Source: Candidatus Omnitrophica bacterium CG_4_8_14_3_um_filter_43_15 (GTDB taxonomy: Bacteria; Omnitrophota; Gorgyraeia; Taenaricolales; Taenaricolaceae). Taken from it: DNA of 45,700 nucleotides. The number at the start of each line of letters is the position of its first letter. Position 1 is the first letter of the stretch. This document shows positions 1-45,700 of the stretch, in pieces. The stretch spans positions 1 through 45,700 of the forward strand of contig PFHB01000042.1 in NCBI GenBank assembly GCA_002783585.1, written 5' to 3'. The translations under genes and the position numbers were made by a program. Under the pieces are notes generated by a model. That model was not told the DNA's origin and did not search any database. It was given only the letters and a program-made list of their open reading frames with translations.

Positions 1-1
1 C

Positions 2-1609
2 CGTTTAAAAACAAGGATGGCTGATTTAGGCGAAGAGATTCCGATAAATAATTTCGTTGATGTAGAGCCGGATGATTACGTGGTTCATGTTGAGTATGGG
101 ATAGGCGTTTATAAGGGCATTGAAAAGGTAAAGCTGGATAATAAGTATCATGACAATATAGTAATAGAGTATGCGAATTCCGACAGGCTTTTTCTGCCTG
201 TTAATGAAATACACCTGATACAGAAATATATAGGTTTTGAAGGAAGGCCGCCTAAGGTTTCCAGGCTTGGTTCAATGGTATGGAAAAGAGCCAAGCATGA
301 CACCAAAGAAGGCGTGCGTTCGCTTGCAAAAGAATTGCTTACTATACAGGCAAAAAGACAGGCGTTATCAGGTTTTAAATTTTCAAAAGATACCGAATGG
401 CAGGCAGACCTTGAGGCTGATTTCATATTCAAGGAAACGCCGGATCAATTGCGCTGTATAAAAGAGCTTAAGAGCGACATGGAGTCTGAGCGGCCGATGG
501 ATCGGCTTTTATGCGGCGATGTGGGCTACGGAAAAACAGAAGTGGCTTTAAGAGCGGCATTTAAGGCTGTTATGGATAACAAGCAGGTAGCTATTTTAGT
601 GCCCACCACAATACTTGCAGAACAGCATTATTTGACTTTTACCAGGCGCCTTGAAAAATTCGGCGTCTCTGTGCAGATGTTATCAAGGTTCAGGTCAACT
701 GCAGAACAAAAAGAAATCCTAAAAGATGTTGCCGCAAGAGGTGTTGATATTATTATCGGCACGCATAAACTTCTGTCTGATAATATGAAATTCAGGGATC
801 TCGGGCTTGTTATTATTGACGAGGAGCAGCGTTTCGGGGTAAGGCATAAGGAAAAACTAAAAAAATTGCGTCATACAGTTGATGTGTTAACCATGACAGC
901 AACTCCTATACCAAGGACATTATATATGTCGCTTATGGGCGCAAAGGATATGTCTATTTTAAATACGCCTCCTCCTGACCGGCAGCCGATTAAGACAAAG
1001 GTCTGCGCCTTTGACGATAATGTTATAAGACAGGCGATAAAAAGAGAGATTGACAGAAAGGGCCAAGTATTTTTTATACATAACAGAATTGAAAATATAG
1101 ACAAGGTTATGACGCATATAGCCAGGCTCGTTCCCCAGGCAAAAATAGCCCGGGCCCATGGCAGGATGTCAGCGCCTGAACTGGAAGAGGTTATGCTGGA
1201 CTTTATTCACGGAAAGAAGAATGTGCTTGTCTCAACGAATATAATAGAGTCAGGTATAGATATACCCAACGCCAATACGATTCTGGTAAACCGCGCGGAT
1301 ACTTTCGGGCTTGCGGATTTATATCAGTTGCGCGGCAGGGTGGGCAGGTTTAAACAGGAGGCATGCGCGTATTTTCTTATTCCAAAAGGAGCTGTTCTTG
1401 ACGCGCCTGCGAAAAAGCGCTTGCGCGCTGTCGCTAAATTCACTGCGCTAGGGAGCGGTTTTAAGATAGCCATGGAGGACCTGCAGCTTCGCGGCGCAGG
1501 CAACATATTGGGTTCGCAGCAGCACGGCTATGTATCAATGGTGGGTTTTGACCTTTATTGCCGGCTTTTGCGCGAAGCAGTTTCAGAATGTGCTTGTGTT
1601 AAGCAGTGA
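2..1609 (+). CDS. mfd: Transcription-repair coupling factor Mfd, 5' end outside window, C-terminal domain absent
   Basis: Mfd is a DNA translocase that removes stalled RNA polymerase and recruits UvrA. The reading frame is open to the left edge, so the gene starts outside the window. The visible part opens with the CarD-like RNA polymerase interaction domain (VHVEYGIGVYKGI, about residues 23-35 counted from the ATG at 17), followed by the translocase motor: Walker A GDVGYGKTE, the Walker B region DEEQRFGVRHKE, and the motif VI region RGRVGR. The TRG-like segment RGAGNILGSQQHG is present. The protein then ends a few residues after GFDLYCRLLREAV, where family members normally continue for about 150 residues into the C-terminal domain (D7) that restrains the motor and masks the UvrA-binding surface. 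Only 54 bases separate the stop from the next gene, so the domain is not present in another frame. The UvrB-like N-terminal domains cannot be judged here. Confidence 0.95.
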   Translation, partial: RLKTRMADLGEEIPINNFVDVEPDDYVVHVEYGIGVYKGIEKVKLDNKYHDNIVIEYANSDRLFLPVNEIHLIQKYIGFEGRPPKVSRLGSMVWKRAKHDTKEGVRSLAKELLTIQAKRQALSGFKFSKDTEWQADLEADFIFKETPDQLRCIKELKSDMESERPMDRLLCGDVGYGKTEVALRAAFKAVMDNKQVAILVPTTILAEQHYLTFTRRLEKFGVSVQMLSRFRSTAEQKEILKDVAARGVDIIIGTHKLLSDNMKFRDLGLVIIDEEQRFGVRHKEKLKKLRHTVDVLTMTATPIPRTLYMSLMGAKDMSILNTPPPDRQPIKTKVCAFDDNVIRQAIKREIDRKGQVFFIHNRIENIDKVMTHIARLVPQAKIARAHGRMSAPELEEVMLDFIHGKKNVLVSTNIIESGIDIPNANTILVNRADTFGLADLYQLRGRVGRFKQEACAYFLIPKGAVLDAPAKKRLRAVAKFTALGSGFKIAMEDLQLRGAGNILGSQQHGYVSMVGFDLYCRLLREAVSECACVKQ

Positions 1610-1622
1610 AACATGCTATAAT
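1594..1622 (+). promoter_or_regulatory. Sigma70-type promoter for the isomerase genes
   Basis: A -35 box TTGTGT (1594-1599), a 17-base spacer and a perfect -10 box TATAAT (1617-1622) are seen, with an extended -10 TG just upstream (TGC-TATAAT). The -35 box lies in the last codons of mfd. The expected start site near 1630 leaves a leader of about 35 bases containing CGGAGGT before the ATG at 1664. Confidence 0.7.
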
Positions 1623-1663
1623 TATCACTCAAATTTACCCCTAGAAAAATCGGAGGTTATTGC

Positions 1664-2503
1664 ATGAATAGAAATATAAGCATTGGTGTAGGTATTTTAT
1701 TATGCTTGATTGCCATAGGGTGCAATCTTAAGCCGGGGGACAAGGTAATTGCCAGGGTAAACAACGAGGCGATAACAGAATCGGAATTTCAGGCCAGGAT
1801 AAACCGCCTGCCGGCGTATTACCGCGCATTGGCAGTCGAGCAGAAGGAGAGGTTTTTAGACGAGATTATAAATGAAAAGCTTTTTTTGAAAGAGGCCTAC
1901 AGGCTTCACGTTGACAGAAATAAAGAGGTGAAGGATCTTGTAGACGAGGCGCGCAAAAAGATAATAACCGCTAAATATATTGAAGACCAGATAAAGAAAA
2001 ATACGAAAATAAGCAGCAAGGATATAGAGCAGTATTACGAACTTCACAAGAAGGAATTTGTCACGCTTGAACGCTACAGGGCCAGTCACATACTGGTCCT
2101 GACGCAGGATGAGGCCAAAAAGGTTTTGGTTCGCCTTAATAATGGCGAGGATTTTTCAGCTGTAGCAAAAGAAGTCTCCATAGATCCATCCAAGACAAAC
2201 GGCGGCGACCTCGGGTATTTTACAGAAGGCCAGATGATACCGGATTTTGAGGCTGCCTGCTTTAAGCTTGAGCCCGGCCAGACCAGCGATATTGTAAAAA
2301 CACAGTTTGGTTACCACGTGATAAGGCTTACAGAAAAAATACCTGCGCACGAAAGGCCTTTAAACGAGGCCAGTGAACAGATAAAATCGCGCCTGATGGA
2401 TGCAAAAAAGATCCAAAACCTGCAGGAGATAATAAAGGACCTGCGTTCAAGGGCAAAGATAACCGTATACAAGGAATCGTCAAATGACAAAGACAGCCAG
2501 TAG
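1664..2503 (+). CDS. Peptidyl-prolyl isomerase lipoprotein (parvulin, PrsA/PpiC type)
   Basis: This is a predicted membrane-anchored periplasmic foldase of 279 residues. The N-terminus is a lipoprotein signal: a hydrophobic stretch ends in AIGC, with Cys20 as the lipidated residue. A SurA-N-like helical chaperone region follows (about residues 27-130, with the typical VNNEAITESEF start), then a parvulin domain (about 140-235) containing ASHIL, GGDLGYF and FGYHVIRL. The charged tail probably extends the chaperone lobe. The start is supported by GGAGG about 8 bases upstream and by the promoter overlapping the end of mfd. It overlaps the next, related gene by 20 bases, so the two are probably co-expressed for outer-membrane or secreted protein folding. 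The exact client is unknown. Confidence 0.9.
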   Translation: MNRNISIGVGILLCLIAIGCNLKPGDKVIARVNNEAITESEFQARINRLPAYYRALAVEQKERFLDEIINEKLFLKEAYRLHVDRNKEVKDLVDEARKKIITAKYIEDQIKKNTKISSKDIEQYYELHKKEFVTLERYRASHILVLTQDEAKKVLVRLNNGEDFSAVAKEVSIDPSKTNGGDLGYFTEGQMIPDFEAACFKLEPGQTSDIVKTQFGYHVIRLTEKIPAHERPLNEASEQIKSRLMDAKKIQNLQEIIKDLRSRAKITVYKESSNDKDSQ

Positions 2504-3425
2504 AGCCGGATTTATTTTGGTTTTTTGTTTTTCTTTTTTGGCCCTGGCCGCGCCATATATATGTTTTGCTGAGGTGGTGGATAAGATAGCCGCAGTAGTC
2601 AATGACCAGACCATAACAGCTTCTGAGCTTGATGATGCAGCCAAGCCTATGGGCCAGCAAAAGGCCTCCAGCCAGGAGAGAAAAGAAGTGCTTGAGCGGC
2701 TAATTGAGGAAAAACTTATACTTCAGGAGGCCAAAAAGTTTAAAATGCCGGTTTCAAACGCAGAGATAGATGCTATGCTGAAACAGGTAAAATCAAAATT
2801 TCCGAATGAAAAGGCGTTTTATAAAGCCATGCAGGATCAGGGCCTGAACCTGTGGGAGCTGAAAAAGACGTATAAAGACCAGATTATGGTGAAAAAGATG
2901 GTAAGGCAGTATGTCAGGGAATACGCGAATATTACGCCTGTCCAGATAACAGAGTTTTATGATGCCCATATAGATGATTACAGCGTGCCGGACGCAGTGG
3001 ACATATCGCAGATTTTGATAAAATATAAGCCAAACCATGAATCGCTAAAAACTGAAAAAACGGCTTTGAAGATCGCGCAGATTCTTGATACCGGCGTTGA
3101 TTTTGAATCTGTTGCCAGAAAATATTCCGAAGGCCCTAACAGGAAAAACAGCGGCCATATAGGGTTTGTAAATCGCGGGGATATGGCAAAAGAGATAGAC
3201 GATGTGATTTCTAATATGAAGGAAGGCGAGATCTCAAAACCCATTAAACTTGCGGTTGGGTTTTCCATAATAAAGGTGAATTCAATAAGAAAAGAACAGC
3301 ATATGCCCATTGAAGAGGTAAAAGGCGATATTGAAGACAGGCTCCTTGATGAAGCGGCAAAGAATGTGCTTGGTAAATGGGTCAAAGAGCTCAGGGAAAA
3401 GGCCTTTATATCCATAAAAGACTGA
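2484..3425 (+). CDS. SurA-like periplasmic peptidyl-prolyl isomerase
   Basis: A 313-residue secreted foldase paralogous to the preceding gene. A Sec signal peptide is visible (hydrophobic core to about residue 27, ending CFA before EVVDKIAAVVND). The SurA N-terminal motif VNDQTITASELD is followed by a helical region and one parvulin domain (about residues 170-265: VDISQILIKY, SGHIGFV, GFSIIKV). SurA of E. coli has two parvulin domains; this protein has one, as many SurA-like proteins outside Proteobacteria do. It begins inside the previous gene with AAGGA upstream and ends just before a new promoter. The likely job is escorting outer-membrane proteins, possibly including the secretin encoded later in the window; that link is inference. 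Confidence 0.9.
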   Translation: MTKTASRAGFILVFCFSFLALAAPYICFAEVVDKIAAVVNDQTITASELDDAAKPMGQQKASSQERKEVLERLIEEKLILQEAKKFKMPVSNAEIDAMLKQVKSKFPNEKAFYKAMQDQGLNLWELKKTYKDQIMVKKMVRQYVREYANITPVQITEFYDAHIDDYSVPDAVDISQILIKYKPNHESLKTEKTALKIAQILDTGVDFESVARKYSEGPNRKNSGHIGFVNRGDMAKEIDDVISNMKEGEISKPIKLAVGFSIIKVNSIRKEQHMPIEEVKGDIEDRLLDEAAKNVLGKWVKELREKAFISIKD

Positions 3426-3431
3426 TATTCC

Positions 3432-3460
3432 TTGACGAGTAATGTTATTTATGGTATTAT
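3432..3460 (+). promoter_or_regulatory. Strong sigma70-type promoter giving a near-leaderless pilin mRNA
   Basis: TTGACG (3432-3437), exactly 17 bases, then TATTAT (3455-3460) make a near-consensus promoter in the 44-base gap between the isomerase and the first pilin-like gene. The ATG at 3470 is only 9 bases after the -10 box, so a start site at the usual distance leaves almost no leader. Confidence 0.7.
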
Positions 3461-3469
3461 TATAACCCT

Positions 3470-3874
3470 ATGGTTAGCAGGCTTAAAGACAATATAAGCT
3501 TGACCCTTGTTGAAGTTCTGATAGCCATGCTTATTTTAAGCACTTCAGCGGCAGGTGTGCTGGGTTCTTTCTCATATGCGTTTAAGTTTATACTTCGCGC
3601 AGGCGCCAAGATAGAGGCAATGAACTATGGCCGCAAGGCCATGGAGGCATACAGGGCGTTGACTTTAGTCAGCGCTTCTGATCCGAGGTTGAGCGATACA
3701 CCGGCAGTCGGAGAGGATGTTAAAGGCAGCGCCAGTCCGAATTCAATCGATACAGGCGATACCTGGTTTTCGCCTGATTACGGGTCAGATGTAAAGGTGA
3801 TTATTGCGGATTGGGCTAATAATGGCGCAACAGGCAAGCAGATAAGCGTAAAGGTGGATTGGAATGCGCCTTAA
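3470..3874 (+). CDS. Type IV prepilin-like minor pilin/pseudopilin, atypical cleavage site
   Basis: A 134-residue protein with the class III signal of pilins and pseudopilins: a short basic leader (MVSRLKDNIS) followed by LTLVEVLIAMLILS, with the conserved Glu at position 5 of the predicted mature protein and a long hydrophobic helix. The residue before the cleavage site appears to be Ser, where prepilin peptidase normally meets Gly. The C-terminal part is a small globular domain with no recognised signature. There is no Shine-Dalgarno sequence before the ATG, which lies 9 bases downstream of a strong -10 box. It overlaps the next pilin-like gene by 11 bases. It resembles GspI/PilV-type minor components by position and size, but the subtype is not certain. 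Confidence 0.8.
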   Translation: MVSRLKDNISLTLVEVLIAMLILSTSAAGVLGSFSYAFKFILRAGAKIEAMNYGRKAMEAYRALTLVSASDPRLSDTPAVGEDVKGSASPNSIDTGDTWFSPDYGSDVKVIIADWANNGATGKQISVKVDWNAP

Positions 3875-4403
3875 TAATAAGAGCGGCATGTCGCTTTTAG
3901 AGATTACAATAGCAACGCTTATATTAAGCGTTGTGCTTATTTCAGCAGGATCTATTTATATAGCAGGCATAAGGGAGTTTAACAGGTCAGTTGAAGAGGC
4001 AAGGGCGCAGGTTGAGGCCTCTTTCGCGCTGGATCATATATTTCTGAACCTTATGGGAGCCAAAGATATTATAACGTTTAATCCCGACAATATAGTTGTT
4101 ACTGTTTACGATACGGTTACCAGTTCTGATAAAAAAATAAAATATGCGTTAAGCAACGGTAATAAAATCAATTTTTATCCGCCTTATTCAGGCAGCCCGG
4201 GTACGCCTGAGGTTATAGCCAGCGCTGATAGCATAGATCTGACATTTGCCAGGCCATTATGGAGAGATTCTTTGAATCCTCCTCCGCCGGATGGCACAGG
4301 CACTTATGTTAATAATTATGTTACAATAAATATTACAGTAACCAAAGGTAGGATGAGCAAGACATTCAGCACAGGTGTTACTTTAAGGGGCATGAACCCG
4401 TAA
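3864..4403 (+). CDS. Minor pseudopilin, GspJ/PilW-like
   Basis: A 179-residue prepilin-like protein. The N-terminus has a basic leader ending in Gly, the cleavage site SG|MSLLEITIATLILS with Glu5, and a hydrophobic helix, which is the standard prepilin peptidase substrate. The rest is a beta-rich globular domain typical of larger minor pseudopilins. It overlaps the previous pilin-like gene by 11 bases and is followed 7 bases later by a PilX/GspK-like gene, so the three probably form the tip complex of a type IV pilus or type II pseudopilus. The assembly machinery itself lies about 28 kb downstream in this window. Confidence 0.8.
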   Translation: MRLNNKSGMSLLEITIATLILSVVLISAGSIYIAGIREFNRSVEEARAQVEASFALDHIFLNLMGAKDIITFNPDNIVVTVYDTVTSSDKKIKYALSNGNKINFYPPYSGSPGTPEVIASADSIDLTFARPLWRDSLNPPPPDGTGTYVNNYVTINITVTKGRMSKTFSTGVTLRGMNP

Positions 4404-4410
4404 AACAATT

Positions 4411-4692
4411 ATGAATAACAAGGGCACCGCACTTATAGTTACCATGATTTATTTGATTATAATCACGATAATATGCGCCGCGGTTTTGAGTTTTAGTTCA
4501 GGGCATTATAGATTCGTAAGCCAGAGGGTTGATAAGTTTCAGAACCTTTATTATTCGGAAGGCGGGCTTTACCTTGGTTTGACCGGCGCCAGGGGTATTT
4601 ATTATATACAGCCCGGCGATGCAAATACGACAGTAAATGTTACAAGTTCAAGCGGTAATCCGCAAGCCAGGCGCGATTATACCGCGTTGTAA
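4411..4692 (+). CDS. Short PilX/GspK-like pilin component
   Basis: A 93-residue protein whose N-terminus (NNKGTALIVTMIYLIIITI) matches the PilX/GspK type: a Gly before the hydrophobic helix and no Glu at position 5, as in GspK. The segment YYSEGGLYLGL corresponds to the conserved end of the N-terminal helix (usually AxxAGL). GspK proteins usually have about 300 residues and PilX-type proteins are also longer, so this looks like a minimal or truncated member. No Shine-Dalgarno is obvious. It ends shortly before two hairpins that precede the next gene. It may be a natural short form, or have lost its globular domain. Confidence 0.65.
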   Translation: MNNKGTALIVTMIYLIIITIICAAVLSFSSGHYRFVSQRVDKFQNLYYSEGGLYLGLTGARGIYYIQPGDANTTVNVTSSSGNPQARRDYTAL

Positions 4693-4703
4693 TATTTAAG
4701 AAA

Positions 4704-4743
4704 GGTCCTGTTTTTCTGCTCGCAATAACAGGAAAAACAGGAT
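4704..4743. repeat. Inverted repeat (hairpin) after the pilin-like genes
   Basis: TCCTGTTTTTCTG (4706-4718) pairs with CAGGAAAAACAGGA (4729-4742), with one bulged base and a 10-base loop. There is no T run after it, so a classical terminator is unlikely. It may be a REP-like relic or an mRNA-stabilising stem. Confidence 0.6.
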
Positions 4744-4744
4744 C

Positions 4745-4765
4745 AAAATTTACTTCGTAAATTTT
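4745..4765. repeat. AT-rich perfect hairpin abutting a ribosome binding site
   Basis: AAAATTTA (4745-4752) and TAAATTTT (4758-4765) form an 8-base stem around the loop CTTCG. GGAGGT follows immediately (4766-4771), before the ATG at 4777. The arrangement resembles 22307-22340. Confidence 0.65.
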
Positions 4766-4776
4766 GGAGGTATGAT

Positions 4777-5571
4777 ATGGTTAATGAGACATGCAAGATT
4801 CACCCGGATAAGGAAATAGTTGATGTTTGCGCGCATTGCGGTAAAAAGGTGTGCGCGTTGTGCGCAGCAACGCTTGCTGACAAGACGTATTGCCTTGAAT
4901 GCATAAAACTTGTCGATGCCAATGCCCAGGGCCAGCCGAAAACAATTGAATGGGAAAACCGTTCAGAAATAGGCCTGTTAAAGGCGTTAATCGGCACATG
5001 GAAGCAGATTTTACTTCATCCTAAAAAGTTTTTTGCGTCAATGCCTACCAAAGCAGCTATAGGCAGCCCGCTTTTGTTTGCGCTTATATGCGGTTCGGCT
5101 GCGATAATAGCATCGGCTTTTGTGAACATGTTGGTAGTGCTTTCAGGCACAACGTTGCCCAATGTGCCGCCGGGTTCAACGCTTCCGCCGAAAGCGGTTA
5201 TGGTGGGAAGCTATGTAGTGTTGATGATAATATCGCCGTTATTGGTGGCCGCCGGTATTTTTGTTATATCGGCAGTGTACCATCTTATAGTCCTGATTTT
5301 CGGCGGCAAGGAAGGGTTCCGCGCGACATTTAGGGTTTTGAGTTATTCCAATGCCCTTGCTATTTTTAATATCGTGCCTCTTGCCGGGCCGATTTTTGTT
5401 ACCGTGTATTCGGTTATTCTTTTTGTTATAGGTTTTAAAAATGCCCATAAAATGAATACTGCCAGGGCAGTCATGGTAGCGTTATTGCCTATGGTTATTT
5501 TGTTTGTTATAGGGTTTGCGGCTGCTTTTTATCTTGCAAGTCAGGGCGCGGCCCTTCAGGGAGGTAAATAG
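4777..5571 (+). CDS. Zinc-finger Yip1-family membrane protein
   Basis: A 264-residue integral membrane protein. The N-terminal ~45 residues hold a B-box-like zinc finger ([20 protein letters not shown], then CALC and CLEC) rich in Cys and His. After a hydrophilic linker there is a segment typical of bacterial Yip1-domain proteins ([16 protein letters not shown]), then about five hydrophobic helices to the C-terminus. Yip1-domain proteins in bacteria have no well-defined biochemical role. GGAGGT directly after an AT hairpin supports the ATG at 4777. It sits between pilin-like genes and ribosomal protein genes, so context does not settle its function. Confidence 0.8.
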
Positions 5572-5576
5572 CAATC

Positions 5577-6020
5577 ATGGCAAAAGCAAAGACGTATATA
5601 CCCAAGAAAAAGGATATAAAACAAAAATGGTTTCTCGTTGACGCTAACGGCCGGGTCCTGGGAAGGCTTGCAACAAGGATTGCAAGTATATTAAGGGGCA
5701 AGCATAAAACTATTTTTACCCCTAATATGGATACAGGAGACGGCGTGATAGTTATAAACGCCGAAAAGATTATTGTAACCGGCAAGAAACTAAAGGTAAA
5801 AGAATATAAGAGATTTTCAGGCTATCCAGGCGGGCTTCATACAAGGACTTTAGAAGAGATGTTGAAAACAAAACCCGAAGAGGTAATAATGCATGCGGTA
5901 AAAGGCATGTTGCCAAAAGGGCCGCTGGGCAGGAATACTATAAAGAAATTAAAGGTCTATGCAGGCGATAAGCATGAACATGCGGCGCAAAAGCCTGAAA
6001 TTTTAAAATTGGAGGAATAA
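5577..6020 (+). CDS. rplM: 50S ribosomal protein L13
   Basis: L13 is an early-assembling protein of the large ribosomal subunit. The 147-residue product has the family hallmarks [16 protein letters not shown], the basic [22 protein letters not shown] and the PKGPLGR motif near residue 120. Its length matches the usual 142-150 residues. GGAGGT lies just before the ATG, and rpsI starts 5 bases after the stop, the conserved rplM-rpsI pair. Confidence 0.98.
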
Positions 6021-6024
6021 TACA

Positions 6025-6420
6025 TTGAGCGAAGCGCCAAGTTATAACGCAACCGGAAGAAGAAAAGAATCCACTGTAAGGGTAAAACTCACGCCCGGCA
6101 CAGGAAAGATTATTATAAACGGCATGCCGGATGATAAATATCTTTTAAGAGAAACCTTAAGGATGATAATACGCCAGCCGCTTGAGGCAACAGGCATGGT
6201 TTCTAAATTTGATATCCATGCCATTGCCAACGGCGGAGGCATATCAGGCCAGGCAGGCGCCATAAAACACGGCATTTCAAGAGCGCTGGTGAAATCCGAT
6301 ATAGCGCTGAGGCCTATTTTAAAGAAAGGCGGTTTCTTGACTAGGGACCCGCGCGCAAAAGAGCGCAAGAAATACGGCCAGAAAGGCGCGCGTAAAAGGT
6401 TCCAGTGGACCAAGAGGTAA
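6025..6420 (+). CDS. rpsI: 30S ribosomal protein S9
   Basis: S9 sits in the head of the small subunit; its C-terminal tail reaches P-site tRNA. The 131-residue product has [14 protein letters not shown] at the start, [19 protein letters not shown] in the middle, and the invariant basic tail ending KRFQWTKR. The start is TTG at 6025, chosen because GGAGG lies about 10 bases upstream and no ATG fits. It is co-transcribed with rplM, and a strong terminator follows 15 bases after the stop. Confidence 0.98.
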
Positions 6421-6435
6421 TATAAAAAGAATACG

Positions 6436-6476
6436 AAACCTACCTCTGGCCAGGGAAAAAAGAGGTAGGTTTTTTT
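6436..6476 (+). terminator. Rho-independent terminator after rplM-rpsI
   Basis: AAACCTACCTCT (6436-6447) pairs perfectly with AGAGGTAGGTTT (6461-6472), and the T run continues to 6476. Only 23 bases remain before argC, and no promoter is recognisable in them. Confidence 0.92.
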
Positions 6477-6499
6477 ATTTTAACTTAGGAGATTGTAAA

Positions 6500-7525
6500 T
6501 TGAAAAAGATAGCAGTAGTAGGCGCAACAGGATATGCCGGCGAAGAACTCATAAAGATTTTATTAAAGCATCCTGCCTGCCAAATAACTTATATATGCGC
6601 CAAGATTGATAAGCCGCAAAAGTTCAGCGATATATTCTCCTGGGCCAAAGGCAGGCTTGATCTTGTTTGCGATAATCCTGATTTAAAGAAGCTAAATCAG
6701 AGCGCCGAAATCGTCTTTCTCGCGCTTCCTCATAGGACGTCTATGGAAATAGCCTCTGATATCTTAAAGGCAGGCAAAGTTGTTATTGATCTAAGCGCTG
6801 ATTACAGGTTTAAGGATGTTGCGGAATATGAAAAATGGTATGTTGTAAAACATAAGGATATGGCCAATTTAGATAAGGCTGTTTATGGGTTGCCTGAGCT
6901 TTATAAAGAAAAAATAAAAAATGCCAAATTGATAGCAAACCCGGGATGTTATCCTACAGCGGCCATTTTATCGCTTGCGCCGCTGTTGAAAGAAAAGATA
7001 TGCCAGGCAGAAGGTATAATAATTGATGCAAAAACCGGCTACAGCGGCGCAGGAAGAAAGCCTGGTAATGATCCTTTTATGAGCCAGATAAATGATAATC
7101 TCAAGGCATATAAGATAGATGCGCATCAGCATTCTCCTGAAATTGATCAGGAATTATCAAATGTTGCAGGCGAAAGCGTGAAGGTTGTTTTTGTGCCGCA
7201 TTTACTGCCGATAGAAAGAGGGATTTTAGAGACGATATATGTAAAAGCTAAAAGCGAAAAGCTAAAAGCGAAAAGTTTGATTGAATTATATAATAAATTT
7301 TACAAGGATGCGCCGTTTGTGAGAATAAAGAACGAAGACGAATTCCCGCAGCTTAGCGATGTGCAGAACACGAATTTCTGTGATATAGGCGTAAAGGTAA
7401 ACAGTGACGGCAAATTTATTATTATTGTCTCTGCCATAGACAATCTTACCAAGGGCGCCGCAGGCCAGGCAGTGCAGAATATGAATATTGTATGCGGTTT
7501 TAACGAAACAGAAGGTTTATTATGA
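6500..7525 (+). CDS. argC: N-acetyl-gamma-glutamyl-phosphate reductase
   Basis: ArgC reduces N-acetylglutamyl phosphate to the semialdehyde with NADPH, the third step of arginine synthesis. The 341-residue protein has the Rossmann start VVGATGYAGEEL, the catalytic Cys in NPGCYPTA and the catalytic His in HQHSPEIDQEL. The start is TTG at 6500, preceded by TAGGAG. Residues about 249-259 (KAKSEKLKAKS) are encoded by four tandem 7-base units AGCTAAA/AGCGAAA and fall in a variable loop before IELYNKFYKDAPFVRI. The stop overlaps argJ by 4 bases. It heads the 17-gene biosynthetic run. Confidence 0.96.
   Translation: MKKIAVVGATGYAGEELIKILLKHPACQITYICAKIDKPQKFSDIFSWAKGRLDLVCDNPDLKKLNQSAEIVFLALPHRTSMEIASDILKAGKVVIDLSADYRFKDVAEYEKWYVVKHKDMANLDKAVYGLPELYKEKIKNAKLIANPGCYPTAAILSLAPLLKEKICQAEGIIIDAKTGYSGAGRKPGNDPFMSQINDNLKAYKIDAHQHSPEIDQELSNVAGESVKVVFVPHLLPIERGILETIYVKAKSEKLKAKSLIELYNKFYKDAPFVRIKNEDEFPQLSDVQNTNFCDIGVKVNSDGKFIIIVSAIDNLTKGAAGQAVQNMNIVCGFNETEGLL
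7246..7275 (+). repeat. Heptanucleotide tandem array inside argC
   Basis: Four perfect 7-base units alternate AGCTAAA, AGCGAAA, AGCTAAA, AGCGAAA, followed by AG. They are translated in the argC frame as a Lys/Ala/Ser-rich loop. Similar heptamers occur at 15626-15651 (other strand) and 30801-30902. Confidence 0.85.
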
Positions 7526-8730
7526 AAATGATAAAAGGCGGTGTTTGCGCTCCCAAAGGGTTTTTGGCGTCAGGCATATATTCCGGTATTAAAAAAAATG
7601 CCTTCAGCAAGGACCTTGCCTTGATATTTTCCGAGGCGATATGCACAGCGGCCGGTGTTTTTACAACTAATAAGATAAGGGCGGCTTGTATAAAAATATC
7701 AGGGGTTCATTTAAAGAATAATAAAGCGCAGGCCATAATAGTCAATAGCGGCAACGCAAATTGCTGCACAGGTGAACAGGGTTTTAGAGACGCAGAGCAA
7801 ACAGCAGAGGTTGTTGCTAGGGCCCTTGATCTGAAGGCTTCTCTTGTGCTGATTTCTTCAACCGGCGTTATAGGTAAACTTATGCCTATGGCAAAACTCA
7901 TAAATCATATTCCGGCTTTGGTTGAACAATTAAACACGAGAAAGAGCAGAAATGCGGCAGAGGCTATAATGACTACAGACAAGGTTGTAAAAGAGGCCGC
8001 AATCAGTTTTAAAATTGGCGGCAGGAAAGTTACTATAGGAGCTATTGCAAAAGGTTCAGGCATGATTTATCCTAATATGGCTACCATGCTTGGTTTTGTA
8101 ACTACTGATGTGGCTATAGACGTAGCCGCGCTAAAGGCCGCGCTTAAATGTTGCGTGAACAATACGTTTAACTGTATAAGCGTTGATGGCGACACAAGCA
8201 CGAATGACATGGTTTTAATCCTGGCAAATGCAGCCGCAGGCAACAAAAGGATTACGCTTAACGCAAAAGCGGATTTTGAAAAGTTCAAAAACGCCCTGAT
8301 GCAGGTACTTTTATATCTGGCAAAAAAAATAGCGAAAGACGGCGAAGGCGCCACAAAACTTATCCAGGTTTGCGTAAAAGGCGCTTTAAATGATAAAGAC
8401 GCCAGGCGCGCTGCGGCAACTGTATGCAATTCCAATCTGGTTAAGACAGCTATTTATGGTGAAGATGCCAATTGGGGCAGGATTGCCGCGGCTTTAGGCA
8501 GAAGCAAAGCGGCATTAAAAGAGGAAAAATTATCCATATATATTGACAGGGTTAAGATATTTTCAAAGGGCCTTCCTGCGGATGCCGATGAAGGCGCTTT
8601 GAAAAATATTTTATCAAAAGATGAGATTAAGATAACTGTTGATTTAGGGCTTGGCAAGGCAGGCATAACCATGTGGACCTGCGATTTATCCGAGGAGTAT
8701 GTAAGGATAAACGCGAAGTACAGAACATGA
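7522..8730 (+). CDS. argJ: Bifunctional glutamate N-acetyltransferase / ornithine acetyltransferase
   Basis: ArgJ transfers the acetyl group from N-acetylornithine to glutamate, recycling acetyl in the cyclic arginine pathway; many members also make N-acetylglutamate from acetyl-CoA. The 402-residue product has the self-cleavage motif KGSGMIYPNMATMLGF, where the Thr before Met-Leu becomes the N-terminal nucleophile of the beta subunit, and the conserved NSGNANCCTGEQG and SVDGDTSTND segments. It overlaps argC by 4 bases and argB by 4 bases. No separate argA is seen here, consistent with the recycling route. Confidence 0.96.
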   Translation: MKMIKGGVCAPKGFLASGIYSGIKKNAFSKDLALIFSEAICTAAGVFTTNKIRAACIKISGVHLKNNKAQAIIVNSGNANCCTGEQGFRDAEQTAEVVARALDLKASLVLISSTGVIGKLMPMAKLINHIPALVEQLNTRKSRNAAEAIMTTDKVVKEAAISFKIGGRKVTIGAIAKGSGMIYPNMATMLGFVTTDVAIDVAALKAALKCCVNNTFNCISVDGDTSTNDMVLILANAAAGNKRITLNAKADFEKFKNALMQVLLYLAKKIAKDGEGATKLIQVCVKGALNDKDARRAAATVCNSNLVKTAIYGEDANWGRIAAALGRSKAALKEEKLSIYIDRVKIFSKGLPADADEGALKNILSKDEIKITVDLGLGKAGITMWTCDLSEEYVRINAKYRT

Positions 8731-9581
8731 AAGACAGTATTAAAAAAGCAGACATATTAATAGAAGCCATCCCTTATATAAGAGCGTTTAAGGATAAGGT
8801 CGTTGTTATAAAATACGGCGGCAGCGCGATGGAGGACATTGCTTCAAGGCAGAGCCTTTTAAGGGACATCATCTTTATGAATGCCGTAGGGATTAAGCCT
8901 ATCCTTATACACGGAGGCGGGCCTGCAATAAGCCATAAATTAAAACAGCTTGGGAAAAATGTCAAGTTTGTAAACGGTAAAAGGGTGACAGACGAGCATA
9001 CCATAAAGATCGTTGACAGGGTGCTTTCGAAAATCAATAAACAGATAGCCCAGGAGATAATTGATTTGGGCGGCTCGGCAAAACGCCTTCTGGCCAAAGA
9101 TAATAATCTGGTGCTTGCAAAATGCAAAAATTCCAAACTTGGTTTTGTCGGTACGCCAGTTTCAATAAATACAAGATTTATAAACAGGGTGCTTAAAAAA
9201 GGTTTTATACCGGTTATCTCTTCTGTCGGCAGGGGCTATGCAGATAGAAGGTTATATAATATAAACGCCGATGATGTAGCTTCTTTTACGGCAAAATCAC
9301 TAAAGGCTGAAAAATTTGTTTTATTTACAAATGTTGAAGGTATATTAAAGGACAAGGCAGATCAGGCTTCGCTTTTGTCTACCATGAAGGCAAGTCAGGC
9401 CAGGCTTCTTATTGCTTCAGGCGTAATATCCGAAGGCATGATACCTAAGGTTCAGGCATGCGTTGATGCGTTAAAGGCAGGCGTGAAGAAGGCGCATATA
9501 ATAGGCGCGTATGTGCCGCATTCTTTGCTTCTTGAGATTTTTACAAAAAAAGGCGCCGGAACTGAGATTACCAGAGAGTAA
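8727..9581 (+). CDS. argB: Acetylglutamate kinase
   Basis: ArgB phosphorylates N-acetylglutamate. The start is set at 8727, where ATGA overlaps the argJ stop; an in-frame ATG at 8673 would lie deep inside argJ and add a non-family extension. The 284-residue protein starts MKDSIKKADILIEAIPYI, as usual, then has VVVIKYGGSAMED (phosphate binding), HGGGP, and NINADDVA near the ATP site. It has the N-terminal helix associated with arginine-inhibited hexameric kinases, so feedback by arginine is plausible. argD begins 3 bases after its stop. Confidence 0.96.
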   Translation: MKDSIKKADILIEAIPYIRAFKDKVVVIKYGGSAMEDIASRQSLLRDIIFMNAVGIKPILIHGGGPAISHKLKQLGKNVKFVNGKRVTDEHTIKIVDRVLSKINKQIAQEIIDLGGSAKRLLAKDNNLVLAKCKNSKLGFVGTPVSINTRFINRVLKKGFIPVISSVGRGYADRRLYNINADDVASFTAKSLKAEKFVLFTNVEGILKDKADQASLLSTMKASQARLLIASGVISEGMIPKVQACVDALKAGVKKAHIIGAYVPHSLLLEIFTKKGAGTEITRE

Positions 9582-9584
9582 AAA

Positions 9585-10784
9585 ATGGATACCAAAAATA
9601 TTATATCAAAATACGAAAAGTTTGTGGCGCCCACATACACCAGGCTGCCGATAATCCTTACAAAGGGCGAGGGTTCAAGGGTCTGGGATTCAGAAGGCGC
9701 TGAATATCTTGATTTTTTCCCGGGCTGGGCAGTAAGCGGCTTGGGCCATTGCCATCCGATGGTGGTTAGCGCCATAAAAAAACAGGCGGGCTCAATGCTT
9801 CACGTATCGAATAATTATTATAACCTGCTTCAGGGCGAGCTTGCAGCGAAGATAGTTGAAAACTCTTTTGATTCAAAGGTGTTTTTTGCAAATTCCGGAG
9901 CTGAGGCAAACGAGGCGGCTATTAAGCTGGCAAGAAGGTATTTTCAGGTTGTAAAAAAAATAGACAAATACGAAATCATCACAATGCAGAATTCTTTTCA
10001 CGGCAGGACGCTTACAACCATAACAGCGACTGCGCAGCCTAAATACCAGCAGGGGTTTGCGCCATTGCCCGGAGGTTTTAAATATGTGCCTTTTAATGAT
10101 TTTAAGGCGCTTGAAGCCGCTATTACTGATAAAACCGCTGCTATAATGTTTGAATTGATACAAGGCGAGGGCGGTATAAATGTTGCGGATAAAGATTATG
10201 TTTTAAAAGTGAGAAAACTGTGCAATGAAAAAGATATCATATTAATAATCGATGAAGTGCAGACAGGAATCGGCAGGACAGGCACTATGTTTGCCTTCAG
10301 CCAGTATGGCATTATACCTGATGTAATGACCCTGGCCAAATCTTTAGGCGGCGGTATGCCTATAGGCGCAACTGTTATAGCAAAAAAGTATTCTGATGTA
10401 TTGCAGCCTGGCACGCATGCCTCGACTTTCGGCGGCAGCCCTATAGTTTGCGCCGCAGCGCTGGCTGTTTTTGAGGCAATAAAAAAAGAGAACCTGCTTT
10501 TAAATGTGAAAAAACAGGGCGATTATATTAAAGGCCTGCTTCTTGGCTTAAAGGATAAATATAAATTGATAAAAGAACTAAGAGGCCCGGGCCTGATGCT
10601 TGGAGTTGAGCTTAATATAGAGGGAAAGCAGATCGTGCGGGATTGTATGGCCATGGGGCTTTTGATTAACTGCACTCATGATACGGTTTTAAGGATAATG
10701 CCTCCCTTGGGCGTTACTGCGAAAGAAATAGACAAAGCGATAAAAATATTAGATGAAGTTTTTAAAAAGACAGAAAGAGCTTAA
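9585..10784 (+). CDS. argD: Acetylornithine aminotransferase
   Basis: ArgD is a class III PLP aminotransferase that converts N-acetylglutamate semialdehyde to N-acetylornithine using glutamate. The 399-residue protein shows FFPGWAVSGLGHCHP, NSGAEANEAAIKLAR, IIDEVQTGIGRTG, and the PLP lysine in TLAKSLGGGMPIGA. In many bacteria the same enzyme also acts on succinyl-diaminopimelate, but the dapL gene downstream suggests this organism does not need that activity. It is separated by 1 base from argF. Confidence 0.95.
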   Translation: MDTKNIISKYEKFVAPTYTRLPIILTKGEGSRVWDSEGAEYLDFFPGWAVSGLGHCHPMVVSAIKKQAGSMLHVSNNYYNLLQGELAAKIVENSFDSKVFFANSGAEANEAAIKLARRYFQVVKKIDKYEIITMQNSFHGRTLTTITATAQPKYQQGFAPLPGGFKYVPFNDFKALEAAITDKTAAIMFELIQGEGGINVADKDYVLKVRKLCNEKDIILIIDEVQTGIGRTGTMFAFSQYGIIPDVMTLAKSLGGGMPIGATVIAKKYSDVLQPGTHASTFGGSPIVCAAALAVFEAIKKENLLLNVKKQGDYIKGLLLGLKDKYKLIKELRGPGLMLGVELNIEGKQIVRDCMAMGLLINCTHDTVLRIMPPLGVTAKEIDKAIKILDEVFKKTERA

Positions 10785-10785
10785 C

Positions 10786-11706
10786 ATGAAGAAAGATTTG
10801 ATATCAATAAAAGACCTTTCGGTAGACGAGATAAAGCATATACTTGCTGTGACCGACAAGTTAAAGGTAAGCCCGAAGGATACGGGCACGCCTTTGGCAG
10901 GCAGGTCCATGGGAATGATTTTTCAGAAACCATCCAACAGGACAAGGGTTTCCTTTGAGGTGGGCATGGCGCAGCTTGGTGGGCATGCGATATATCTGGG
11001 GCCGGATACCATAAAATTGGGAGAGAGGGAAAAGACCTCTGATATTGCTAATACGCTTTCAAGATACCTGGATATCCTGGTGGCAAGGGTGTTTTCGCAT
11101 TCAGATATAGTAGAGCTTGCAAAACATTCAACCATACCGGTTATAAACGGTTTAAGCGATACTGAACACCCATGCCAGGCGCTGGCTGATGTCTATACGA
11201 TAAAAGAAAAGGCAGGCAGTTTTAAAGGCGTAAAGCTTGTTTTTATCGGAGACGGCAATAATGTGCTGCATTCGCTTTTGTATGCGTGCGCCAAGCTTGG
11301 AATTAATTTTACCGTTGTGACGCCTAAAAATTATCAGCCCAACAGAGAGATTTACAACCAGGCGCTTTTGTTTACAAAGGATTCCGGGGCAAAATTAGAG
11401 CTTCTTAACGATCCGAAAGCAGCGGTTAAAGGAGCGGATTTCATATATACCGATGTATGGGCAAGCATGGGCCAGGAGACTCAGGCAAAGAAAAAGAAAA
11501 AGGCGTTTAAGGGTTTTTGCGTAAACGATAGACTTGTTTTGCTTGCCAAACAGAATTGCAAGATAATGCATTGCCTTCCGGCTCACAGGGGCGAGGAGAT
11601 TACAGACAGCGTTATAGACGGGCCGAATTCAATAGTTTTTGATGAAGCTGAAAACAGGCTGCATGTGCAAAAGGCTGTTTTGTTGTGGTTGTTGGGAGAG
11701 AAATAG
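10786..11706 (+). CDS. argF: Ornithine carbamoyltransferase
   Basis: ArgF joins carbamoyl phosphate to ornithine to give citrulline. The start is put at 10786, one base after argD ends, giving a 306-residue protein of normal length; an in-frame ATG 33 bases earlier lies inside argD. The carbamoyl phosphate motif SNRTR (residues 50-54), HPCQALAD and the ornithine-binding HCLPAHRGEEI are all present. The 78 bases after it hold two hairpins before argG. Confidence 0.95.
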   Translation: MKKDLISIKDLSVDEIKHILAVTDKLKVSPKDTGTPLAGRSMGMIFQKPSNRTRVSFEVGMAQLGGHAIYLGPDTIKLGEREKTSDIANTLSRYLDILVARVFSHSDIVELAKHSTIPVINGLSDTEHPCQALADVYTIKEKAGSFKGVKLVFIGDGNNVLHSLLYACAKLGINFTVVTPKNYQPNREIYNQALLFTKDSGAKLELLNDPKAAVKGADFIYTDVWASMGQETQAKKKKKAFKGFCVNDRLVLLAKQNCKIMHCLPAHRGEEITDSVIDGPNSIVFDEAENRLHVQKAVLLWLLGEK

Positions 11707-11710
11707 TTTA

Positions 11711-11730
11711 CCCCACACTTCCGTGTGGGG
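11711..11730. promoter_or_regulatory. Hairpin 1 between argF and argG
   Basis: CCCCACAC (11711-11718) and GTGTGGGG (11723-11730) form a perfect 8-base stem with a TTCC loop directly after the argF stop. No T run follows. Its loop is complementary to the GGAA loop of the hairpin at 11754-11773. Confidence 0.75.
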
Positions 11731-11753
11731 AATGTACTGTGTAGCGGCGGATA

Positions 11754-11773
11754 CCACACGCGGAAGCGTGTGG
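11754..11773. promoter_or_regulatory. Hairpin 2 touching the argG ribosome binding site
   Basis: CCACACGC (11754-11761) and GCGTGTGG (11766-11773) form a perfect 8-base stem with loop GGAA. Its last two bases are the first bases of the strong ribosome binding site GGAGGAGGAG (11772-11781) of argG. The upstream hairpin's 5' arm plus loop could pair instead with this hairpin's loop plus 3' arm, so two exclusive structures are possible. Confidence 0.75.
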
Positions 11774-11784
11774 AGGAGGAGACC

Positions 11785-12966
11785 ATGAAAAAAATAATTT
11801 TAGCATATTCCGGCGGATTAGATACATCCTGCATAGTCAGGTGGCTTACTGATAGGGGCTGGGATGTTGTGTGTTTTGTCGCTGATTTAGGCCAGGGGTT
11901 AGGTAAAGGCGAGAATTTTGCCAGGATAAAGCAAAGGGCAATCGCAGCCGGCGCATCCAGGGTTTACATCAAAGATTTAAAAGACGAATTTGTCAAAGAT
12001 TTTGTTATGTCTGCGCTTAAGGCAAACGCAGTATATGAAGGAAAATATCTTTTAGCAACCGCTTTGGGCAGGCCTTTGATTGCAAAATATCTGGTTGATA
12101 TCGCGCACAAAGAAAAAGCGACTGCCATTGCCCATGGTTGCACAGGCAAGGGTAATGACCAGGTGAGAATAGAGGTCACTGCAAATATCCTTGATCCGAA
12201 ATTAGAGATTATAGCGCCTGTAAGGACCTGGGAGCTTAAGTCAAGGGAACAGGAAATAGATTATGCGATTAAGAAAAAAATTCCAATAGATGTCAGCAAG
12301 AAAAAGCCGTACAGTTTGGATAAAAATCTCTGGGGCGTATCTATTGAGTCAGGCATCTTAGAGGATCCGCAGAATGAGCCGCCTGAGGATTGTTATCAGT
12401 GGACTGTATCGCCCCAAAAGGCGCCTAATAAGGCAACTTATGCAGAGATAACATTTGAAAAAGGGGTGCCTAAAAAATTAGACGGCAAGGCATATACAGG
12501 CGTTAAACTTATTGACAAATTAAACGCATTAGGCGCAAAGAATGCAATAGGCAGGGTTGATTGCATAGAAAACAGGCTTGTGGGCATAAAATCAAGAGAG
12601 ATTTATGAAGCGCCTGCGGCCACTATCCTTTATACAGCGCATAAGGAGCTTGAGGCGCTTGTTTTGGATAAAGATCTTGCGCACTACAAAGAAAGCAGGT
12701 CAGGCCTGTACGGCGAGCTTATTTATAACGGTTTGTGGTATTCTGATATGAGGATTGCCATAGATAAGTTTATTCAGCAGACTCAGAAAAGAGTTACAGG
12801 CATAATCAAGCTTAAGCTATATAAAGGTAATTGCGCTGTAGCATCTAGAAAATCGCCCTATTCATTATACAAAAAGCGCCTTGCGACGTATTCCGAAGGC
12901 GATAAGTTCGATCAGAAACTGGCGGAAGGATTTATTAAAATATACGGTATGCCGTTTAAAAAATGA
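11785..12966 (+). CDS. argG: Argininosuccinate synthase
   Basis: ArgG condenses citrulline and aspartate using ATP. The ATG at 11785 is chosen over an in-frame ATG at 11725 because GGAGGAGGAG stands 3 bases upstream and the protein then begins MKKIILAYSGGLDTS, as in the family. The 393-residue product has the N-type ATP pyrophosphatase loop SGGLDTS (residues 9-15), HGCTGKGNDQVRIE, SIESGILEDPQNEPP and YGELIYNGLWYSD. Its upstream hairpins make it the one gene of the arginine set with an obvious candidate for separate translational or attenuation control. argH starts 8 bases after the stop. Confidence 0.96.
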   Translation: MKKIILAYSGGLDTSCIVRWLTDRGWDVVCFVADLGQGLGKGENFARIKQRAIAAGASRVYIKDLKDEFVKDFVMSALKANAVYEGKYLLATALGRPLIAKYLVDIAHKEKATAIAHGCTGKGNDQVRIEVTANILDPKLEIIAPVRTWELKSREQEIDYAIKKKIPIDVSKKKPYSLDKNLWGVSIESGILEDPQNEPPEDCYQWTVSPQKAPNKATYAEITFEKGVPKKLDGKAYTGVKLIDKLNALGAKNAIGRVDCIENRLVGIKSREIYEAPAATILYTAHKELEALVLDKDLAHYKESRSGLYGELIYNGLWYSDMRIAIDKFIQQTQKRVTGIIKLKLYKGNCAVASRKSPYSLYKKRLATYSEGDKFDQKLAEGFIKIYGMPFKK

Positions 12967-12974
12967 GGTAGAAT

Positions 12975-14165
12975 ATGACTAAAAAATTATGGGGTGGAAG
13001 GTTTACTAAAAACACAGACCCGCTTGTAGAGAAGTTTACAAGGAGCCTGCATACGGATATCGCGCTTTTTGAGTATGATGTAACAGCAAGCATAGCGCAT
13101 GCGAAGATGCTTGGTAAATGCAAAGTCATACCAAAAAAAGACGCCCAAAAAATAGTCAAAGGCCTTGTCAGCATATTAAACGAATTTGAAAAGGGCAAAA
13201 CAAAAATAGATCAGTCAGCCGAGGATGTGCATACGCTTGTGCAGGCCTTACTTGAAAAGAAGATAGGCGCGCCTGCAAAAAAGCTTCACACAGCAAGATC
13301 CAGAAACGACCAGGTTTCAACAGACACAAGGATGTTTGCCAAGGATTATATAATTGTTTTGATTGAAGTTGTAAAAGATTTACAGGCATCGCTTGACTCT
13401 GTTGCCAATAGGCACAAAACTGTATCAATGCCCGGTTATACGCATATGCAGCATGCGCAGCCGGTTTTGTTTAAAAACTATACCGGAGCTTACAGGGAAA
13501 TGTTTGAAAGGGATAAAGAAAGGCTTTCTGAAATATATAAAAGGATAGATATTCTGCCCCTGGGAAGTTGCGCTTTAGCAGGCACAAGTTTGGCTATTGA
13601 CAGAAAATTTGTTGCCAAAGAACTTGGGTTTTCAAAGGTTTCGCAGAATACACTTGATGCTGTAAGCGACAGGGATTTTATAATAGAGATATTAAGCGCC
13701 GCAGCATTAACGGGTATGCACATGTCAAGGATATCAGAAGACCTTATTATCTGGTCCACATCAGAGTTTAATTTTGTGGATATCGACGAGGCATTCTGCA
13801 CAGGCAGCTCCATTATGCCGCAGAAGAAAAATCCTGACGTACTTGAATTAATCAGGGGTAACGCAGGCAGATTATACGCTAACCTTATGTCAATGCTGGT
13901 TACTATGAAGGGCCTGCCGCTTACATATAACAGGGATATGCAGCTTGATAAAGCGCCGCTTTTTGATTCATTAAACATAATTAAAGATCAGCTTGAAATT
14001 TTGTCAAAGCTTATCAGGACTATGAAGCTGAATAAGGCGGCCATAGACAGGCAATTGCAGGACCCGGGGTTGTATGCGACTTTAATGGCAGAAAGATTGG
14101 TAAAAAAAGGTGTATCGTTTAAGGATGCCCACAGAATAGTAGGAAAGAATTATGCACGACTTTAA
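12975..14165 (+). CDS. argH: Argininosuccinate lyase, C-terminally short
   Basis: ArgH splits argininosuccinate into arginine and fumarate. It is a fumarase/aspartase superfamily enzyme with active sites built from three subunits. Seen here: LWGGRF near the start, HTARSRNDQV, GYTHMQHAQP with the catalytic His, and the signature loop GSSIMPQKKNPD with the catalytic Ser. The 396-residue product stops just after SFKDAHRIVGK, where typical enzymes of about 457 residues continue for about 60 more. lysA begins 14 bases before the stop, and no remnant of the lost end is visible in another frame. All catalytic motifs remain, so it may be active with a reduced C-terminal domain; this is not certain. 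Confidence 0.93.
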   Translation: MTKKLWGGRFTKNTDPLVEKFTRSLHTDIALFEYDVTASIAHAKMLGKCKVIPKKDAQKIVKGLVSILNEFEKGKTKIDQSAEDVHTLVQALLEKKIGAPAKKLHTARSRNDQVSTDTRMFAKDYIIVLIEVVKDLQASLDSVANRHKTVSMPGYTHMQHAQPVLFKNYTGAYREMFERDKERLSEIYKRIDILPLGSCALAGTSLAIDRKFVAKELGFSKVSQNTLDAVSDRDFIIEILSAAALTGMHMSRISEDLIIWSTSEFNFVDIDEAFCTGSSIMPQKKNPDVLELIRGNAGRLYANLMSMLVTMKGLPLTYNRDMQLDKAPLFDSLNIIKDQLEILSKLIRTMKLNKAAIDRQLQDPGLYATLMAERLVKKGVSFKDAHRIVGKNYARL

Positions 14166-15393
14166 ATTTAAAAATAAAAAGCTTTACTGTGAAAACATAG
14201 ACGTTGAATATCTGGCAAGGCGTTTCGGCACCCCGCTTTATGTCTACAGCTATAGCACCTTGATAAATCATTATCTTAAGTTAAAGGACGCGTTTAAGAG
14301 TATAAACCCGTTGATTTGTTATTCGGTAAAGGCCAATTCTAATATGGCGATAATCGAATCGCTTATTAATAAGGGCGCAGGCCTTGATGTTGTCTCAGGC
14401 GGTGAGCTTTTCAGGGCGCTTAAGGCAGGATGTCCGGCTAATAGAATTGTTTATGCGTCTGTCGGAAAGACCGATAACGAAATAAAAGAGGCGCTTAACG
14501 CCGGAATCTTATTTTTCAATGTTGAATCTTTGCCTGAGCTTGAGAATATAAACCGTATTGCCAGAAAACTTGATAAGGCCGCCAGGGTCGCGATAAGGAT
14601 AAATCCTGACGTAGAGGCAAAGACGCATAAGTTTATTACAACAGGAAAGATAACAAATAAGTTTGGCATAGATTTAAACAGCGCTTACAATATCCTTTTG
14701 ATGCGTTCTAAGTTTTCCAATATAGATATATCCGGGCTGCATATTCATATAGGTTCACAGATAACCAACGGCGAGCCTTTTGTTGCCGCTATAACCAAGA
14801 TTATAAAGTTTATAGGCCAGCTTAAGAAAAAAGGTATAGGGCTTGAATACCTTAATATAGGCGGCGGCCTGGGCATTGTGTATGATAAAGAAACGCCTCA
14901 GACAGCCATGAAGTTTGCCAAAAAGGCGCTGCCGCTTCTTAAGGCCACAGGTTTAAAGATTATTATGGAGCCGGGCAGGTTTATCGTCGGTAACGCAGGC
15001 ATTATGGTTACAAAGGTTTTGTATGTCAAGCCAACGCCCAAGAAGAAGTTTATAATAGTGGATGCAGGCATGAATGATCTGATACGCCCGGCATTATACG
15101 GGGCGTATCATCAAATTTTACCGCTTAGTTTGGTATCAGGTAGAAGAGAAAAGGTTGATGTAGTCGGGCCTATTTGTGAAAGCGGAGATTTTTTTGCCAA
15201 GGATAGAATTATGCCCAAGGTTTCAGAAGGAGATTATATAGCGGTAATGAGCGCAGGCGCCTATGGTTTTACCATGGCAAGTAATTATAACTCGCGGCGC
15301 AGGGCTTGCGAGATTCTTGTATCCGGAACCGATGTGTCTGTGATAAGAGACAGGGAGACTTACGGGGATTTGATTCGCAATGAAAAATATTAA
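14152..15393 (+). CDS. lysA: Diaminopimelate decarboxylase
   Basis: LysA is a fold-type III PLP enzyme that decarboxylates meso-diaminopimelate to lysine. The 413-residue protein begins with the usual FKFKNKKLYCENIDVEYLA-type segment and has the PLP lysine in CYSVKANSN, HIGSQ, the phosphate loop GGGLGI, EPGRF, CESGDFFAKDR with the active-site Cys, and AGAYGFTMASNYNSRRR. It starts within argH (AGGAAAG upstream) and overlaps dapF by 14 bases. It is the last step of lysine synthesis although it precedes the other dap genes. Confidence 0.96.
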   Translation: MHDFKFKNKKLYCENIDVEYLARRFGTPLYVYSYSTLINHYLKLKDAFKSINPLICYSVKANSNMAIIESLINKGAGLDVVSGGELFRALKAGCPANRIVYASVGKTDNEIKEALNAGILFFNVESLPELENINRIARKLDKAARVAIRINPDVEAKTHKFITTGKITNKFGIDLNSAYNILLMRSKFSNIDISGLHIHIGSQITNGEPFVAAITKIIKFIGQLKKKGIGLEYLNIGGGLGIVYDKETPQTAMKFAKKALPLLKATGLKIIMEPGRFIVGNAGIMVTKVLYVKPTPKKKFIIVDAGMNDLIRPALYGAYHQILPLSLVSGRREKVDVVGPICESGDFFAKDRIMPKVSEGDYIAVMSAGAYGFTMASNYNSRRRACEILVSGTDVSVIRDRETYGDLIRNEKY

Positions 15394-16249
15394 GTTTACA
15401 AAGATGTCAGCTGCGGGCAATGACTTTGTTGTTGTAGAGGACAGCGATTTATGCGGCCTTGCCGGCAAGATCTGCGACAGAAGATACGGCATTGGCGCAG
15501 ACGGTATGTTGTTGCTTGAGAAAACCGTCAAGGCTGATATAAGGATGCGCATATTCAATCCCGACGGCAGCGAAGTTGATATGTGCGGTAACGGCGCGCG
15601 CTGCGCGGCAGTGTATTATACTTATATGCTATCAGCTATACGCTATCCGCTGATCAAAATAGAAACCAAGGCCGGTATTTTAGAAGCAAAGATTGATGGC
15701 GACATGGTTAAGCTTAAAATGTCTGATCCGCACAGTATGAAATTGGATATTTCGCTCGTCATTGCGAGGAACGACGAGCGAAAGCGAGGAGTGACGAAGC
15801 AATCTCCTTGCTCAAAATCGGAGATTGCTTTGGGCACTTCGTGCCTTCGCAATGACGTAATGGTCGTTAATTTTATTAATACAGGCGTGCCGCACGCTGT
15901 TATTTTCGTGGATGATCTGGAAAATATAGATGTTGATAAATTGGGCAGGGCAATAAGAAACAGCGAGCGTTTTGCGCCAAAAGGCGCAAATGTCGATTTT
16001 GTCAAAGTGCTGGGTAAAGATAAAATCGCGGTCAGGACATACGAGCGCGGGGTTGAGGCAGAGACCTTGGCCTGCGGAACCGGATGCGTTGCAGCCGCGA
16101 TACTCTCAGGCGCAGGCCGCAGTGTTGATGTAGTTACGCATGGAGGCGAAATTTTAAAGGTGTGTTTCGAAAAAAAAGGCGCTAAGGTCAGTAATGTATG
16201 GCTTGAGGGAAGCGCGAAGATAGTATATAAAGGAAGGATGGAATTATGA
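15380..16249 (+). CDS. dapF: Diaminopimelate epimerase with a translated palindromic insert
   Basis: DapF converts LL- to meso-diaminopimelate with a cofactor-free two-cysteine mechanism. Both catalytic Cys motifs are present: MCGNGARC near residue 73 and ACGTGCVAA near residue 232. Between the two alpha/beta lobes, residues about 124-160 (starting LVIARNDERKRG, ending LRNDV) have no counterpart in the family and are encoded by a palindromic element (15751-15857) that keeps the frame. A second short repeat, an array of 7-base units at 15626-15651, encodes MLSAIRYPL just after the first Cys motif. Without the insert the length would be about 253, near the usual 265-280. It overlaps dapA by 4 bases. 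The insert falls in the interlobe region, so activity is likely kept. Confidence 0.94.
   Translation: MKNIKFTKMSAAGNDFVVVEDSDLCGLAGKICDRRYGIGADGMLLLEKTVKADIRMRIFNPDGSEVDMCGNGARCAAVYYTYMLSAIRYPLIKIETKAGILEAKIDGDMVKLKMSDPHSMKLDISLVIARNDERKRGVTKQSPCSKSEIALGTSCLRNDVMVVNFINTGVPHAVIFVDDLENIDVDKLGRAIRNSERFAPKGANVDFVKVLGKDKIAVRTYERGVEAETLACGTGCVAAAILSGAGRSVDVVTHGGEILKVCFEKKGAKVSNVWLEGSAKIVYKGRMEL
15626..15651 (-). repeat. Heptanucleotide array inside dapF
   Basis: Read on the minus strand, the segment is made of units AGCGGAT, AGCGTAT, AGCTGAT and a partial AGCAT. It follows the same AGCKNAW pattern as the arrays in argC and upstream of the M48 protease, and is translated in dapF without breaking the frame. 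Confidence 0.65.
15751..15857. repeat. REP-like palindromic element inserted in frame in dapF
   Basis: Nested inverted repeats are seen: outer arms CGTCATTGCG (15757-15766) and CGCAATGACG (15848-15857), an early stem TTCGCTCGTC / GACGAGCGAA (15751-15760 / 15773-15782), and an inner stem AAGCAATCTCC / GGAGATTGCTT (15797-15807 / 15820-15830). The CGTCATTGCGAGG...GAAGCAATCTC wording is that of REP/palindromic elements scattered through many bacterial genomes, normally between genes. Here it is read through as coding sequence, as Rickettsia palindromic elements are. Confidence 0.88.
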
Positions 16250-17130
16250 GTTTAAATCTAAAGGGTTCAATGGTAGCTTTGGTTACGCCTTTTAAGAATG
16301 ATAAGGTTGATGAAGGAAAACTCAAGGAACTCGTAGAGTTTCATATAGAAAATGGCACAAAAGCAGTGATTCCTTGCGGCACAACAGGCGAATCAGCGAC
16401 TCTGTCGCTTGCAGAACACGACAGGGTTGTTGAAGTTGTTACCAAGATAGCCAAGAAGCGTATAACAGTCATCGCAGGCAGCGGTTCAAATAATACCAAA
16501 GAGGCGATACGGCTTACAAGGCACGCAAAGGATGTTGGAGCAGACGCAGCGCTTTTGATATCGCCTTATTACAACAGGCCCACGCAGCAAGGGCTGTATC
16601 TGCATTTTAAGGCAGTAGCAGATGCTGTTGATATACCTATTGTATTGTATAATATTGCTTCGCGCACAGGCGTAAATATAGAGCCTGAGACCATAGCAGA
16701 ACTGGCCAAGATAAAGAATATCGTTGGCGTAAAAGAGGCAAGCGGTAATCTGGATCAGATGTCGCGCATAGCGCAGCTGTGCGGTGATGAGTTTGCGCTT
16801 ATTTCAGGCGATGACAGCCTGACCTTGCCTCTTATGGCAATAGGAGGCACAGGCGTAATATCTGTGGTTGCCAATATCGCGCCTAAGGATGTTGCAGACC
16901 TTGTTGATTCATTTTTAAAGGGCGACCTGCGCCATGCAAAGAAGATGCACTATAAATTATTACCGTTGATTAAGGCGATGTTTATTGAAACAAATCCTAT
17001 TCCGGTTAAAACCGCAATGGGTTTAATGGGAATGATAGAGCCAGGCCTTCGCCTTCCGATGTGCGATATGAAGCCGGAAAATCTGGCTAAGTTAAGAAAG
17101 GCGTTGAAAGACTACGGGTTATTGAAATGA
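16246..17130 (+). CDS. dapA: 4-hydroxy-tetrahydrodipicolinate synthase
   Basis: DapA condenses pyruvate with aspartate semialdehyde, the committed step to diaminopimelate and lysine. The 294-residue TIM-barrel protein has GTTGESATLS, the pyruvate-binding Tyr in LYNIASRTG, the Schiff-base Lys in VGVKEASG, and SGDDSLTLP. Feedback inhibition by lysine is common in the family but cannot be read from the sequence. It overlaps both dapF and dapB by 4 bases, indicating tight translational coupling. Confidence 0.97.
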   Translation: MSLNLKGSMVALVTPFKNDKVDEGKLKELVEFHIENGTKAVIPCGTTGESATLSLAEHDRVVEVVTKIAKKRITVIAGSGSNNTKEAIRLTRHAKDVGADAALLISPYYNRPTQQGLYLHFKAVADAVDIPIVLYNIASRTGVNIEPETIAELAKIKNIVGVKEASGNLDQMSRIAQLCGDEFALISGDDSLTLPLMAIGGTGVISVVANIAPKDVADLVDSFLKGDLRHAKKMHYKLLPLIKAMFIETNPIPVKTAMGLMGMIEPGLRLPMCDMKPENLAKLRKALKDYGLLK

Positions 17131-17801
17131 TTAAATTAGCTATAAGCGGTTACCAGGGTAAGATGGGCCAAAGAATAACAGCCCTTGCCGCAGAGGATAA
17201 GGAATTTAATATCACGGCTAAGATAGAGATGAATGATTCTATTGAGGCTGTAAAGGCAGCTGACGTATTGATAGAATTTACCTCGCCTGAGGCAACCATA
17301 GAGCATCTTAGGGCGTGCGCGAAACTTTCTAAGTCAATAGTTATCGGCACAACCGGTTTGTCTGAAGCCCAGTTATCAGAGATTAAGCTGACTGCAAAGG
17401 CGGTACCTGTTGTTTATTCGCCTAATATGTCAGTAGGCGTTAATTGTCTTTTTGGCCTGGTGCGTTCAGCTGCGAAGAAGCTCGGGCTTGATTACGAGGT
17501 AAATATCGTCGAGGCCCATCATGCGCACAAGAAGGACTCGCCAAGCGGTACAGCAAAAAGATTAGCGCAGATCATAAAGGAATCAAGCGGCCGCGAGGTA
17601 AAGAATATAAACGCGATACGCGAGGGCGAGATAATCGGAGACCACAGGGTTATTTTTGAAAGCAGTGTTGATAAAATAGAATTATTTCATACAGCAAAGA
17701 CGCGCGATATATTTGTATTAGGAGCTTTAAGGGCAGCGAAATTTATCGTTGGTAAAAAACCCGGGTTATATTCAATGGAGGATGTTTTAGGTATAAAATG
17801 A
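17127..17801 (+). CDS. dapB: 4-hydroxy-tetrahydrodipicolinate reductase
   Basis: DapB reduces the DapA product with NAD(P)H. The 224-residue product has the nucleotide-binding start ISGYQGKMGQR, IGTTGLS, SPNMSVGVN and the catalytic segment EAHHAHKKDSPSGTAKRLA with the His pair and Lys. It belongs to the shorter DapB form (E. coli has 273 residues). It overlaps dapA and dapL by 4 bases each. Confidence 0.96.
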   Translation: MIKLAISGYQGKMGQRITALAAEDKEFNITAKIEMNDSIEAVKAADVLIEFTSPEATIEHLRACAKLSKSIVIGTTGLSEAQLSEIKLTAKAVPVVYSPNMSVGVNCLFGLVRSAAKKLGLDYEVNIVEAHHAHKKDSPSGTAKRLAQIIKESSGREVKNINAIREGEIIGDHRVIFESSVDKIELFHTAKTRDIFVLGALRAAKFIVGKKPGLYSMEDVLGIK

Positions 17802-18964
17802 AGATAGATATTTCTAAGCGATTAAAGGATCTGCCGCCGTATTTATTTGCCGAGATTGACAAGGCAAAGAAAGACGCGATTGCACAGGGCAGGGATATTA
17901 TCAATTTAGGCATAGGAGATCCTGATACGCCTACGCCGCAGCATATAGTGGAATCTTTGTGTCAGGCTGCAAAGGATTCGAAGAATCATCACTATGCCTT
18001 AGATCAGGGGCTTGATTCTTTAAGGATAGCCATTTCAAAGTGGTGCGCCAGAAGGTTTGATATTGACTTAAACCCTGATACGCAGGTTTTGCCGCTTATA
18101 GGTTCCAAGGAGGGCATTGCGCATATTCCGATGGCCTTTTTGAACCCGGGCGATGTGGTTTTGCATACAGAGCCGAATTATCCGCCTTATAAGACAGCGT
18201 CAATACTTAGTCTTGGCAAGCCTTACGCCTTGCCGCTTAAGGAGGAAAATGATTTTTTTCCGCGTTTTGATAATATTCCCAGGGCTGTTTTAAAAAAGGC
18301 AAAGCTGCTTTTTATGAATTATCCGAATAATCCTACTGCGGCTATTGCAACCAAGAGTTTTTTAAGAAAGGTTGTTGATTTTGCCAGAAAGAACAATATA
18401 ATCATTTGTGCTGATGCCGCGTATTCCGAGATAGCGTTTGATGATCATAAGCCGTTGAGCATATTTGAGATTCCCGGCGCTATGGATGTGGCTGTTGAGT
18501 TTCATTCCCTTTCAAAGACATATAATATGGCCGGTTGGCGCATTGGTTGGGCATGCGGTAATGCGCAGATAGTGGCTGCGCTAGGCAAGGTAAAGACAAA
18601 TATTGATTCAGGCATATTTAACGCCATACAATTAGCAGGCGTTACAGCATTAACAGGGCCGCAGTATTGCATAAAAGAGGCAAATGAGGTCTACAGGCAG
18701 CGCCGCGATGCTTTAGTTGGCGGGCTTAATAAATTAGGATGGAAGGTTCCAAGTCCAAGGGCTACATTTTACGTGTGGACAAAGTTGCCTGCGGGCCATA
18801 AGGATTCAAGGGCATTTGCAAAGCTTTTGCTTGATAAGGCGGATATTGTGGTTACGCCAGGCGTGGGTTTTGGCGCAAGCGGCGAAGGCTACATCCGCAT
18901 GGCGCTCACTGTCTCCAAGGAGCGCATTAAGGAAGCTGTTGACAGAATTAAAAAGGTTTTGTAG
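17798..18964 (+). CDS. dapL: LL-diaminopimelate aminotransferase
   Basis: DapL converts tetrahydrodipicolinate straight to LL-diaminopimelate using glutamate, bypassing the succinylase or acetylase steps. The 388-residue fold-type I PLP enzyme starts with ISKRLKDLPPYLFAEIDKAK, then NLGIGDPDTPTP, NYPNNPTAA and the PLP lysine in HSLSKTYNMAGWRIGW. This opening and the context of dapA, dapB and dapF favour DapL over a general aspartate-family aminotransferase. With dapF and lysA the whole tail of the pathway is encoded here. DapL is known from Chlamydiae, plants and several PVC-related and anaerobic bacteria, which agrees with the inferred host. folK starts on its last base. Confidence 0.92.
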   Translation: MKIDISKRLKDLPPYLFAEIDKAKKDAIAQGRDIINLGIGDPDTPTPQHIVESLCQAAKDSKNHHYALDQGLDSLRIAISKWCARRFDIDLNPDTQVLPLIGSKEGIAHIPMAFLNPGDVVLHTEPNYPPYKTASILSLGKPYALPLKEENDFFPRFDNIPRAVLKKAKLLFMNYPNNPTAAIATKSFLRKVVDFARKNNIIICADAAYSEIAFDDHKPLSIFEIPGAMDVAVEFHSLSKTYNMAGWRIGWACGNAQIVAALGKVKTNIDSGIFNAIQLAGVTALTGPQYCIKEANEVYRQRRDALVGGLNKLGWKVPSPRATFYVWTKLPAGHKDSRAFAKLLLDKADIVVTPGVGFGASGEGYIRMALTVSKERIKEAVDRIKKVL

Positions 18965-19365
18965 TGGTAACCGCATATATTGCATTCGGGTCTAATCTCA
19001 GCGACAGAAATAAAAACATACAAGATGCAATTTTGCTTTTAAAAACGCATCCGAAGATAAAAGTAATAAAAACTTCCTCTATAATAGAAACGGAGCCTGA
19101 GGGGGGCCTGAAGCAGGGCAAGTTTTTAAACGGCGCTGTGAAGATAGAAACAGATTTATCTGCCAGGCAACTTTTACAAGCCCTTCAAGATGTAGAAAAT
19201 AAATTAGGCAGAGAGCGCGCTGTAAAAAACGGCCCGCGTACAATCGATCTTGATATAATTTTTTACAACGATCAGACCATAAATGAACCTGATTTGATAA
19301 TACCCCATCCAAGGTGGAGCCAGAGAAGTTTCGTTAAAGATCCAATTCAAGAAATATGCGAATAA
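18964..19365 (+). CDS. folK: 2-amino-4-hydroxy-6-hydroxymethyldihydropteridine pyrophosphokinase
   Basis: FolK transfers pyrophosphate from ATP to the pterin in folate synthesis. The 133-residue product has AYIAFGSNLSDR, ETEPEGG, FLNGAVKIET, and the substrate-binding run GPRTIDLDIIFY followed by IPHPRWSQRSFV. The start is GTG at 18964, sharing its first base with the dapL stop codon. It is the only folate gene in the run and overlaps panC by 10 bases; folK-panC neighbours occur elsewhere. Confidence 0.94.
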   Translation: MVTAYIAFGSNLSDRNKNIQDAILLLKTHPKIKVIKTSSIIETEPEGGLKQGKFLNGAVKIETDLSARQLLQALQDVENKLGRERAVKNGPRTIDLDIIFYNDQTINEPDLIIPHPRWSQRSFVKDPIQEICE

Positions 19366-20201
19366 TCCGTTCAATTAAACAAATGCAGAAATTCGCCGCG
19401 CAAACTAAAAAATGCGGCAAGATAATCGGTTTTGTCCCGACCATGGGTTATCTGCACCAGGGGCATCTGTCGCTTGCGCGCCAGGCGAAAAAAGATGCAG
19501 ATATTGTTATAATGAGTATCTTCGTAAATCCTGCCCAATTCGGGCCGAAGGATGATTTTAAGAAATATCCTAGAAATCTAAAACAGGATTGCCGGCTCGC
19601 TAAGAAAGCAGGCGTTGATATCATATTTTATCCGGCCGCGAATGAAATGTATCCTGAAAATTATCAAACTTGCGTCGAGGTTGTGGAATTATCAAAACCT
19701 CTTTGCGGCAGATCCAGGCCCGGGCATTTTAAGGGCGTGACAACGGTTGTTGTGAAATTATTCAATATCGTAAAGCCGGATATCGCTTATTTCGGGCAAA
19801 AGGATGCCCAACAGGCGGTAATAATAAAGCAGATGGTAAGCGACCTTAATATGGATTTAAAAATAAAAGTGATGCCCATAATAAGGGAGCCGGGAGGCCT
19901 TGCAGCCAGTTCAAGAAACGCCTATTTCAGCTCGTCGCAGCGCAAAGATGCCCTCGTCTTAAAAAAAGCTTTACAAGAGGCGGTTCTTATGATAAAATCT
20001 GACGAGAAGTATGAGAAAAATATAATCAAAGCAATGAAGAATATCATTAACAGCGTTTCTTCCTCCATGATTGATTATATAGCGATAGCAGATGCCAAAA
20101 CCCTAAAACCCGCAAAACATTTAAAAGGCGATATACTTATTGCCCTGGCTGTAAAAATAGGAAAAACAAGGTTAATAGACAATGTTCAGGTTCATATATA
20201 A
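19356..20201 (+). CDS. panC: Pantothenate synthetase
   Basis: PanC joins pantoate and beta-alanine using ATP. The 281-residue protein shows [13 protein letters not shown] with the HxGH nucleotide motif, [37 protein letters not shown] and SSRNAYFS. It overlaps panD, which supplies beta-alanine, by 20 bases. panB and panE are not in the window. Confidence 0.97.
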
Positions 20202-20538
20202 ATCAAAAATACACAGGGCCACTGTAACAGAGGCCAATCTTGATTACGCCGGCAGCATTACAATAGATCAACGCCTGCTTAAGGCAGCTGATATATTTTC
20301 CAACGAAAGGGTGCAGGTAGTAAACGTTAATAACGGCACAAGGGTTGAGACCTATGCAATACCGGGTAAATCAGGCAGCGGTATTATTTGCATGAACGGA
20401 GCTGCGGCAAGATGGGCCCATAGGGGCGACAAGGTCATTATTATTTCTTATTGCCTGCTCGATACAAAAAATGCCAAGGAATATAAGCCAAAGGTTGTAC
20501 ACGTAGACGATAAAAACCGGATCAGCAAAAAGCTATGA
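20182..20538 (+). CDS. panD: Aspartate 1-decarboxylase (pyruvoyl enzyme)
   Basis: PanD makes beta-alanine from aspartate using a pyruvoyl group formed by self-cleavage. The 118-residue proenzyme has the usual [21 protein letters not shown] start; cleavage is expected between Gly24 and Ser25. NGAAAR and the conserved VIIISY strand are also present. In Enterobacteria cleavage needs PanZ, but most bacteria process the protein without it. It overlaps panC by 20 bases and nadA by 4. Confidence 0.97.
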
Positions 20539-21503
20539 ATATACACGATAAAGAAAAGAAATATATCGAGACCTTAAACAAAAAGATAGCAAAACTTAAA
20601 AAAGAGCGCAATGCCGTTATCATCGTGCATAATTATCAGCGTGACGAGATACAGGACATAGCTGATATAAGCGGAGATTCGCTTGCGCTTTCAAAGGCCG
20701 CTGTACGCACAGACGCGGATGTGATTGTTTTCTGCGGTGTTTATTTTATGGCAGAGACAGCAGCGATTTTAAATCCCAATAAGACAGTGCTTTTACCTGT
20801 TTTTGAGGCAGGCTGCCCTTTGGCTGATATGGTAAATACCGAAAAACTCCTCGAAAAGCGTAAAGAATATCCTGACGTGGCTGTTGTATGTTATGTGAAT
20901 TCATCGGCAACAGTAAAGGCGCAAAGCGACATATGCTGCACTTCAAGCAACGCCGTCAAGGTTGTAAAAGCGCTGTCAAATAAGCGCGTTATATTTATCC
21001 CTGATAAGAACCTGGGCAGGTATGTCCAGTCGCAGGTGCCTGATAAAGAAATAATATTATGGGAAGGATTTTGTCCTACTCATATACGGCTGCAGGAGCA
21101 GGATGTTTTAAAAACAAAACAAGATCATCCAGAAGCCGAGTTTATAGCGCATCCTGAGTGCCAGCCGCAGGTGCTAAATCTAGCCGACCATATTTGTTCA
21201 ACAGGTGGGATGTTTACTTATGTTAAAAATTCTTCTGCCAATGAATTTATTATAGGCACGGAAAACGGCATGCTTTATAAGTTAAGAAAAGAAAATCCGG
21301 ATAAAAAGTTTTATTTGCCGACACAGCATCTGGTTTGCCCTTCCATGAAATTGACTACTTTGGGTTGGGTGGCCCATGCCCTGGAGGCAAACGAACATAT
21401 AATTTCTGTACAGCCTGAAATCGCCCAAAAAGCGCTTAAATCTATTAAGAGGATGCTTGAGGTTTCAGAAGAAAATCCTGTTGCGGCAATAGCAGGTTAT
21501 TAA
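20535..21503 (+). CDS. nadA: Quinolinate synthase
   Basis: NadA is a 4Fe-4S enzyme that condenses iminoaspartate with dihydroxyacetone phosphate to quinolinate for NAD synthesis. The 322-residue protein contains [16 protein letters not shown], the Cys of [10 protein letters not shown], the Cys-Cys region ICCTSSNA, and the HPEC segment, which between them carry the cluster ligands. It is the short ~300-residue form. Oxygen sensitivity of the cluster fits an anaerobic host. nadX begins at its last base. Confidence 0.96.
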
Positions 21504-22306
21504 TGAAAAAAACGAAGATTGGTATAGTTGGTTGCGGTACGATCGGGCTTGAGGTAGCAAAGGCAATAGAAACAAGGCTTAAGAATAAAGCTGTACTTGT
21601 TGCCATATCGGATATCGATGAAATAAAGATAGACAATCTTTTAAGTAAAATAAAGGCAAGGCCTGATGTTTGTTCATTGAAAGAGTTAATTAAAAAAAGC
21701 GATTTTGTGGTTGAAGCGGCATCTGCAGTTGTCTCAGCCGGTATCGCAAAAAAGGCGTTAGCAGCCAATAAAGACGTTTTAATAATGAGTGTCGGCGGGC
21801 TGCTAAATGTTTCAGATATATTTAATGCAGCGCAGAAAACCAAAGCCAGGTTGTATATACCCAGCGGCGCTTTGGCAGGATTGGATGCTTTAAAGAGCGC
21901 TGTAGCTTCGGGATTGCGAAAATTAACACTGACTACAAGAAAATCTCCAAGGTCCTTGGAAGGCGCGCCGTATCTCAAAGAAAATAATATAGATTTGTCG
22001 TCGACAAAACAAGAAAAAGTGATTTTTGAAGGGACAGCTGCGCAGGCAATAAAGGGTTTTCCTAAAAATGTAAACGTAGCAGTGGCGCTTAGCCTGATTT
22101 ATCCATCGCTTAATGTAAAGATAATTGTTGTGCCGCAGCTTAAATCAAATATTCATGAGATAGAGGCCGAAGGCGGATTCGGAAAAATGTTTACAAGGAC
22201 CGAAAATATGCCAAGCCCCAATAATCCAAAAACAAGTTACCTGGCGGCATTATCAGCGATAGCAACGTTGGAAGGCGCGCTTAGCAATGTTAAAATCGGA
22301 ACGTAA
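21503..22306 (+). CDS. nadX: L-aspartate dehydrogenase
   Basis: NadX oxidises aspartate to iminoaspartate with NAD(P)+, supplying NadA. It replaces the oxygen-linked flavoenzyme NadB. The 267-residue protein has the Rossmann motif IGIVGCGTIGLEVA, VEAASA, IPSGALAGLDAL and the catalytic His region SNIHEIEAEG. Its placement directly after nadA supports this over other small dehydrogenases. It is the last gene of the run; a perfect AT-rich hairpin begins one base after its stop codon. nadC is not in the window. Confidence 0.93.
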   Translation: MKKTKIGIVGCGTIGLEVAKAIETRLKNKAVLVAISDIDEIKIDNLLSKIKARPDVCSLKELIKKSDFVVEAASAVVSAGIAKKALAANKDVLIMSVGGLLNVSDIFNAAQKTKARLYIPSGALAGLDALKSAVASGLRKLTLTTRKSPRSLEGAPYLKENNIDLSSTKQEKVIFEGTAAQAIKGFPKNVNVAVALSLIYPSLNVKIIVVPQLKSNIHEIEAEGGFGKMFTRTENMPSPNNPKTSYLAALSAIATLEGALSNVKIGT

Positions 22307-22340
22307 TAAATTTTCAAATATGAAAATTTAAAGGAGGTGA
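22307..22340 (+). promoter_or_regulatory. Perfect AT-rich hairpin followed by a consensus ribosome binding site
   Basis: TAAATTTTCA (22307-22316) and TGAAAATTTA (22321-22330) form a perfect 10-base stem with loop AATA, starting right after nadX. AAGGAGGTGA (22331-22340), a full complement to the 16S rRNA tail, follows with no gap. It parallels the hairpin and ribosome binding site at 4745-4771. Confidence 0.75.
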
Positions 22341-22347
22341 TTTGAGG

Positions 22348-22593
22348 ATGGCACAGAAAGTTGCAAAGGTAGGCGTTAAAAGGCAGAAGGGATTTCTGTA
22401 TTTTATCGACAAGAAAGGCGATGTTTCCTGCGCAAAGATGTCCAGAGGTGCAAAAAAAGGCGGTAGCCCTAAAAAGGTGGCAAAGGTTGGCGTTGAGAAA
22501 AAGTCAGGATATCTTTATTTCGTTGATAAGCAGGGTGATGTTTCCTGCGCAAAGATGGTCCGTGGCGGAAAGAAAAAGAAAAAAAGAAAATAA
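22348..22593 (+). CDS. Small basic protein of two tandem ~31-residue modules, unrecognised
   Basis: An 81-residue very basic protein of unknown function. Residues 4-34 and 43-73 are two copies of one module, identical at about 23 of 31 positions: KVAKVGV, then G(F/Y)LYF(I/V)DK, then GDVSCAKM and RG. Each copy has one Cys in the same place (28 and 67). The tail is almost all Lys and Arg. No signal peptide or membrane segment is seen. ATG at 22348 is preferred to TTG at 22342 because it stands at normal spacing from the consensus AAGGAGGTGA. The strong ribosome binding site suggests abundant synthesis. The basic tail could bind nucleic acid, and each module looks like a short beta-rich unit; both ideas are inference. 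Confidence 0.75.
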   Translation: MAQKVAKVGVKRQKGFLYFIDKKGDVSCAKMSRGAKKGGSPKKVAKVGVEKKSGYLYFVDKQGDVSCAKMVRGGKKKKKRK

Positions 22594-22607
22594 ATTTAAA
22601 ATAAAAA

Positions 22608-22640
22608 GGGGACAGGCTTAAGATATTAAGGCCTGTCCCC
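22608..22640. repeat. REP-like GGGGACAGGC hairpin upstream of uvrA
   Basis: GGGGACAGGC (22608-22617) pairs perfectly with GCCTGTCCCC (22631-22640), and TTAA/TTAA extend the stem with a bulge. The GGGGACAG...CTGTCCCC wording resembles REP elements linked to REP-associated tyrosine transposases in several phyla; none is encoded here. On the plus strand no T run follows, while on the minus strand the stem is followed by TTTTT, but no minus-strand gene needs it. Confidence 0.7.
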
Positions 22641-22650
22641 GTATTTACAT

Positions 22651-25428
22651 ATGAGCGATTATATTACAATAAAAGGCGCGAAAGAACACAATTTAAAGAA
22701 TCTGAATTTACAGATTCCGCGCAATAAGCTTGTTGTTATTACCGGATTAAGCGGTTCAGGTAAATCTTCCCTTGCCTTTGATACCATATATGCTGAAGGC
22801 CAGCGCAGATATGTCGAGAGCCTGTCCGCGTACGCGAGGCAATTTTTAGAACAACTGCAAAAACCGGATGTAGAGCACATAGAAGGTATCTCACCGGCGG
22901 TTTCCATTGAGCAGCGCGCAGCAGGCTCAAACCCCCGTTCAACGGTAGCCACTCAAACAGAGATATATGACTATCTTAGATTGTTATTTGCGCGCATAGG
23001 CATCCCGCATTGTCCGAGGTGCGGCAGAAAAATTCAGGGCCAGTCATCTGAGCAGATAGTCAGGCAAGTCCTGACGTTTCCGCAAGGAAAAGAAATCATA
23101 ACATTAGCGCCTTTAGTCAGGGGAAGAAAAGGCGAGCACGTGCAATTACTGCAAGATGTAAAAAAACAGGGTTTTGTGCGTGTGCGCGTCGACGGTAAAA
23201 TGATAGACCTTTCCGGCAAGATTATACTCGATAAAAAGATAAAACATGACATAGAGATTGTTATAGACAGGCTGGTAATCAAACCCGGCATAAAAAAGCG
23301 CCTTACTGAATCCGTTGAAACAGCGCTTAAGGTAGGATCCGGCCTTGTGATGATAAATGACAGAAATATCTTATTCAGTCAGCAGCATGCTTGCCCCGAA
23401 TGCGGCATAAGCCTTGAAGAGATAGAGCCGCGCGTATTTTCATTTAACAGCCCTTATGGCGCATGTCCTAAATGTAGCGGCCTTGGCACCAGGGTTGAAA
23501 TGGATCCTGATCTTGTTGTGCCGGATAGGGATAAATCTTTAAGGCAAGGCGCCATAGCGCCATGGCATAAGACAGGCAAAAACATATTTTTATATTACCG
23601 CGGCATGTTAAATGAATTGGCCAACAGGCGTAATATAAATATGGATACGCCTTTTAAAAAATTAGAGCAGCGCGTAAGGGATTTGATACTTTATGGTTCT
23701 GATGACGAGATCTGGGGTAAGAAATATGAAGGCGTTATACCGAATTTAGAGCGCAGGTTTGTCCAGACAGACAGTGATTACATGCGTAATGAAATAAATA
23801 AGTATATGTCAACCTCGCCATGCGTTTCCTGCCGCGGGGCGCGGTTAAAGCCTGAGTCGCTTGCAGTAAAGATAGCCGATAAAAATATCCATGAACTAAC
23901 GCAATTTTCAATAACTAAGGTAAAAGAGTTTTTTGCGGGCCTTAAATTAACAGAGACAGAAAAAACAATAAGCCGCCATATATTAAAAGAGATAAATGCG
24001 CGGCTTACATTCATGAATGATGTTGGCCTTGGTTATCTTACGCTTGATCGCATAAGTTCAACGCTTTCAGGCGGCGAGGCGCAAAGGATACGCCTGGCAA
24101 CCCAGATAGGCGCGGCTTTAGTGGGAGTTTTATATATTTTAGATGAACCTTCAATAGGCCTACACCAGAAAGATAATACAAAACTTTTGGATACATTAAA
24201 GGCCTTAAGGGATTTGGGCAATACCTTAATTGTCGTCGAGCATGACGAAGCTACAATCCGCTCGGCAGACTATATTATAGACTTAGGCCCTGGCGCAGGC
24301 AAACATGGCGGCCACGTTGTCGCGCAGGGCAGTTTAAAAAATATTTTAAAATCAAAAAGATCTCTTACAGCCAGATATTTAAATGGAAAGCTGCAGATAC
24401 CTGTGCCAAAGAAAAGAAGAGAGCTCATAAAAGATAAATCCCTGATTATAAAAGGCGCGGCAGAACATAACTTAAAAAACATTGATGTAAAAATACCTCT
24501 CGGGCTTTTTGTTTGCGTAACAGGCGTTTCAGGCTCAGGAAAATCTACGTTAGTTGATGAAATTTTATACAGGGCGCTTGCAAAAAAATTATACAAGTCA
24601 AAGATAAAACCCGGAAAACATAAAGAGATCCAGGGCATTGAGAATATAGACAAGGTTATAGTGATAGATCAGTCGCCTATAGGCCGCACCCCGCGCTCAA
24701 ACCCGGCGACATACACAGGCGCCTATTCGCAGATACGCGATTTATTCGCGAAGCTGCCTGAATCCCGGATACGCGGTTTTAAGCCGGGCAGGTTCAGTTT
24801 TAATGTTAAGGGCGGCCGTTGCGAGGCATGCCAGGGCGACGGAGTGAAAAGAATAGAGATGCATTTTTTGCCGGATGTGTATGTTACCTGCGAGGTTTGC
24901 GCGGGTAAACGTTTCAGCGGCCAGACGCTGGAGGTAAAATACAAAGGCAAGTCGATTTCAGACGTTTTGGGTATGACCGTCGAGGAAGCGCTGAATTTAT
25001 TTGAAAATATACCGCAGATAAAAGAGAAGTTTAAAACTCTGAATGATGTTGGCCTTGGGTATATTCAGCTCGGCCAATCAGCAACGACTTTATCAGGCGG
25101 CGAGGCGCAGCGCATAAAGCTGTCAACGGAACTGTCAAAACGCCAGACAGGAAAGACGTTTTACATTTTAGATGAACCGACAACAGGCCTGCATTTTGCG
25201 GATATCGACAGGCTGCTTTCTGTCCTGCACCGCTTAGTTGACGCAGGCAATACGGTTTTAGTTATAGAGCACAATTTAGATGTAATTAAAACAGCAGACT
25301 ATATTATTGACCTTGGCCCAGAGGGCGGGGACAAGGGCGGCCATATTATTGCTGAAGGAACGCCTGAGGACATAATCAAATCAAAATTTTCCTACACCGG
25401 CCAGTATCTTTTCAGGCATATTTCATAG
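22651..25428 (+). CDS. uvrA: Excinuclease ABC subunit A
   Basis: UvrA is the damage-sensing ABC ATPase of nucleotide excision repair and loads UvrB. The 925-residue protein has Walker [14 protein letters not shown] (about residues 32-44), the first zinc module (CPECG and CPKCSG), [14 protein letters not shown] with [10 protein letters not shown], a second Walker [14 protein letters not shown] near residue 625, the C-terminal zinc module (CEAC, CEVC), and [15 protein letters not shown] with [10 protein letters not shown]. The ATG at 22651 is the expected start, but no Shine-Dalgarno is visible; the REP-like hairpin ends 10 bases before it. Upstream in the window is mfd, the factor that recruits UvrA. 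Confidence 0.98.
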
Positions 25429-25435
25429 ATTTTTC

Positions 25436-25476
25436 TTGCAAAAAATTGCCTTATTTGGTAATATAGCCTATATTAC
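25436..25476 (+). promoter_or_regulatory. Promoter with an overlapping perfect dyad, TPR-ExbBD cluster
   Basis: TTGCAA (25436-25441), 17 bases, then TAATAT (25459-25464) form a plausible promoter between uvrA and the TPR gene. A perfect dyad GTAATATA-GCC-TATATTAC (25458-25476) covers the -10 box and the expected start site, which is where a repressor site would be. Confidence 0.6.
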
Positions 25477-25487
25477 AGGAATATATA

Positions 25488-28001
25488 ATGAGACTAACAA
25501 TATTATTATATCTAATATTAATACATATATGGGCCAATACATGCTATGCGTATCAGTCCTTTGAAAAAGGCAGGGTGAATTTTAGTAAAGAATCCCAGGC
25601 TGTTACAGTCAAAGGTGAAGAGGAAAGCCTGGCATTGATAAAAAGACTGTTGAATGACAAGTTTTATGATGTAGCCATAAGTGAATGTGAGAATTTTTTG
25701 CGCAGGTATCCGTTAAGCGTTAATATAAGTCAGGCGCATGTTGTTTTAGGCCAATGCTATTATCAAAAAGGCAAATTCGCGCAGGCAATATACGAATTCA
25801 ACACTGTTCTTGAGCGGCCTCAGGCAATACTTGACAGGGAAGACGCGCTTTACTGGCTTGGCGAGACATATCTTAAGGCAGGCGATTTGGATAATTGTCT
25901 TAATAGTTTCGAGCAATTCATCCAGCAATATCCTGACAGCCGGTACATAGTGTTCGCTTATTATTCAAAGGGTTGGGCGCTGTTTAATGCGGGTAACTAT
26001 GTTCAGGCAACAGAGGCCTTTGAAAAGATAGTTTACGATTTTAAAGACAACAAACTTGCGCCAGAGGCTTTATTTAAGTCCGCCGAGTGCCTGTATAAAA
26101 ATAACAGTTTTTTAAGGGCCTTGTCGCAACTGGGCGTGTTTCTGAATAGATATCCTACTTCTGAATTTGCGCCGGCCGCGTATTACTATCTGGGCCAGGT
26201 GCAGTATCAGCTCGGCAGGCTTGATGATGCAATAGAAAGTTTTGACAGGTCAATAGTCATATCCAAGAATCAGCAATACATGTCTCTTTCTTTGTACGCA
26301 AAGGCCATAACGTATATAAAATCAGGCGATATGAAAAAGGCATTAAAGTCGCTTGATGATTTTGACGAAAAATATTATTCGGAATTAATGGCTGATGAGG
26401 TTTTATACAGAAAGGCCCAGATATATCTGACGCAGAATGATTATATAAAGGCCATAGAAGATTTTGACCAGATTATAGACAGGTTCAGTAAAAGCCAGTG
26501 GCTTGACGATGCCTATCTGGGTAAGGCATCAGCGCTTTTTGACAGCGGTAAAAACGATTTAGCCCTGATATGGTACAAAAATCTTATAAAGGTTTTTCCG
26601 CAAAGCAAGCTTGCCCCCAAAGCATACTACGCCCTGGGAAATATTTACCAGGCGCAGGCTGAATACTCTGTCGCGTTTGATAATTTCAGGTTATCTTACG
26701 AAACCTCTGATGAAGACGATATCAAGGTAGGGGCTGTGCTTAAGATGGCTGATACGCGTATGCTACAAAAGGATTATAAGGCAGCTACAGAGCTTTATGA
26801 TATAGTCCTTAAAAAATATTCTGAAAACCGGATGATCGATTACGCCCAGTATCAGCTTGGCGTTGCGCTGTATCAGATGAAAAATTACCGCGGGTCTATT
26901 TTGTCACTGCAGAGCATGATACTGAACTTTCACGATAGTAACCTGATCATAGAAGCTCAATATCAGCTGGGCCTTGCATATTTTAAGATAGGCGATTACG
27001 AAAAGGCAAGGCTTGAATTTTCCAAGGTGCTTAATTCTCAGGCAAAGCATCTTCATTTTGACGCGCTGCTTCAAACAGGCAATTCTTTTTATAATGATAA
27101 GCAGTTTGAGCAGGCGCTTGCCTCTTTTGAAAAGGTAATAAAAAATTATCCTGGCAGGCCTGATTTATGGAAGGCAAGGTATGAGATAGCATGGTGTTAT
27201 TACCAGCTGGGAGCTGAAAAAAAGGCGCTTGAGGAATTTACGCTGCTTTTGGATAAATACCCTGATCTTGAAATCGCTCCGGATATTTCATTCTGGATAG
27301 GGCAGTATTTTTATAATCAGGATAAACTTGACAAGGCAAAGGAATATTTTTTGGGTGTAGTCGAGGGTTTTCCCAAAAGCGATGTCAGGGATCAGGCGTT
27401 ATACTGGCTGGGCTGGACAAGCTATAAGGCAGCCGATTACAAAAACGCCATAAATTGTTTCAAAAGAGTTTCTGTCGAATATCCTGACAGTAACCTTGCA
27501 AAAGAATCATTGCTTAATACCGGCCGCATACTAACCGAGCGCGCAGAATATGATTCTGCTGTGGCTAAATTCGAAGAGTTGATTCAGAAATCCGAAAGTG
27601 GGGCGCTTAAGAAAGCAGCCTATATAAATATAGCTGAAATAATGCGCAGGCAGAAATTTTACGACAAGGCTATAGAAAATTACAGAAAGGCGCTGACGAT
27701 AAGCGATAAACAGGCGGATGCGCAGATAAGGCTTGATATTGCTGAGTGCATGGAAGCATTAGGCGATAAAAAAGCCGCGGCCAGCGAATACCTGGATATA
27801 TCTTACGCGTATTCGTATGATTCTGCGATCATGTCAAAGGCGCTTGTAAAAGCGGCGGAATTATTTAGCGAAAATGGCCAGGCAGAGCCTGCGCGCAGGG
27901 CTTATGAGAAGATAGCGCAGTTAAATACAGAAGAGTCTAAACTAGCTCAGCAGAAATTTAAACAAATACCATTAAAACTGAATGAGGAGGTAGCGAGATG
28001 A
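25488..28001 (+). CDS. Large secreted TPR-repeat protein
   Basis: An 837-residue exported protein built almost wholly of tetratricopeptide repeats. A signal peptide is visible (hydrophobic residues 1-20, cleavage likely after NTCYA). From about residue 45 to the end the repeats have the BamD/YbgF-type pattern, e.g. AHVVLGQCYYQKGKFAQAIYE and ALYWLGETYLKAGDLDNCLN, with YPDS-type turns between units, roughly 20 repeats. There is no beta-barrel or membrane segment after the signal, so it should be a periplasmic or outer-membrane-associated scaffold. It overlaps the ExbB gene by 4 bases and has its own promoter and dyad. Partners are probably the motor proteins and outer-membrane components; its direct function is unknown. 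Confidence 0.85.
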   Translation: MRLTILLYLILIHIWANTCYAYQSFEKGRVNFSKESQAVTVKGEEESLALIKRLLNDKFYDVAISECENFLRRYPLSVNISQAHVVLGQCYYQKGKFAQAIYEFNTVLERPQAILDREDALYWLGETYLKAGDLDNCLNSFEQFIQQYPDSRYIVFAYYSKGWALFNAGNYVQATEAFEKIVYDFKDNKLAPEALFKSAECLYKNNSFLRALSQLGVFLNRYPTSEFAPAAYYYLGQVQYQLGRLDDAIESFDRSIVISKNQQYMSLSLYAKAITYIKSGDMKKALKSLDDFDEKYYSELMADEVLYRKAQIYLTQNDYIKAIEDFDQIIDRFSKSQWLDDAYLGKASALFDSGKNDLALIWYKNLIKVFPQSKLAPKAYYALGNIYQAQAEYSVAFDNFRLSYETSDEDDIKVGAVLKMADTRMLQKDYKAATELYDIVLKKYSENRMIDYAQYQLGVALYQMKNYRGSILSLQSMILNFHDSNLIIEAQYQLGLAYFKIGDYEKARLEFSKVLNSQAKHLHFDALLQTGNSFYNDKQFEQALASFEKVIKNYPGRPDLWKARYEIAWCYYQLGAEKKALEEFTLLLDKYPDLEIAPDISFWIGQYFYNQDKLDKAKEYFLGVVEGFPKSDVRDQALYWLGWTSYKAADYKNAINCFKRVSVEYPDSNLAKESLLNTGRILTERAEYDSAVAKFEELIQKSESGALKKAAYINIAEIMRRQKFYDKAIENYRKALTISDKQADAQIRLDIAECMEALGDKKAAASEYLDISYAYSYDSAIMSKALVKAAELFSENGQAEPARRAYEKIAQLNTEESKLAQQKFKQIPLKLNEEVAR

Positions 28002-28615
28002 TTGATTGGGTTCAAAAAGGCGGTCCGGTAATGTATCCTATTATATTGTGTTCTATTCTGGCGTTTACAATTGTTATAGAGCGCCTTTATCATCTGCGCC
28101 GCGCAAAGATAGATACAAGAAAATTTATGGATGAAATAGCGAATATATTAAGACGTAATAAAATAATGGATGCGGTGGAACTTTGTGATAAGACCCCGGG
28201 GCCCATACCTTATATTCTTAAGGCCGGTATAATGAAACATGACAGGCCCAGGGCTGAAATAAAAGAGGCTATAGAAGACGCCGGGCTTTATGAGGTGCCG
28301 CGTCTTGAAAAAAACGTAACTGTCTTAGCTACAATAGCGCATATAGCGCCGTTGTTGGGATTATTGGGCACGGTTACAGGAATGGTAAGATGTTTTCAGA
28401 CAATACAACAGAAATCAACGGCATTTCATCCTGTAAGCCCTGGTGATCTTGCAGGCGGTATATGGGAAGCCCTTATCACAACCGTAGCCGGTTTAAGTGT
28501 CGGTATACCTACATTGGTCGCTTATAATTATTTTGTCAATAGGATTAGTAATTTCGTGTTGGACATGGAAAAGGCCGCGATTGATTTGGTGAATATGCTT
28601 ACTCAGAAAAAATGA
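27998..28615 (+). CDS. exbB: MotA/TolQ/ExbB-type proton channel subunit
   Basis: A 205-residue inner-membrane protein of the ExbB/TolQ family, which with ExbD/TolR converts proton flow to mechanical work across the envelope. Three membrane helices are visible: residues 11-30 (VMYPIILCSILAFTIVIERL), a second after LEKNVTVLATIAHIAPLLGLLGTVTGM, and a third at GGIWEALITTVAGLSVGIP. The GLLGTVTGM and ALITTVAGL segments are the family core. It overlaps the TPR gene by 4 bases and precedes exbD. TolQ and ExbB cannot be separated on sequence alone here. Confidence 0.92.
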   Translation: MIDWVQKGGPVMYPIILCSILAFTIVIERLYHLRRAKIDTRKFMDEIANILRRNKIMDAVELCDKTPGPIPYILKAGIMKHDRPRAEIKEAIEDAGLYEVPRLEKNVTVLATIAHIAPLLGLLGTVTGMVRCFQTIQQKSTAFHPVSPGDLAGGIWEALITTVAGLSVGIPTLVAYNYFVNRISNFVLDMEKAAIDLVNMLTQKK

Positions 28616-28646
28616 CGCCGGCTGATACAGCTAGAGGAGGCCAGTA

Positions 28647-29063
28647 ATGTATTTTAAATCCGCAAGTAAACTACTAAGGCTGGAAAAAAATTCGTTTACA
28701 ATTGATATAGCCCCGCTGATAGATGTGGTGTTTCAGCTTTTAATATTTTTTATGCTCACGGCAAGCTTTATATTTCAACCCGGAATAAAGATTAACCTGC
28801 CCAAGGCTGTTACAAGTGAGGTACTGCACGAACAGAATGTTGTCCTGACAGTGACTTCTGAAAATCTTATATATATAGATGACAAGGCTGTTACATCAGT
28901 GGAATTAAACAGGAAATTGACAAAGGACATAACGTTATCCAAAAAACCGGTACTTATAAAAGCCGACAGAAGGGCTTCTTTAGGCAGGGTGGTAGAGGTC
29001 TGGGATATATGCAGGGCCGCAGGTATTTCGCAGGTTAATATAGCGACAAATTCCCAGGATTAA
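28647..29063 (+). CDS. exbD: ExbD/TolR-type motor subunit
   Basis: A 138-residue bitopic protein with a single N-terminal membrane helix containing the proton-carrying Asp in IDIAPLIDVVFQLLIFF, followed by a periplasmic domain (VVLTVTSENLIYID, then LIKADRRASLGRVVEVWDICRAAG) typical of ExbD/TolR. GAGGAGG supports the ATG. It follows exbB by 31 bases and precedes the TonB-like gene. Confidence 0.93.
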   Translation: MYFKSASKLLRLEKNSFTIDIAPLIDVVFQLLIFFMLTASFIFQPGIKINLPKAVTSEVLHEQNVVLTVTSENLIYIDDKAVTSVELNRKLTKDITLSKKPVLIKADRRASLGRVVEVWDICRAAGISQVNIATNSQD

Positions 29064-29073
29064 GGCAAATGTT

Positions 29074-29748
29074 ATGTTCAGGGACAGGATTTTTAACATC
29101 TCTTTTATTATATCGTTTTCGTGGCATGTGTTTTGTATTTTTGCCTTTATACTTGTAATAACTCCCGGAGGCCTTACTTTTAATAATTTTCCGCAGACAT
29201 CTTTTTTGGGAGGCATACTTGAATCAGATATGTTCAGGCCGGATTATAGCATGAAATCGTCTTTTATGATAACCCCTTACAAGGAGGATTTTGCCTCGCC
29301 GGGTGTTATTTTCGGCCGCAGCGATTATGATATAAATAAATATGTAATGGCTGACAGCGCTGCGGATAAAGAAGGTTTTTTGGATTTGCCCGGGCAAAAA
29401 CAGATCCCGGATTTCGTTGTGGCTGCGGGCGGCTCTTTAGAGCCGGTTGCCAGCCAAAACCACGTCCTTGTTGCGGCCAGTGGTATTATTATTGAAGGCG
29501 CTTTGGCGGAAAGAAGAATTGTATATAATCCGCCTTTGGATGAAAAAAATATGGTTGCTGATTTTAAGGCGCGCGTTTCAAAAAACGGCATGGTGCAGGG
29601 CGTTGAAAGGTTAAGCGCGAGCAGCTCTCTTAAAAATGATATTGCCGCTATGAGATATGTAAGGGCGATTTTATTTGCGCCAGTAGACATGGATGCGCCG
29701 CAGGAAGGCATAGTCAGGCTCAGGTTTACACAAGATGATAAAGATTGA
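29074..29748 (+). CDS. TonB-like periplasm-spanning protein
   Basis: A 224-residue protein with one N-terminal membrane helix (about residues 9-30) and a long periplasmic part. Residues about 150-222 fit a degenerate TonB C-terminal domain: RIVYNPPLDEKNMVADFKARVSKNGMVQGVERLSAS, then helix DIAAMRYVRAILFAP and the final strand GIVRLRFT. The Pro-rich spacer of classical TonB is missing; the linker is instead Gly/Ser and acidic. Its place after exbB-exbD is the main support for the third motor component. It overlaps the zinc-ribbon gene by 14 bases. The outer-membrane target is not encoded nearby unless it is the TPR protein. Confidence 0.7.
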   Translation: MFRDRIFNISFIISFSWHVFCIFAFILVITPGGLTFNNFPQTSFLGGILESDMFRPDYSMKSSFMITPYKEDFASPGVIFGRSDYDINKYVMADSAADKEGFLDLPGQKQIPDFVVAAGGSLEPVASQNHVLVAASGIIIEGALAERRIVYNPPLDEKNMVADFKARVSKNGMVQGVERLSASSSLKNDIAAMRYVRAILFAPVDMDAPQEGIVRLRFTQDDKD

Positions 29749-29968
29749 TTTTGCGCTGGCAGTTTCTTTATATGTAACTTTTTTTTCGATAGGCGTTCTT
29801 TTTCTGTGGGTCTATTTGAACAGGAATAAATTTAAAATATATTCCTCAGATGAGGTATATATGTGGCAATGCGATGTCTGCACATATGCTTATGTGGACA
29901 GTACGCATAAGGAAATTTCAGCCTGCCCTGTATGCGGCAGTTATAATAAGAGAGGAGTGAAAAAATGA
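29735..29968 (+). CDS. Small membrane-anchored zinc-ribbon protein
   Basis: A 77-residue protein: one N-terminal membrane helix (about residues 7-27), then a cytoplasmic-type zinc ribbon with WQCDVC and ACPVCGS as two CxxC knuckles about 18 residues apart. No named family is recognised. It overlaps the genes on both sides (14 bases with the TonB-like gene, 4 with the winged-helix gene), so it is probably made with them. It could be an adaptor that brings a partner to the membrane; that is inference. Confidence 0.7.
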   Translation: MIKIDFALAVSLYVTFFSIGVLFLWVYLNRNKFKIYSSDEVYMWQCDVCTYAYVDSTHKEISACPVCGSYNKRGVKK

Positions 29969-30171
29969 TAACAGAGATAGGTATAGTGGCGGGAGATATA
30001 TGGCATTACCTGGATTCAAAAAACGGCGAGGCAAATTTTTCAAGCTTGAAGTCAGGGGTGGACCAGCCTAAAGATTTGCTTCTTATGAGCCTGGGATGGC
30101 TTTCCAGGGAAGGTTATGTAGTTTTAGAACAGCTTCAAGGTGATGATTATAAAATAACATTAAGGAAGTAG
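29965..30171 (+). CDS. Small winged-helix protein (DUF2582-like)
   Basis: A 68-residue protein that matches the short winged helix-turn-helix family DUF2582 in length and layout: IGIVAGDIWHYLDSKNGEANFSSLKSG, then LLLMSLGWLSREGYVVLEQL and a final beta wing YKITLRK. Such proteins are usually thought of as DNA-binding or protein-binding modules, and their role is not established. It overlaps the zinc-ribbon gene by 4 bases. Whether it regulates this cluster is not shown by the sequence. Confidence 0.75.
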   Translation: MITEIGIVAGDIWHYLDSKNGEANFSSLKSGVDQPKDLLLMSLGWLSREGYVVLEQLQGDDYKITLRK

Positions 30172-30193
30172 TTAATTTGAAAGGAGAGGTTTT

Positions 30194-30460
30194 ATGGAGA
30201 AGAGGACGTTTGATGATGAGAAAGTCCCTATTATAGCTCCTCTTAAGGTGCTGGATCACTGTACGATCGGAAAAAGATTCGGCTGGTGGTCTGCTGTTAC
30301 CTTAGTGGAGTCATGGGGCAGAAAACAGGTTTGCCTGTATCTATGGCAGAAGAAAGGCGAAAGGTGGGGCAGGAAACAAAAGTTCGCCATTCATAATCAC
30401 GAAGAATGGGCCCTGATATCCGAAGCAGTTGAGGGGTTTATCAGCCAGTTATCGTCATAG
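30194..30460 (+). CDS. Hypothetical 88-residue Trp-rich basic protein
   Basis: No family is recognised with confidence. The protein is Trp-rich (six Trp) and basic in the middle. After a polar start it has what look like three or four beta strands (WWSAVTLVESW, KQVCLYLWQKK, KQKFAIHN) and an ending amphipathic helix (EEWALISEAVEGFISQL). That strand-strand-strand-helix order faintly recalls PC4-like single-strand nucleic-acid-binding domains; this is a weak guess from pattern only. AAAGGAGAGG before the ATG supports the start. It follows the winged-helix gene by 22 bases and precedes cutA. Confidence 0.7.
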   Translation: MEKRTFDDEKVPIIAPLKVLDHCTIGKRFGWWSAVTLVESWGRKQVCLYLWQKKGERWGRKQKFAIHNHEEWALISEAVEGFISQLSS

Positions 30461-30483
30461 AAACAATATAGAGTTTGCCAGGG

Positions 30484-30801
30484 ATGAAAAAATATATAGT
30501 TGTGTTTATAACCGCTTCCTGCCTTAAAGAGGCCAGGAAGATAGCGGATGCCTTGTTATCAAAAAGGCTTGTTGCGTGCGTAAATATTATAAAAGGCGTA
30601 GATTCTTTTTTTACCTGGAAGCGTAAAAAAGAACGCGCCAGAGAAATATTGTTAATAGCAAAAACAGAATTTTCAAAATTTGGTGAAGTTGAAAAACTCG
30701 TTAAAAGAAATCATTCCTACGAAACCCCCGAAATAATAGCAATCCCGATAGTAGCCGGCAGCAAGCAATATCTAAAATGGATAGAAGACTCAGTCAAGTA
30801 A
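30484..30801 (+). CDS. cutA: CutA1 divalent-ion tolerance family protein
   Basis: CutA1 proteins are very stable trimers with a ferredoxin-like fold; copper tolerance was proposed in E. coli but the role is unsettled. The 105-residue product shows the family segments VVFITASCLKEARKIADALL, VACVNIIKGVDSFFTW, LLIAKT and RNHSYETPEIIAIPI. ATG at 30484 is preferred to an in-frame TTG at 30475 because the protein then starts MKKYIVVFITA as in relatives. The stop codon coincides with the first base of a heptamer repeat array, and the next gene overlaps by 25 bases. Confidence 0.93.
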   Translation: MKKYIVVFITASCLKEARKIADALLSKRLVACVNIIKGVDSFFTWKRKKERAREILLIAKTEFSKFGEVEKLVKRNHSYETPEIIAIPIVAGSKQYLKWIEDSVK

Positions 30802-31631
30802 GCGTAAAGCGTATAGCGAAAAGCGCAAAGTTTAAGCGCAAAGTTAAAAACGTTTTAAGTTTTAAGTTTCAGTTTTGCGTTTTTCGCTTTGCATTTTGCG
30901 CTCTCTTTATATTATTTTTTATATCAGGTTGCGCCACGGTTTACAACTCTGCCACAGGCAGGCAGGAATACAGGTTTATAACTACTTCTGAAGAAGTTAA
31001 AATAGGCTCGGATATTGCCAGGCAGATAGAGGCAAGGTTTAAGGTTGTTAATGACCCTATAAGACAGGGGCGTTTAAATTATATAGGCCAGCGTTTGTCA
31101 GTTGTCTGTGACCGCCAGGATTTGATTCATACATTTAAGATTGTAGATGAGAAATCCATAAATGCCTTTACTATTCTCGGCGGGCATATTTATGTCCACA
31201 GCGGCCTGCTTGATTTTATAAAATCTGACAGCGAACTTGCTTCTGTGCTGGCCCATGAACTTGGCCATTCCGCGGCGCGCCATAGCGCGAAACGGCTTGA
31301 AACAGGTATGGGATATCAAATTTTAGCCGGCCTTGTTTTTCACGATTCAAAATATGCTGATCTGGCAAGAGCAGTTGACATCTCGGTTGATTTGATCATA
31401 CGTGGTTATAGCAGGCAGGATGAGCTCTTAGCAGACAGGCTTGGCGTCAAATATCTGATTAAATCTGGTTATAGCCCTCAGGCATCTATAGATGTTTTGA
31501 GGCGGCTGCAGGAAAAAGACGGCAGCGGCCCCCAGGGTATTGGTATATTTTTAAGCGATCATCCGTTGATGCCTGAACGAATAAAAACTGTAGCTCAGGA
31601 GATAGAGCGGCTCAAGACAGAAGATTTTTAA
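30777..31631 (+). CDS. M48-family metalloprotease lipoprotein with repeat-encoded N-terminus
   Basis: A 284-residue predicted periplasmic zinc protease of the M48 (BepA/YfgC, LoiP-like) type. HELGH at residues 160-164 binds zinc, and DELLADRLG downstream supplies the third ligand and conserved Asp. A lipobox FISGC gives Cys52 as the lipidated residue. The only ATG in frame before the lipobox is at 30777, inside cutA. The first ~45 residues (basic run KFKRKVKNVL, then a hydrophobic Phe/Cys/Ala-rich stretch) are encoded by the palindromic heptamer array 30801-30902, so the positive region and part of the hydrophobic core of the signal peptide are repeat-derived. The long basic N-region is unusual for a lipoprotein. 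BepA-type proteases take part in outer-membrane protein assembly, which fits the envelope context. Confidence 0.88.
   Translation: MDRRLSQVSVKRIAKSAKFKRKVKNVLSFKFQFCVFRFAFCALFILFFISGCATVYNSATGRQEYRFITTSEEVKIGSDIARQIEARFKVVNDPIRQGRLNYIGQRLSVVCDRQDLIHTFKIVDEKSINAFTILGGHIYVHSGLLDFIKSDSELASVLAHELGHSAARHSAKRLETGMGYQILAGLVFHDSKYADLARAVDISVDLIIRGYSRQDELLADRLGVKYLIKSGYSPQASIDVLRRLQEKDGSGPQGIGIFLSDHPLMPERIKTVAQEIERLKTEDF
30801..30902. repeat. Palindromic heptanucleotide array across the cutA end and M48 protease start
   Basis: Left half: AGCGTAA, AGCGTAT, AGCGAAA, AGCGCAA, a partial unit, then AGCGCAA (30801-30841). Right half carries the inverse: AGTTTTGCGTTTTTCGCTTT and TGCATTTTGCGCT (30871-30902). 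The arms can fold on each other with an AT-rich centre. The array starts on the last base of the cutA stop codon and is read through as the N-terminus of the protease. Confidence 0.8.
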
Positions 31632-31640
31632 AAAAAGTAC

Positions 31641-31669
31641 TTGACACATACTTTGATATACCGTAAACT
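31641..31669 (+). promoter_or_regulatory. Sigma70-type promoter of the merR-pilM operon
   Basis: Perfect -35 TTGACA (31641-31646), 17-base spacer, -10 TAAACT (31664-31669), shortly after the M48 protease stop. An imperfect dyad (31667-31690) begins at the end of the -10 box, over the expected start site near 31676. Confidence 0.65.
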
Positions 31670-31690
31670 ACTCATACTGTATCAGGTAGT
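31667..31690. promoter_or_regulatory. Operator-like dyad upstream of the MerR-type gene
   Basis: Outer arms ACTAC and GTAGT surround a central ATAC-T-GTAT; about ten of eleven positions pair, allowing one mismatch and one bulge. The core followed by GTAGTAT recurs in the pilin promoter (39027-39047). MerR-family proteins bind dyads in promoters, so autoregulation is the natural reading. Confidence 0.55.
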
Positions 31691-31727
31691 ATTAAATTAT
31701 ATCAAATAGATGCAGTAAAGGCGTTTT

Positions 31728-31916
31728 ATGGTAGAGAAAAAATATTTTAATATAAATGAGGTTGCCAGGGCTATTGGCATTTCAAAGCAGACATTGGTAA
31801 GGTATGAGAAAAAAAGTATATTTCCTAAACCAAAAAGGAGCCCTTTGAATAAATGGCGCGAGTATACCCTTAAGGATATAACAGCGTTAAAACGCATAAT
31901 GGGGCGGCTTGAATGA
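31728..31916 (+). CDS. Small MerR-family DNA-binding protein
   Basis: A 62-residue protein that is little more than a MerR winged-helix domain: YFNINEVARAIGISKQTLVRYEKK (helix-turn-helix), then the wing region FPKPKRSPLNKWREYTLKDI and a short helix. There is no dimerisation coiled coil or effector domain, as in short MerR-like and excisionase-type proteins. It overlaps the PilM-PilN gene by 4 bases and has its own promoter with a dyad at the start site. It is the only obvious DNA-binding regulator in the pilus locus, so control of the pilus genes is the leading idea. Confidence 0.85.
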   Translation: MVEKKYFNINEVARAIGISKQTLVRYEKKSIFPKPKRSPLNKWREYTLKDITALKRIMGRLE

Positions 31917-33481
31917 TAAACAAATCAGTAGGTATATACGTAAGTAAAAATATCCTCCAGTTTGTTGTGCTTGGCGCGGGATTTGGCGCCCCCAGGCTTA
32001 TTGCAGCTGAAACTGTGAAGATACAGGAAGGTTTTTCTTTTATATCTTCCGCGGCATCCGTTAAGCCTGTGGAGCTGGATGTTGAGGCTAAGCCTGAACA
32101 TAGGATTACTGCTGTAAAAAAGCAGAAAAGGCAGCTTACTCCGTTTGAAGCAGCAGTCAAAAATTTATTGAGCCAGCGCGGCGTAAATGACGGCCAGGTT
32201 GTGTCAGTGGCGATACCGGCTGAATCTGTTGTTATAAGATATTTTCAGATGCCGCGCTTAGCGCCGCAGGAGCAAAAAAGCGCGATACCGTTTGAAGCGC
32301 GTAAATACCTGCCTTATAAATTAGAGGATATTCAGTATGCGTATTCCATATCTTATGATAAGGTTGCCTCCAACAAGATGGCCATAACGTTCGTAGCGGC
32401 GGATAAGAGTTTTATCGCAGGGTATATCAGATTTTTTGAGAATTTGGGGTTAAGGGTGGGATATCTTGAAGTTGCGCCTTACAGCCTTATGAGGTTTTTT
32501 TATAAGACAAAAGAGATCGAGCCGAATCAGACCGCTGCTTTGGTGTATGCCTGCAATGATTCGGCAAGCATTAATCTTTTAAGAAACAACGTGCTGTATT
32601 TGACCAGGAATGTTTCTTTTTCAGGCAAGGCCAGCCATATTGAAAGCATGATACCCGAGCTGCGGCTTTCATTTGATTATTTTCACAGGCAGTTTCCGGA
32701 TGAAAAAATAGAGCAGGTTGTTTTTTGGTCGGATGATAAAACCATGGAGCAAAAGATTCAGGAAATAGGCAGGGATTTTAACCTGCGCGCAAAGCTGGCG
32801 AATCCATTTACGATAATTGAAAATGCCGCAGGTTTTTCTGTTGAGTACGCCGTAGGCCTTGGGCTTGCATTAAGGCAGCAGAATCAAACGCCCAAAGATA
32901 TAAACTTGAGCACCGGAATAAAAAAGATAGAGATTGAAAAACTGATAAAAATAGCCGCCATCCAGATGTGCGTTGCCGTAGTACTGTTGTTTTTGTTTAA
33001 CGCTATGGATTCCGGCAATCTGAAGAAACTGGAGAATGATTTAAGGGATCTACTTGGCGAAAATTCCGCTGTCCAGGTAAAGTCCGGCAAAATTTCAACG
33101 CAGAGCTTAGAAAGCGACAAGCGCCGCATAGCAGAAAGGGTTAATTACCTGGCGAATCTCAAGGAAAATAAATTTTTGGTTTCTTCGAAAATTGATAGAT
33201 TAGTAAGTTTGATGCCGGATGGGCTGTGGCTTGGAGAGATAAATTACGGCAAACCAAAAGGCAGGAATATTTCGGCAAATAAAGCGCTTTCGGTAAAAGG
33301 TTATGCCCATAGGGTTAAAGGCGATGACCAGATAAAACTTATAAACCAGTTTCTGGAAGCGCTAAAGAAAGACAGTGTGTTTTCAGGGGGTTTTACGGAT
33401 ATAAGGCTTGATACCATATTAAATGAAAACCGTTCGGATATAGCCTTGACTGGTTTTCAGATATCATGTTTGACGGAGTAG
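31913..33481 (+). CDS. pilM: PilM-PilN fusion, pilus inner-membrane platform protein
   Basis: A 522-residue protein that combines two normally separate type IV pilus parts. Residues ~1-330 look like the actin-like ATPase-fold protein PilM: VGIYVSKNILQFVVL, VSVAIPAESVVIRYFQMP, AIPFEARKYLPYKLEDI, and a final GLALRQQ. A short cytoplasmic stretch INLSTGIKKIEIEKL (the PilN-like segment that binds PilM) is followed by one membrane helix (about residues 344-362), a coiled coil, and a periplasmic ferredoxin-like domain as in PilN. The same overall order is seen in GspL of type II secretion systems. It overlaps the MerR gene by 4 bases and is followed within 2 bases by pilO. Confidence 0.85.
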   Translation: MINKSVGIYVSKNILQFVVLGAGFGAPRLIAAETVKIQEGFSFISSAASVKPVELDVEAKPEHRITAVKKQKRQLTPFEAAVKNLLSQRGVNDGQVVSVAIPAESVVIRYFQMPRLAPQEQKSAIPFEARKYLPYKLEDIQYAYSISYDKVASNKMAITFVAADKSFIAGYIRFFENLGLRVGYLEVAPYSLMRFFYKTKEIEPNQTAALVYACNDSASINLLRNNVLYLTRNVSFSGKASHIESMIPELRLSFDYFHRQFPDEKIEQVVFWSDDKTMEQKIQEIGRDFNLRAKLANPFTIIENAAGFSVEYAVGLGLALRQQNQTPKDINLSTGIKKIEIEKLIKIAAIQMCVAVVLLFLFNAMDSGNLKKLENDLRDLLGENSAVQVKSGKISTQSLESDKRRIAERVNYLANLKENKFLVSSKIDRLVSLMPDGLWLGEINYGKPKGRNISANKALSVKGYAHRVKGDDQIKLINQFLEALKKDSVFSGGFTDIRLDTILNENRSDIALTGFQISCLTE

Positions 33482-33483
33482 GT

Positions 33484-33984
33484 ATGGAAAACGAAATTAA
33501 CATGAAGATAAAAATAATGATTGTGACCGCGGCTGTTTTTATTTTAACGTGCCTGGTTGGTTACAGCATGATTTACAAGGCCAATGTTTCAAAGGCAGTC
33601 AAGCTTAATGTGAAAATAGGCGAAGCCAGAAAGATAAAACTGCTTATGGTTGATATCAATAATACAGGAGCCAGGATGAGCGAATACGCCGCCATTAAAA
33701 GCAACAGCCCTGAGCCGGGTTCGTTTTTGTCAAAGGTTGTTGACGCGGCTAATAGCTGCCAGATAAAGATAGACACTATGAATACAGGCAGCGTAGTTCA
33801 GGATGGAGAATATAAGTTTTTACCTTGCGGTGTTTCTTTTACAGCGCCGTATAAAACAGCGATGTTGTTTATAAGAGGGCTTGAATCCGGACAGATGTAT
33901 ACAAGGATAGATAATTTGTCAATCGAAAAAGGCGATAGCCTGGTAAACGTGAAAATGGACGCATCTGGTTTTTATTACGAGTAG
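33484..33984 (+). CDS. pilO: PilO-like pilus platform protein
   Basis: A 166-residue bitopic membrane protein: short cytoplasmic start, a helix at about residues 12-31 (IMIVTAAVFILTCLVGYSMI), a coiled-coil stretch, then a small ferredoxin-like periplasmic domain (GSFLSKVVDAANSCQIKID ... VSFTAPYKTAMLFIRGLES). That layout and its place after PilM-PilN match PilO/GspM. The start is put at 33484, five bases after GGAG, rather than at an in-frame ATG 18 bases upstream inside pilM. Confidence 0.75.
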   Translation: MENEINMKIKIMIVTAAVFILTCLVGYSMIYKANVSKAVKLNVKIGEARKIKLLMVDINNTGARMSEYAAIKSNSPEPGSFLSKVVDAANSCQIKIDTMNTGSVVQDGEYKFLPCGVSFTAPYKTAMLFIRGLESGQMYTRIDNLSIEKGDSLVNVKMDASGFYYE

Positions 33985-33998
33985 GGGCATTTTGTTTT

Positions 33999-34475
33999 AT
34001 GGATAAACATAAAAAAGAACAGATAATTCTATTGATAGCCGTGGGTATTTTTGTTATAATGTTACCCAGGATGCTGTTTAAGAAAAAACCGGCAATTGTT
34101 GATTCGCCGGTAATGGAGGAGATGTCTCCTGTTTTCCGGGAAGAGGCGCCATTGCCGATTCAGGCCGTTGATGATTTATCAGCCAGCCAGTCCTCTGCGG
34201 CAAGCGATAAGGATCCTTTTTGTATGCCGCAGGATCTGAGCGGAAAAATGAAATCATCCAGGGATAGCGATGCGTTTGATGAAGAAGGCGTTAGCCTGCC
34301 TGGAGTAAATATAACCGGAGTAGTGTGGGGCGGAGATTCGCCGTTTGCTTTTATAAATGACAAGGTTTACATTCCGGGTAATGAGGTGGAAGGGTATCAG
34401 ATAATCGATATAGATAAAAGAGGAGTATATTTTTTAGATAATGGCGAAAAGATACTGGTAAAGGTGAAAAAATAA
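33999..34475 (+). CDS. PilP/GspC-like periplasmic linker protein
   Basis: A 158-residue protein with an N-terminal membrane helix (about residues 9-26), a disordered acidic and Ser-rich linker, and a C-terminal small beta domain (LPGVNITGVVWGGDSPFAFIND, then VEGYQIIDIDKRGVYFLDNGEKILVKV) of the PilP/GspC homology-region kind. In both systems this domain links the inner-membrane platform to the N-terminal domains of the secretin, which is the next gene. It has a membrane helix rather than the lipobox of classic PilP, as in GspC. Confidence 0.75.
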   Translation: MDKHKKEQIILLIAVGIFVIMLPRMLFKKKPAIVDSPVMEEMSPVFREEAPLPIQAVDDLSASQSSAASDKDPFCMPQDLSGKMKSSRDSDAFDEEGVSLPGVNITGVVWGGDSPFAFINDKVYIPGNEVEGYQIIDIDKRGVYFLDNGEKILVKVKK

Positions 34476-34492
34476 AATATAATTTTTTACTC

Positions 34493-34580
34493 TGCATAAT
34501 GCGGACCCCGACCCGGTAATTATGCAAAGAACAGGAAAGGAGCAAAGTATGAATACTTTCTTTTTTGGCAGGGGTCGGGG
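34493..34580 (+). promoter_or_regulatory. Structured leader around the secretin start codon
   Basis: Three inverted repeats are nested here. TGCATAAT (34493-34500) pairs with ATTATGCA (34519-34526). CCCCGACCC in the loop of that hairpin (34506-34514) is complementary to GGGTCGGGG inside the coding sequence (34572-34580), giving a pseudoknot-like fold around the ribosome binding site. AAAGTAT/ATACTTT (34544-34550 / 34553-34559) is a small hairpin that holds the ATG at 34549 itself. Confidence 0.5.
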
Positions 34581-36090
34581 AATAATGATAGCAGTGATAA
34601 TGGCGGGTATCGTTTTTACCGGTAGCCCGCCTTTATGTTTTTCAGAGGAAGAATCTTTCCAGGAGCTTCCTGGAAACTCTGAAGTTGTGCAGGATAAAGA
34701 CGGGCAGAAGCGCATATCCTTGGATTTTCAGGACGTTGCGTTAAAACAGATACTGAAGATTTTTTCGCAACAGGCAGGCATGAATTTTGTCGCTTCAGAA
34801 AATGTGCAGGATAAAAAAGTAACGCTTTTTATGGATAAGGTGACAATAGAGGACGCGTTAAACTCCATACTCGGCGCCAACGGGTTTATACTTGAAAAAC
34901 AGGAAGGCACAAATATATACATGGTCAAGGATTCAGGCGTTTCAAATATCGCGCTTCAGACAAAGATATACAAATTAAGCTATGCGACTGTTTCAGGCGC
35001 AGGCGTGGGCGAAGAGGATTCCAGCCAGGGGATTGAAATTATAATGCAAAATTTTTTAAGCCCTAACGGAAAGCTGGTGATAGATTCGCGCACCAACAGC
35101 CTGTTGATCACAGATACGCCGGCTGCATTAAAACAGATAGAAGACGTTTTAAAGGAACTTGATGTTAAGGCACAGCAGGTTTTGATATCAGCAGAAATAA
35201 TGGAGGTATCGGTAGATACCTTAAAGCGCATAGGTATAGAATGGGGCTCTTCCACAGGCCAATTAATGAGTTATGGCGCAGGCACGCGTTCCACATACTG
35301 GCCTTTCAAAGAAGGCCTTTTTAAAGATGTTACAAAAACCGCGACAATAGGCTCAGTGGATTTTTCATCTTTTGCCGCGGTGCTGCAGGCCATAAAAACA
35401 GACGCCAACACGAATTATCTTGCAAGGCCCAGGCTCCTTACTTTGAACAACAGGACTGCTGAAATGAAGATTACTAAAAATGCGGCAGTAGCCACAACAA
35501 CTGTTACTATTAGCGAAGGCGGGTCTCCGCAGACAACAACCGCGCTTGAGCGGTATGAGGTCGGCACCACACTTAAGGTAACACCTCATATAAATAAGGA
35601 TGATTATGTTACTTTAACCATAGAGCCTGAGATTTCAAGGGTTAGGGCATCTGCATTCGGCAGCGGCAATTATGACCCGTTAACAAGAAGCTCTAAAAGT
35701 TCTATAATGGTTAAAGATGGCGAAACTATAGTAATAGCAGGGCTTATCTCCAGAGAGGATTCGGATTCTAATCGCAAAACCCCTTTCTTGGGAGAAATCC
35801 CTATAGTAGGTAAGATGTTTGACAGGGATGAAAAACAGCGGTCTGATACAGAAATACTGGTTTTTATTACCACGCAGATAATAAAAGACAGCGATTCGGC
35901 GTTATTGACTGCTATGCAGCATGAACTTGGATTAAATAGTATGATGGGTTCAGGCCAGGCTAATGTGGCCAGCCCGAAAATGTTGAGCGGATTTCATACA
36001 TTGGTAAGAGAGCAGGATTCTCCGCTTTCAGCCAAGGAGTTAATTATAGATAGTGAAATGATAAAAATGCAGGCAAAACCTTCTGTATGA
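34549..36090 (+). CDS. pilQ: Outer-membrane secretin (PilQ/GspD family)
   Basis: A 513-residue secretin forming the outer-membrane gate of the pilus/secretion system. After a signal peptide (hydrophobic core to about residue 28) come the N0/STN domain (ISLDFQDVALKQILKIFSQQ, VTLFMDKVTIEDALNSIL), an N1-type domain (NSLLITDTPAALKQIEDVLKELD), and the secretin core with ARPRLLTLNNRTAEM, VGTTLKVTPHI, and the signature TPFLGEIPIVGKMF near residue 415. There is no AMIN domain. ATG at 34549 is preferred to one at 34522 because AAGGAG lies 6 bases upstream. The tail of ~80 residues after the core may bind a pilotin. It overlaps pilB by 4 bases. Confidence 0.92.
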   Translation: MNTFFFGRGRGIMIAVIMAGIVFTGSPPLCFSEEESFQELPGNSEVVQDKDGQKRISLDFQDVALKQILKIFSQQAGMNFVASENVQDKKVTLFMDKVTIEDALNSILGANGFILEKQEGTNIYMVKDSGVSNIALQTKIYKLSYATVSGAGVGEEDSSQGIEIIMQNFLSPNGKLVIDSRTNSLLITDTPAALKQIEDVLKELDVKAQQVLISAEIMEVSVDTLKRIGIEWGSSTGQLMSYGAGTRSTYWPFKEGLFKDVTKTATIGSVDFSSFAAVLQAIKTDANTNYLARPRLLTLNNRTAEMKITKNAAVATTTVTISEGGSPQTTTALERYEVGTTLKVTPHINKDDYVTLTIEPEISRVRASAFGSGNYDPLTRSSKSSIMVKDGETIVIAGLISREDSDSNRKTPFLGEIPIVGKMFDRDEKQRSDTEILVFITTQIIKDSDSALLTAMQHELGLNSMMGSGQANVASPKMLSGFHTLVREQDSPLSAKELIIDSEMIKMQAKPSV

Positions 36091-37790
36091 GAACTACGAG
36101 ATTAAAATTAGGGGAAATGCTTAAAGAGGCGGGCTTGCTCACAGAAGAGCAAATCCAGGCTGCTTTAAAAGAGCAGAAACGCAAGAAAAGTCCTATCGGC
36201 GATATATTTGTTGAATTGGGTTTTATTTCTGAAAAGGATATAGCCGAAACTTTAGCCATACAACTTGAAGTGCCTTTTGTTTCAGGAGACCAGGGCCTGC
36301 TTAAACCCAGGCAGGATCAGGATCTTGGGAATGTTTTGCCGCATGATGTTGCAAGGCAATATAATGTTTTACCTTTGTCGCGCGATAACAATGTATTGAC
36401 AGTGGCAATTACAGATCCGTCTGATTTGATGTCTATAGATAATCTCAGAAGCGTTACTAATTGTGAAATCAGCCCTGTTATTGCCACCAAGATAGACATT
36501 AAAAAAGCGCAAGACGAGTTTTATGGCGAGCAGACATTGCTTAGGGATGCTGTTGAGGATACATATAAGATAGAAAATATCGAAACTATTGATACAGAAT
36601 CAGGTCCGGAACGTACATCCTTGGATGAATCTCAGGCAATGGCTGAGGCTGCGCCTGCGGTAAAGATAGTTGACCTTATCCTGCTTGAAGCGATAAAATC
36701 ACGCGCAAGCGATATACATATTGAACCGTTTGAGAAGCATTTAAGCGTCAGGTACCGCATAGACGGCGAGCTTTACGAGGTGGCGCCACCGTCACAGCAG
36801 CTTACATCCGCGATAGTATCGCGCTTTAAGATAATGTCAAAGATGGATATTGCTGAAAAAAGGCTTCCGCAGGATGGCGCATTTTCATTAAAGATAGGGC
36901 CTAAGATTGTGGATTTCAGGGTATCCACGCTTCCTACTATCTTTGGCGAGAAAATAGTTATAAGGCTTCTTGACAAGGCATCAATAATGTTTAAGCTTGA
37001 AGACATGGGTTTTGGCGGTAAGATGCTCGAGTACTACAGGCAGGCCGTAAACAGGCCGTACGGCCTTATATTTATTACAGGCCCTACAGGCAGCGGAAAA
37101 TCCACGACATTGTATGCCACGTTAAGAGAAATTGCCACGCCTGATAAAAACGTAATAACTATTGAAGACCCTGTTGAGTACAGGTTAGATGGCATAAACC
37201 AGATGCAGGTTAAGACAAATATAGGCCTTACGTTTGCTTCAGGCGTGCGTACATCTCTGCGCCAGGATCCTGATATTATACTGGTAGGAGAGGTAAGAGA
37301 TCTTGAGACTGCCCAAAGTTGTGTCCGAGCCGCTCTTACCGGACATCTTGTCTTGTCAACACTGCATACAAATGACGCCGCTAGTTCTATTGTAAGATTA
37401 AAGGATTTCGGAATAGAACCTTTCCTTATAGGCTCCTCGCTTATACTGATTGAAGCGCAAAGGCTTGTCAGGCGCCTGTGCCAGAAATGCAGGGAGCCTT
37501 ACCAGCCGTCCAAGGAAGAAAAAGAAAAATTTAATCTTGCGGATACAATATATAAATCAAAAGGCTGTCCTGAATGCAGAAAGAGCGGGTATAAAGGAAG
37601 AATAGGCATATATGAAGTGTTATTTATGACCCCGGCAATAAAAGAGCTTGTATATACCAATGCTACAACTGTTGAAATAAAGAAAAAGGCCCAGGAAGAG
37701 GGTATGGCTTCGCTTCTTTTTGATGGCATAAGCAAAGTAAATTCAGGGCTGACCAGCATGGAAGAGGTTCTTGCCGCGGCATACGAATAA
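36087..37790 (+). CDS. pilB: Pilus assembly ATPase PilB/GspE (copy 1)
   Basis: A 567-residue hexameric ATPase that powers pilus extension. An N-terminal MshEN-type domain is present (KLGEMLKEAGLLTEEQIQAA, then Q30), a family known in some members to bind cyclic di-GMP. The N2 domain (SDIHIEPFEKHLSVRYRIDG) is followed by Walker A GPTGSGKSTT near residues 332-341, the Asp box ITIEDPVEYR, Walker B ILVGEVRD, the His box TLHTNDA, and the tetracysteine zinc site CQKC / CPEC. It overlaps pilQ by 4 bases and precedes pilC by 2. Confidence 0.95.
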   Translation: MRTTRLKLGEMLKEAGLLTEEQIQAALKEQKRKKSPIGDIFVELGFISEKDIAETLAIQLEVPFVSGDQGLLKPRQDQDLGNVLPHDVARQYNVLPLSRDNNVLTVAITDPSDLMSIDNLRSVTNCEISPVIATKIDIKKAQDEFYGEQTLLRDAVEDTYKIENIETIDTESGPERTSLDESQAMAEAAPAVKIVDLILLEAIKSRASDIHIEPFEKHLSVRYRIDGELYEVAPPSQQLTSAIVSRFKIMSKMDIAEKRLPQDGAFSLKIGPKIVDFRVSTLPTIFGEKIVIRLLDKASIMFKLEDMGFGGKMLEYYRQAVNRPYGLIFITGPTGSGKSTTLYATLREIATPDKNVITIEDPVEYRLDGINQMQVKTNIGLTFASGVRTSLRQDPDIILVGEVRDLETAQSCVRAALTGHLVLSTLHTNDAASSIVRLKDFGIEPFLIGSSLILIEAQRLVRRLCQKCREPYQPSKEEKEKFNLADTIYKSKGCPECRKSGYKGRIGIYEVLFMTPAIKELVYTNATTVEIKKKAQEEGMASLLFDGISKVNSGLTSMEEVLAAAYE

Positions 37791-37792
37791 AT

Positions 37793-39016
37793 ATGGCTAA
37801 ATTCAGATATTCAGCAAGAGATAAAGACAGTAAGCTCGTACATGGCATAACAGAGGCCAACGATAAAGACGATGTTATAACGTCTATACAATCCAAAGGC
37901 CTTGTAGTTGTTTCCGTGTCAGCTATTGCCCAGAAAACTAAGGCTAAGTCAGGTGTAAAAAAATTACGGCGTAGCTTAAAACCTGAAGACCTTGCTTTTT
38001 TCTGCCGGCAAATGGCCACGCTTCTTAACGCCGGAGTTACTTTACTGCGCAGCCTTTCTATAATGTTAAAGGAGACTGCTTCCAGGCCGCTGTATGAGGC
38101 TATTGATAAAATCAGTGCAGATATTGAGGAAGGCTGCAGCCTGCATGATGCCCTGGCTAAGAATAAAAAGATATTTCAACCTCTATGGGTAAGCATGGTT
38201 GAGGCAGGCGAGGCAAGCGGGCAGCTTTCCGCGACATTTGATCATCTTGCCGTTTACTTGGAACGCGCCGGCAGCGTGATGCGCAAGGTAAAGGGCGCGA
38301 TGGTTTATCCTGTTATACTGCTTGTAGTTTGCGTGGCAGCCATACTTATATTTACTCTAAAGATAATTCCGATGTTCGGCGATATTTATAAGGGTTTTAA
38401 TATAGAGCTGCCTGCTTTAACAATGGCAGTTATGCAATTCAGCAAGTTTATGCAGAGGTATATCATTTTTATGTTGATTATCGCCGGCGGAGTATTTTAT
38501 GCCGCAAAGGTTTATGTAAATAAGACATTGGCAGGCAGGATTATGCTTGACAGTTTTAAATTAAAGATACCTCTTATGGGCGTTTTGGCGCAAAGTTCCA
38601 TAATAGAGCGTTTTGCCCATGGCCTTGCCGTTTTGATAAAAAGCGGCATACCTATATTGACAGGCCTTGATATAATAGGCAAATCCTGCGGTAATAAGAT
38701 ATATGAAGATGCCATAGCCGGTATACGCGATGATGTCAGGACAGGTAAGTCATTGAGCGGCCTTTTGGATGCATCAGGATTATTTCCTTCGATAGTTACG
38801 CAAATGATAAACGTAGGTGAGGAAACAGGCCGATTAAGCGAAATGTTTGACCGCGTTGCTACCTATTATCAGGAAAGAATGGATACAATGGTGGACAGGC
38901 TTACAGCCGCTTTTGAGCCGTTACTTTTGATATTTATGGGCGCTACAGTGGGCACTTTGGTTGTAGCTATGTATCTACCCATATTTAAGATAGCAACCGG
39001 CGGCGCAGGCCAATAA
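37793..39016 (+). CDS. pilC: Pilus inner-membrane platform protein PilC/GspF (copy 1)
   Basis: A 407-residue polytopic membrane protein on which the pilus is assembled. An N-terminal FRYSARDKDSKLVHGITEA segment is followed by two GspF domains, each with LAFFCRQMATLLNAGVTLL-type or IIERFAHGLAVLIKSGIPIL-type starts and helical hairpins. Three membrane helices are visible (about residues 170-190, 220-245 and 375-395). The GEASGQL and GEETGRL turns are conserved. A strong promoter for the pilin gene follows directly after its stop. Confidence 0.95.
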   Translation: MAKFRYSARDKDSKLVHGITEANDKDDVITSIQSKGLVVVSVSAIAQKTKAKSGVKKLRRSLKPEDLAFFCRQMATLLNAGVTLLRSLSIMLKETASRPLYEAIDKISADIEEGCSLHDALAKNKKIFQPLWVSMVEAGEASGQLSATFDHLAVYLERAGSVMRKVKGAMVYPVILLVVCVAAILIFTLKIIPMFGDIYKGFNIELPALTMAVMQFSKFMQRYIIFMLIIAGGVFYAAKVYVNKTLAGRIMLDSFKLKIPLMGVLAQSSIIERFAHGLAVLIKSGIPILTGLDIIGKSCGNKIYEDAIAGIRDDVRTGKSLSGLLDASGLFPSIVTQMINVGEETGRLSEMFDRVATYYQERMDTMVDRLTAAFEPLLLIFMGATVGTLVVAMYLPIFKIATGGAGQ

Positions 39017-39019
39017 TTG

Positions 39020-39048
39020 TTGACAATACAGTATTGAAGTAGTATATT
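39020..39048 (+). promoter_or_regulatory. Near-consensus promoter of the major pilin, with internal dyad
   Basis: TTGACA (39020-39025), 17 bases, TATATT (39043-39048), differing from consensus at one base. The spacer holds a perfect dyad CAATAC-A-GTATTG (39024-39036), followed by GTAGTAT (39041-39047) overlapping the -10 box. A dyad between -35 and -10 is where MerR-type regulators act; the core and the GTAGTAT flank match the dyad upstream of the MerR gene at 31667-31690. Confidence 0.8.
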
Positions 39049-39080
39049 TAAGGTATAAATTGGGAGAGAAAGGTTTAGTT

Positions 39081-39443
39081 ATGAAAAACAAAAAAGGGTT
39101 TACATTAATCGAACTTATGGTAGTGGTTATAATAATAGGAATCTTAGCTACGATAGCAATACCCTCATTTAATAAATCCATGGAAAACGCAAGGGAAAGA
39201 GAAGCCAGGACAACCCTTGAATTAATCTATAATGCCGAAAAGATTTACAGGTTGGATAAAAAGACGTATTCAGATAGCTTCGATAATATGATAAGTTATT
39301 TAGACGATCCTAATGGCACATCTCAGTACTATGATTATACAATTGACTCTGCAGATACGGTTACTTTTACAGCGACAGCTACGAAAAATGATGGGTCAGG
39401 TAATGATCTGAGTATAGATCAGACAGGACAGATAACAGAATGA
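39081..39443 (+). CDS. Major type IV pilin / GspG-like pseudopilin
   Basis: A 120-residue prepilin with a textbook N-terminus: short basic leader MKNKKG, cleavage before FTLIELMVVVIIIGILATIAIPSF, Glu5 present. The globular part (NAREREARTTLELIYNAEKIYR, then YSDSFDNMISYLDDP) resembles small GspG/PilA proteins of environmental bacteria. ATG at 39081 gives the normal 6-residue leader; a TTG at 39060 would lengthen it. Its private near-consensus promoter suggests high expression compared with the assembly genes. It overlaps the next gene by 4 bases. Confidence 0.92.
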   Translation: MKNKKGFTLIELMVVVIIIGILATIAIPSFNKSMENAREREARTTLELIYNAEKIYRLDKKTYSDSFDNMISYLDDPNGTSQYYDYTIDSADTVTFTATATKNDGSGNDLSIDQTGQITE

Positions 39444-40315
39444 AGCCGATAGGCCAAAGTATGATAGAGGCGAATCTGATAAACCAGTATCAGCTTGATG
39501 AATTACTGGAATATCAGAACAGGTCAGAAGAGCGTATTCCTCTTGGCCGTCTTACTGTAGATCTGGGCGTGGTTAAGGACGAGGATTTTGCGCCTTTTAT
39601 TGCCTCGTATTTTGACGTGCCTTATGTAAATCTGAACAGTTATTCAAAGGTTCAGCCTGAGGCCATAAATTCATTGCCTCAGTCAATAGCCAAGAGGCTT
39701 AATGTAGTGCCTATTTCAAGGGAAGATGATACGCTTACCGTAGCCATGCATGATCCTCTGGATTTATTGACAGTGGAAAATCTGGAAACAGTTACAAGGT
39801 GCAGGATTAGGCGTGTAGTCAGCTCGTTAAAGCAGATTAAGGAGAGTATAGAATCATTTTATACGGGAGTTTTTTTAAAGCCAGCCGGTGGCAGTGACCA
39901 GGATAACGCGCAAAGCATATTTGACAAAAGGTATAAATACAGCTGGCCGCTTGCGCCCAGCCTGATAAGGCTTCTTATAGAAAGGGCGCATAAAAACAGC
40001 GTGACTAGCATACATATACAGCCTGAAAAAAACCGCATAGAGATATTTTTCAGAAACGACAAAAAACTCGATAAAATAGCGTCATATCCTTTAGGCGCTT
40101 TATCTTCGATATCAAGCTTTATAAAGATGGCGGCGAAACTTGATTCATCAATAAGCGATGCCCCTCAGTCGGGATATTTTGTGTTTAATGTTGACAGGCT
40201 GAATATAGAGGTAGGGGTTTCTGTATTGCCACTTATTTTGGGTGAGAGGATAGTTTTGGAAGTTCCTCGTCGTATCGGGTGGATGGATGAGGATACCTGG
40301 TTTAAAGCCGTTTAA
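39440..40315 (+). CDS. PilB-like protein lacking the ATPase domain
   Basis: A 291-residue relative of PilB/GspE. Residues ~1-60 are an MshEN-like domain with changed key positions (KPIGQSMIEANLINQYQLDE has Ile-Gly for Leu-Gly and Asn for the Gly of GLL). It continues through the second N-terminal region (VPISREDDTLTVAMHDPLDLLTVENLE) and an N2-like domain (SVTSIHIQPEKNRIEIFF, ending SVLPLILGERIVLEVPRR). It stops where Walker A should follow. The next 105 bases contain a terminator, not the rest of an ATPase gene. It overlaps the pilin gene by 4 bases. A regulatory or capping partner of PilB/PilT is possible; a decaying paralogue is the alternative, though the intact frame and coupling argue for use. 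Confidence 0.8.
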   Translation: MKPIGQSMIEANLINQYQLDELLEYQNRSEERIPLGRLTVDLGVVKDEDFAPFIASYFDVPYVNLNSYSKVQPEAINSLPQSIAKRLNVVPISREDDTLTVAMHDPLDLLTVENLETVTRCRIRRVVSSLKQIKESIESFYTGVFLKPAGGSDQDNAQSIFDKRYKYSWPLAPSLIRLLIERAHKNSVTSIHIQPEKNRIEIFFRNDKKLDKIASYPLGALSSISSFIKMAAKLDSSISDAPQSGYFVFNVDRLNIEVGVSVLPLILGERIVLEVPRRIGWMDEDTWFKAV

Positions 40316-40338
40316 TAGAGATTTTATTTAAAGGGGTT

Positions 40339-40388
40339 AGAGGGGGCTAAAAGGGTGAAAATTCCCTTATTCCTTTAGCCTCTTTTTT
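40339..40388 (+). terminator. Rho-independent terminator before pilT
   Basis: An AGAGG..GGCTAAA arm pairs with TTTAGCCTCT (two bulged G), an inner AGGG/CCCT stem is present, and TTTTTT follows at 40383-40388. It ends the pilin transcript ahead of pilT. Confidence 0.8.
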
Positions 40389-40420
40389 AACGATTCGGCG
40401 CAAAAAGGAGATCTGATAAT

Positions 40421-41482
40421 ATGGAGATAATGGAATTATTAAAACTCATGGTTGAGCAAAAGGCCTCTGACTTGCATATAACCACAGGCATAGCGCCTCA
40501 ATTCAGGATTGACGGGGACCTTAAATTTATCAATTTTGATAAGCCGTTAAGTTCCGACGCCACAAAATCGCTTGCATACAGCATGTTAAACAGCAGGCAG
40601 ATAGATGAGTTTGAAAAGACAAAAGAGCTTGATTTTTCATACGGTGTCAGCGGCCTGGGCAGGTTCAGGGTGAATATGTATCTTCAAAGAAACTGTATAG
40701 GGTTATGCCTTAGGCTTATCCCTTATGATATACCGGCCATGGAATCATTAAACCTTCCGGTTCAAACAGTAAAAGAATTCTCGATGCGTCATAGCGGCCT
40801 TTTTCTTGTGACAGGCGCTGTCGGCAGCGGTAAATCAACCACATTAGCGGCAATGATAGATTATGTAAACCAGAACAAGTCTGCTCATATAGTTACAATA
40901 GAGGATCCTATAGAATACCTGTATAAACATAAGAAATCTACAATAGACCAGAGAGAGGTAGGCACTGATACATTGTCTTTCGCAGAGGCGTTAAGGCGCG
41001 TATTCAGGCAGGACCCGAATATTATACTCGTAGGAGAGATGAGAGACCTTGAAACCATACACACTGCCCTTACATTGGCCGAGACAGGCCATCTTATATT
41101 AGCTACGTTGCACACGTCAGATACCATACATACGATAAGCAGGATTATAGATGTTTTTCCGCCGCATCAACAACAGCAGATAAGGGTTCAATTGTCCATG
41201 GCCTTAATCGGCGTGTTATCGCAGCAGTTAATACCTCACAAGTCCGGCCCAGGCAGGGCCCTTGCTTATGAAGTCATGAATGTTATTCCTTCTATACGCA
41301 GTTTGATAAGAGAAAATCAGCTGCCTCAGATTTATACTTCCATTCAGACCGGTAAAAAGATAGGTATGATTACTATGAATCAGACGCTGGCCGATCTTTG
41401 CGCCAAAGGCGAGATAAGTGTTGATGAGGCGTTACACAGGGCCACCAATCCTGATGAGTTGAATACGTTGCTGAAAATGTAA
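40421..41482 (+). CDS. pilT: Twitching motility retraction ATPase PilT
   Basis: A 353-residue hexameric ATPase that retracts type IV pili; its presence argues for a true pilus rather than only type II secretion. It shows SDLHITTGIAPQFRIDG at the start, Walker A GAVGSGKSTT (about residues 132-141; usually GPTGSGKSTT), IVTIEDPIEYL, Walker B ILVGEMRD, the His box TLHTSDT, and the PilT signature SQQLIPH, with EVMNVIPSIRSLIRE near the end. AAGGAG precedes the ATG by about 10 bases. It is separated from the pilin genes by a terminator. Confidence 0.96.
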   Translation: MEIMELLKLMVEQKASDLHITTGIAPQFRIDGDLKFINFDKPLSSDATKSLAYSMLNSRQIDEFEKTKELDFSYGVSGLGRFRVNMYLQRNCIGLCLRLIPYDIPAMESLNLPVQTVKEFSMRHSGLFLVTGAVGSGKSTTLAAMIDYVNQNKSAHIVTIEDPIEYLYKHKKSTIDQREVGTDTLSFAEALRRVFRQDPNIILVGEMRDLETIHTALTLAETGHLILATLHTSDTIHTISRIIDVFPPHQQQQIRVQLSMALIGVLSQQLIPHKSGPGRALAYEVMNVIPSIRSLIRENQLPQIYTSIQTGKKIGMITMNQTLADLCAKGEISVDEALHRATNPDELNTLLKM

Positions 41483-41524
41483 TTTTTCCCCTCGCCGCAA
41501 ATTGTTACAGCATACGGCTCGGGA

Positions 41525-41558
41525 TGAAATTTCCAATTGAAAATAGCATAAAATTTCA
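41525..41558. repeat. Inverted repeat flush with the tRNA-Ala 5' end
   Basis: TGAAATTT (41525-41532) and AAATTTCA (41551-41558) are perfect inverse copies; the second ends on the base before the mature tRNA start. A weak promoter (TTGTTA 41502-41507, 17 bases, TGAAAT 41525-41530) may lie in the same stretch. Confidence 0.55.
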
Positions 41559-41632
41559 GGGGCTATAGTAAAATGGGATTACGCTACGTTCGCAACGTAG
41601 AGTTCCGGGTTCAACTCCCGGTAGCTCCACCA
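41559..41632 (+). tRNA. tRNA-Ala (anticodon CGC), CCA encoded
   Basis: The 74-base sequence folds into a full cloverleaf: acceptor GGGGCTA/TAGCTCC, D stem GTAA/TTAC with loop AATGGGA, anticodon stem CTACG/CGTAG with loop TTCGCAA (anticodon CGC, reading GCG), a four-base variable loop, and T stem CCGGG/CCCGG with loop TTCAACT. The acceptor has the G3-U70 wobble pair that defines alanine tRNA. The 3' CCA (41630-41632) is encoded and lies inside the left arm of a 17-base inverted repeat. Confidence 0.95.
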
Positions 41633-41760
41633 TTCTGCTTCGCCCTTAGCTTGGAAAATTATGGTAAGGGCTACGCAGCAATCAGGCGAAGCAGAATGGT
41701 GCTACGAAGCCCATACCAGCAATAACGTTGAGTAGGGCGAAGTAGAACACTCAATTAAAA
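41628..41760. repeat. Inverted-repeat element abutting the tRNA-Ala 3' end
   Basis: CACCATTCTGCTTCGCC (41628-41644) and its exact inverse GGCGAAGCAGAATGGTG (41685-41701) flank a 40-base spacer, which itself has GCCCTTA/TAAGGGC (41642-41648 / 41665-41671). The left arm uses the tRNA's CACCA end. Related wording (TACGAAGCCC, AGGGCGAAGTAG) continues to about 41750. No gene is seen between the tRNA and rsmE (131 bases). Confidence 0.75.
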
Positions 41761-41762
41761 AT

Positions 41763-42479
41763 ATGAGAAGATTCTATTGTTCTCCAGGCAATATAACCAA
41801 AGACAAAATTTACCTCGATGATAAAAACGCGCATTATATAAAAAATGTTTTAAGGCTGAAAAAGGGAGACAGGATAGAGATTTTTGACGGAAAAGGAAAT
41901 AAATATAATTGTGCATTGCAGGATTTAAACAGCGCTAAAATCATATCAAAAGAATTTTCTCTGGCAAAAGAAACTGCCTACAAAGTAACTCTCGCCCAGG
42001 CCATACCGAATAAATTATCAAAAATGGATTTTATAATAGAAAAATCAACCGAATTGGGCGTTGAGAGAATAGTGCCTGTTGCCGCAGGCAGATCTGTTAT
42101 TAAAACAGGCAAAGGGCAAAGATGGCAAAGTCTTGCATCCGAGGCATCAAAACAATGCGGTAGGCCGGTTATTCCGCAAATCAAAGATGTTATGCCGGTT
42201 AAAGAAGCAATCTCTGTTTTAAAAAATAGCGATATAAAATTATTTGCATGCATAGATAAGGATACAATTAAATTGCAGGATGTATTAAATGTAGGGGAGA
42301 GTTTAAAATCCGACCCTACAATATCTATATTTATCGGCCCGGAGGGTGATTTTACGCCTGATGAAATAAAGCACGCGAAGGATAACGGGTTTAAACTGGT
42401 TTCGCTTGGAGAAAGGGTCTTGCGCACTGAGACAGCCGGATTGTATATATTATCAATATTAGATTATATATTAGGTTGA
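41763..42479 (+). CDS. rsmE: 16S rRNA (uracil1498-N3)-methyltransferase
   Basis: RsmE is a SPOUT-class enzyme that methylates U1498 of 16S rRNA in the small-subunit decoding region. The 238-residue protein has the PUA-like start HYIKNVLRLKKGDRIEIFDG, KMDFIIEKSTELGV, SEASKQCGR, and the trefoil-knot SAM motifs IGPEGDFTPDEI and SLGERVLRTETA. No clear Shine-Dalgarno precedes the ATG at 41763. mtaB follows after 4 bases, making a small RNA-modification pair. Confidence 0.96.
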   Translation: MRRFYCSPGNITKDKIYLDDKNAHYIKNVLRLKKGDRIEIFDGKGNKYNCALQDLNSAKIISKEFSLAKETAYKVTLAQAIPNKLSKMDFIIEKSTELGVERIVPVAAGRSVIKTGKGQRWQSLASEASKQCGRPVIPQIKDVMPVKEAISVLKNSDIKLFACIDKDTIKLQDVLNVGESLKSDPTISIFIGPEGDFTPDEIKHAKDNGFKLVSLGERVLRTETAGLYILSILDYILG

Positions 42480-42483
42480 TGTT

Positions 42484-43689
42484 ATGACGACATATAAAAT
42501 ATACGATTTAGGATGCAAGGTTAATCAATACGAATCGCAGATTATCCGCCAGCAATTTGCCTCCATGGGTTTTAGCCAAGCCAATGGAAATCCGGCAGAT
42601 ATCTATATAATAAATACCTGTACTGTAACTTCATCGGCTGACAGCGATTCGCGTAGTTTGTTGCGCAAGGCAATGCGTCTAAACCCGGGCTCAAGAATTA
42701 TTGTTACAGGCTGCTATGTTGAAAAAGACGCTGATATAATCAAAAGGATATGCCCGGATGCCGAAATTCTCAAAAAAGGCGAATTGATTTCTTCATCCTG
42801 CGGCCTTTCAGGATTTACAGGCCACAACCGCGCTTTTGTCAAGATTCAGGACGGATGCGATAATTTTTGTTCTTATTGTAAGGTGCCCATGGTAAGAGGC
42901 GCAGCAAGAAACAGGGATGAATCCGAAATACTCAATGAGGCCGGACGTCTTGCCAAAGCCGGTTTTAAGGAGATTGTTCTGTGCGGTATATGCCTGGGCG
43001 CTTACAGCGATATCGTTAAGCTTTTGGATAAAATAGAATCAGTAAAAGGCATTGCCAGGATCCGGCTGAGTTCCATAGAGCCGTTAAATGTCAGCGAGTC
43101 ATTGATAAAAAAGATCAAATCGTCTGAAAAAATATGCAGGCACCTGCATATACCTCTTCAAAGCGGAGACGATAAAATACTTAAGCGCATGAATAGAAAA
43201 TATACTGCCGGTGAATTTGTGGATTTAATAAAAAGGATACGGGCCAGTATACCGGAGATAGCTATTTCAACAGATGTGCTTTTGGGGTTTCCGTCGGAAA
43301 CAGACAAGGAATTTAAAAATACATTGAATACTATTAAGGCCGTAAAGCCTATGCGTATACATGCATTTGGCTACAGCCCGCGCAAAGGCACAGCAGCGTT
43401 TAATATGCCCGGCGAGCCTGAGGCAAAAGAAAAATCCAGGAGGGTGAAAGCCGTAATTGATTTGGCGGGCGAATTGGCCGAGTCTTACGCTAATAAGTTT
43501 AAAGACAAAACGGTCAGTGTTTTGGTTGAAACCTCGCGCGATAAAAAAACGCGCATGTTAACAGGTTACACAGATACGTATATAAAGGTTTTATTTGACG
43601 GCGCGGATTGCCTGATTAATAAAATAGTGAACGTTAGGATAAACATGATTTCACGTTCTTATGTTACGGGGGCTATAAATGGAAATTAA
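42484..43689 (+). CDS. mtaB: tRNA N6-threonylcarbamoyladenosine(37) methylthiotransferase
   Basis: MtaB is a radical SAM enzyme that adds a methylthio group to t6A37 in ANN-decoding tRNAs. The 401-residue protein begins YDLGCKVNQYES, the MtaB form of the motif, and INTCTVT and VTGCY supply the other N-terminal cluster cysteines. The radical SAM motif CDNFCSYC follows with KVPMVRG, then HLHIPLQSGDD and STDVLLGFPSE, and a C-terminal TRAM-like stretch. Where relatives have a Gly-rich xGINLGAY segment this has GICLGAY. It overlaps the second pilB gene by 11 bases. Confidence 0.93.
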   Translation: MTTYKIYDLGCKVNQYESQIIRQQFASMGFSQANGNPADIYIINTCTVTSSADSDSRSLLRKAMRLNPGSRIIVTGCYVEKDADIIKRICPDAEILKKGELISSSCGLSGFTGHNRAFVKIQDGCDNFCSYCKVPMVRGAARNRDESEILNEAGRLAKAGFKEIVLCGICLGAYSDIVKLLDKIESVKGIARIRLSSIEPLNVSESLIKKIKSSEKICRHLHIPLQSGDDKILKRMNRKYTAGEFVDLIKRIRASIPEIAISTDVLLGFPSETDKEFKNTLNTIKAVKPMRIHAFGYSPRKGTAAFNMPGEPEAKEKSRRVKAVIDLAGELAESYANKFKDKTVSVLVETSRDKKTRMLTGYTDTYIKVLFDGADCLINKIVNVRINMISRSYVTGAINGN

Positions 43690-45406
43690 AAGAAATACCC
43701 TTCTTTTAGGCGAGATGCTGGTTCAGAAGGGCCTTATAACCAATCAACAGCTCGAGCAGGCTTTAAGGCTTCAGAAAAAAACAGGAAAGTTTTTGGGTGA
43801 GACAATACTTAATATGGGTTTTACAAAAGAAGAGCAATTATTTTCTATTCTTGCCGAACAGTTAAAAGTTGATTATATAAGCATAGAGAATATTAAAATA
43901 AACCAGGATATTGTAAGTAAAGTGCCTGCGAAATTTGCGTGCCATTTTAAAATTATGCCGGTTTCTGTAGAAGGCGGCAGCATTACTATTGCCATGTCAG
44001 ACCCTTTGGATATACGCCTGTTGGATGATATGAAACTTTTGTTAAATATGGATGTGAAGCCTGCTTTAGCCAGCGAAAGCGATATACTTGAGGCCATTAA
44101 GCGTTATTATGGCATAGGAGCCGAGACTATTGAAAAGATGATGAGCGATAGCAGCAGGCAGGGGTTGGCTGATATAGTGCCTTCAAAATCAGAGGATCTG
44201 CAGGATATGGCCGAAGACGCCTCTATAATAAAATTTGTAAATCAAATATTACTTGAAGCTGTTTCTGAGCGGGCAACCGATATCCACATAGAGCCGTTTG
44301 AAAATGATTTAAAGATACGTTACAGGATAGACGGTGTTTTATATGATGCGGCAATCCCGGCAACAGTAAAGTATTTTCAGCTTCCAATTATCTCCAGGAT
44401 AAAGATTATGGCTGGTATGAATATAGCAGAGAGAAGGCTTCCGCAGGACGGCAGGATAAAACTGAAAATAACAAATAATGAGACAGACATAAGAGTCAGC
44501 ATATTGCCTACGCCTTACGGCGAGAGCGTTGATCTGAGGATTTTATCGGTAGGGATGCTTTATAGCCTGCCAACGCTCGGGTTGCCTGAGGCGGATTTAC
44601 AGATATTGGAAGAAATGATTAAAAAGCCGCACGGTATAATATTTGTAACAGGCCCTACGGGAAGCGGCAAAACTACAACTTTATATGCGTGCCTTACAAA
44701 GATAAAGGATTCCACAAAAAAGATTATTACCATAGAGGATCCGATAGAATATCAGATTGAAGGCGTAACGCAGATACAGGTAATGCCTAAGATAGGGTTG
44801 AATTTTGCCGAGGGCCTGCGTTCGTCGTTAAGGCATGATCCGGATATAATGATGGTCGGAGAGGTCAGGGATACCGAAACCGCAGAAATAGCAATAAGGG
44901 TGGCGCTGACAGGGCATTTGGTATTTTCAACGCTTCATACCAACGATGCCGCGGGCGCAATTACCAGGCTTATTGATATGGGTATAGAGCCGTTTCTGGT
45001 CAGTTCTTCCGTAGAGTGCATAATAGCTCAAAGGCTTGTAAGGACAATATGCCCTAAATGCAAGGTTGTTATAAAGGATAAAAAGGATATCTTAAAAAAA
45101 CTCGCTTTTTTAAAGCAACAGCCGGATTTTGGAATTAATGCCGATAAGATTAATATCTACCATGGAACAGGTTGTGAAGATTGCAAGTTTACAGGCTACC
45201 GCGGCAGGACCGGCATATATGAATTTTTGGTATTAAGCGAGCCGATATCCGAATTGGTTGTTAAAAAGGCATCGGCGGACCAGATAAAGCGCAAGGCCCT
45301 TGAACTTGGTATGCATACGCTTATGCAGGACGGGCTTGAAAAAGTAATCAAAGGCATAACCACTATAAGCGAAGTGGCAAGGGTATGCGAACTAAAACAG
45401 GAATAA
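43679..45406 (+). CDS. Pilus/secretion assembly ATPase PilB/GspE (copy 2)
   Basis: A second full-length assembly ATPase, 575 residues. The MshEN-like start LLLGEMLVQKGLITNQQLEQ is followed by the N2 domain ATDIHIEPFENDLKIRYRID, Walker A GPTGSGKTTT near residue 325, ITIEDPIEYQ, Walker B MMVGEVRD, the His box TLHTNDA and the zinc site CPKC / CEDC. It differs from copy 1 throughout, so it is an old paralogue and not a recent duplication. It overlaps mtaB by 11 bases and is followed by a second GspF, suggesting a second system (type II secretion or a different pilus) whose other genes lie right of the window. Confidence 0.94.
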   Translation: MEIKRNTLLLGEMLVQKGLITNQQLEQALRLQKKTGKFLGETILNMGFTKEEQLFSILAEQLKVDYISIENIKINQDIVSKVPAKFACHFKIMPVSVEGGSITIAMSDPLDIRLLDDMKLLLNMDVKPALASESDILEAIKRYYGIGAETIEKMMSDSSRQGLADIVPSKSEDLQDMAEDASIIKFVNQILLEAVSERATDIHIEPFENDLKIRYRIDGVLYDAAIPATVKYFQLPIISRIKIMAGMNIAERRLPQDGRIKLKITNNETDIRVSILPTPYGESVDLRILSVGMLYSLPTLGLPEADLQILEEMIKKPHGIIFVTGPTGSGKTTTLYACLTKIKDSTKKIITIEDPIEYQIEGVTQIQVMPKIGLNFAEGLRSSLRHDPDIMMVGEVRDTETAEIAIRVALTGHLVFSTLHTNDAAGAITRLIDMGIEPFLVSSSVECIIAQRLVRTICPKCKVVIKDKKDILKKLAFLKQQPDFGINADKINIYHGTGCEDCKFTGYRGRTGIYEFLVLSEPISELVVKKASADQIKRKALELGMHTLMQDGLEKVIKGITTISEVARVCELKQE

Positions 45407-45413
45407 GGTTTTA

Positions 45414-45700
45414 ATGGCACGATTTATTTATAAAGCTAAAAGTGGGCCTAATGATTTAAAAGAAGGCGTCATAGAGGCTGAAACCAAAAGGTCTGCTATT
45501 TACAAAATAAGCCAGATGGGATATTTTCCTTTGGATGTAGAGGAGCAATTCCGCGGCGCAATAGTACCGATTTTTAGCATCAAAAATAGGATAACAGCCA
45601 GGGATATTTTATTGTTTACAAGACAAATGGCAGACCTTTTATCTTCGGGCCTTACTTTAGTTGCTTCTTTGAATGTACTATGTCGTCAGACAGAAAAGCC
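45414..45700 (+). CDS. PilC/GspF platform protein (copy 2), cut by window end
   Basis: The start of a second GspF/PilC. From ATG at 45414 the visible ~95 residues read MARFIYKAKSGPNDLKEGVI and later LLFTRQMADLLSSGLTLVAS, the conserved first GspF-domain start. The reading frame is open to the right edge. GAATAAGG lies upstream and the ATG is 8 bases after the ATPase stop, so the two are coupled. The rest of the gene is outside the window. Confidence 0.9.
   Translation, partial: MARFIYKAKSGPNDLKEGVIEAETKRSAIYKISQMGYFPLDVEEQFRGAIVPIFSIKNRITARDILLFTRQMADLLSSGLTLVASLNVLCRQTEK

Follow-up and report, generated by a model that had tools for sequence, protein, structure and literature searches.

Palindromic repeat elements are well known from Rickettsia and Wolbachia, where discrete repeat families lie within the reading frames of protein genes. 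Short tandem heptamer repeats are a separate bacterial theme, to which the cyanobacterial STRRs belong. Heptanucleotide repeats have been described in Geobacter metallireducens (PMC2700814), in the Beggiatoaceae, with the unit TAACTGA (PMC4679880), and in Xanthomonas and Nostoc, with G-rich units (PMC4692102). According to the Beggiatoaceae report, heptamers outnumber all other longer repeats in many genomes, and slippage at a seven-base unit has been proposed for bacteria generally (PMC4679880). Nematomorpha mitochondria have coding palindromes, long inverted repeats in translated genes with both arms coding (PMC6649704), tandem repeats add protein segments in Borg elements, where signal peptides are over-represented among the repeat proteins (PMC9879509), and in the TM-first emergence described in yeast, translated T-rich non-genic DNA gives membrane segments (PMC7005711). 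Heptamers, coding palindromes, repeat-made protein segments and the origin of membrane segments from T-rich DNA are each known singly; their combination, signal peptides built recurrently from repeat arrays at orthologous places, was not found in the literature that we searched. That search, outside of which most subscription literature lay, returned no report of repeat-built signal peptides at all.

The window analyzed here, 45,700 nt of contig PFHB01000042.1 from an uncultured Candidatus Omnitrophica bacterium, carries on its forward strand cutA (30484-30801, with its ATG at 30484; Pfam CutA1, E 2e-33) and, overlapping it, the gene for a 284-residue M48 metalloprotease lipoprotein (30777-31631 in the list of open reading frames). 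The predicted protein matches Pfam M48 (PF01435, E 2e-28) and the M48 peptidase of PDB entry 3c37 (E 4e-38), and with the active-site motif HELGH (HExxH) at 31254-31268 it fulfils the membership criterion of the family, a domain with HExxH; the NCBIfam models BepA and LoiP also match, with scores below their cut-offs. A sequence-only reading of this DNA had claimed that no ATG precedes the protease lipobox except one inside cutA. This was correct and can be extended, as neither GTG nor TTG is present in frame nearer the lipobox, leaving the ATG at 30777-30779, 25 nt inside cutA, as the sole candidate start. No Shine-Dalgarno sequence lies upstream of this ATG, whereas most other genes with array-coded signals have one. 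In two relatives, G001 and G035, cutA is also directly upstream of the protease gene; the genes overlap by ATGA in the former, and in the latter the protease start overlaps the cutA stop. From these overlapping starts we infer that ATG 30777 is plausibly the shifted relic of a start coupled to cutA. In several relatives Maf and the M48 lipoprotein share one stop-free open frame (L015:868-2169, L018:862-2169, also L025) with the signal peptide and lipobox mid-frame; in the first two, Pfam Maf and M48 are both matched. This joint frame is either a fusion or a case of in-frame translation restart.

At the junction of the two genes, with the TAA stop of cutA at its left edge, lies a degenerate heptamer palindrome of 112 nt (30796-30907, forward strand, centre 30851/30852). 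Among inverted repeats within 150 bp, it is the longest of the whole window. Its arms, 30796-30855 and 30848-30907, are 72% complementary; one half follows the pattern AAGCGNA... and the other ...TTTAAGT, TTTCGCT. Each arm contains one period-7 segment (30800-30830 and 30852-30899), and none of 1000 dinucleotide shuffles reached the lag-7 score of the whole. The A-rich left arm (30800-30846, +) reads AAGCGTA AAGCGTA TAGCGAA AAGCGCA AAGTTTA AGCGCAA AGTT... and the T-rich right arm (30852-30899, +; lag-7 segment score 16) TTTAAGT/TTTGCGT/TTTCGCT.... The M48 frame alone is open across the palindrome, the two other forward frames having several stops. An array of about 34 codons had been proposed from the sequence alone; the array itself is confirmed, but it covers residues ~7-43, about 36 codons, and its heptamers are degenerate and form no clean tandem. 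The hairpin proposed for the gene junction held up as well: the RNA of 30777-30940 folds with -50.4 kcal/mol (z = -5.4), and none of 200 shuffles was equally stable. Elsewhere in the window, 41628-41701 holds a perfect 17-bp inverted repeat with its arms 40 nt apart (CACCATTCTGCTTCGCC).

Translated from ATG 30777, the protease begins MDRRLSQVSVKRIAKSAKFKRKVKNVLSFKFQFCVFR / FAFCALFILFFISGC. The left arm encodes a polar, Lys/Arg-rich n-region, residues 1-37 having 12 K/R and 1 D/E (net +11), and the right arm accounts for the initial half of the hydrophobic core (LSFKFQFCVFRFAFC). The core reads FAFCALFILFF and is followed by the lipobox ISGC, identified by inspection. The core's second half and the lipobox, LFILFFISGC (30903-30932, +), are essentially non-repeat and end in the predicted lipidation site, Cys52 at 30930-30932. 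Thus the idea that one arm encodes a Lys/Arg-rich region and the other a Phe/Cys-rich core stands for the arms themselves, but LFILFFISGC lies outside and only part of the core is repeat. The Sec/SPII lipoprotein criteria of a positive n-region, a hydrophobic core and a lipobox ([LVI][ASTVI][GAS]C) are fulfilled. The length of about 15-30 residues, which is typical of such signal peptides and not strictly defining, is exceeded, as the n-region coded by the repeat puts 51 residues ahead of Cys52. We infer from sequence alone that the precursor takes the Sec route and receives its lipid at Cys52. Each codon of one arm pairs in register with a codon of the other, so that polar A-rich codons face hydrophobic T-rich codons, and the mean hydropathy of paired codons is -1.0 on the left and +2.0 on the right. 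Codons with A at the second position specify polar residues, and their complement, codons with T at the second position, hydrophobic ones. An A-rich to T-rich palindrome placed after a start codon is therefore close to a ready-made signal peptide.

The repeat had been suggested to have supplied or replaced an export signal, with a comparison of N-terminal length among orthologous proteases as a check. We compared 47 M48 loci of the bacterial class, scanning the 120 nt before the conserved Cys/lipobox; the set includes no genome of the source organism's family, and an empty site is thus not visible. The lipobox and mature start (xSGCATxYNPATG) are conserved in most orthologues, and the signal peptides are mostly 18-26 aa and non-repeat, compared with 51 residues here. 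At the level of sequence comparison, these short signals support the view that, specifically in this lineage, a conserved lipoprotein acquired its long repeat-coded n-region and half-core, whether added to the earlier signal or put in its place. The suggestion is in this sense supported, with signal function inferred and not measured.

A lag-7 array precedes the lipobox at 9 of the 47 loci and in none of 188 gene-body windows (Fisher 3e-7, events not all independent). Besides our own, these loci are in G001 (where the array is only at the detection threshold), G035, G011, G044, G031, G002, G091 and G081. The heptamers are TTTTAAG at our locus, ATTTTTC in G011 and G091, TACTTGC in G044, CTGGYTA in G031 and G081, and TTCTCTG in G002. 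G031 and G081 are congeneric, with a common array of differing length, and G011 and G091 are of one family with a common heptamer, so that neither pair is independent; the remaining cases differ in their heptamers. G001 and G035, with cutA upstream, also have period-7 DNA at the junction, in a sequence unlike ours. The sequence-only reading would have been refuted by orthologues with the same N-terminal peptide and unrelated DNA; what we find is the reverse, in that the peptides differ and period-7 DNA recurs, mostly in other sequence.

Arrays of our locus' heptamer family are dispersed genome-wide in both orientations, and with period 7 they fulfil the criterion for short tandem heptamer (STRR-like) repeats. 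The dispersal suggests that the shared family has spread within the genome. Fourteen arrays fit the strict pattern, and their placement depends on the strand that is read: all five T-rich-coding arrays fall in a signal peptide or membrane helix, compared with none of nine A-rich-coding arrays (p = 5e-4). The former encode signal peptides in this M48 protease, an Omp85 protein (352 aa), a TonB-dependent receptor and an exported-looking C82 protein, and a membrane helix in BacA; the latter lie in soluble proteins including fumarase, phosphoglucomutase, IleRS, FolC, TsaD, FMN reductase and semialdehyde dehydrogenase. The window has a second array of the family, at 7242-7275 (+), which presents its A-rich strand within the semialdehyde dehydrogenase ORF (6500-7525) and encodes the polar KAKSEKLKAKS. 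The TsaD array forms a small inserted loop when compared with structure 6nak. A PDZ protein of the same genome (L105:9875) has a palindromic signal made from other heptamers (z = -4.9). A 1507-aa ORF contains heptamer arrays at L102:8771-8796, 10521-10550 and 10581-10610, one pair of them palindromic, and the flanks in this ORF (TTVSGRSIKTTANHPYL) resemble intein or hedgehog-type repeats.

Arrays encode signals in other genomes of the class as well, among them those of LptE and a TonB receptor in G001, a LysM-M23 lipoprotein in G044 and a lipoprotein in G002. The last has a nested double palindrome (z = -4.3) with the polar-then-hydrophobic layout of our locus, which recurs in our own PDZ protein and in a G037 protein built on an octamer palindrome (MTRQVTKSQSHKVTRQRVNIFILFVSLCSCVLVSLFTPAHAQ). 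We rejected seven as the sole period, since octamer arrays behave alike and seven is not special. Also rejected was in-register codon pairing as a general rule, which holds for our locus and the G001 M48 gene and fails for the PDZ, G002 and G037 proteins. Other genic arrays were observed: a palindromic heptamer array in a coding region of G044 (L163:8770-8845) is translated through as polar sequence (KSPQSTVHSPQPKTKNSRPSTVDRRLLRSHTSP), and octamer arrays in G002 (L174:5820-5879, L176:294-545; GGTTTGCC/GGTTAGCC) are translated as ANRLTGKPANRLTGK.

In 1.37 Mb of unselected DNA from ten genomes, we find 61 lag-7 segments; lag 8 gives 18, lag 16 gives 12, and the remaining lags give 0-8. With 35 segments genic and 26 intergenic in a sample that is 84.5% coding, arrays are somewhat depleted in genes. 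Using admittedly crude gene calls and a crude signal-peptide rule, arrays occur in 6 of 276 signal-like N-termini and in 21 of 6187 gene-body windows (p = 0.0008); relative to other N-termini (8/984) the excess is weak (p = 0.064). Part of the N-terminal pattern may therefore be a general tolerance of repeats at gene ends. Three of the eight array-bearing 'other' N-termini (L147, L165, L203) resemble missed signals, which is a post hoc reading.

A strong hairpin at a gene junction, with T-rich DNA after it and an upstream ATG that has no Shine-Dalgarno sequence, could also be an intergenic element, either a terminator or a regulatory hairpin, whose frame is open merely by chance, the protease starting elsewhere or, its start lost, remaining untranslated. 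We consider this unlikely, since no alternative ATG, GTG or TTG exists in frame, a terminator scan found nothing, neither the mature domain nor the lipobox is damaged, and signals coded by arrays of the same family occur in other genes behind a clear Shine-Dalgarno sequence and ATG. Nor do we favor, at slightly lower standing, a discrete mobile palindromic element of the Rickettsia kind that was inserted whole and happened to supply a signal. The family is indeed dispersed in both orientations and also within genes, but its copies share heptamers without a fixed length, common ends or flanking duplications that could be seen (by eye, without formal alignment), most genic copies are single arms, and relatives have unrelated heptamers at the same place.

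Since the unit is not a multiple of three and the array sits at the 5' end, gain or loss of a heptamer would shift the frame and could switch the exported protease on and off; near-perfect arrays do exist in some relatives (AGAAAAT x5 in G044, TACTTGC x3). Such phase variation seems very improbable here, as the array in the window is strongly degenerate and palindromic, so that slippage should be rare, and period-7 arrays also lie inside the housekeeping genes TsaD, FolC, IleRS and AroA, where switching would be lethal or costly. Least credible of all is that ordinary T-rich signal-peptide DNA mimics period 7 by its composition, with no true repeat. Signal peptides are Phe/Leu-rich, and lag 8 too is raised in them, but dinucleotide shuffles of the same 47 regions predict 0.15 arrays (maximum 2) where 9 are observed, lags 5, 8, 10 and 11 give 0-1 per set, and our family is also found on its A-rich strand in soluble genes.

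Starting from the observed array, open frame, lipobox, recurrence and strand pattern, we think it probable that an array at the cutA-M48 junction became the 5' end of the protease gene and its signal, and that arrays throughout the class are filtered by the peptide they encode. The order of events is inferred, as are the start site, export and the origin of the array. A degenerate, palindromic heptamer array would have grown or inserted at the junction, displacing the original protease start and becoming new 5' coding region. The ribosome would initiate at ATG 30777, probably coupled to cutA translation, with the A-rich arm giving the positive n-region, the T-rich arm the first half of the core, and pre-existing DNA contributing LFILFFISGC; Sec would then export the protein, and Cys52 would receive the lipid. 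The layout would work because A-rich codons, which are polar, have T-rich, hydrophobic codons as their complement. More generally, short-period arrays, often palindromes, would arise or spread at many sites in genomes of the class. Within genes they would be retained where the peptide is tolerated: polar loops in soluble enzymes if the A-rich strand is read, signal peptides or membrane helices if the T-rich strand is. At the 5' ends of genes, the T-rich strand would be co-opted as a signal. We are evenly divided on the wider proposal that new export signals in the class come, recurrently, from a standing supply of palindromic short-period arrays, whose turnover drives convergent signal replacement even at the same junction. 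Under that proposal, repeat turnover would drive repeated replacement because an A-rich to T-rich palindrome behind a start codon reads directly as charged n-region and hydrophobic core.

Signal peptides vary greatly in sequence, and the raw material for new ones is rarely visible. Here it is, with unrelated repeat arrays apparently turned into signal peptides of orthologous proteases and other envelope proteins, suggesting that repeat DNA can serve again and again as raw material for them. The strand pattern, polar from one strand and membrane-targeting from the other, offers a simple rule, open to testing, on how coding regions filter DNA that is selfish or born of slippage. For annotation it carries a warning, as such N-termini resemble frame errors and are likely real.

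As with the Rickettsia and Wolbachia elements, palindromic repeat DNA lies in ordinary genes and is translated in frame; unlike those discrete families, the arrays here consist of degenerate heptamers in many different sequences, and copies read from the T-rich strand lie in signal peptides. Period-7 arrays are dispersed through the genome, as are the STRRs and the heptamers of Geobacter, Beggiatoaceae, Xanthomonas and Nostoc, those of Geobacter being genic too; in the parts of those reports accessible to us the repeats are mainly intergenic or regulatory and a role in signal peptides goes unmentioned, unlike here. In Borg elements the unit of a coding repeat is divisible by three and the product is a disordered region, not a signal peptide, whereas the arrays described here encode predicted signal peptides. 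The palindromes of Nematomorpha are perfect and extend over conserved protein, whereas here the palindrome is a lineage-specific N-terminus. Finally, TM-first emergence in yeast concerns whole new genes, whereas in these bacteria repeat-derived DNA provides new N-termini for established exported proteins.
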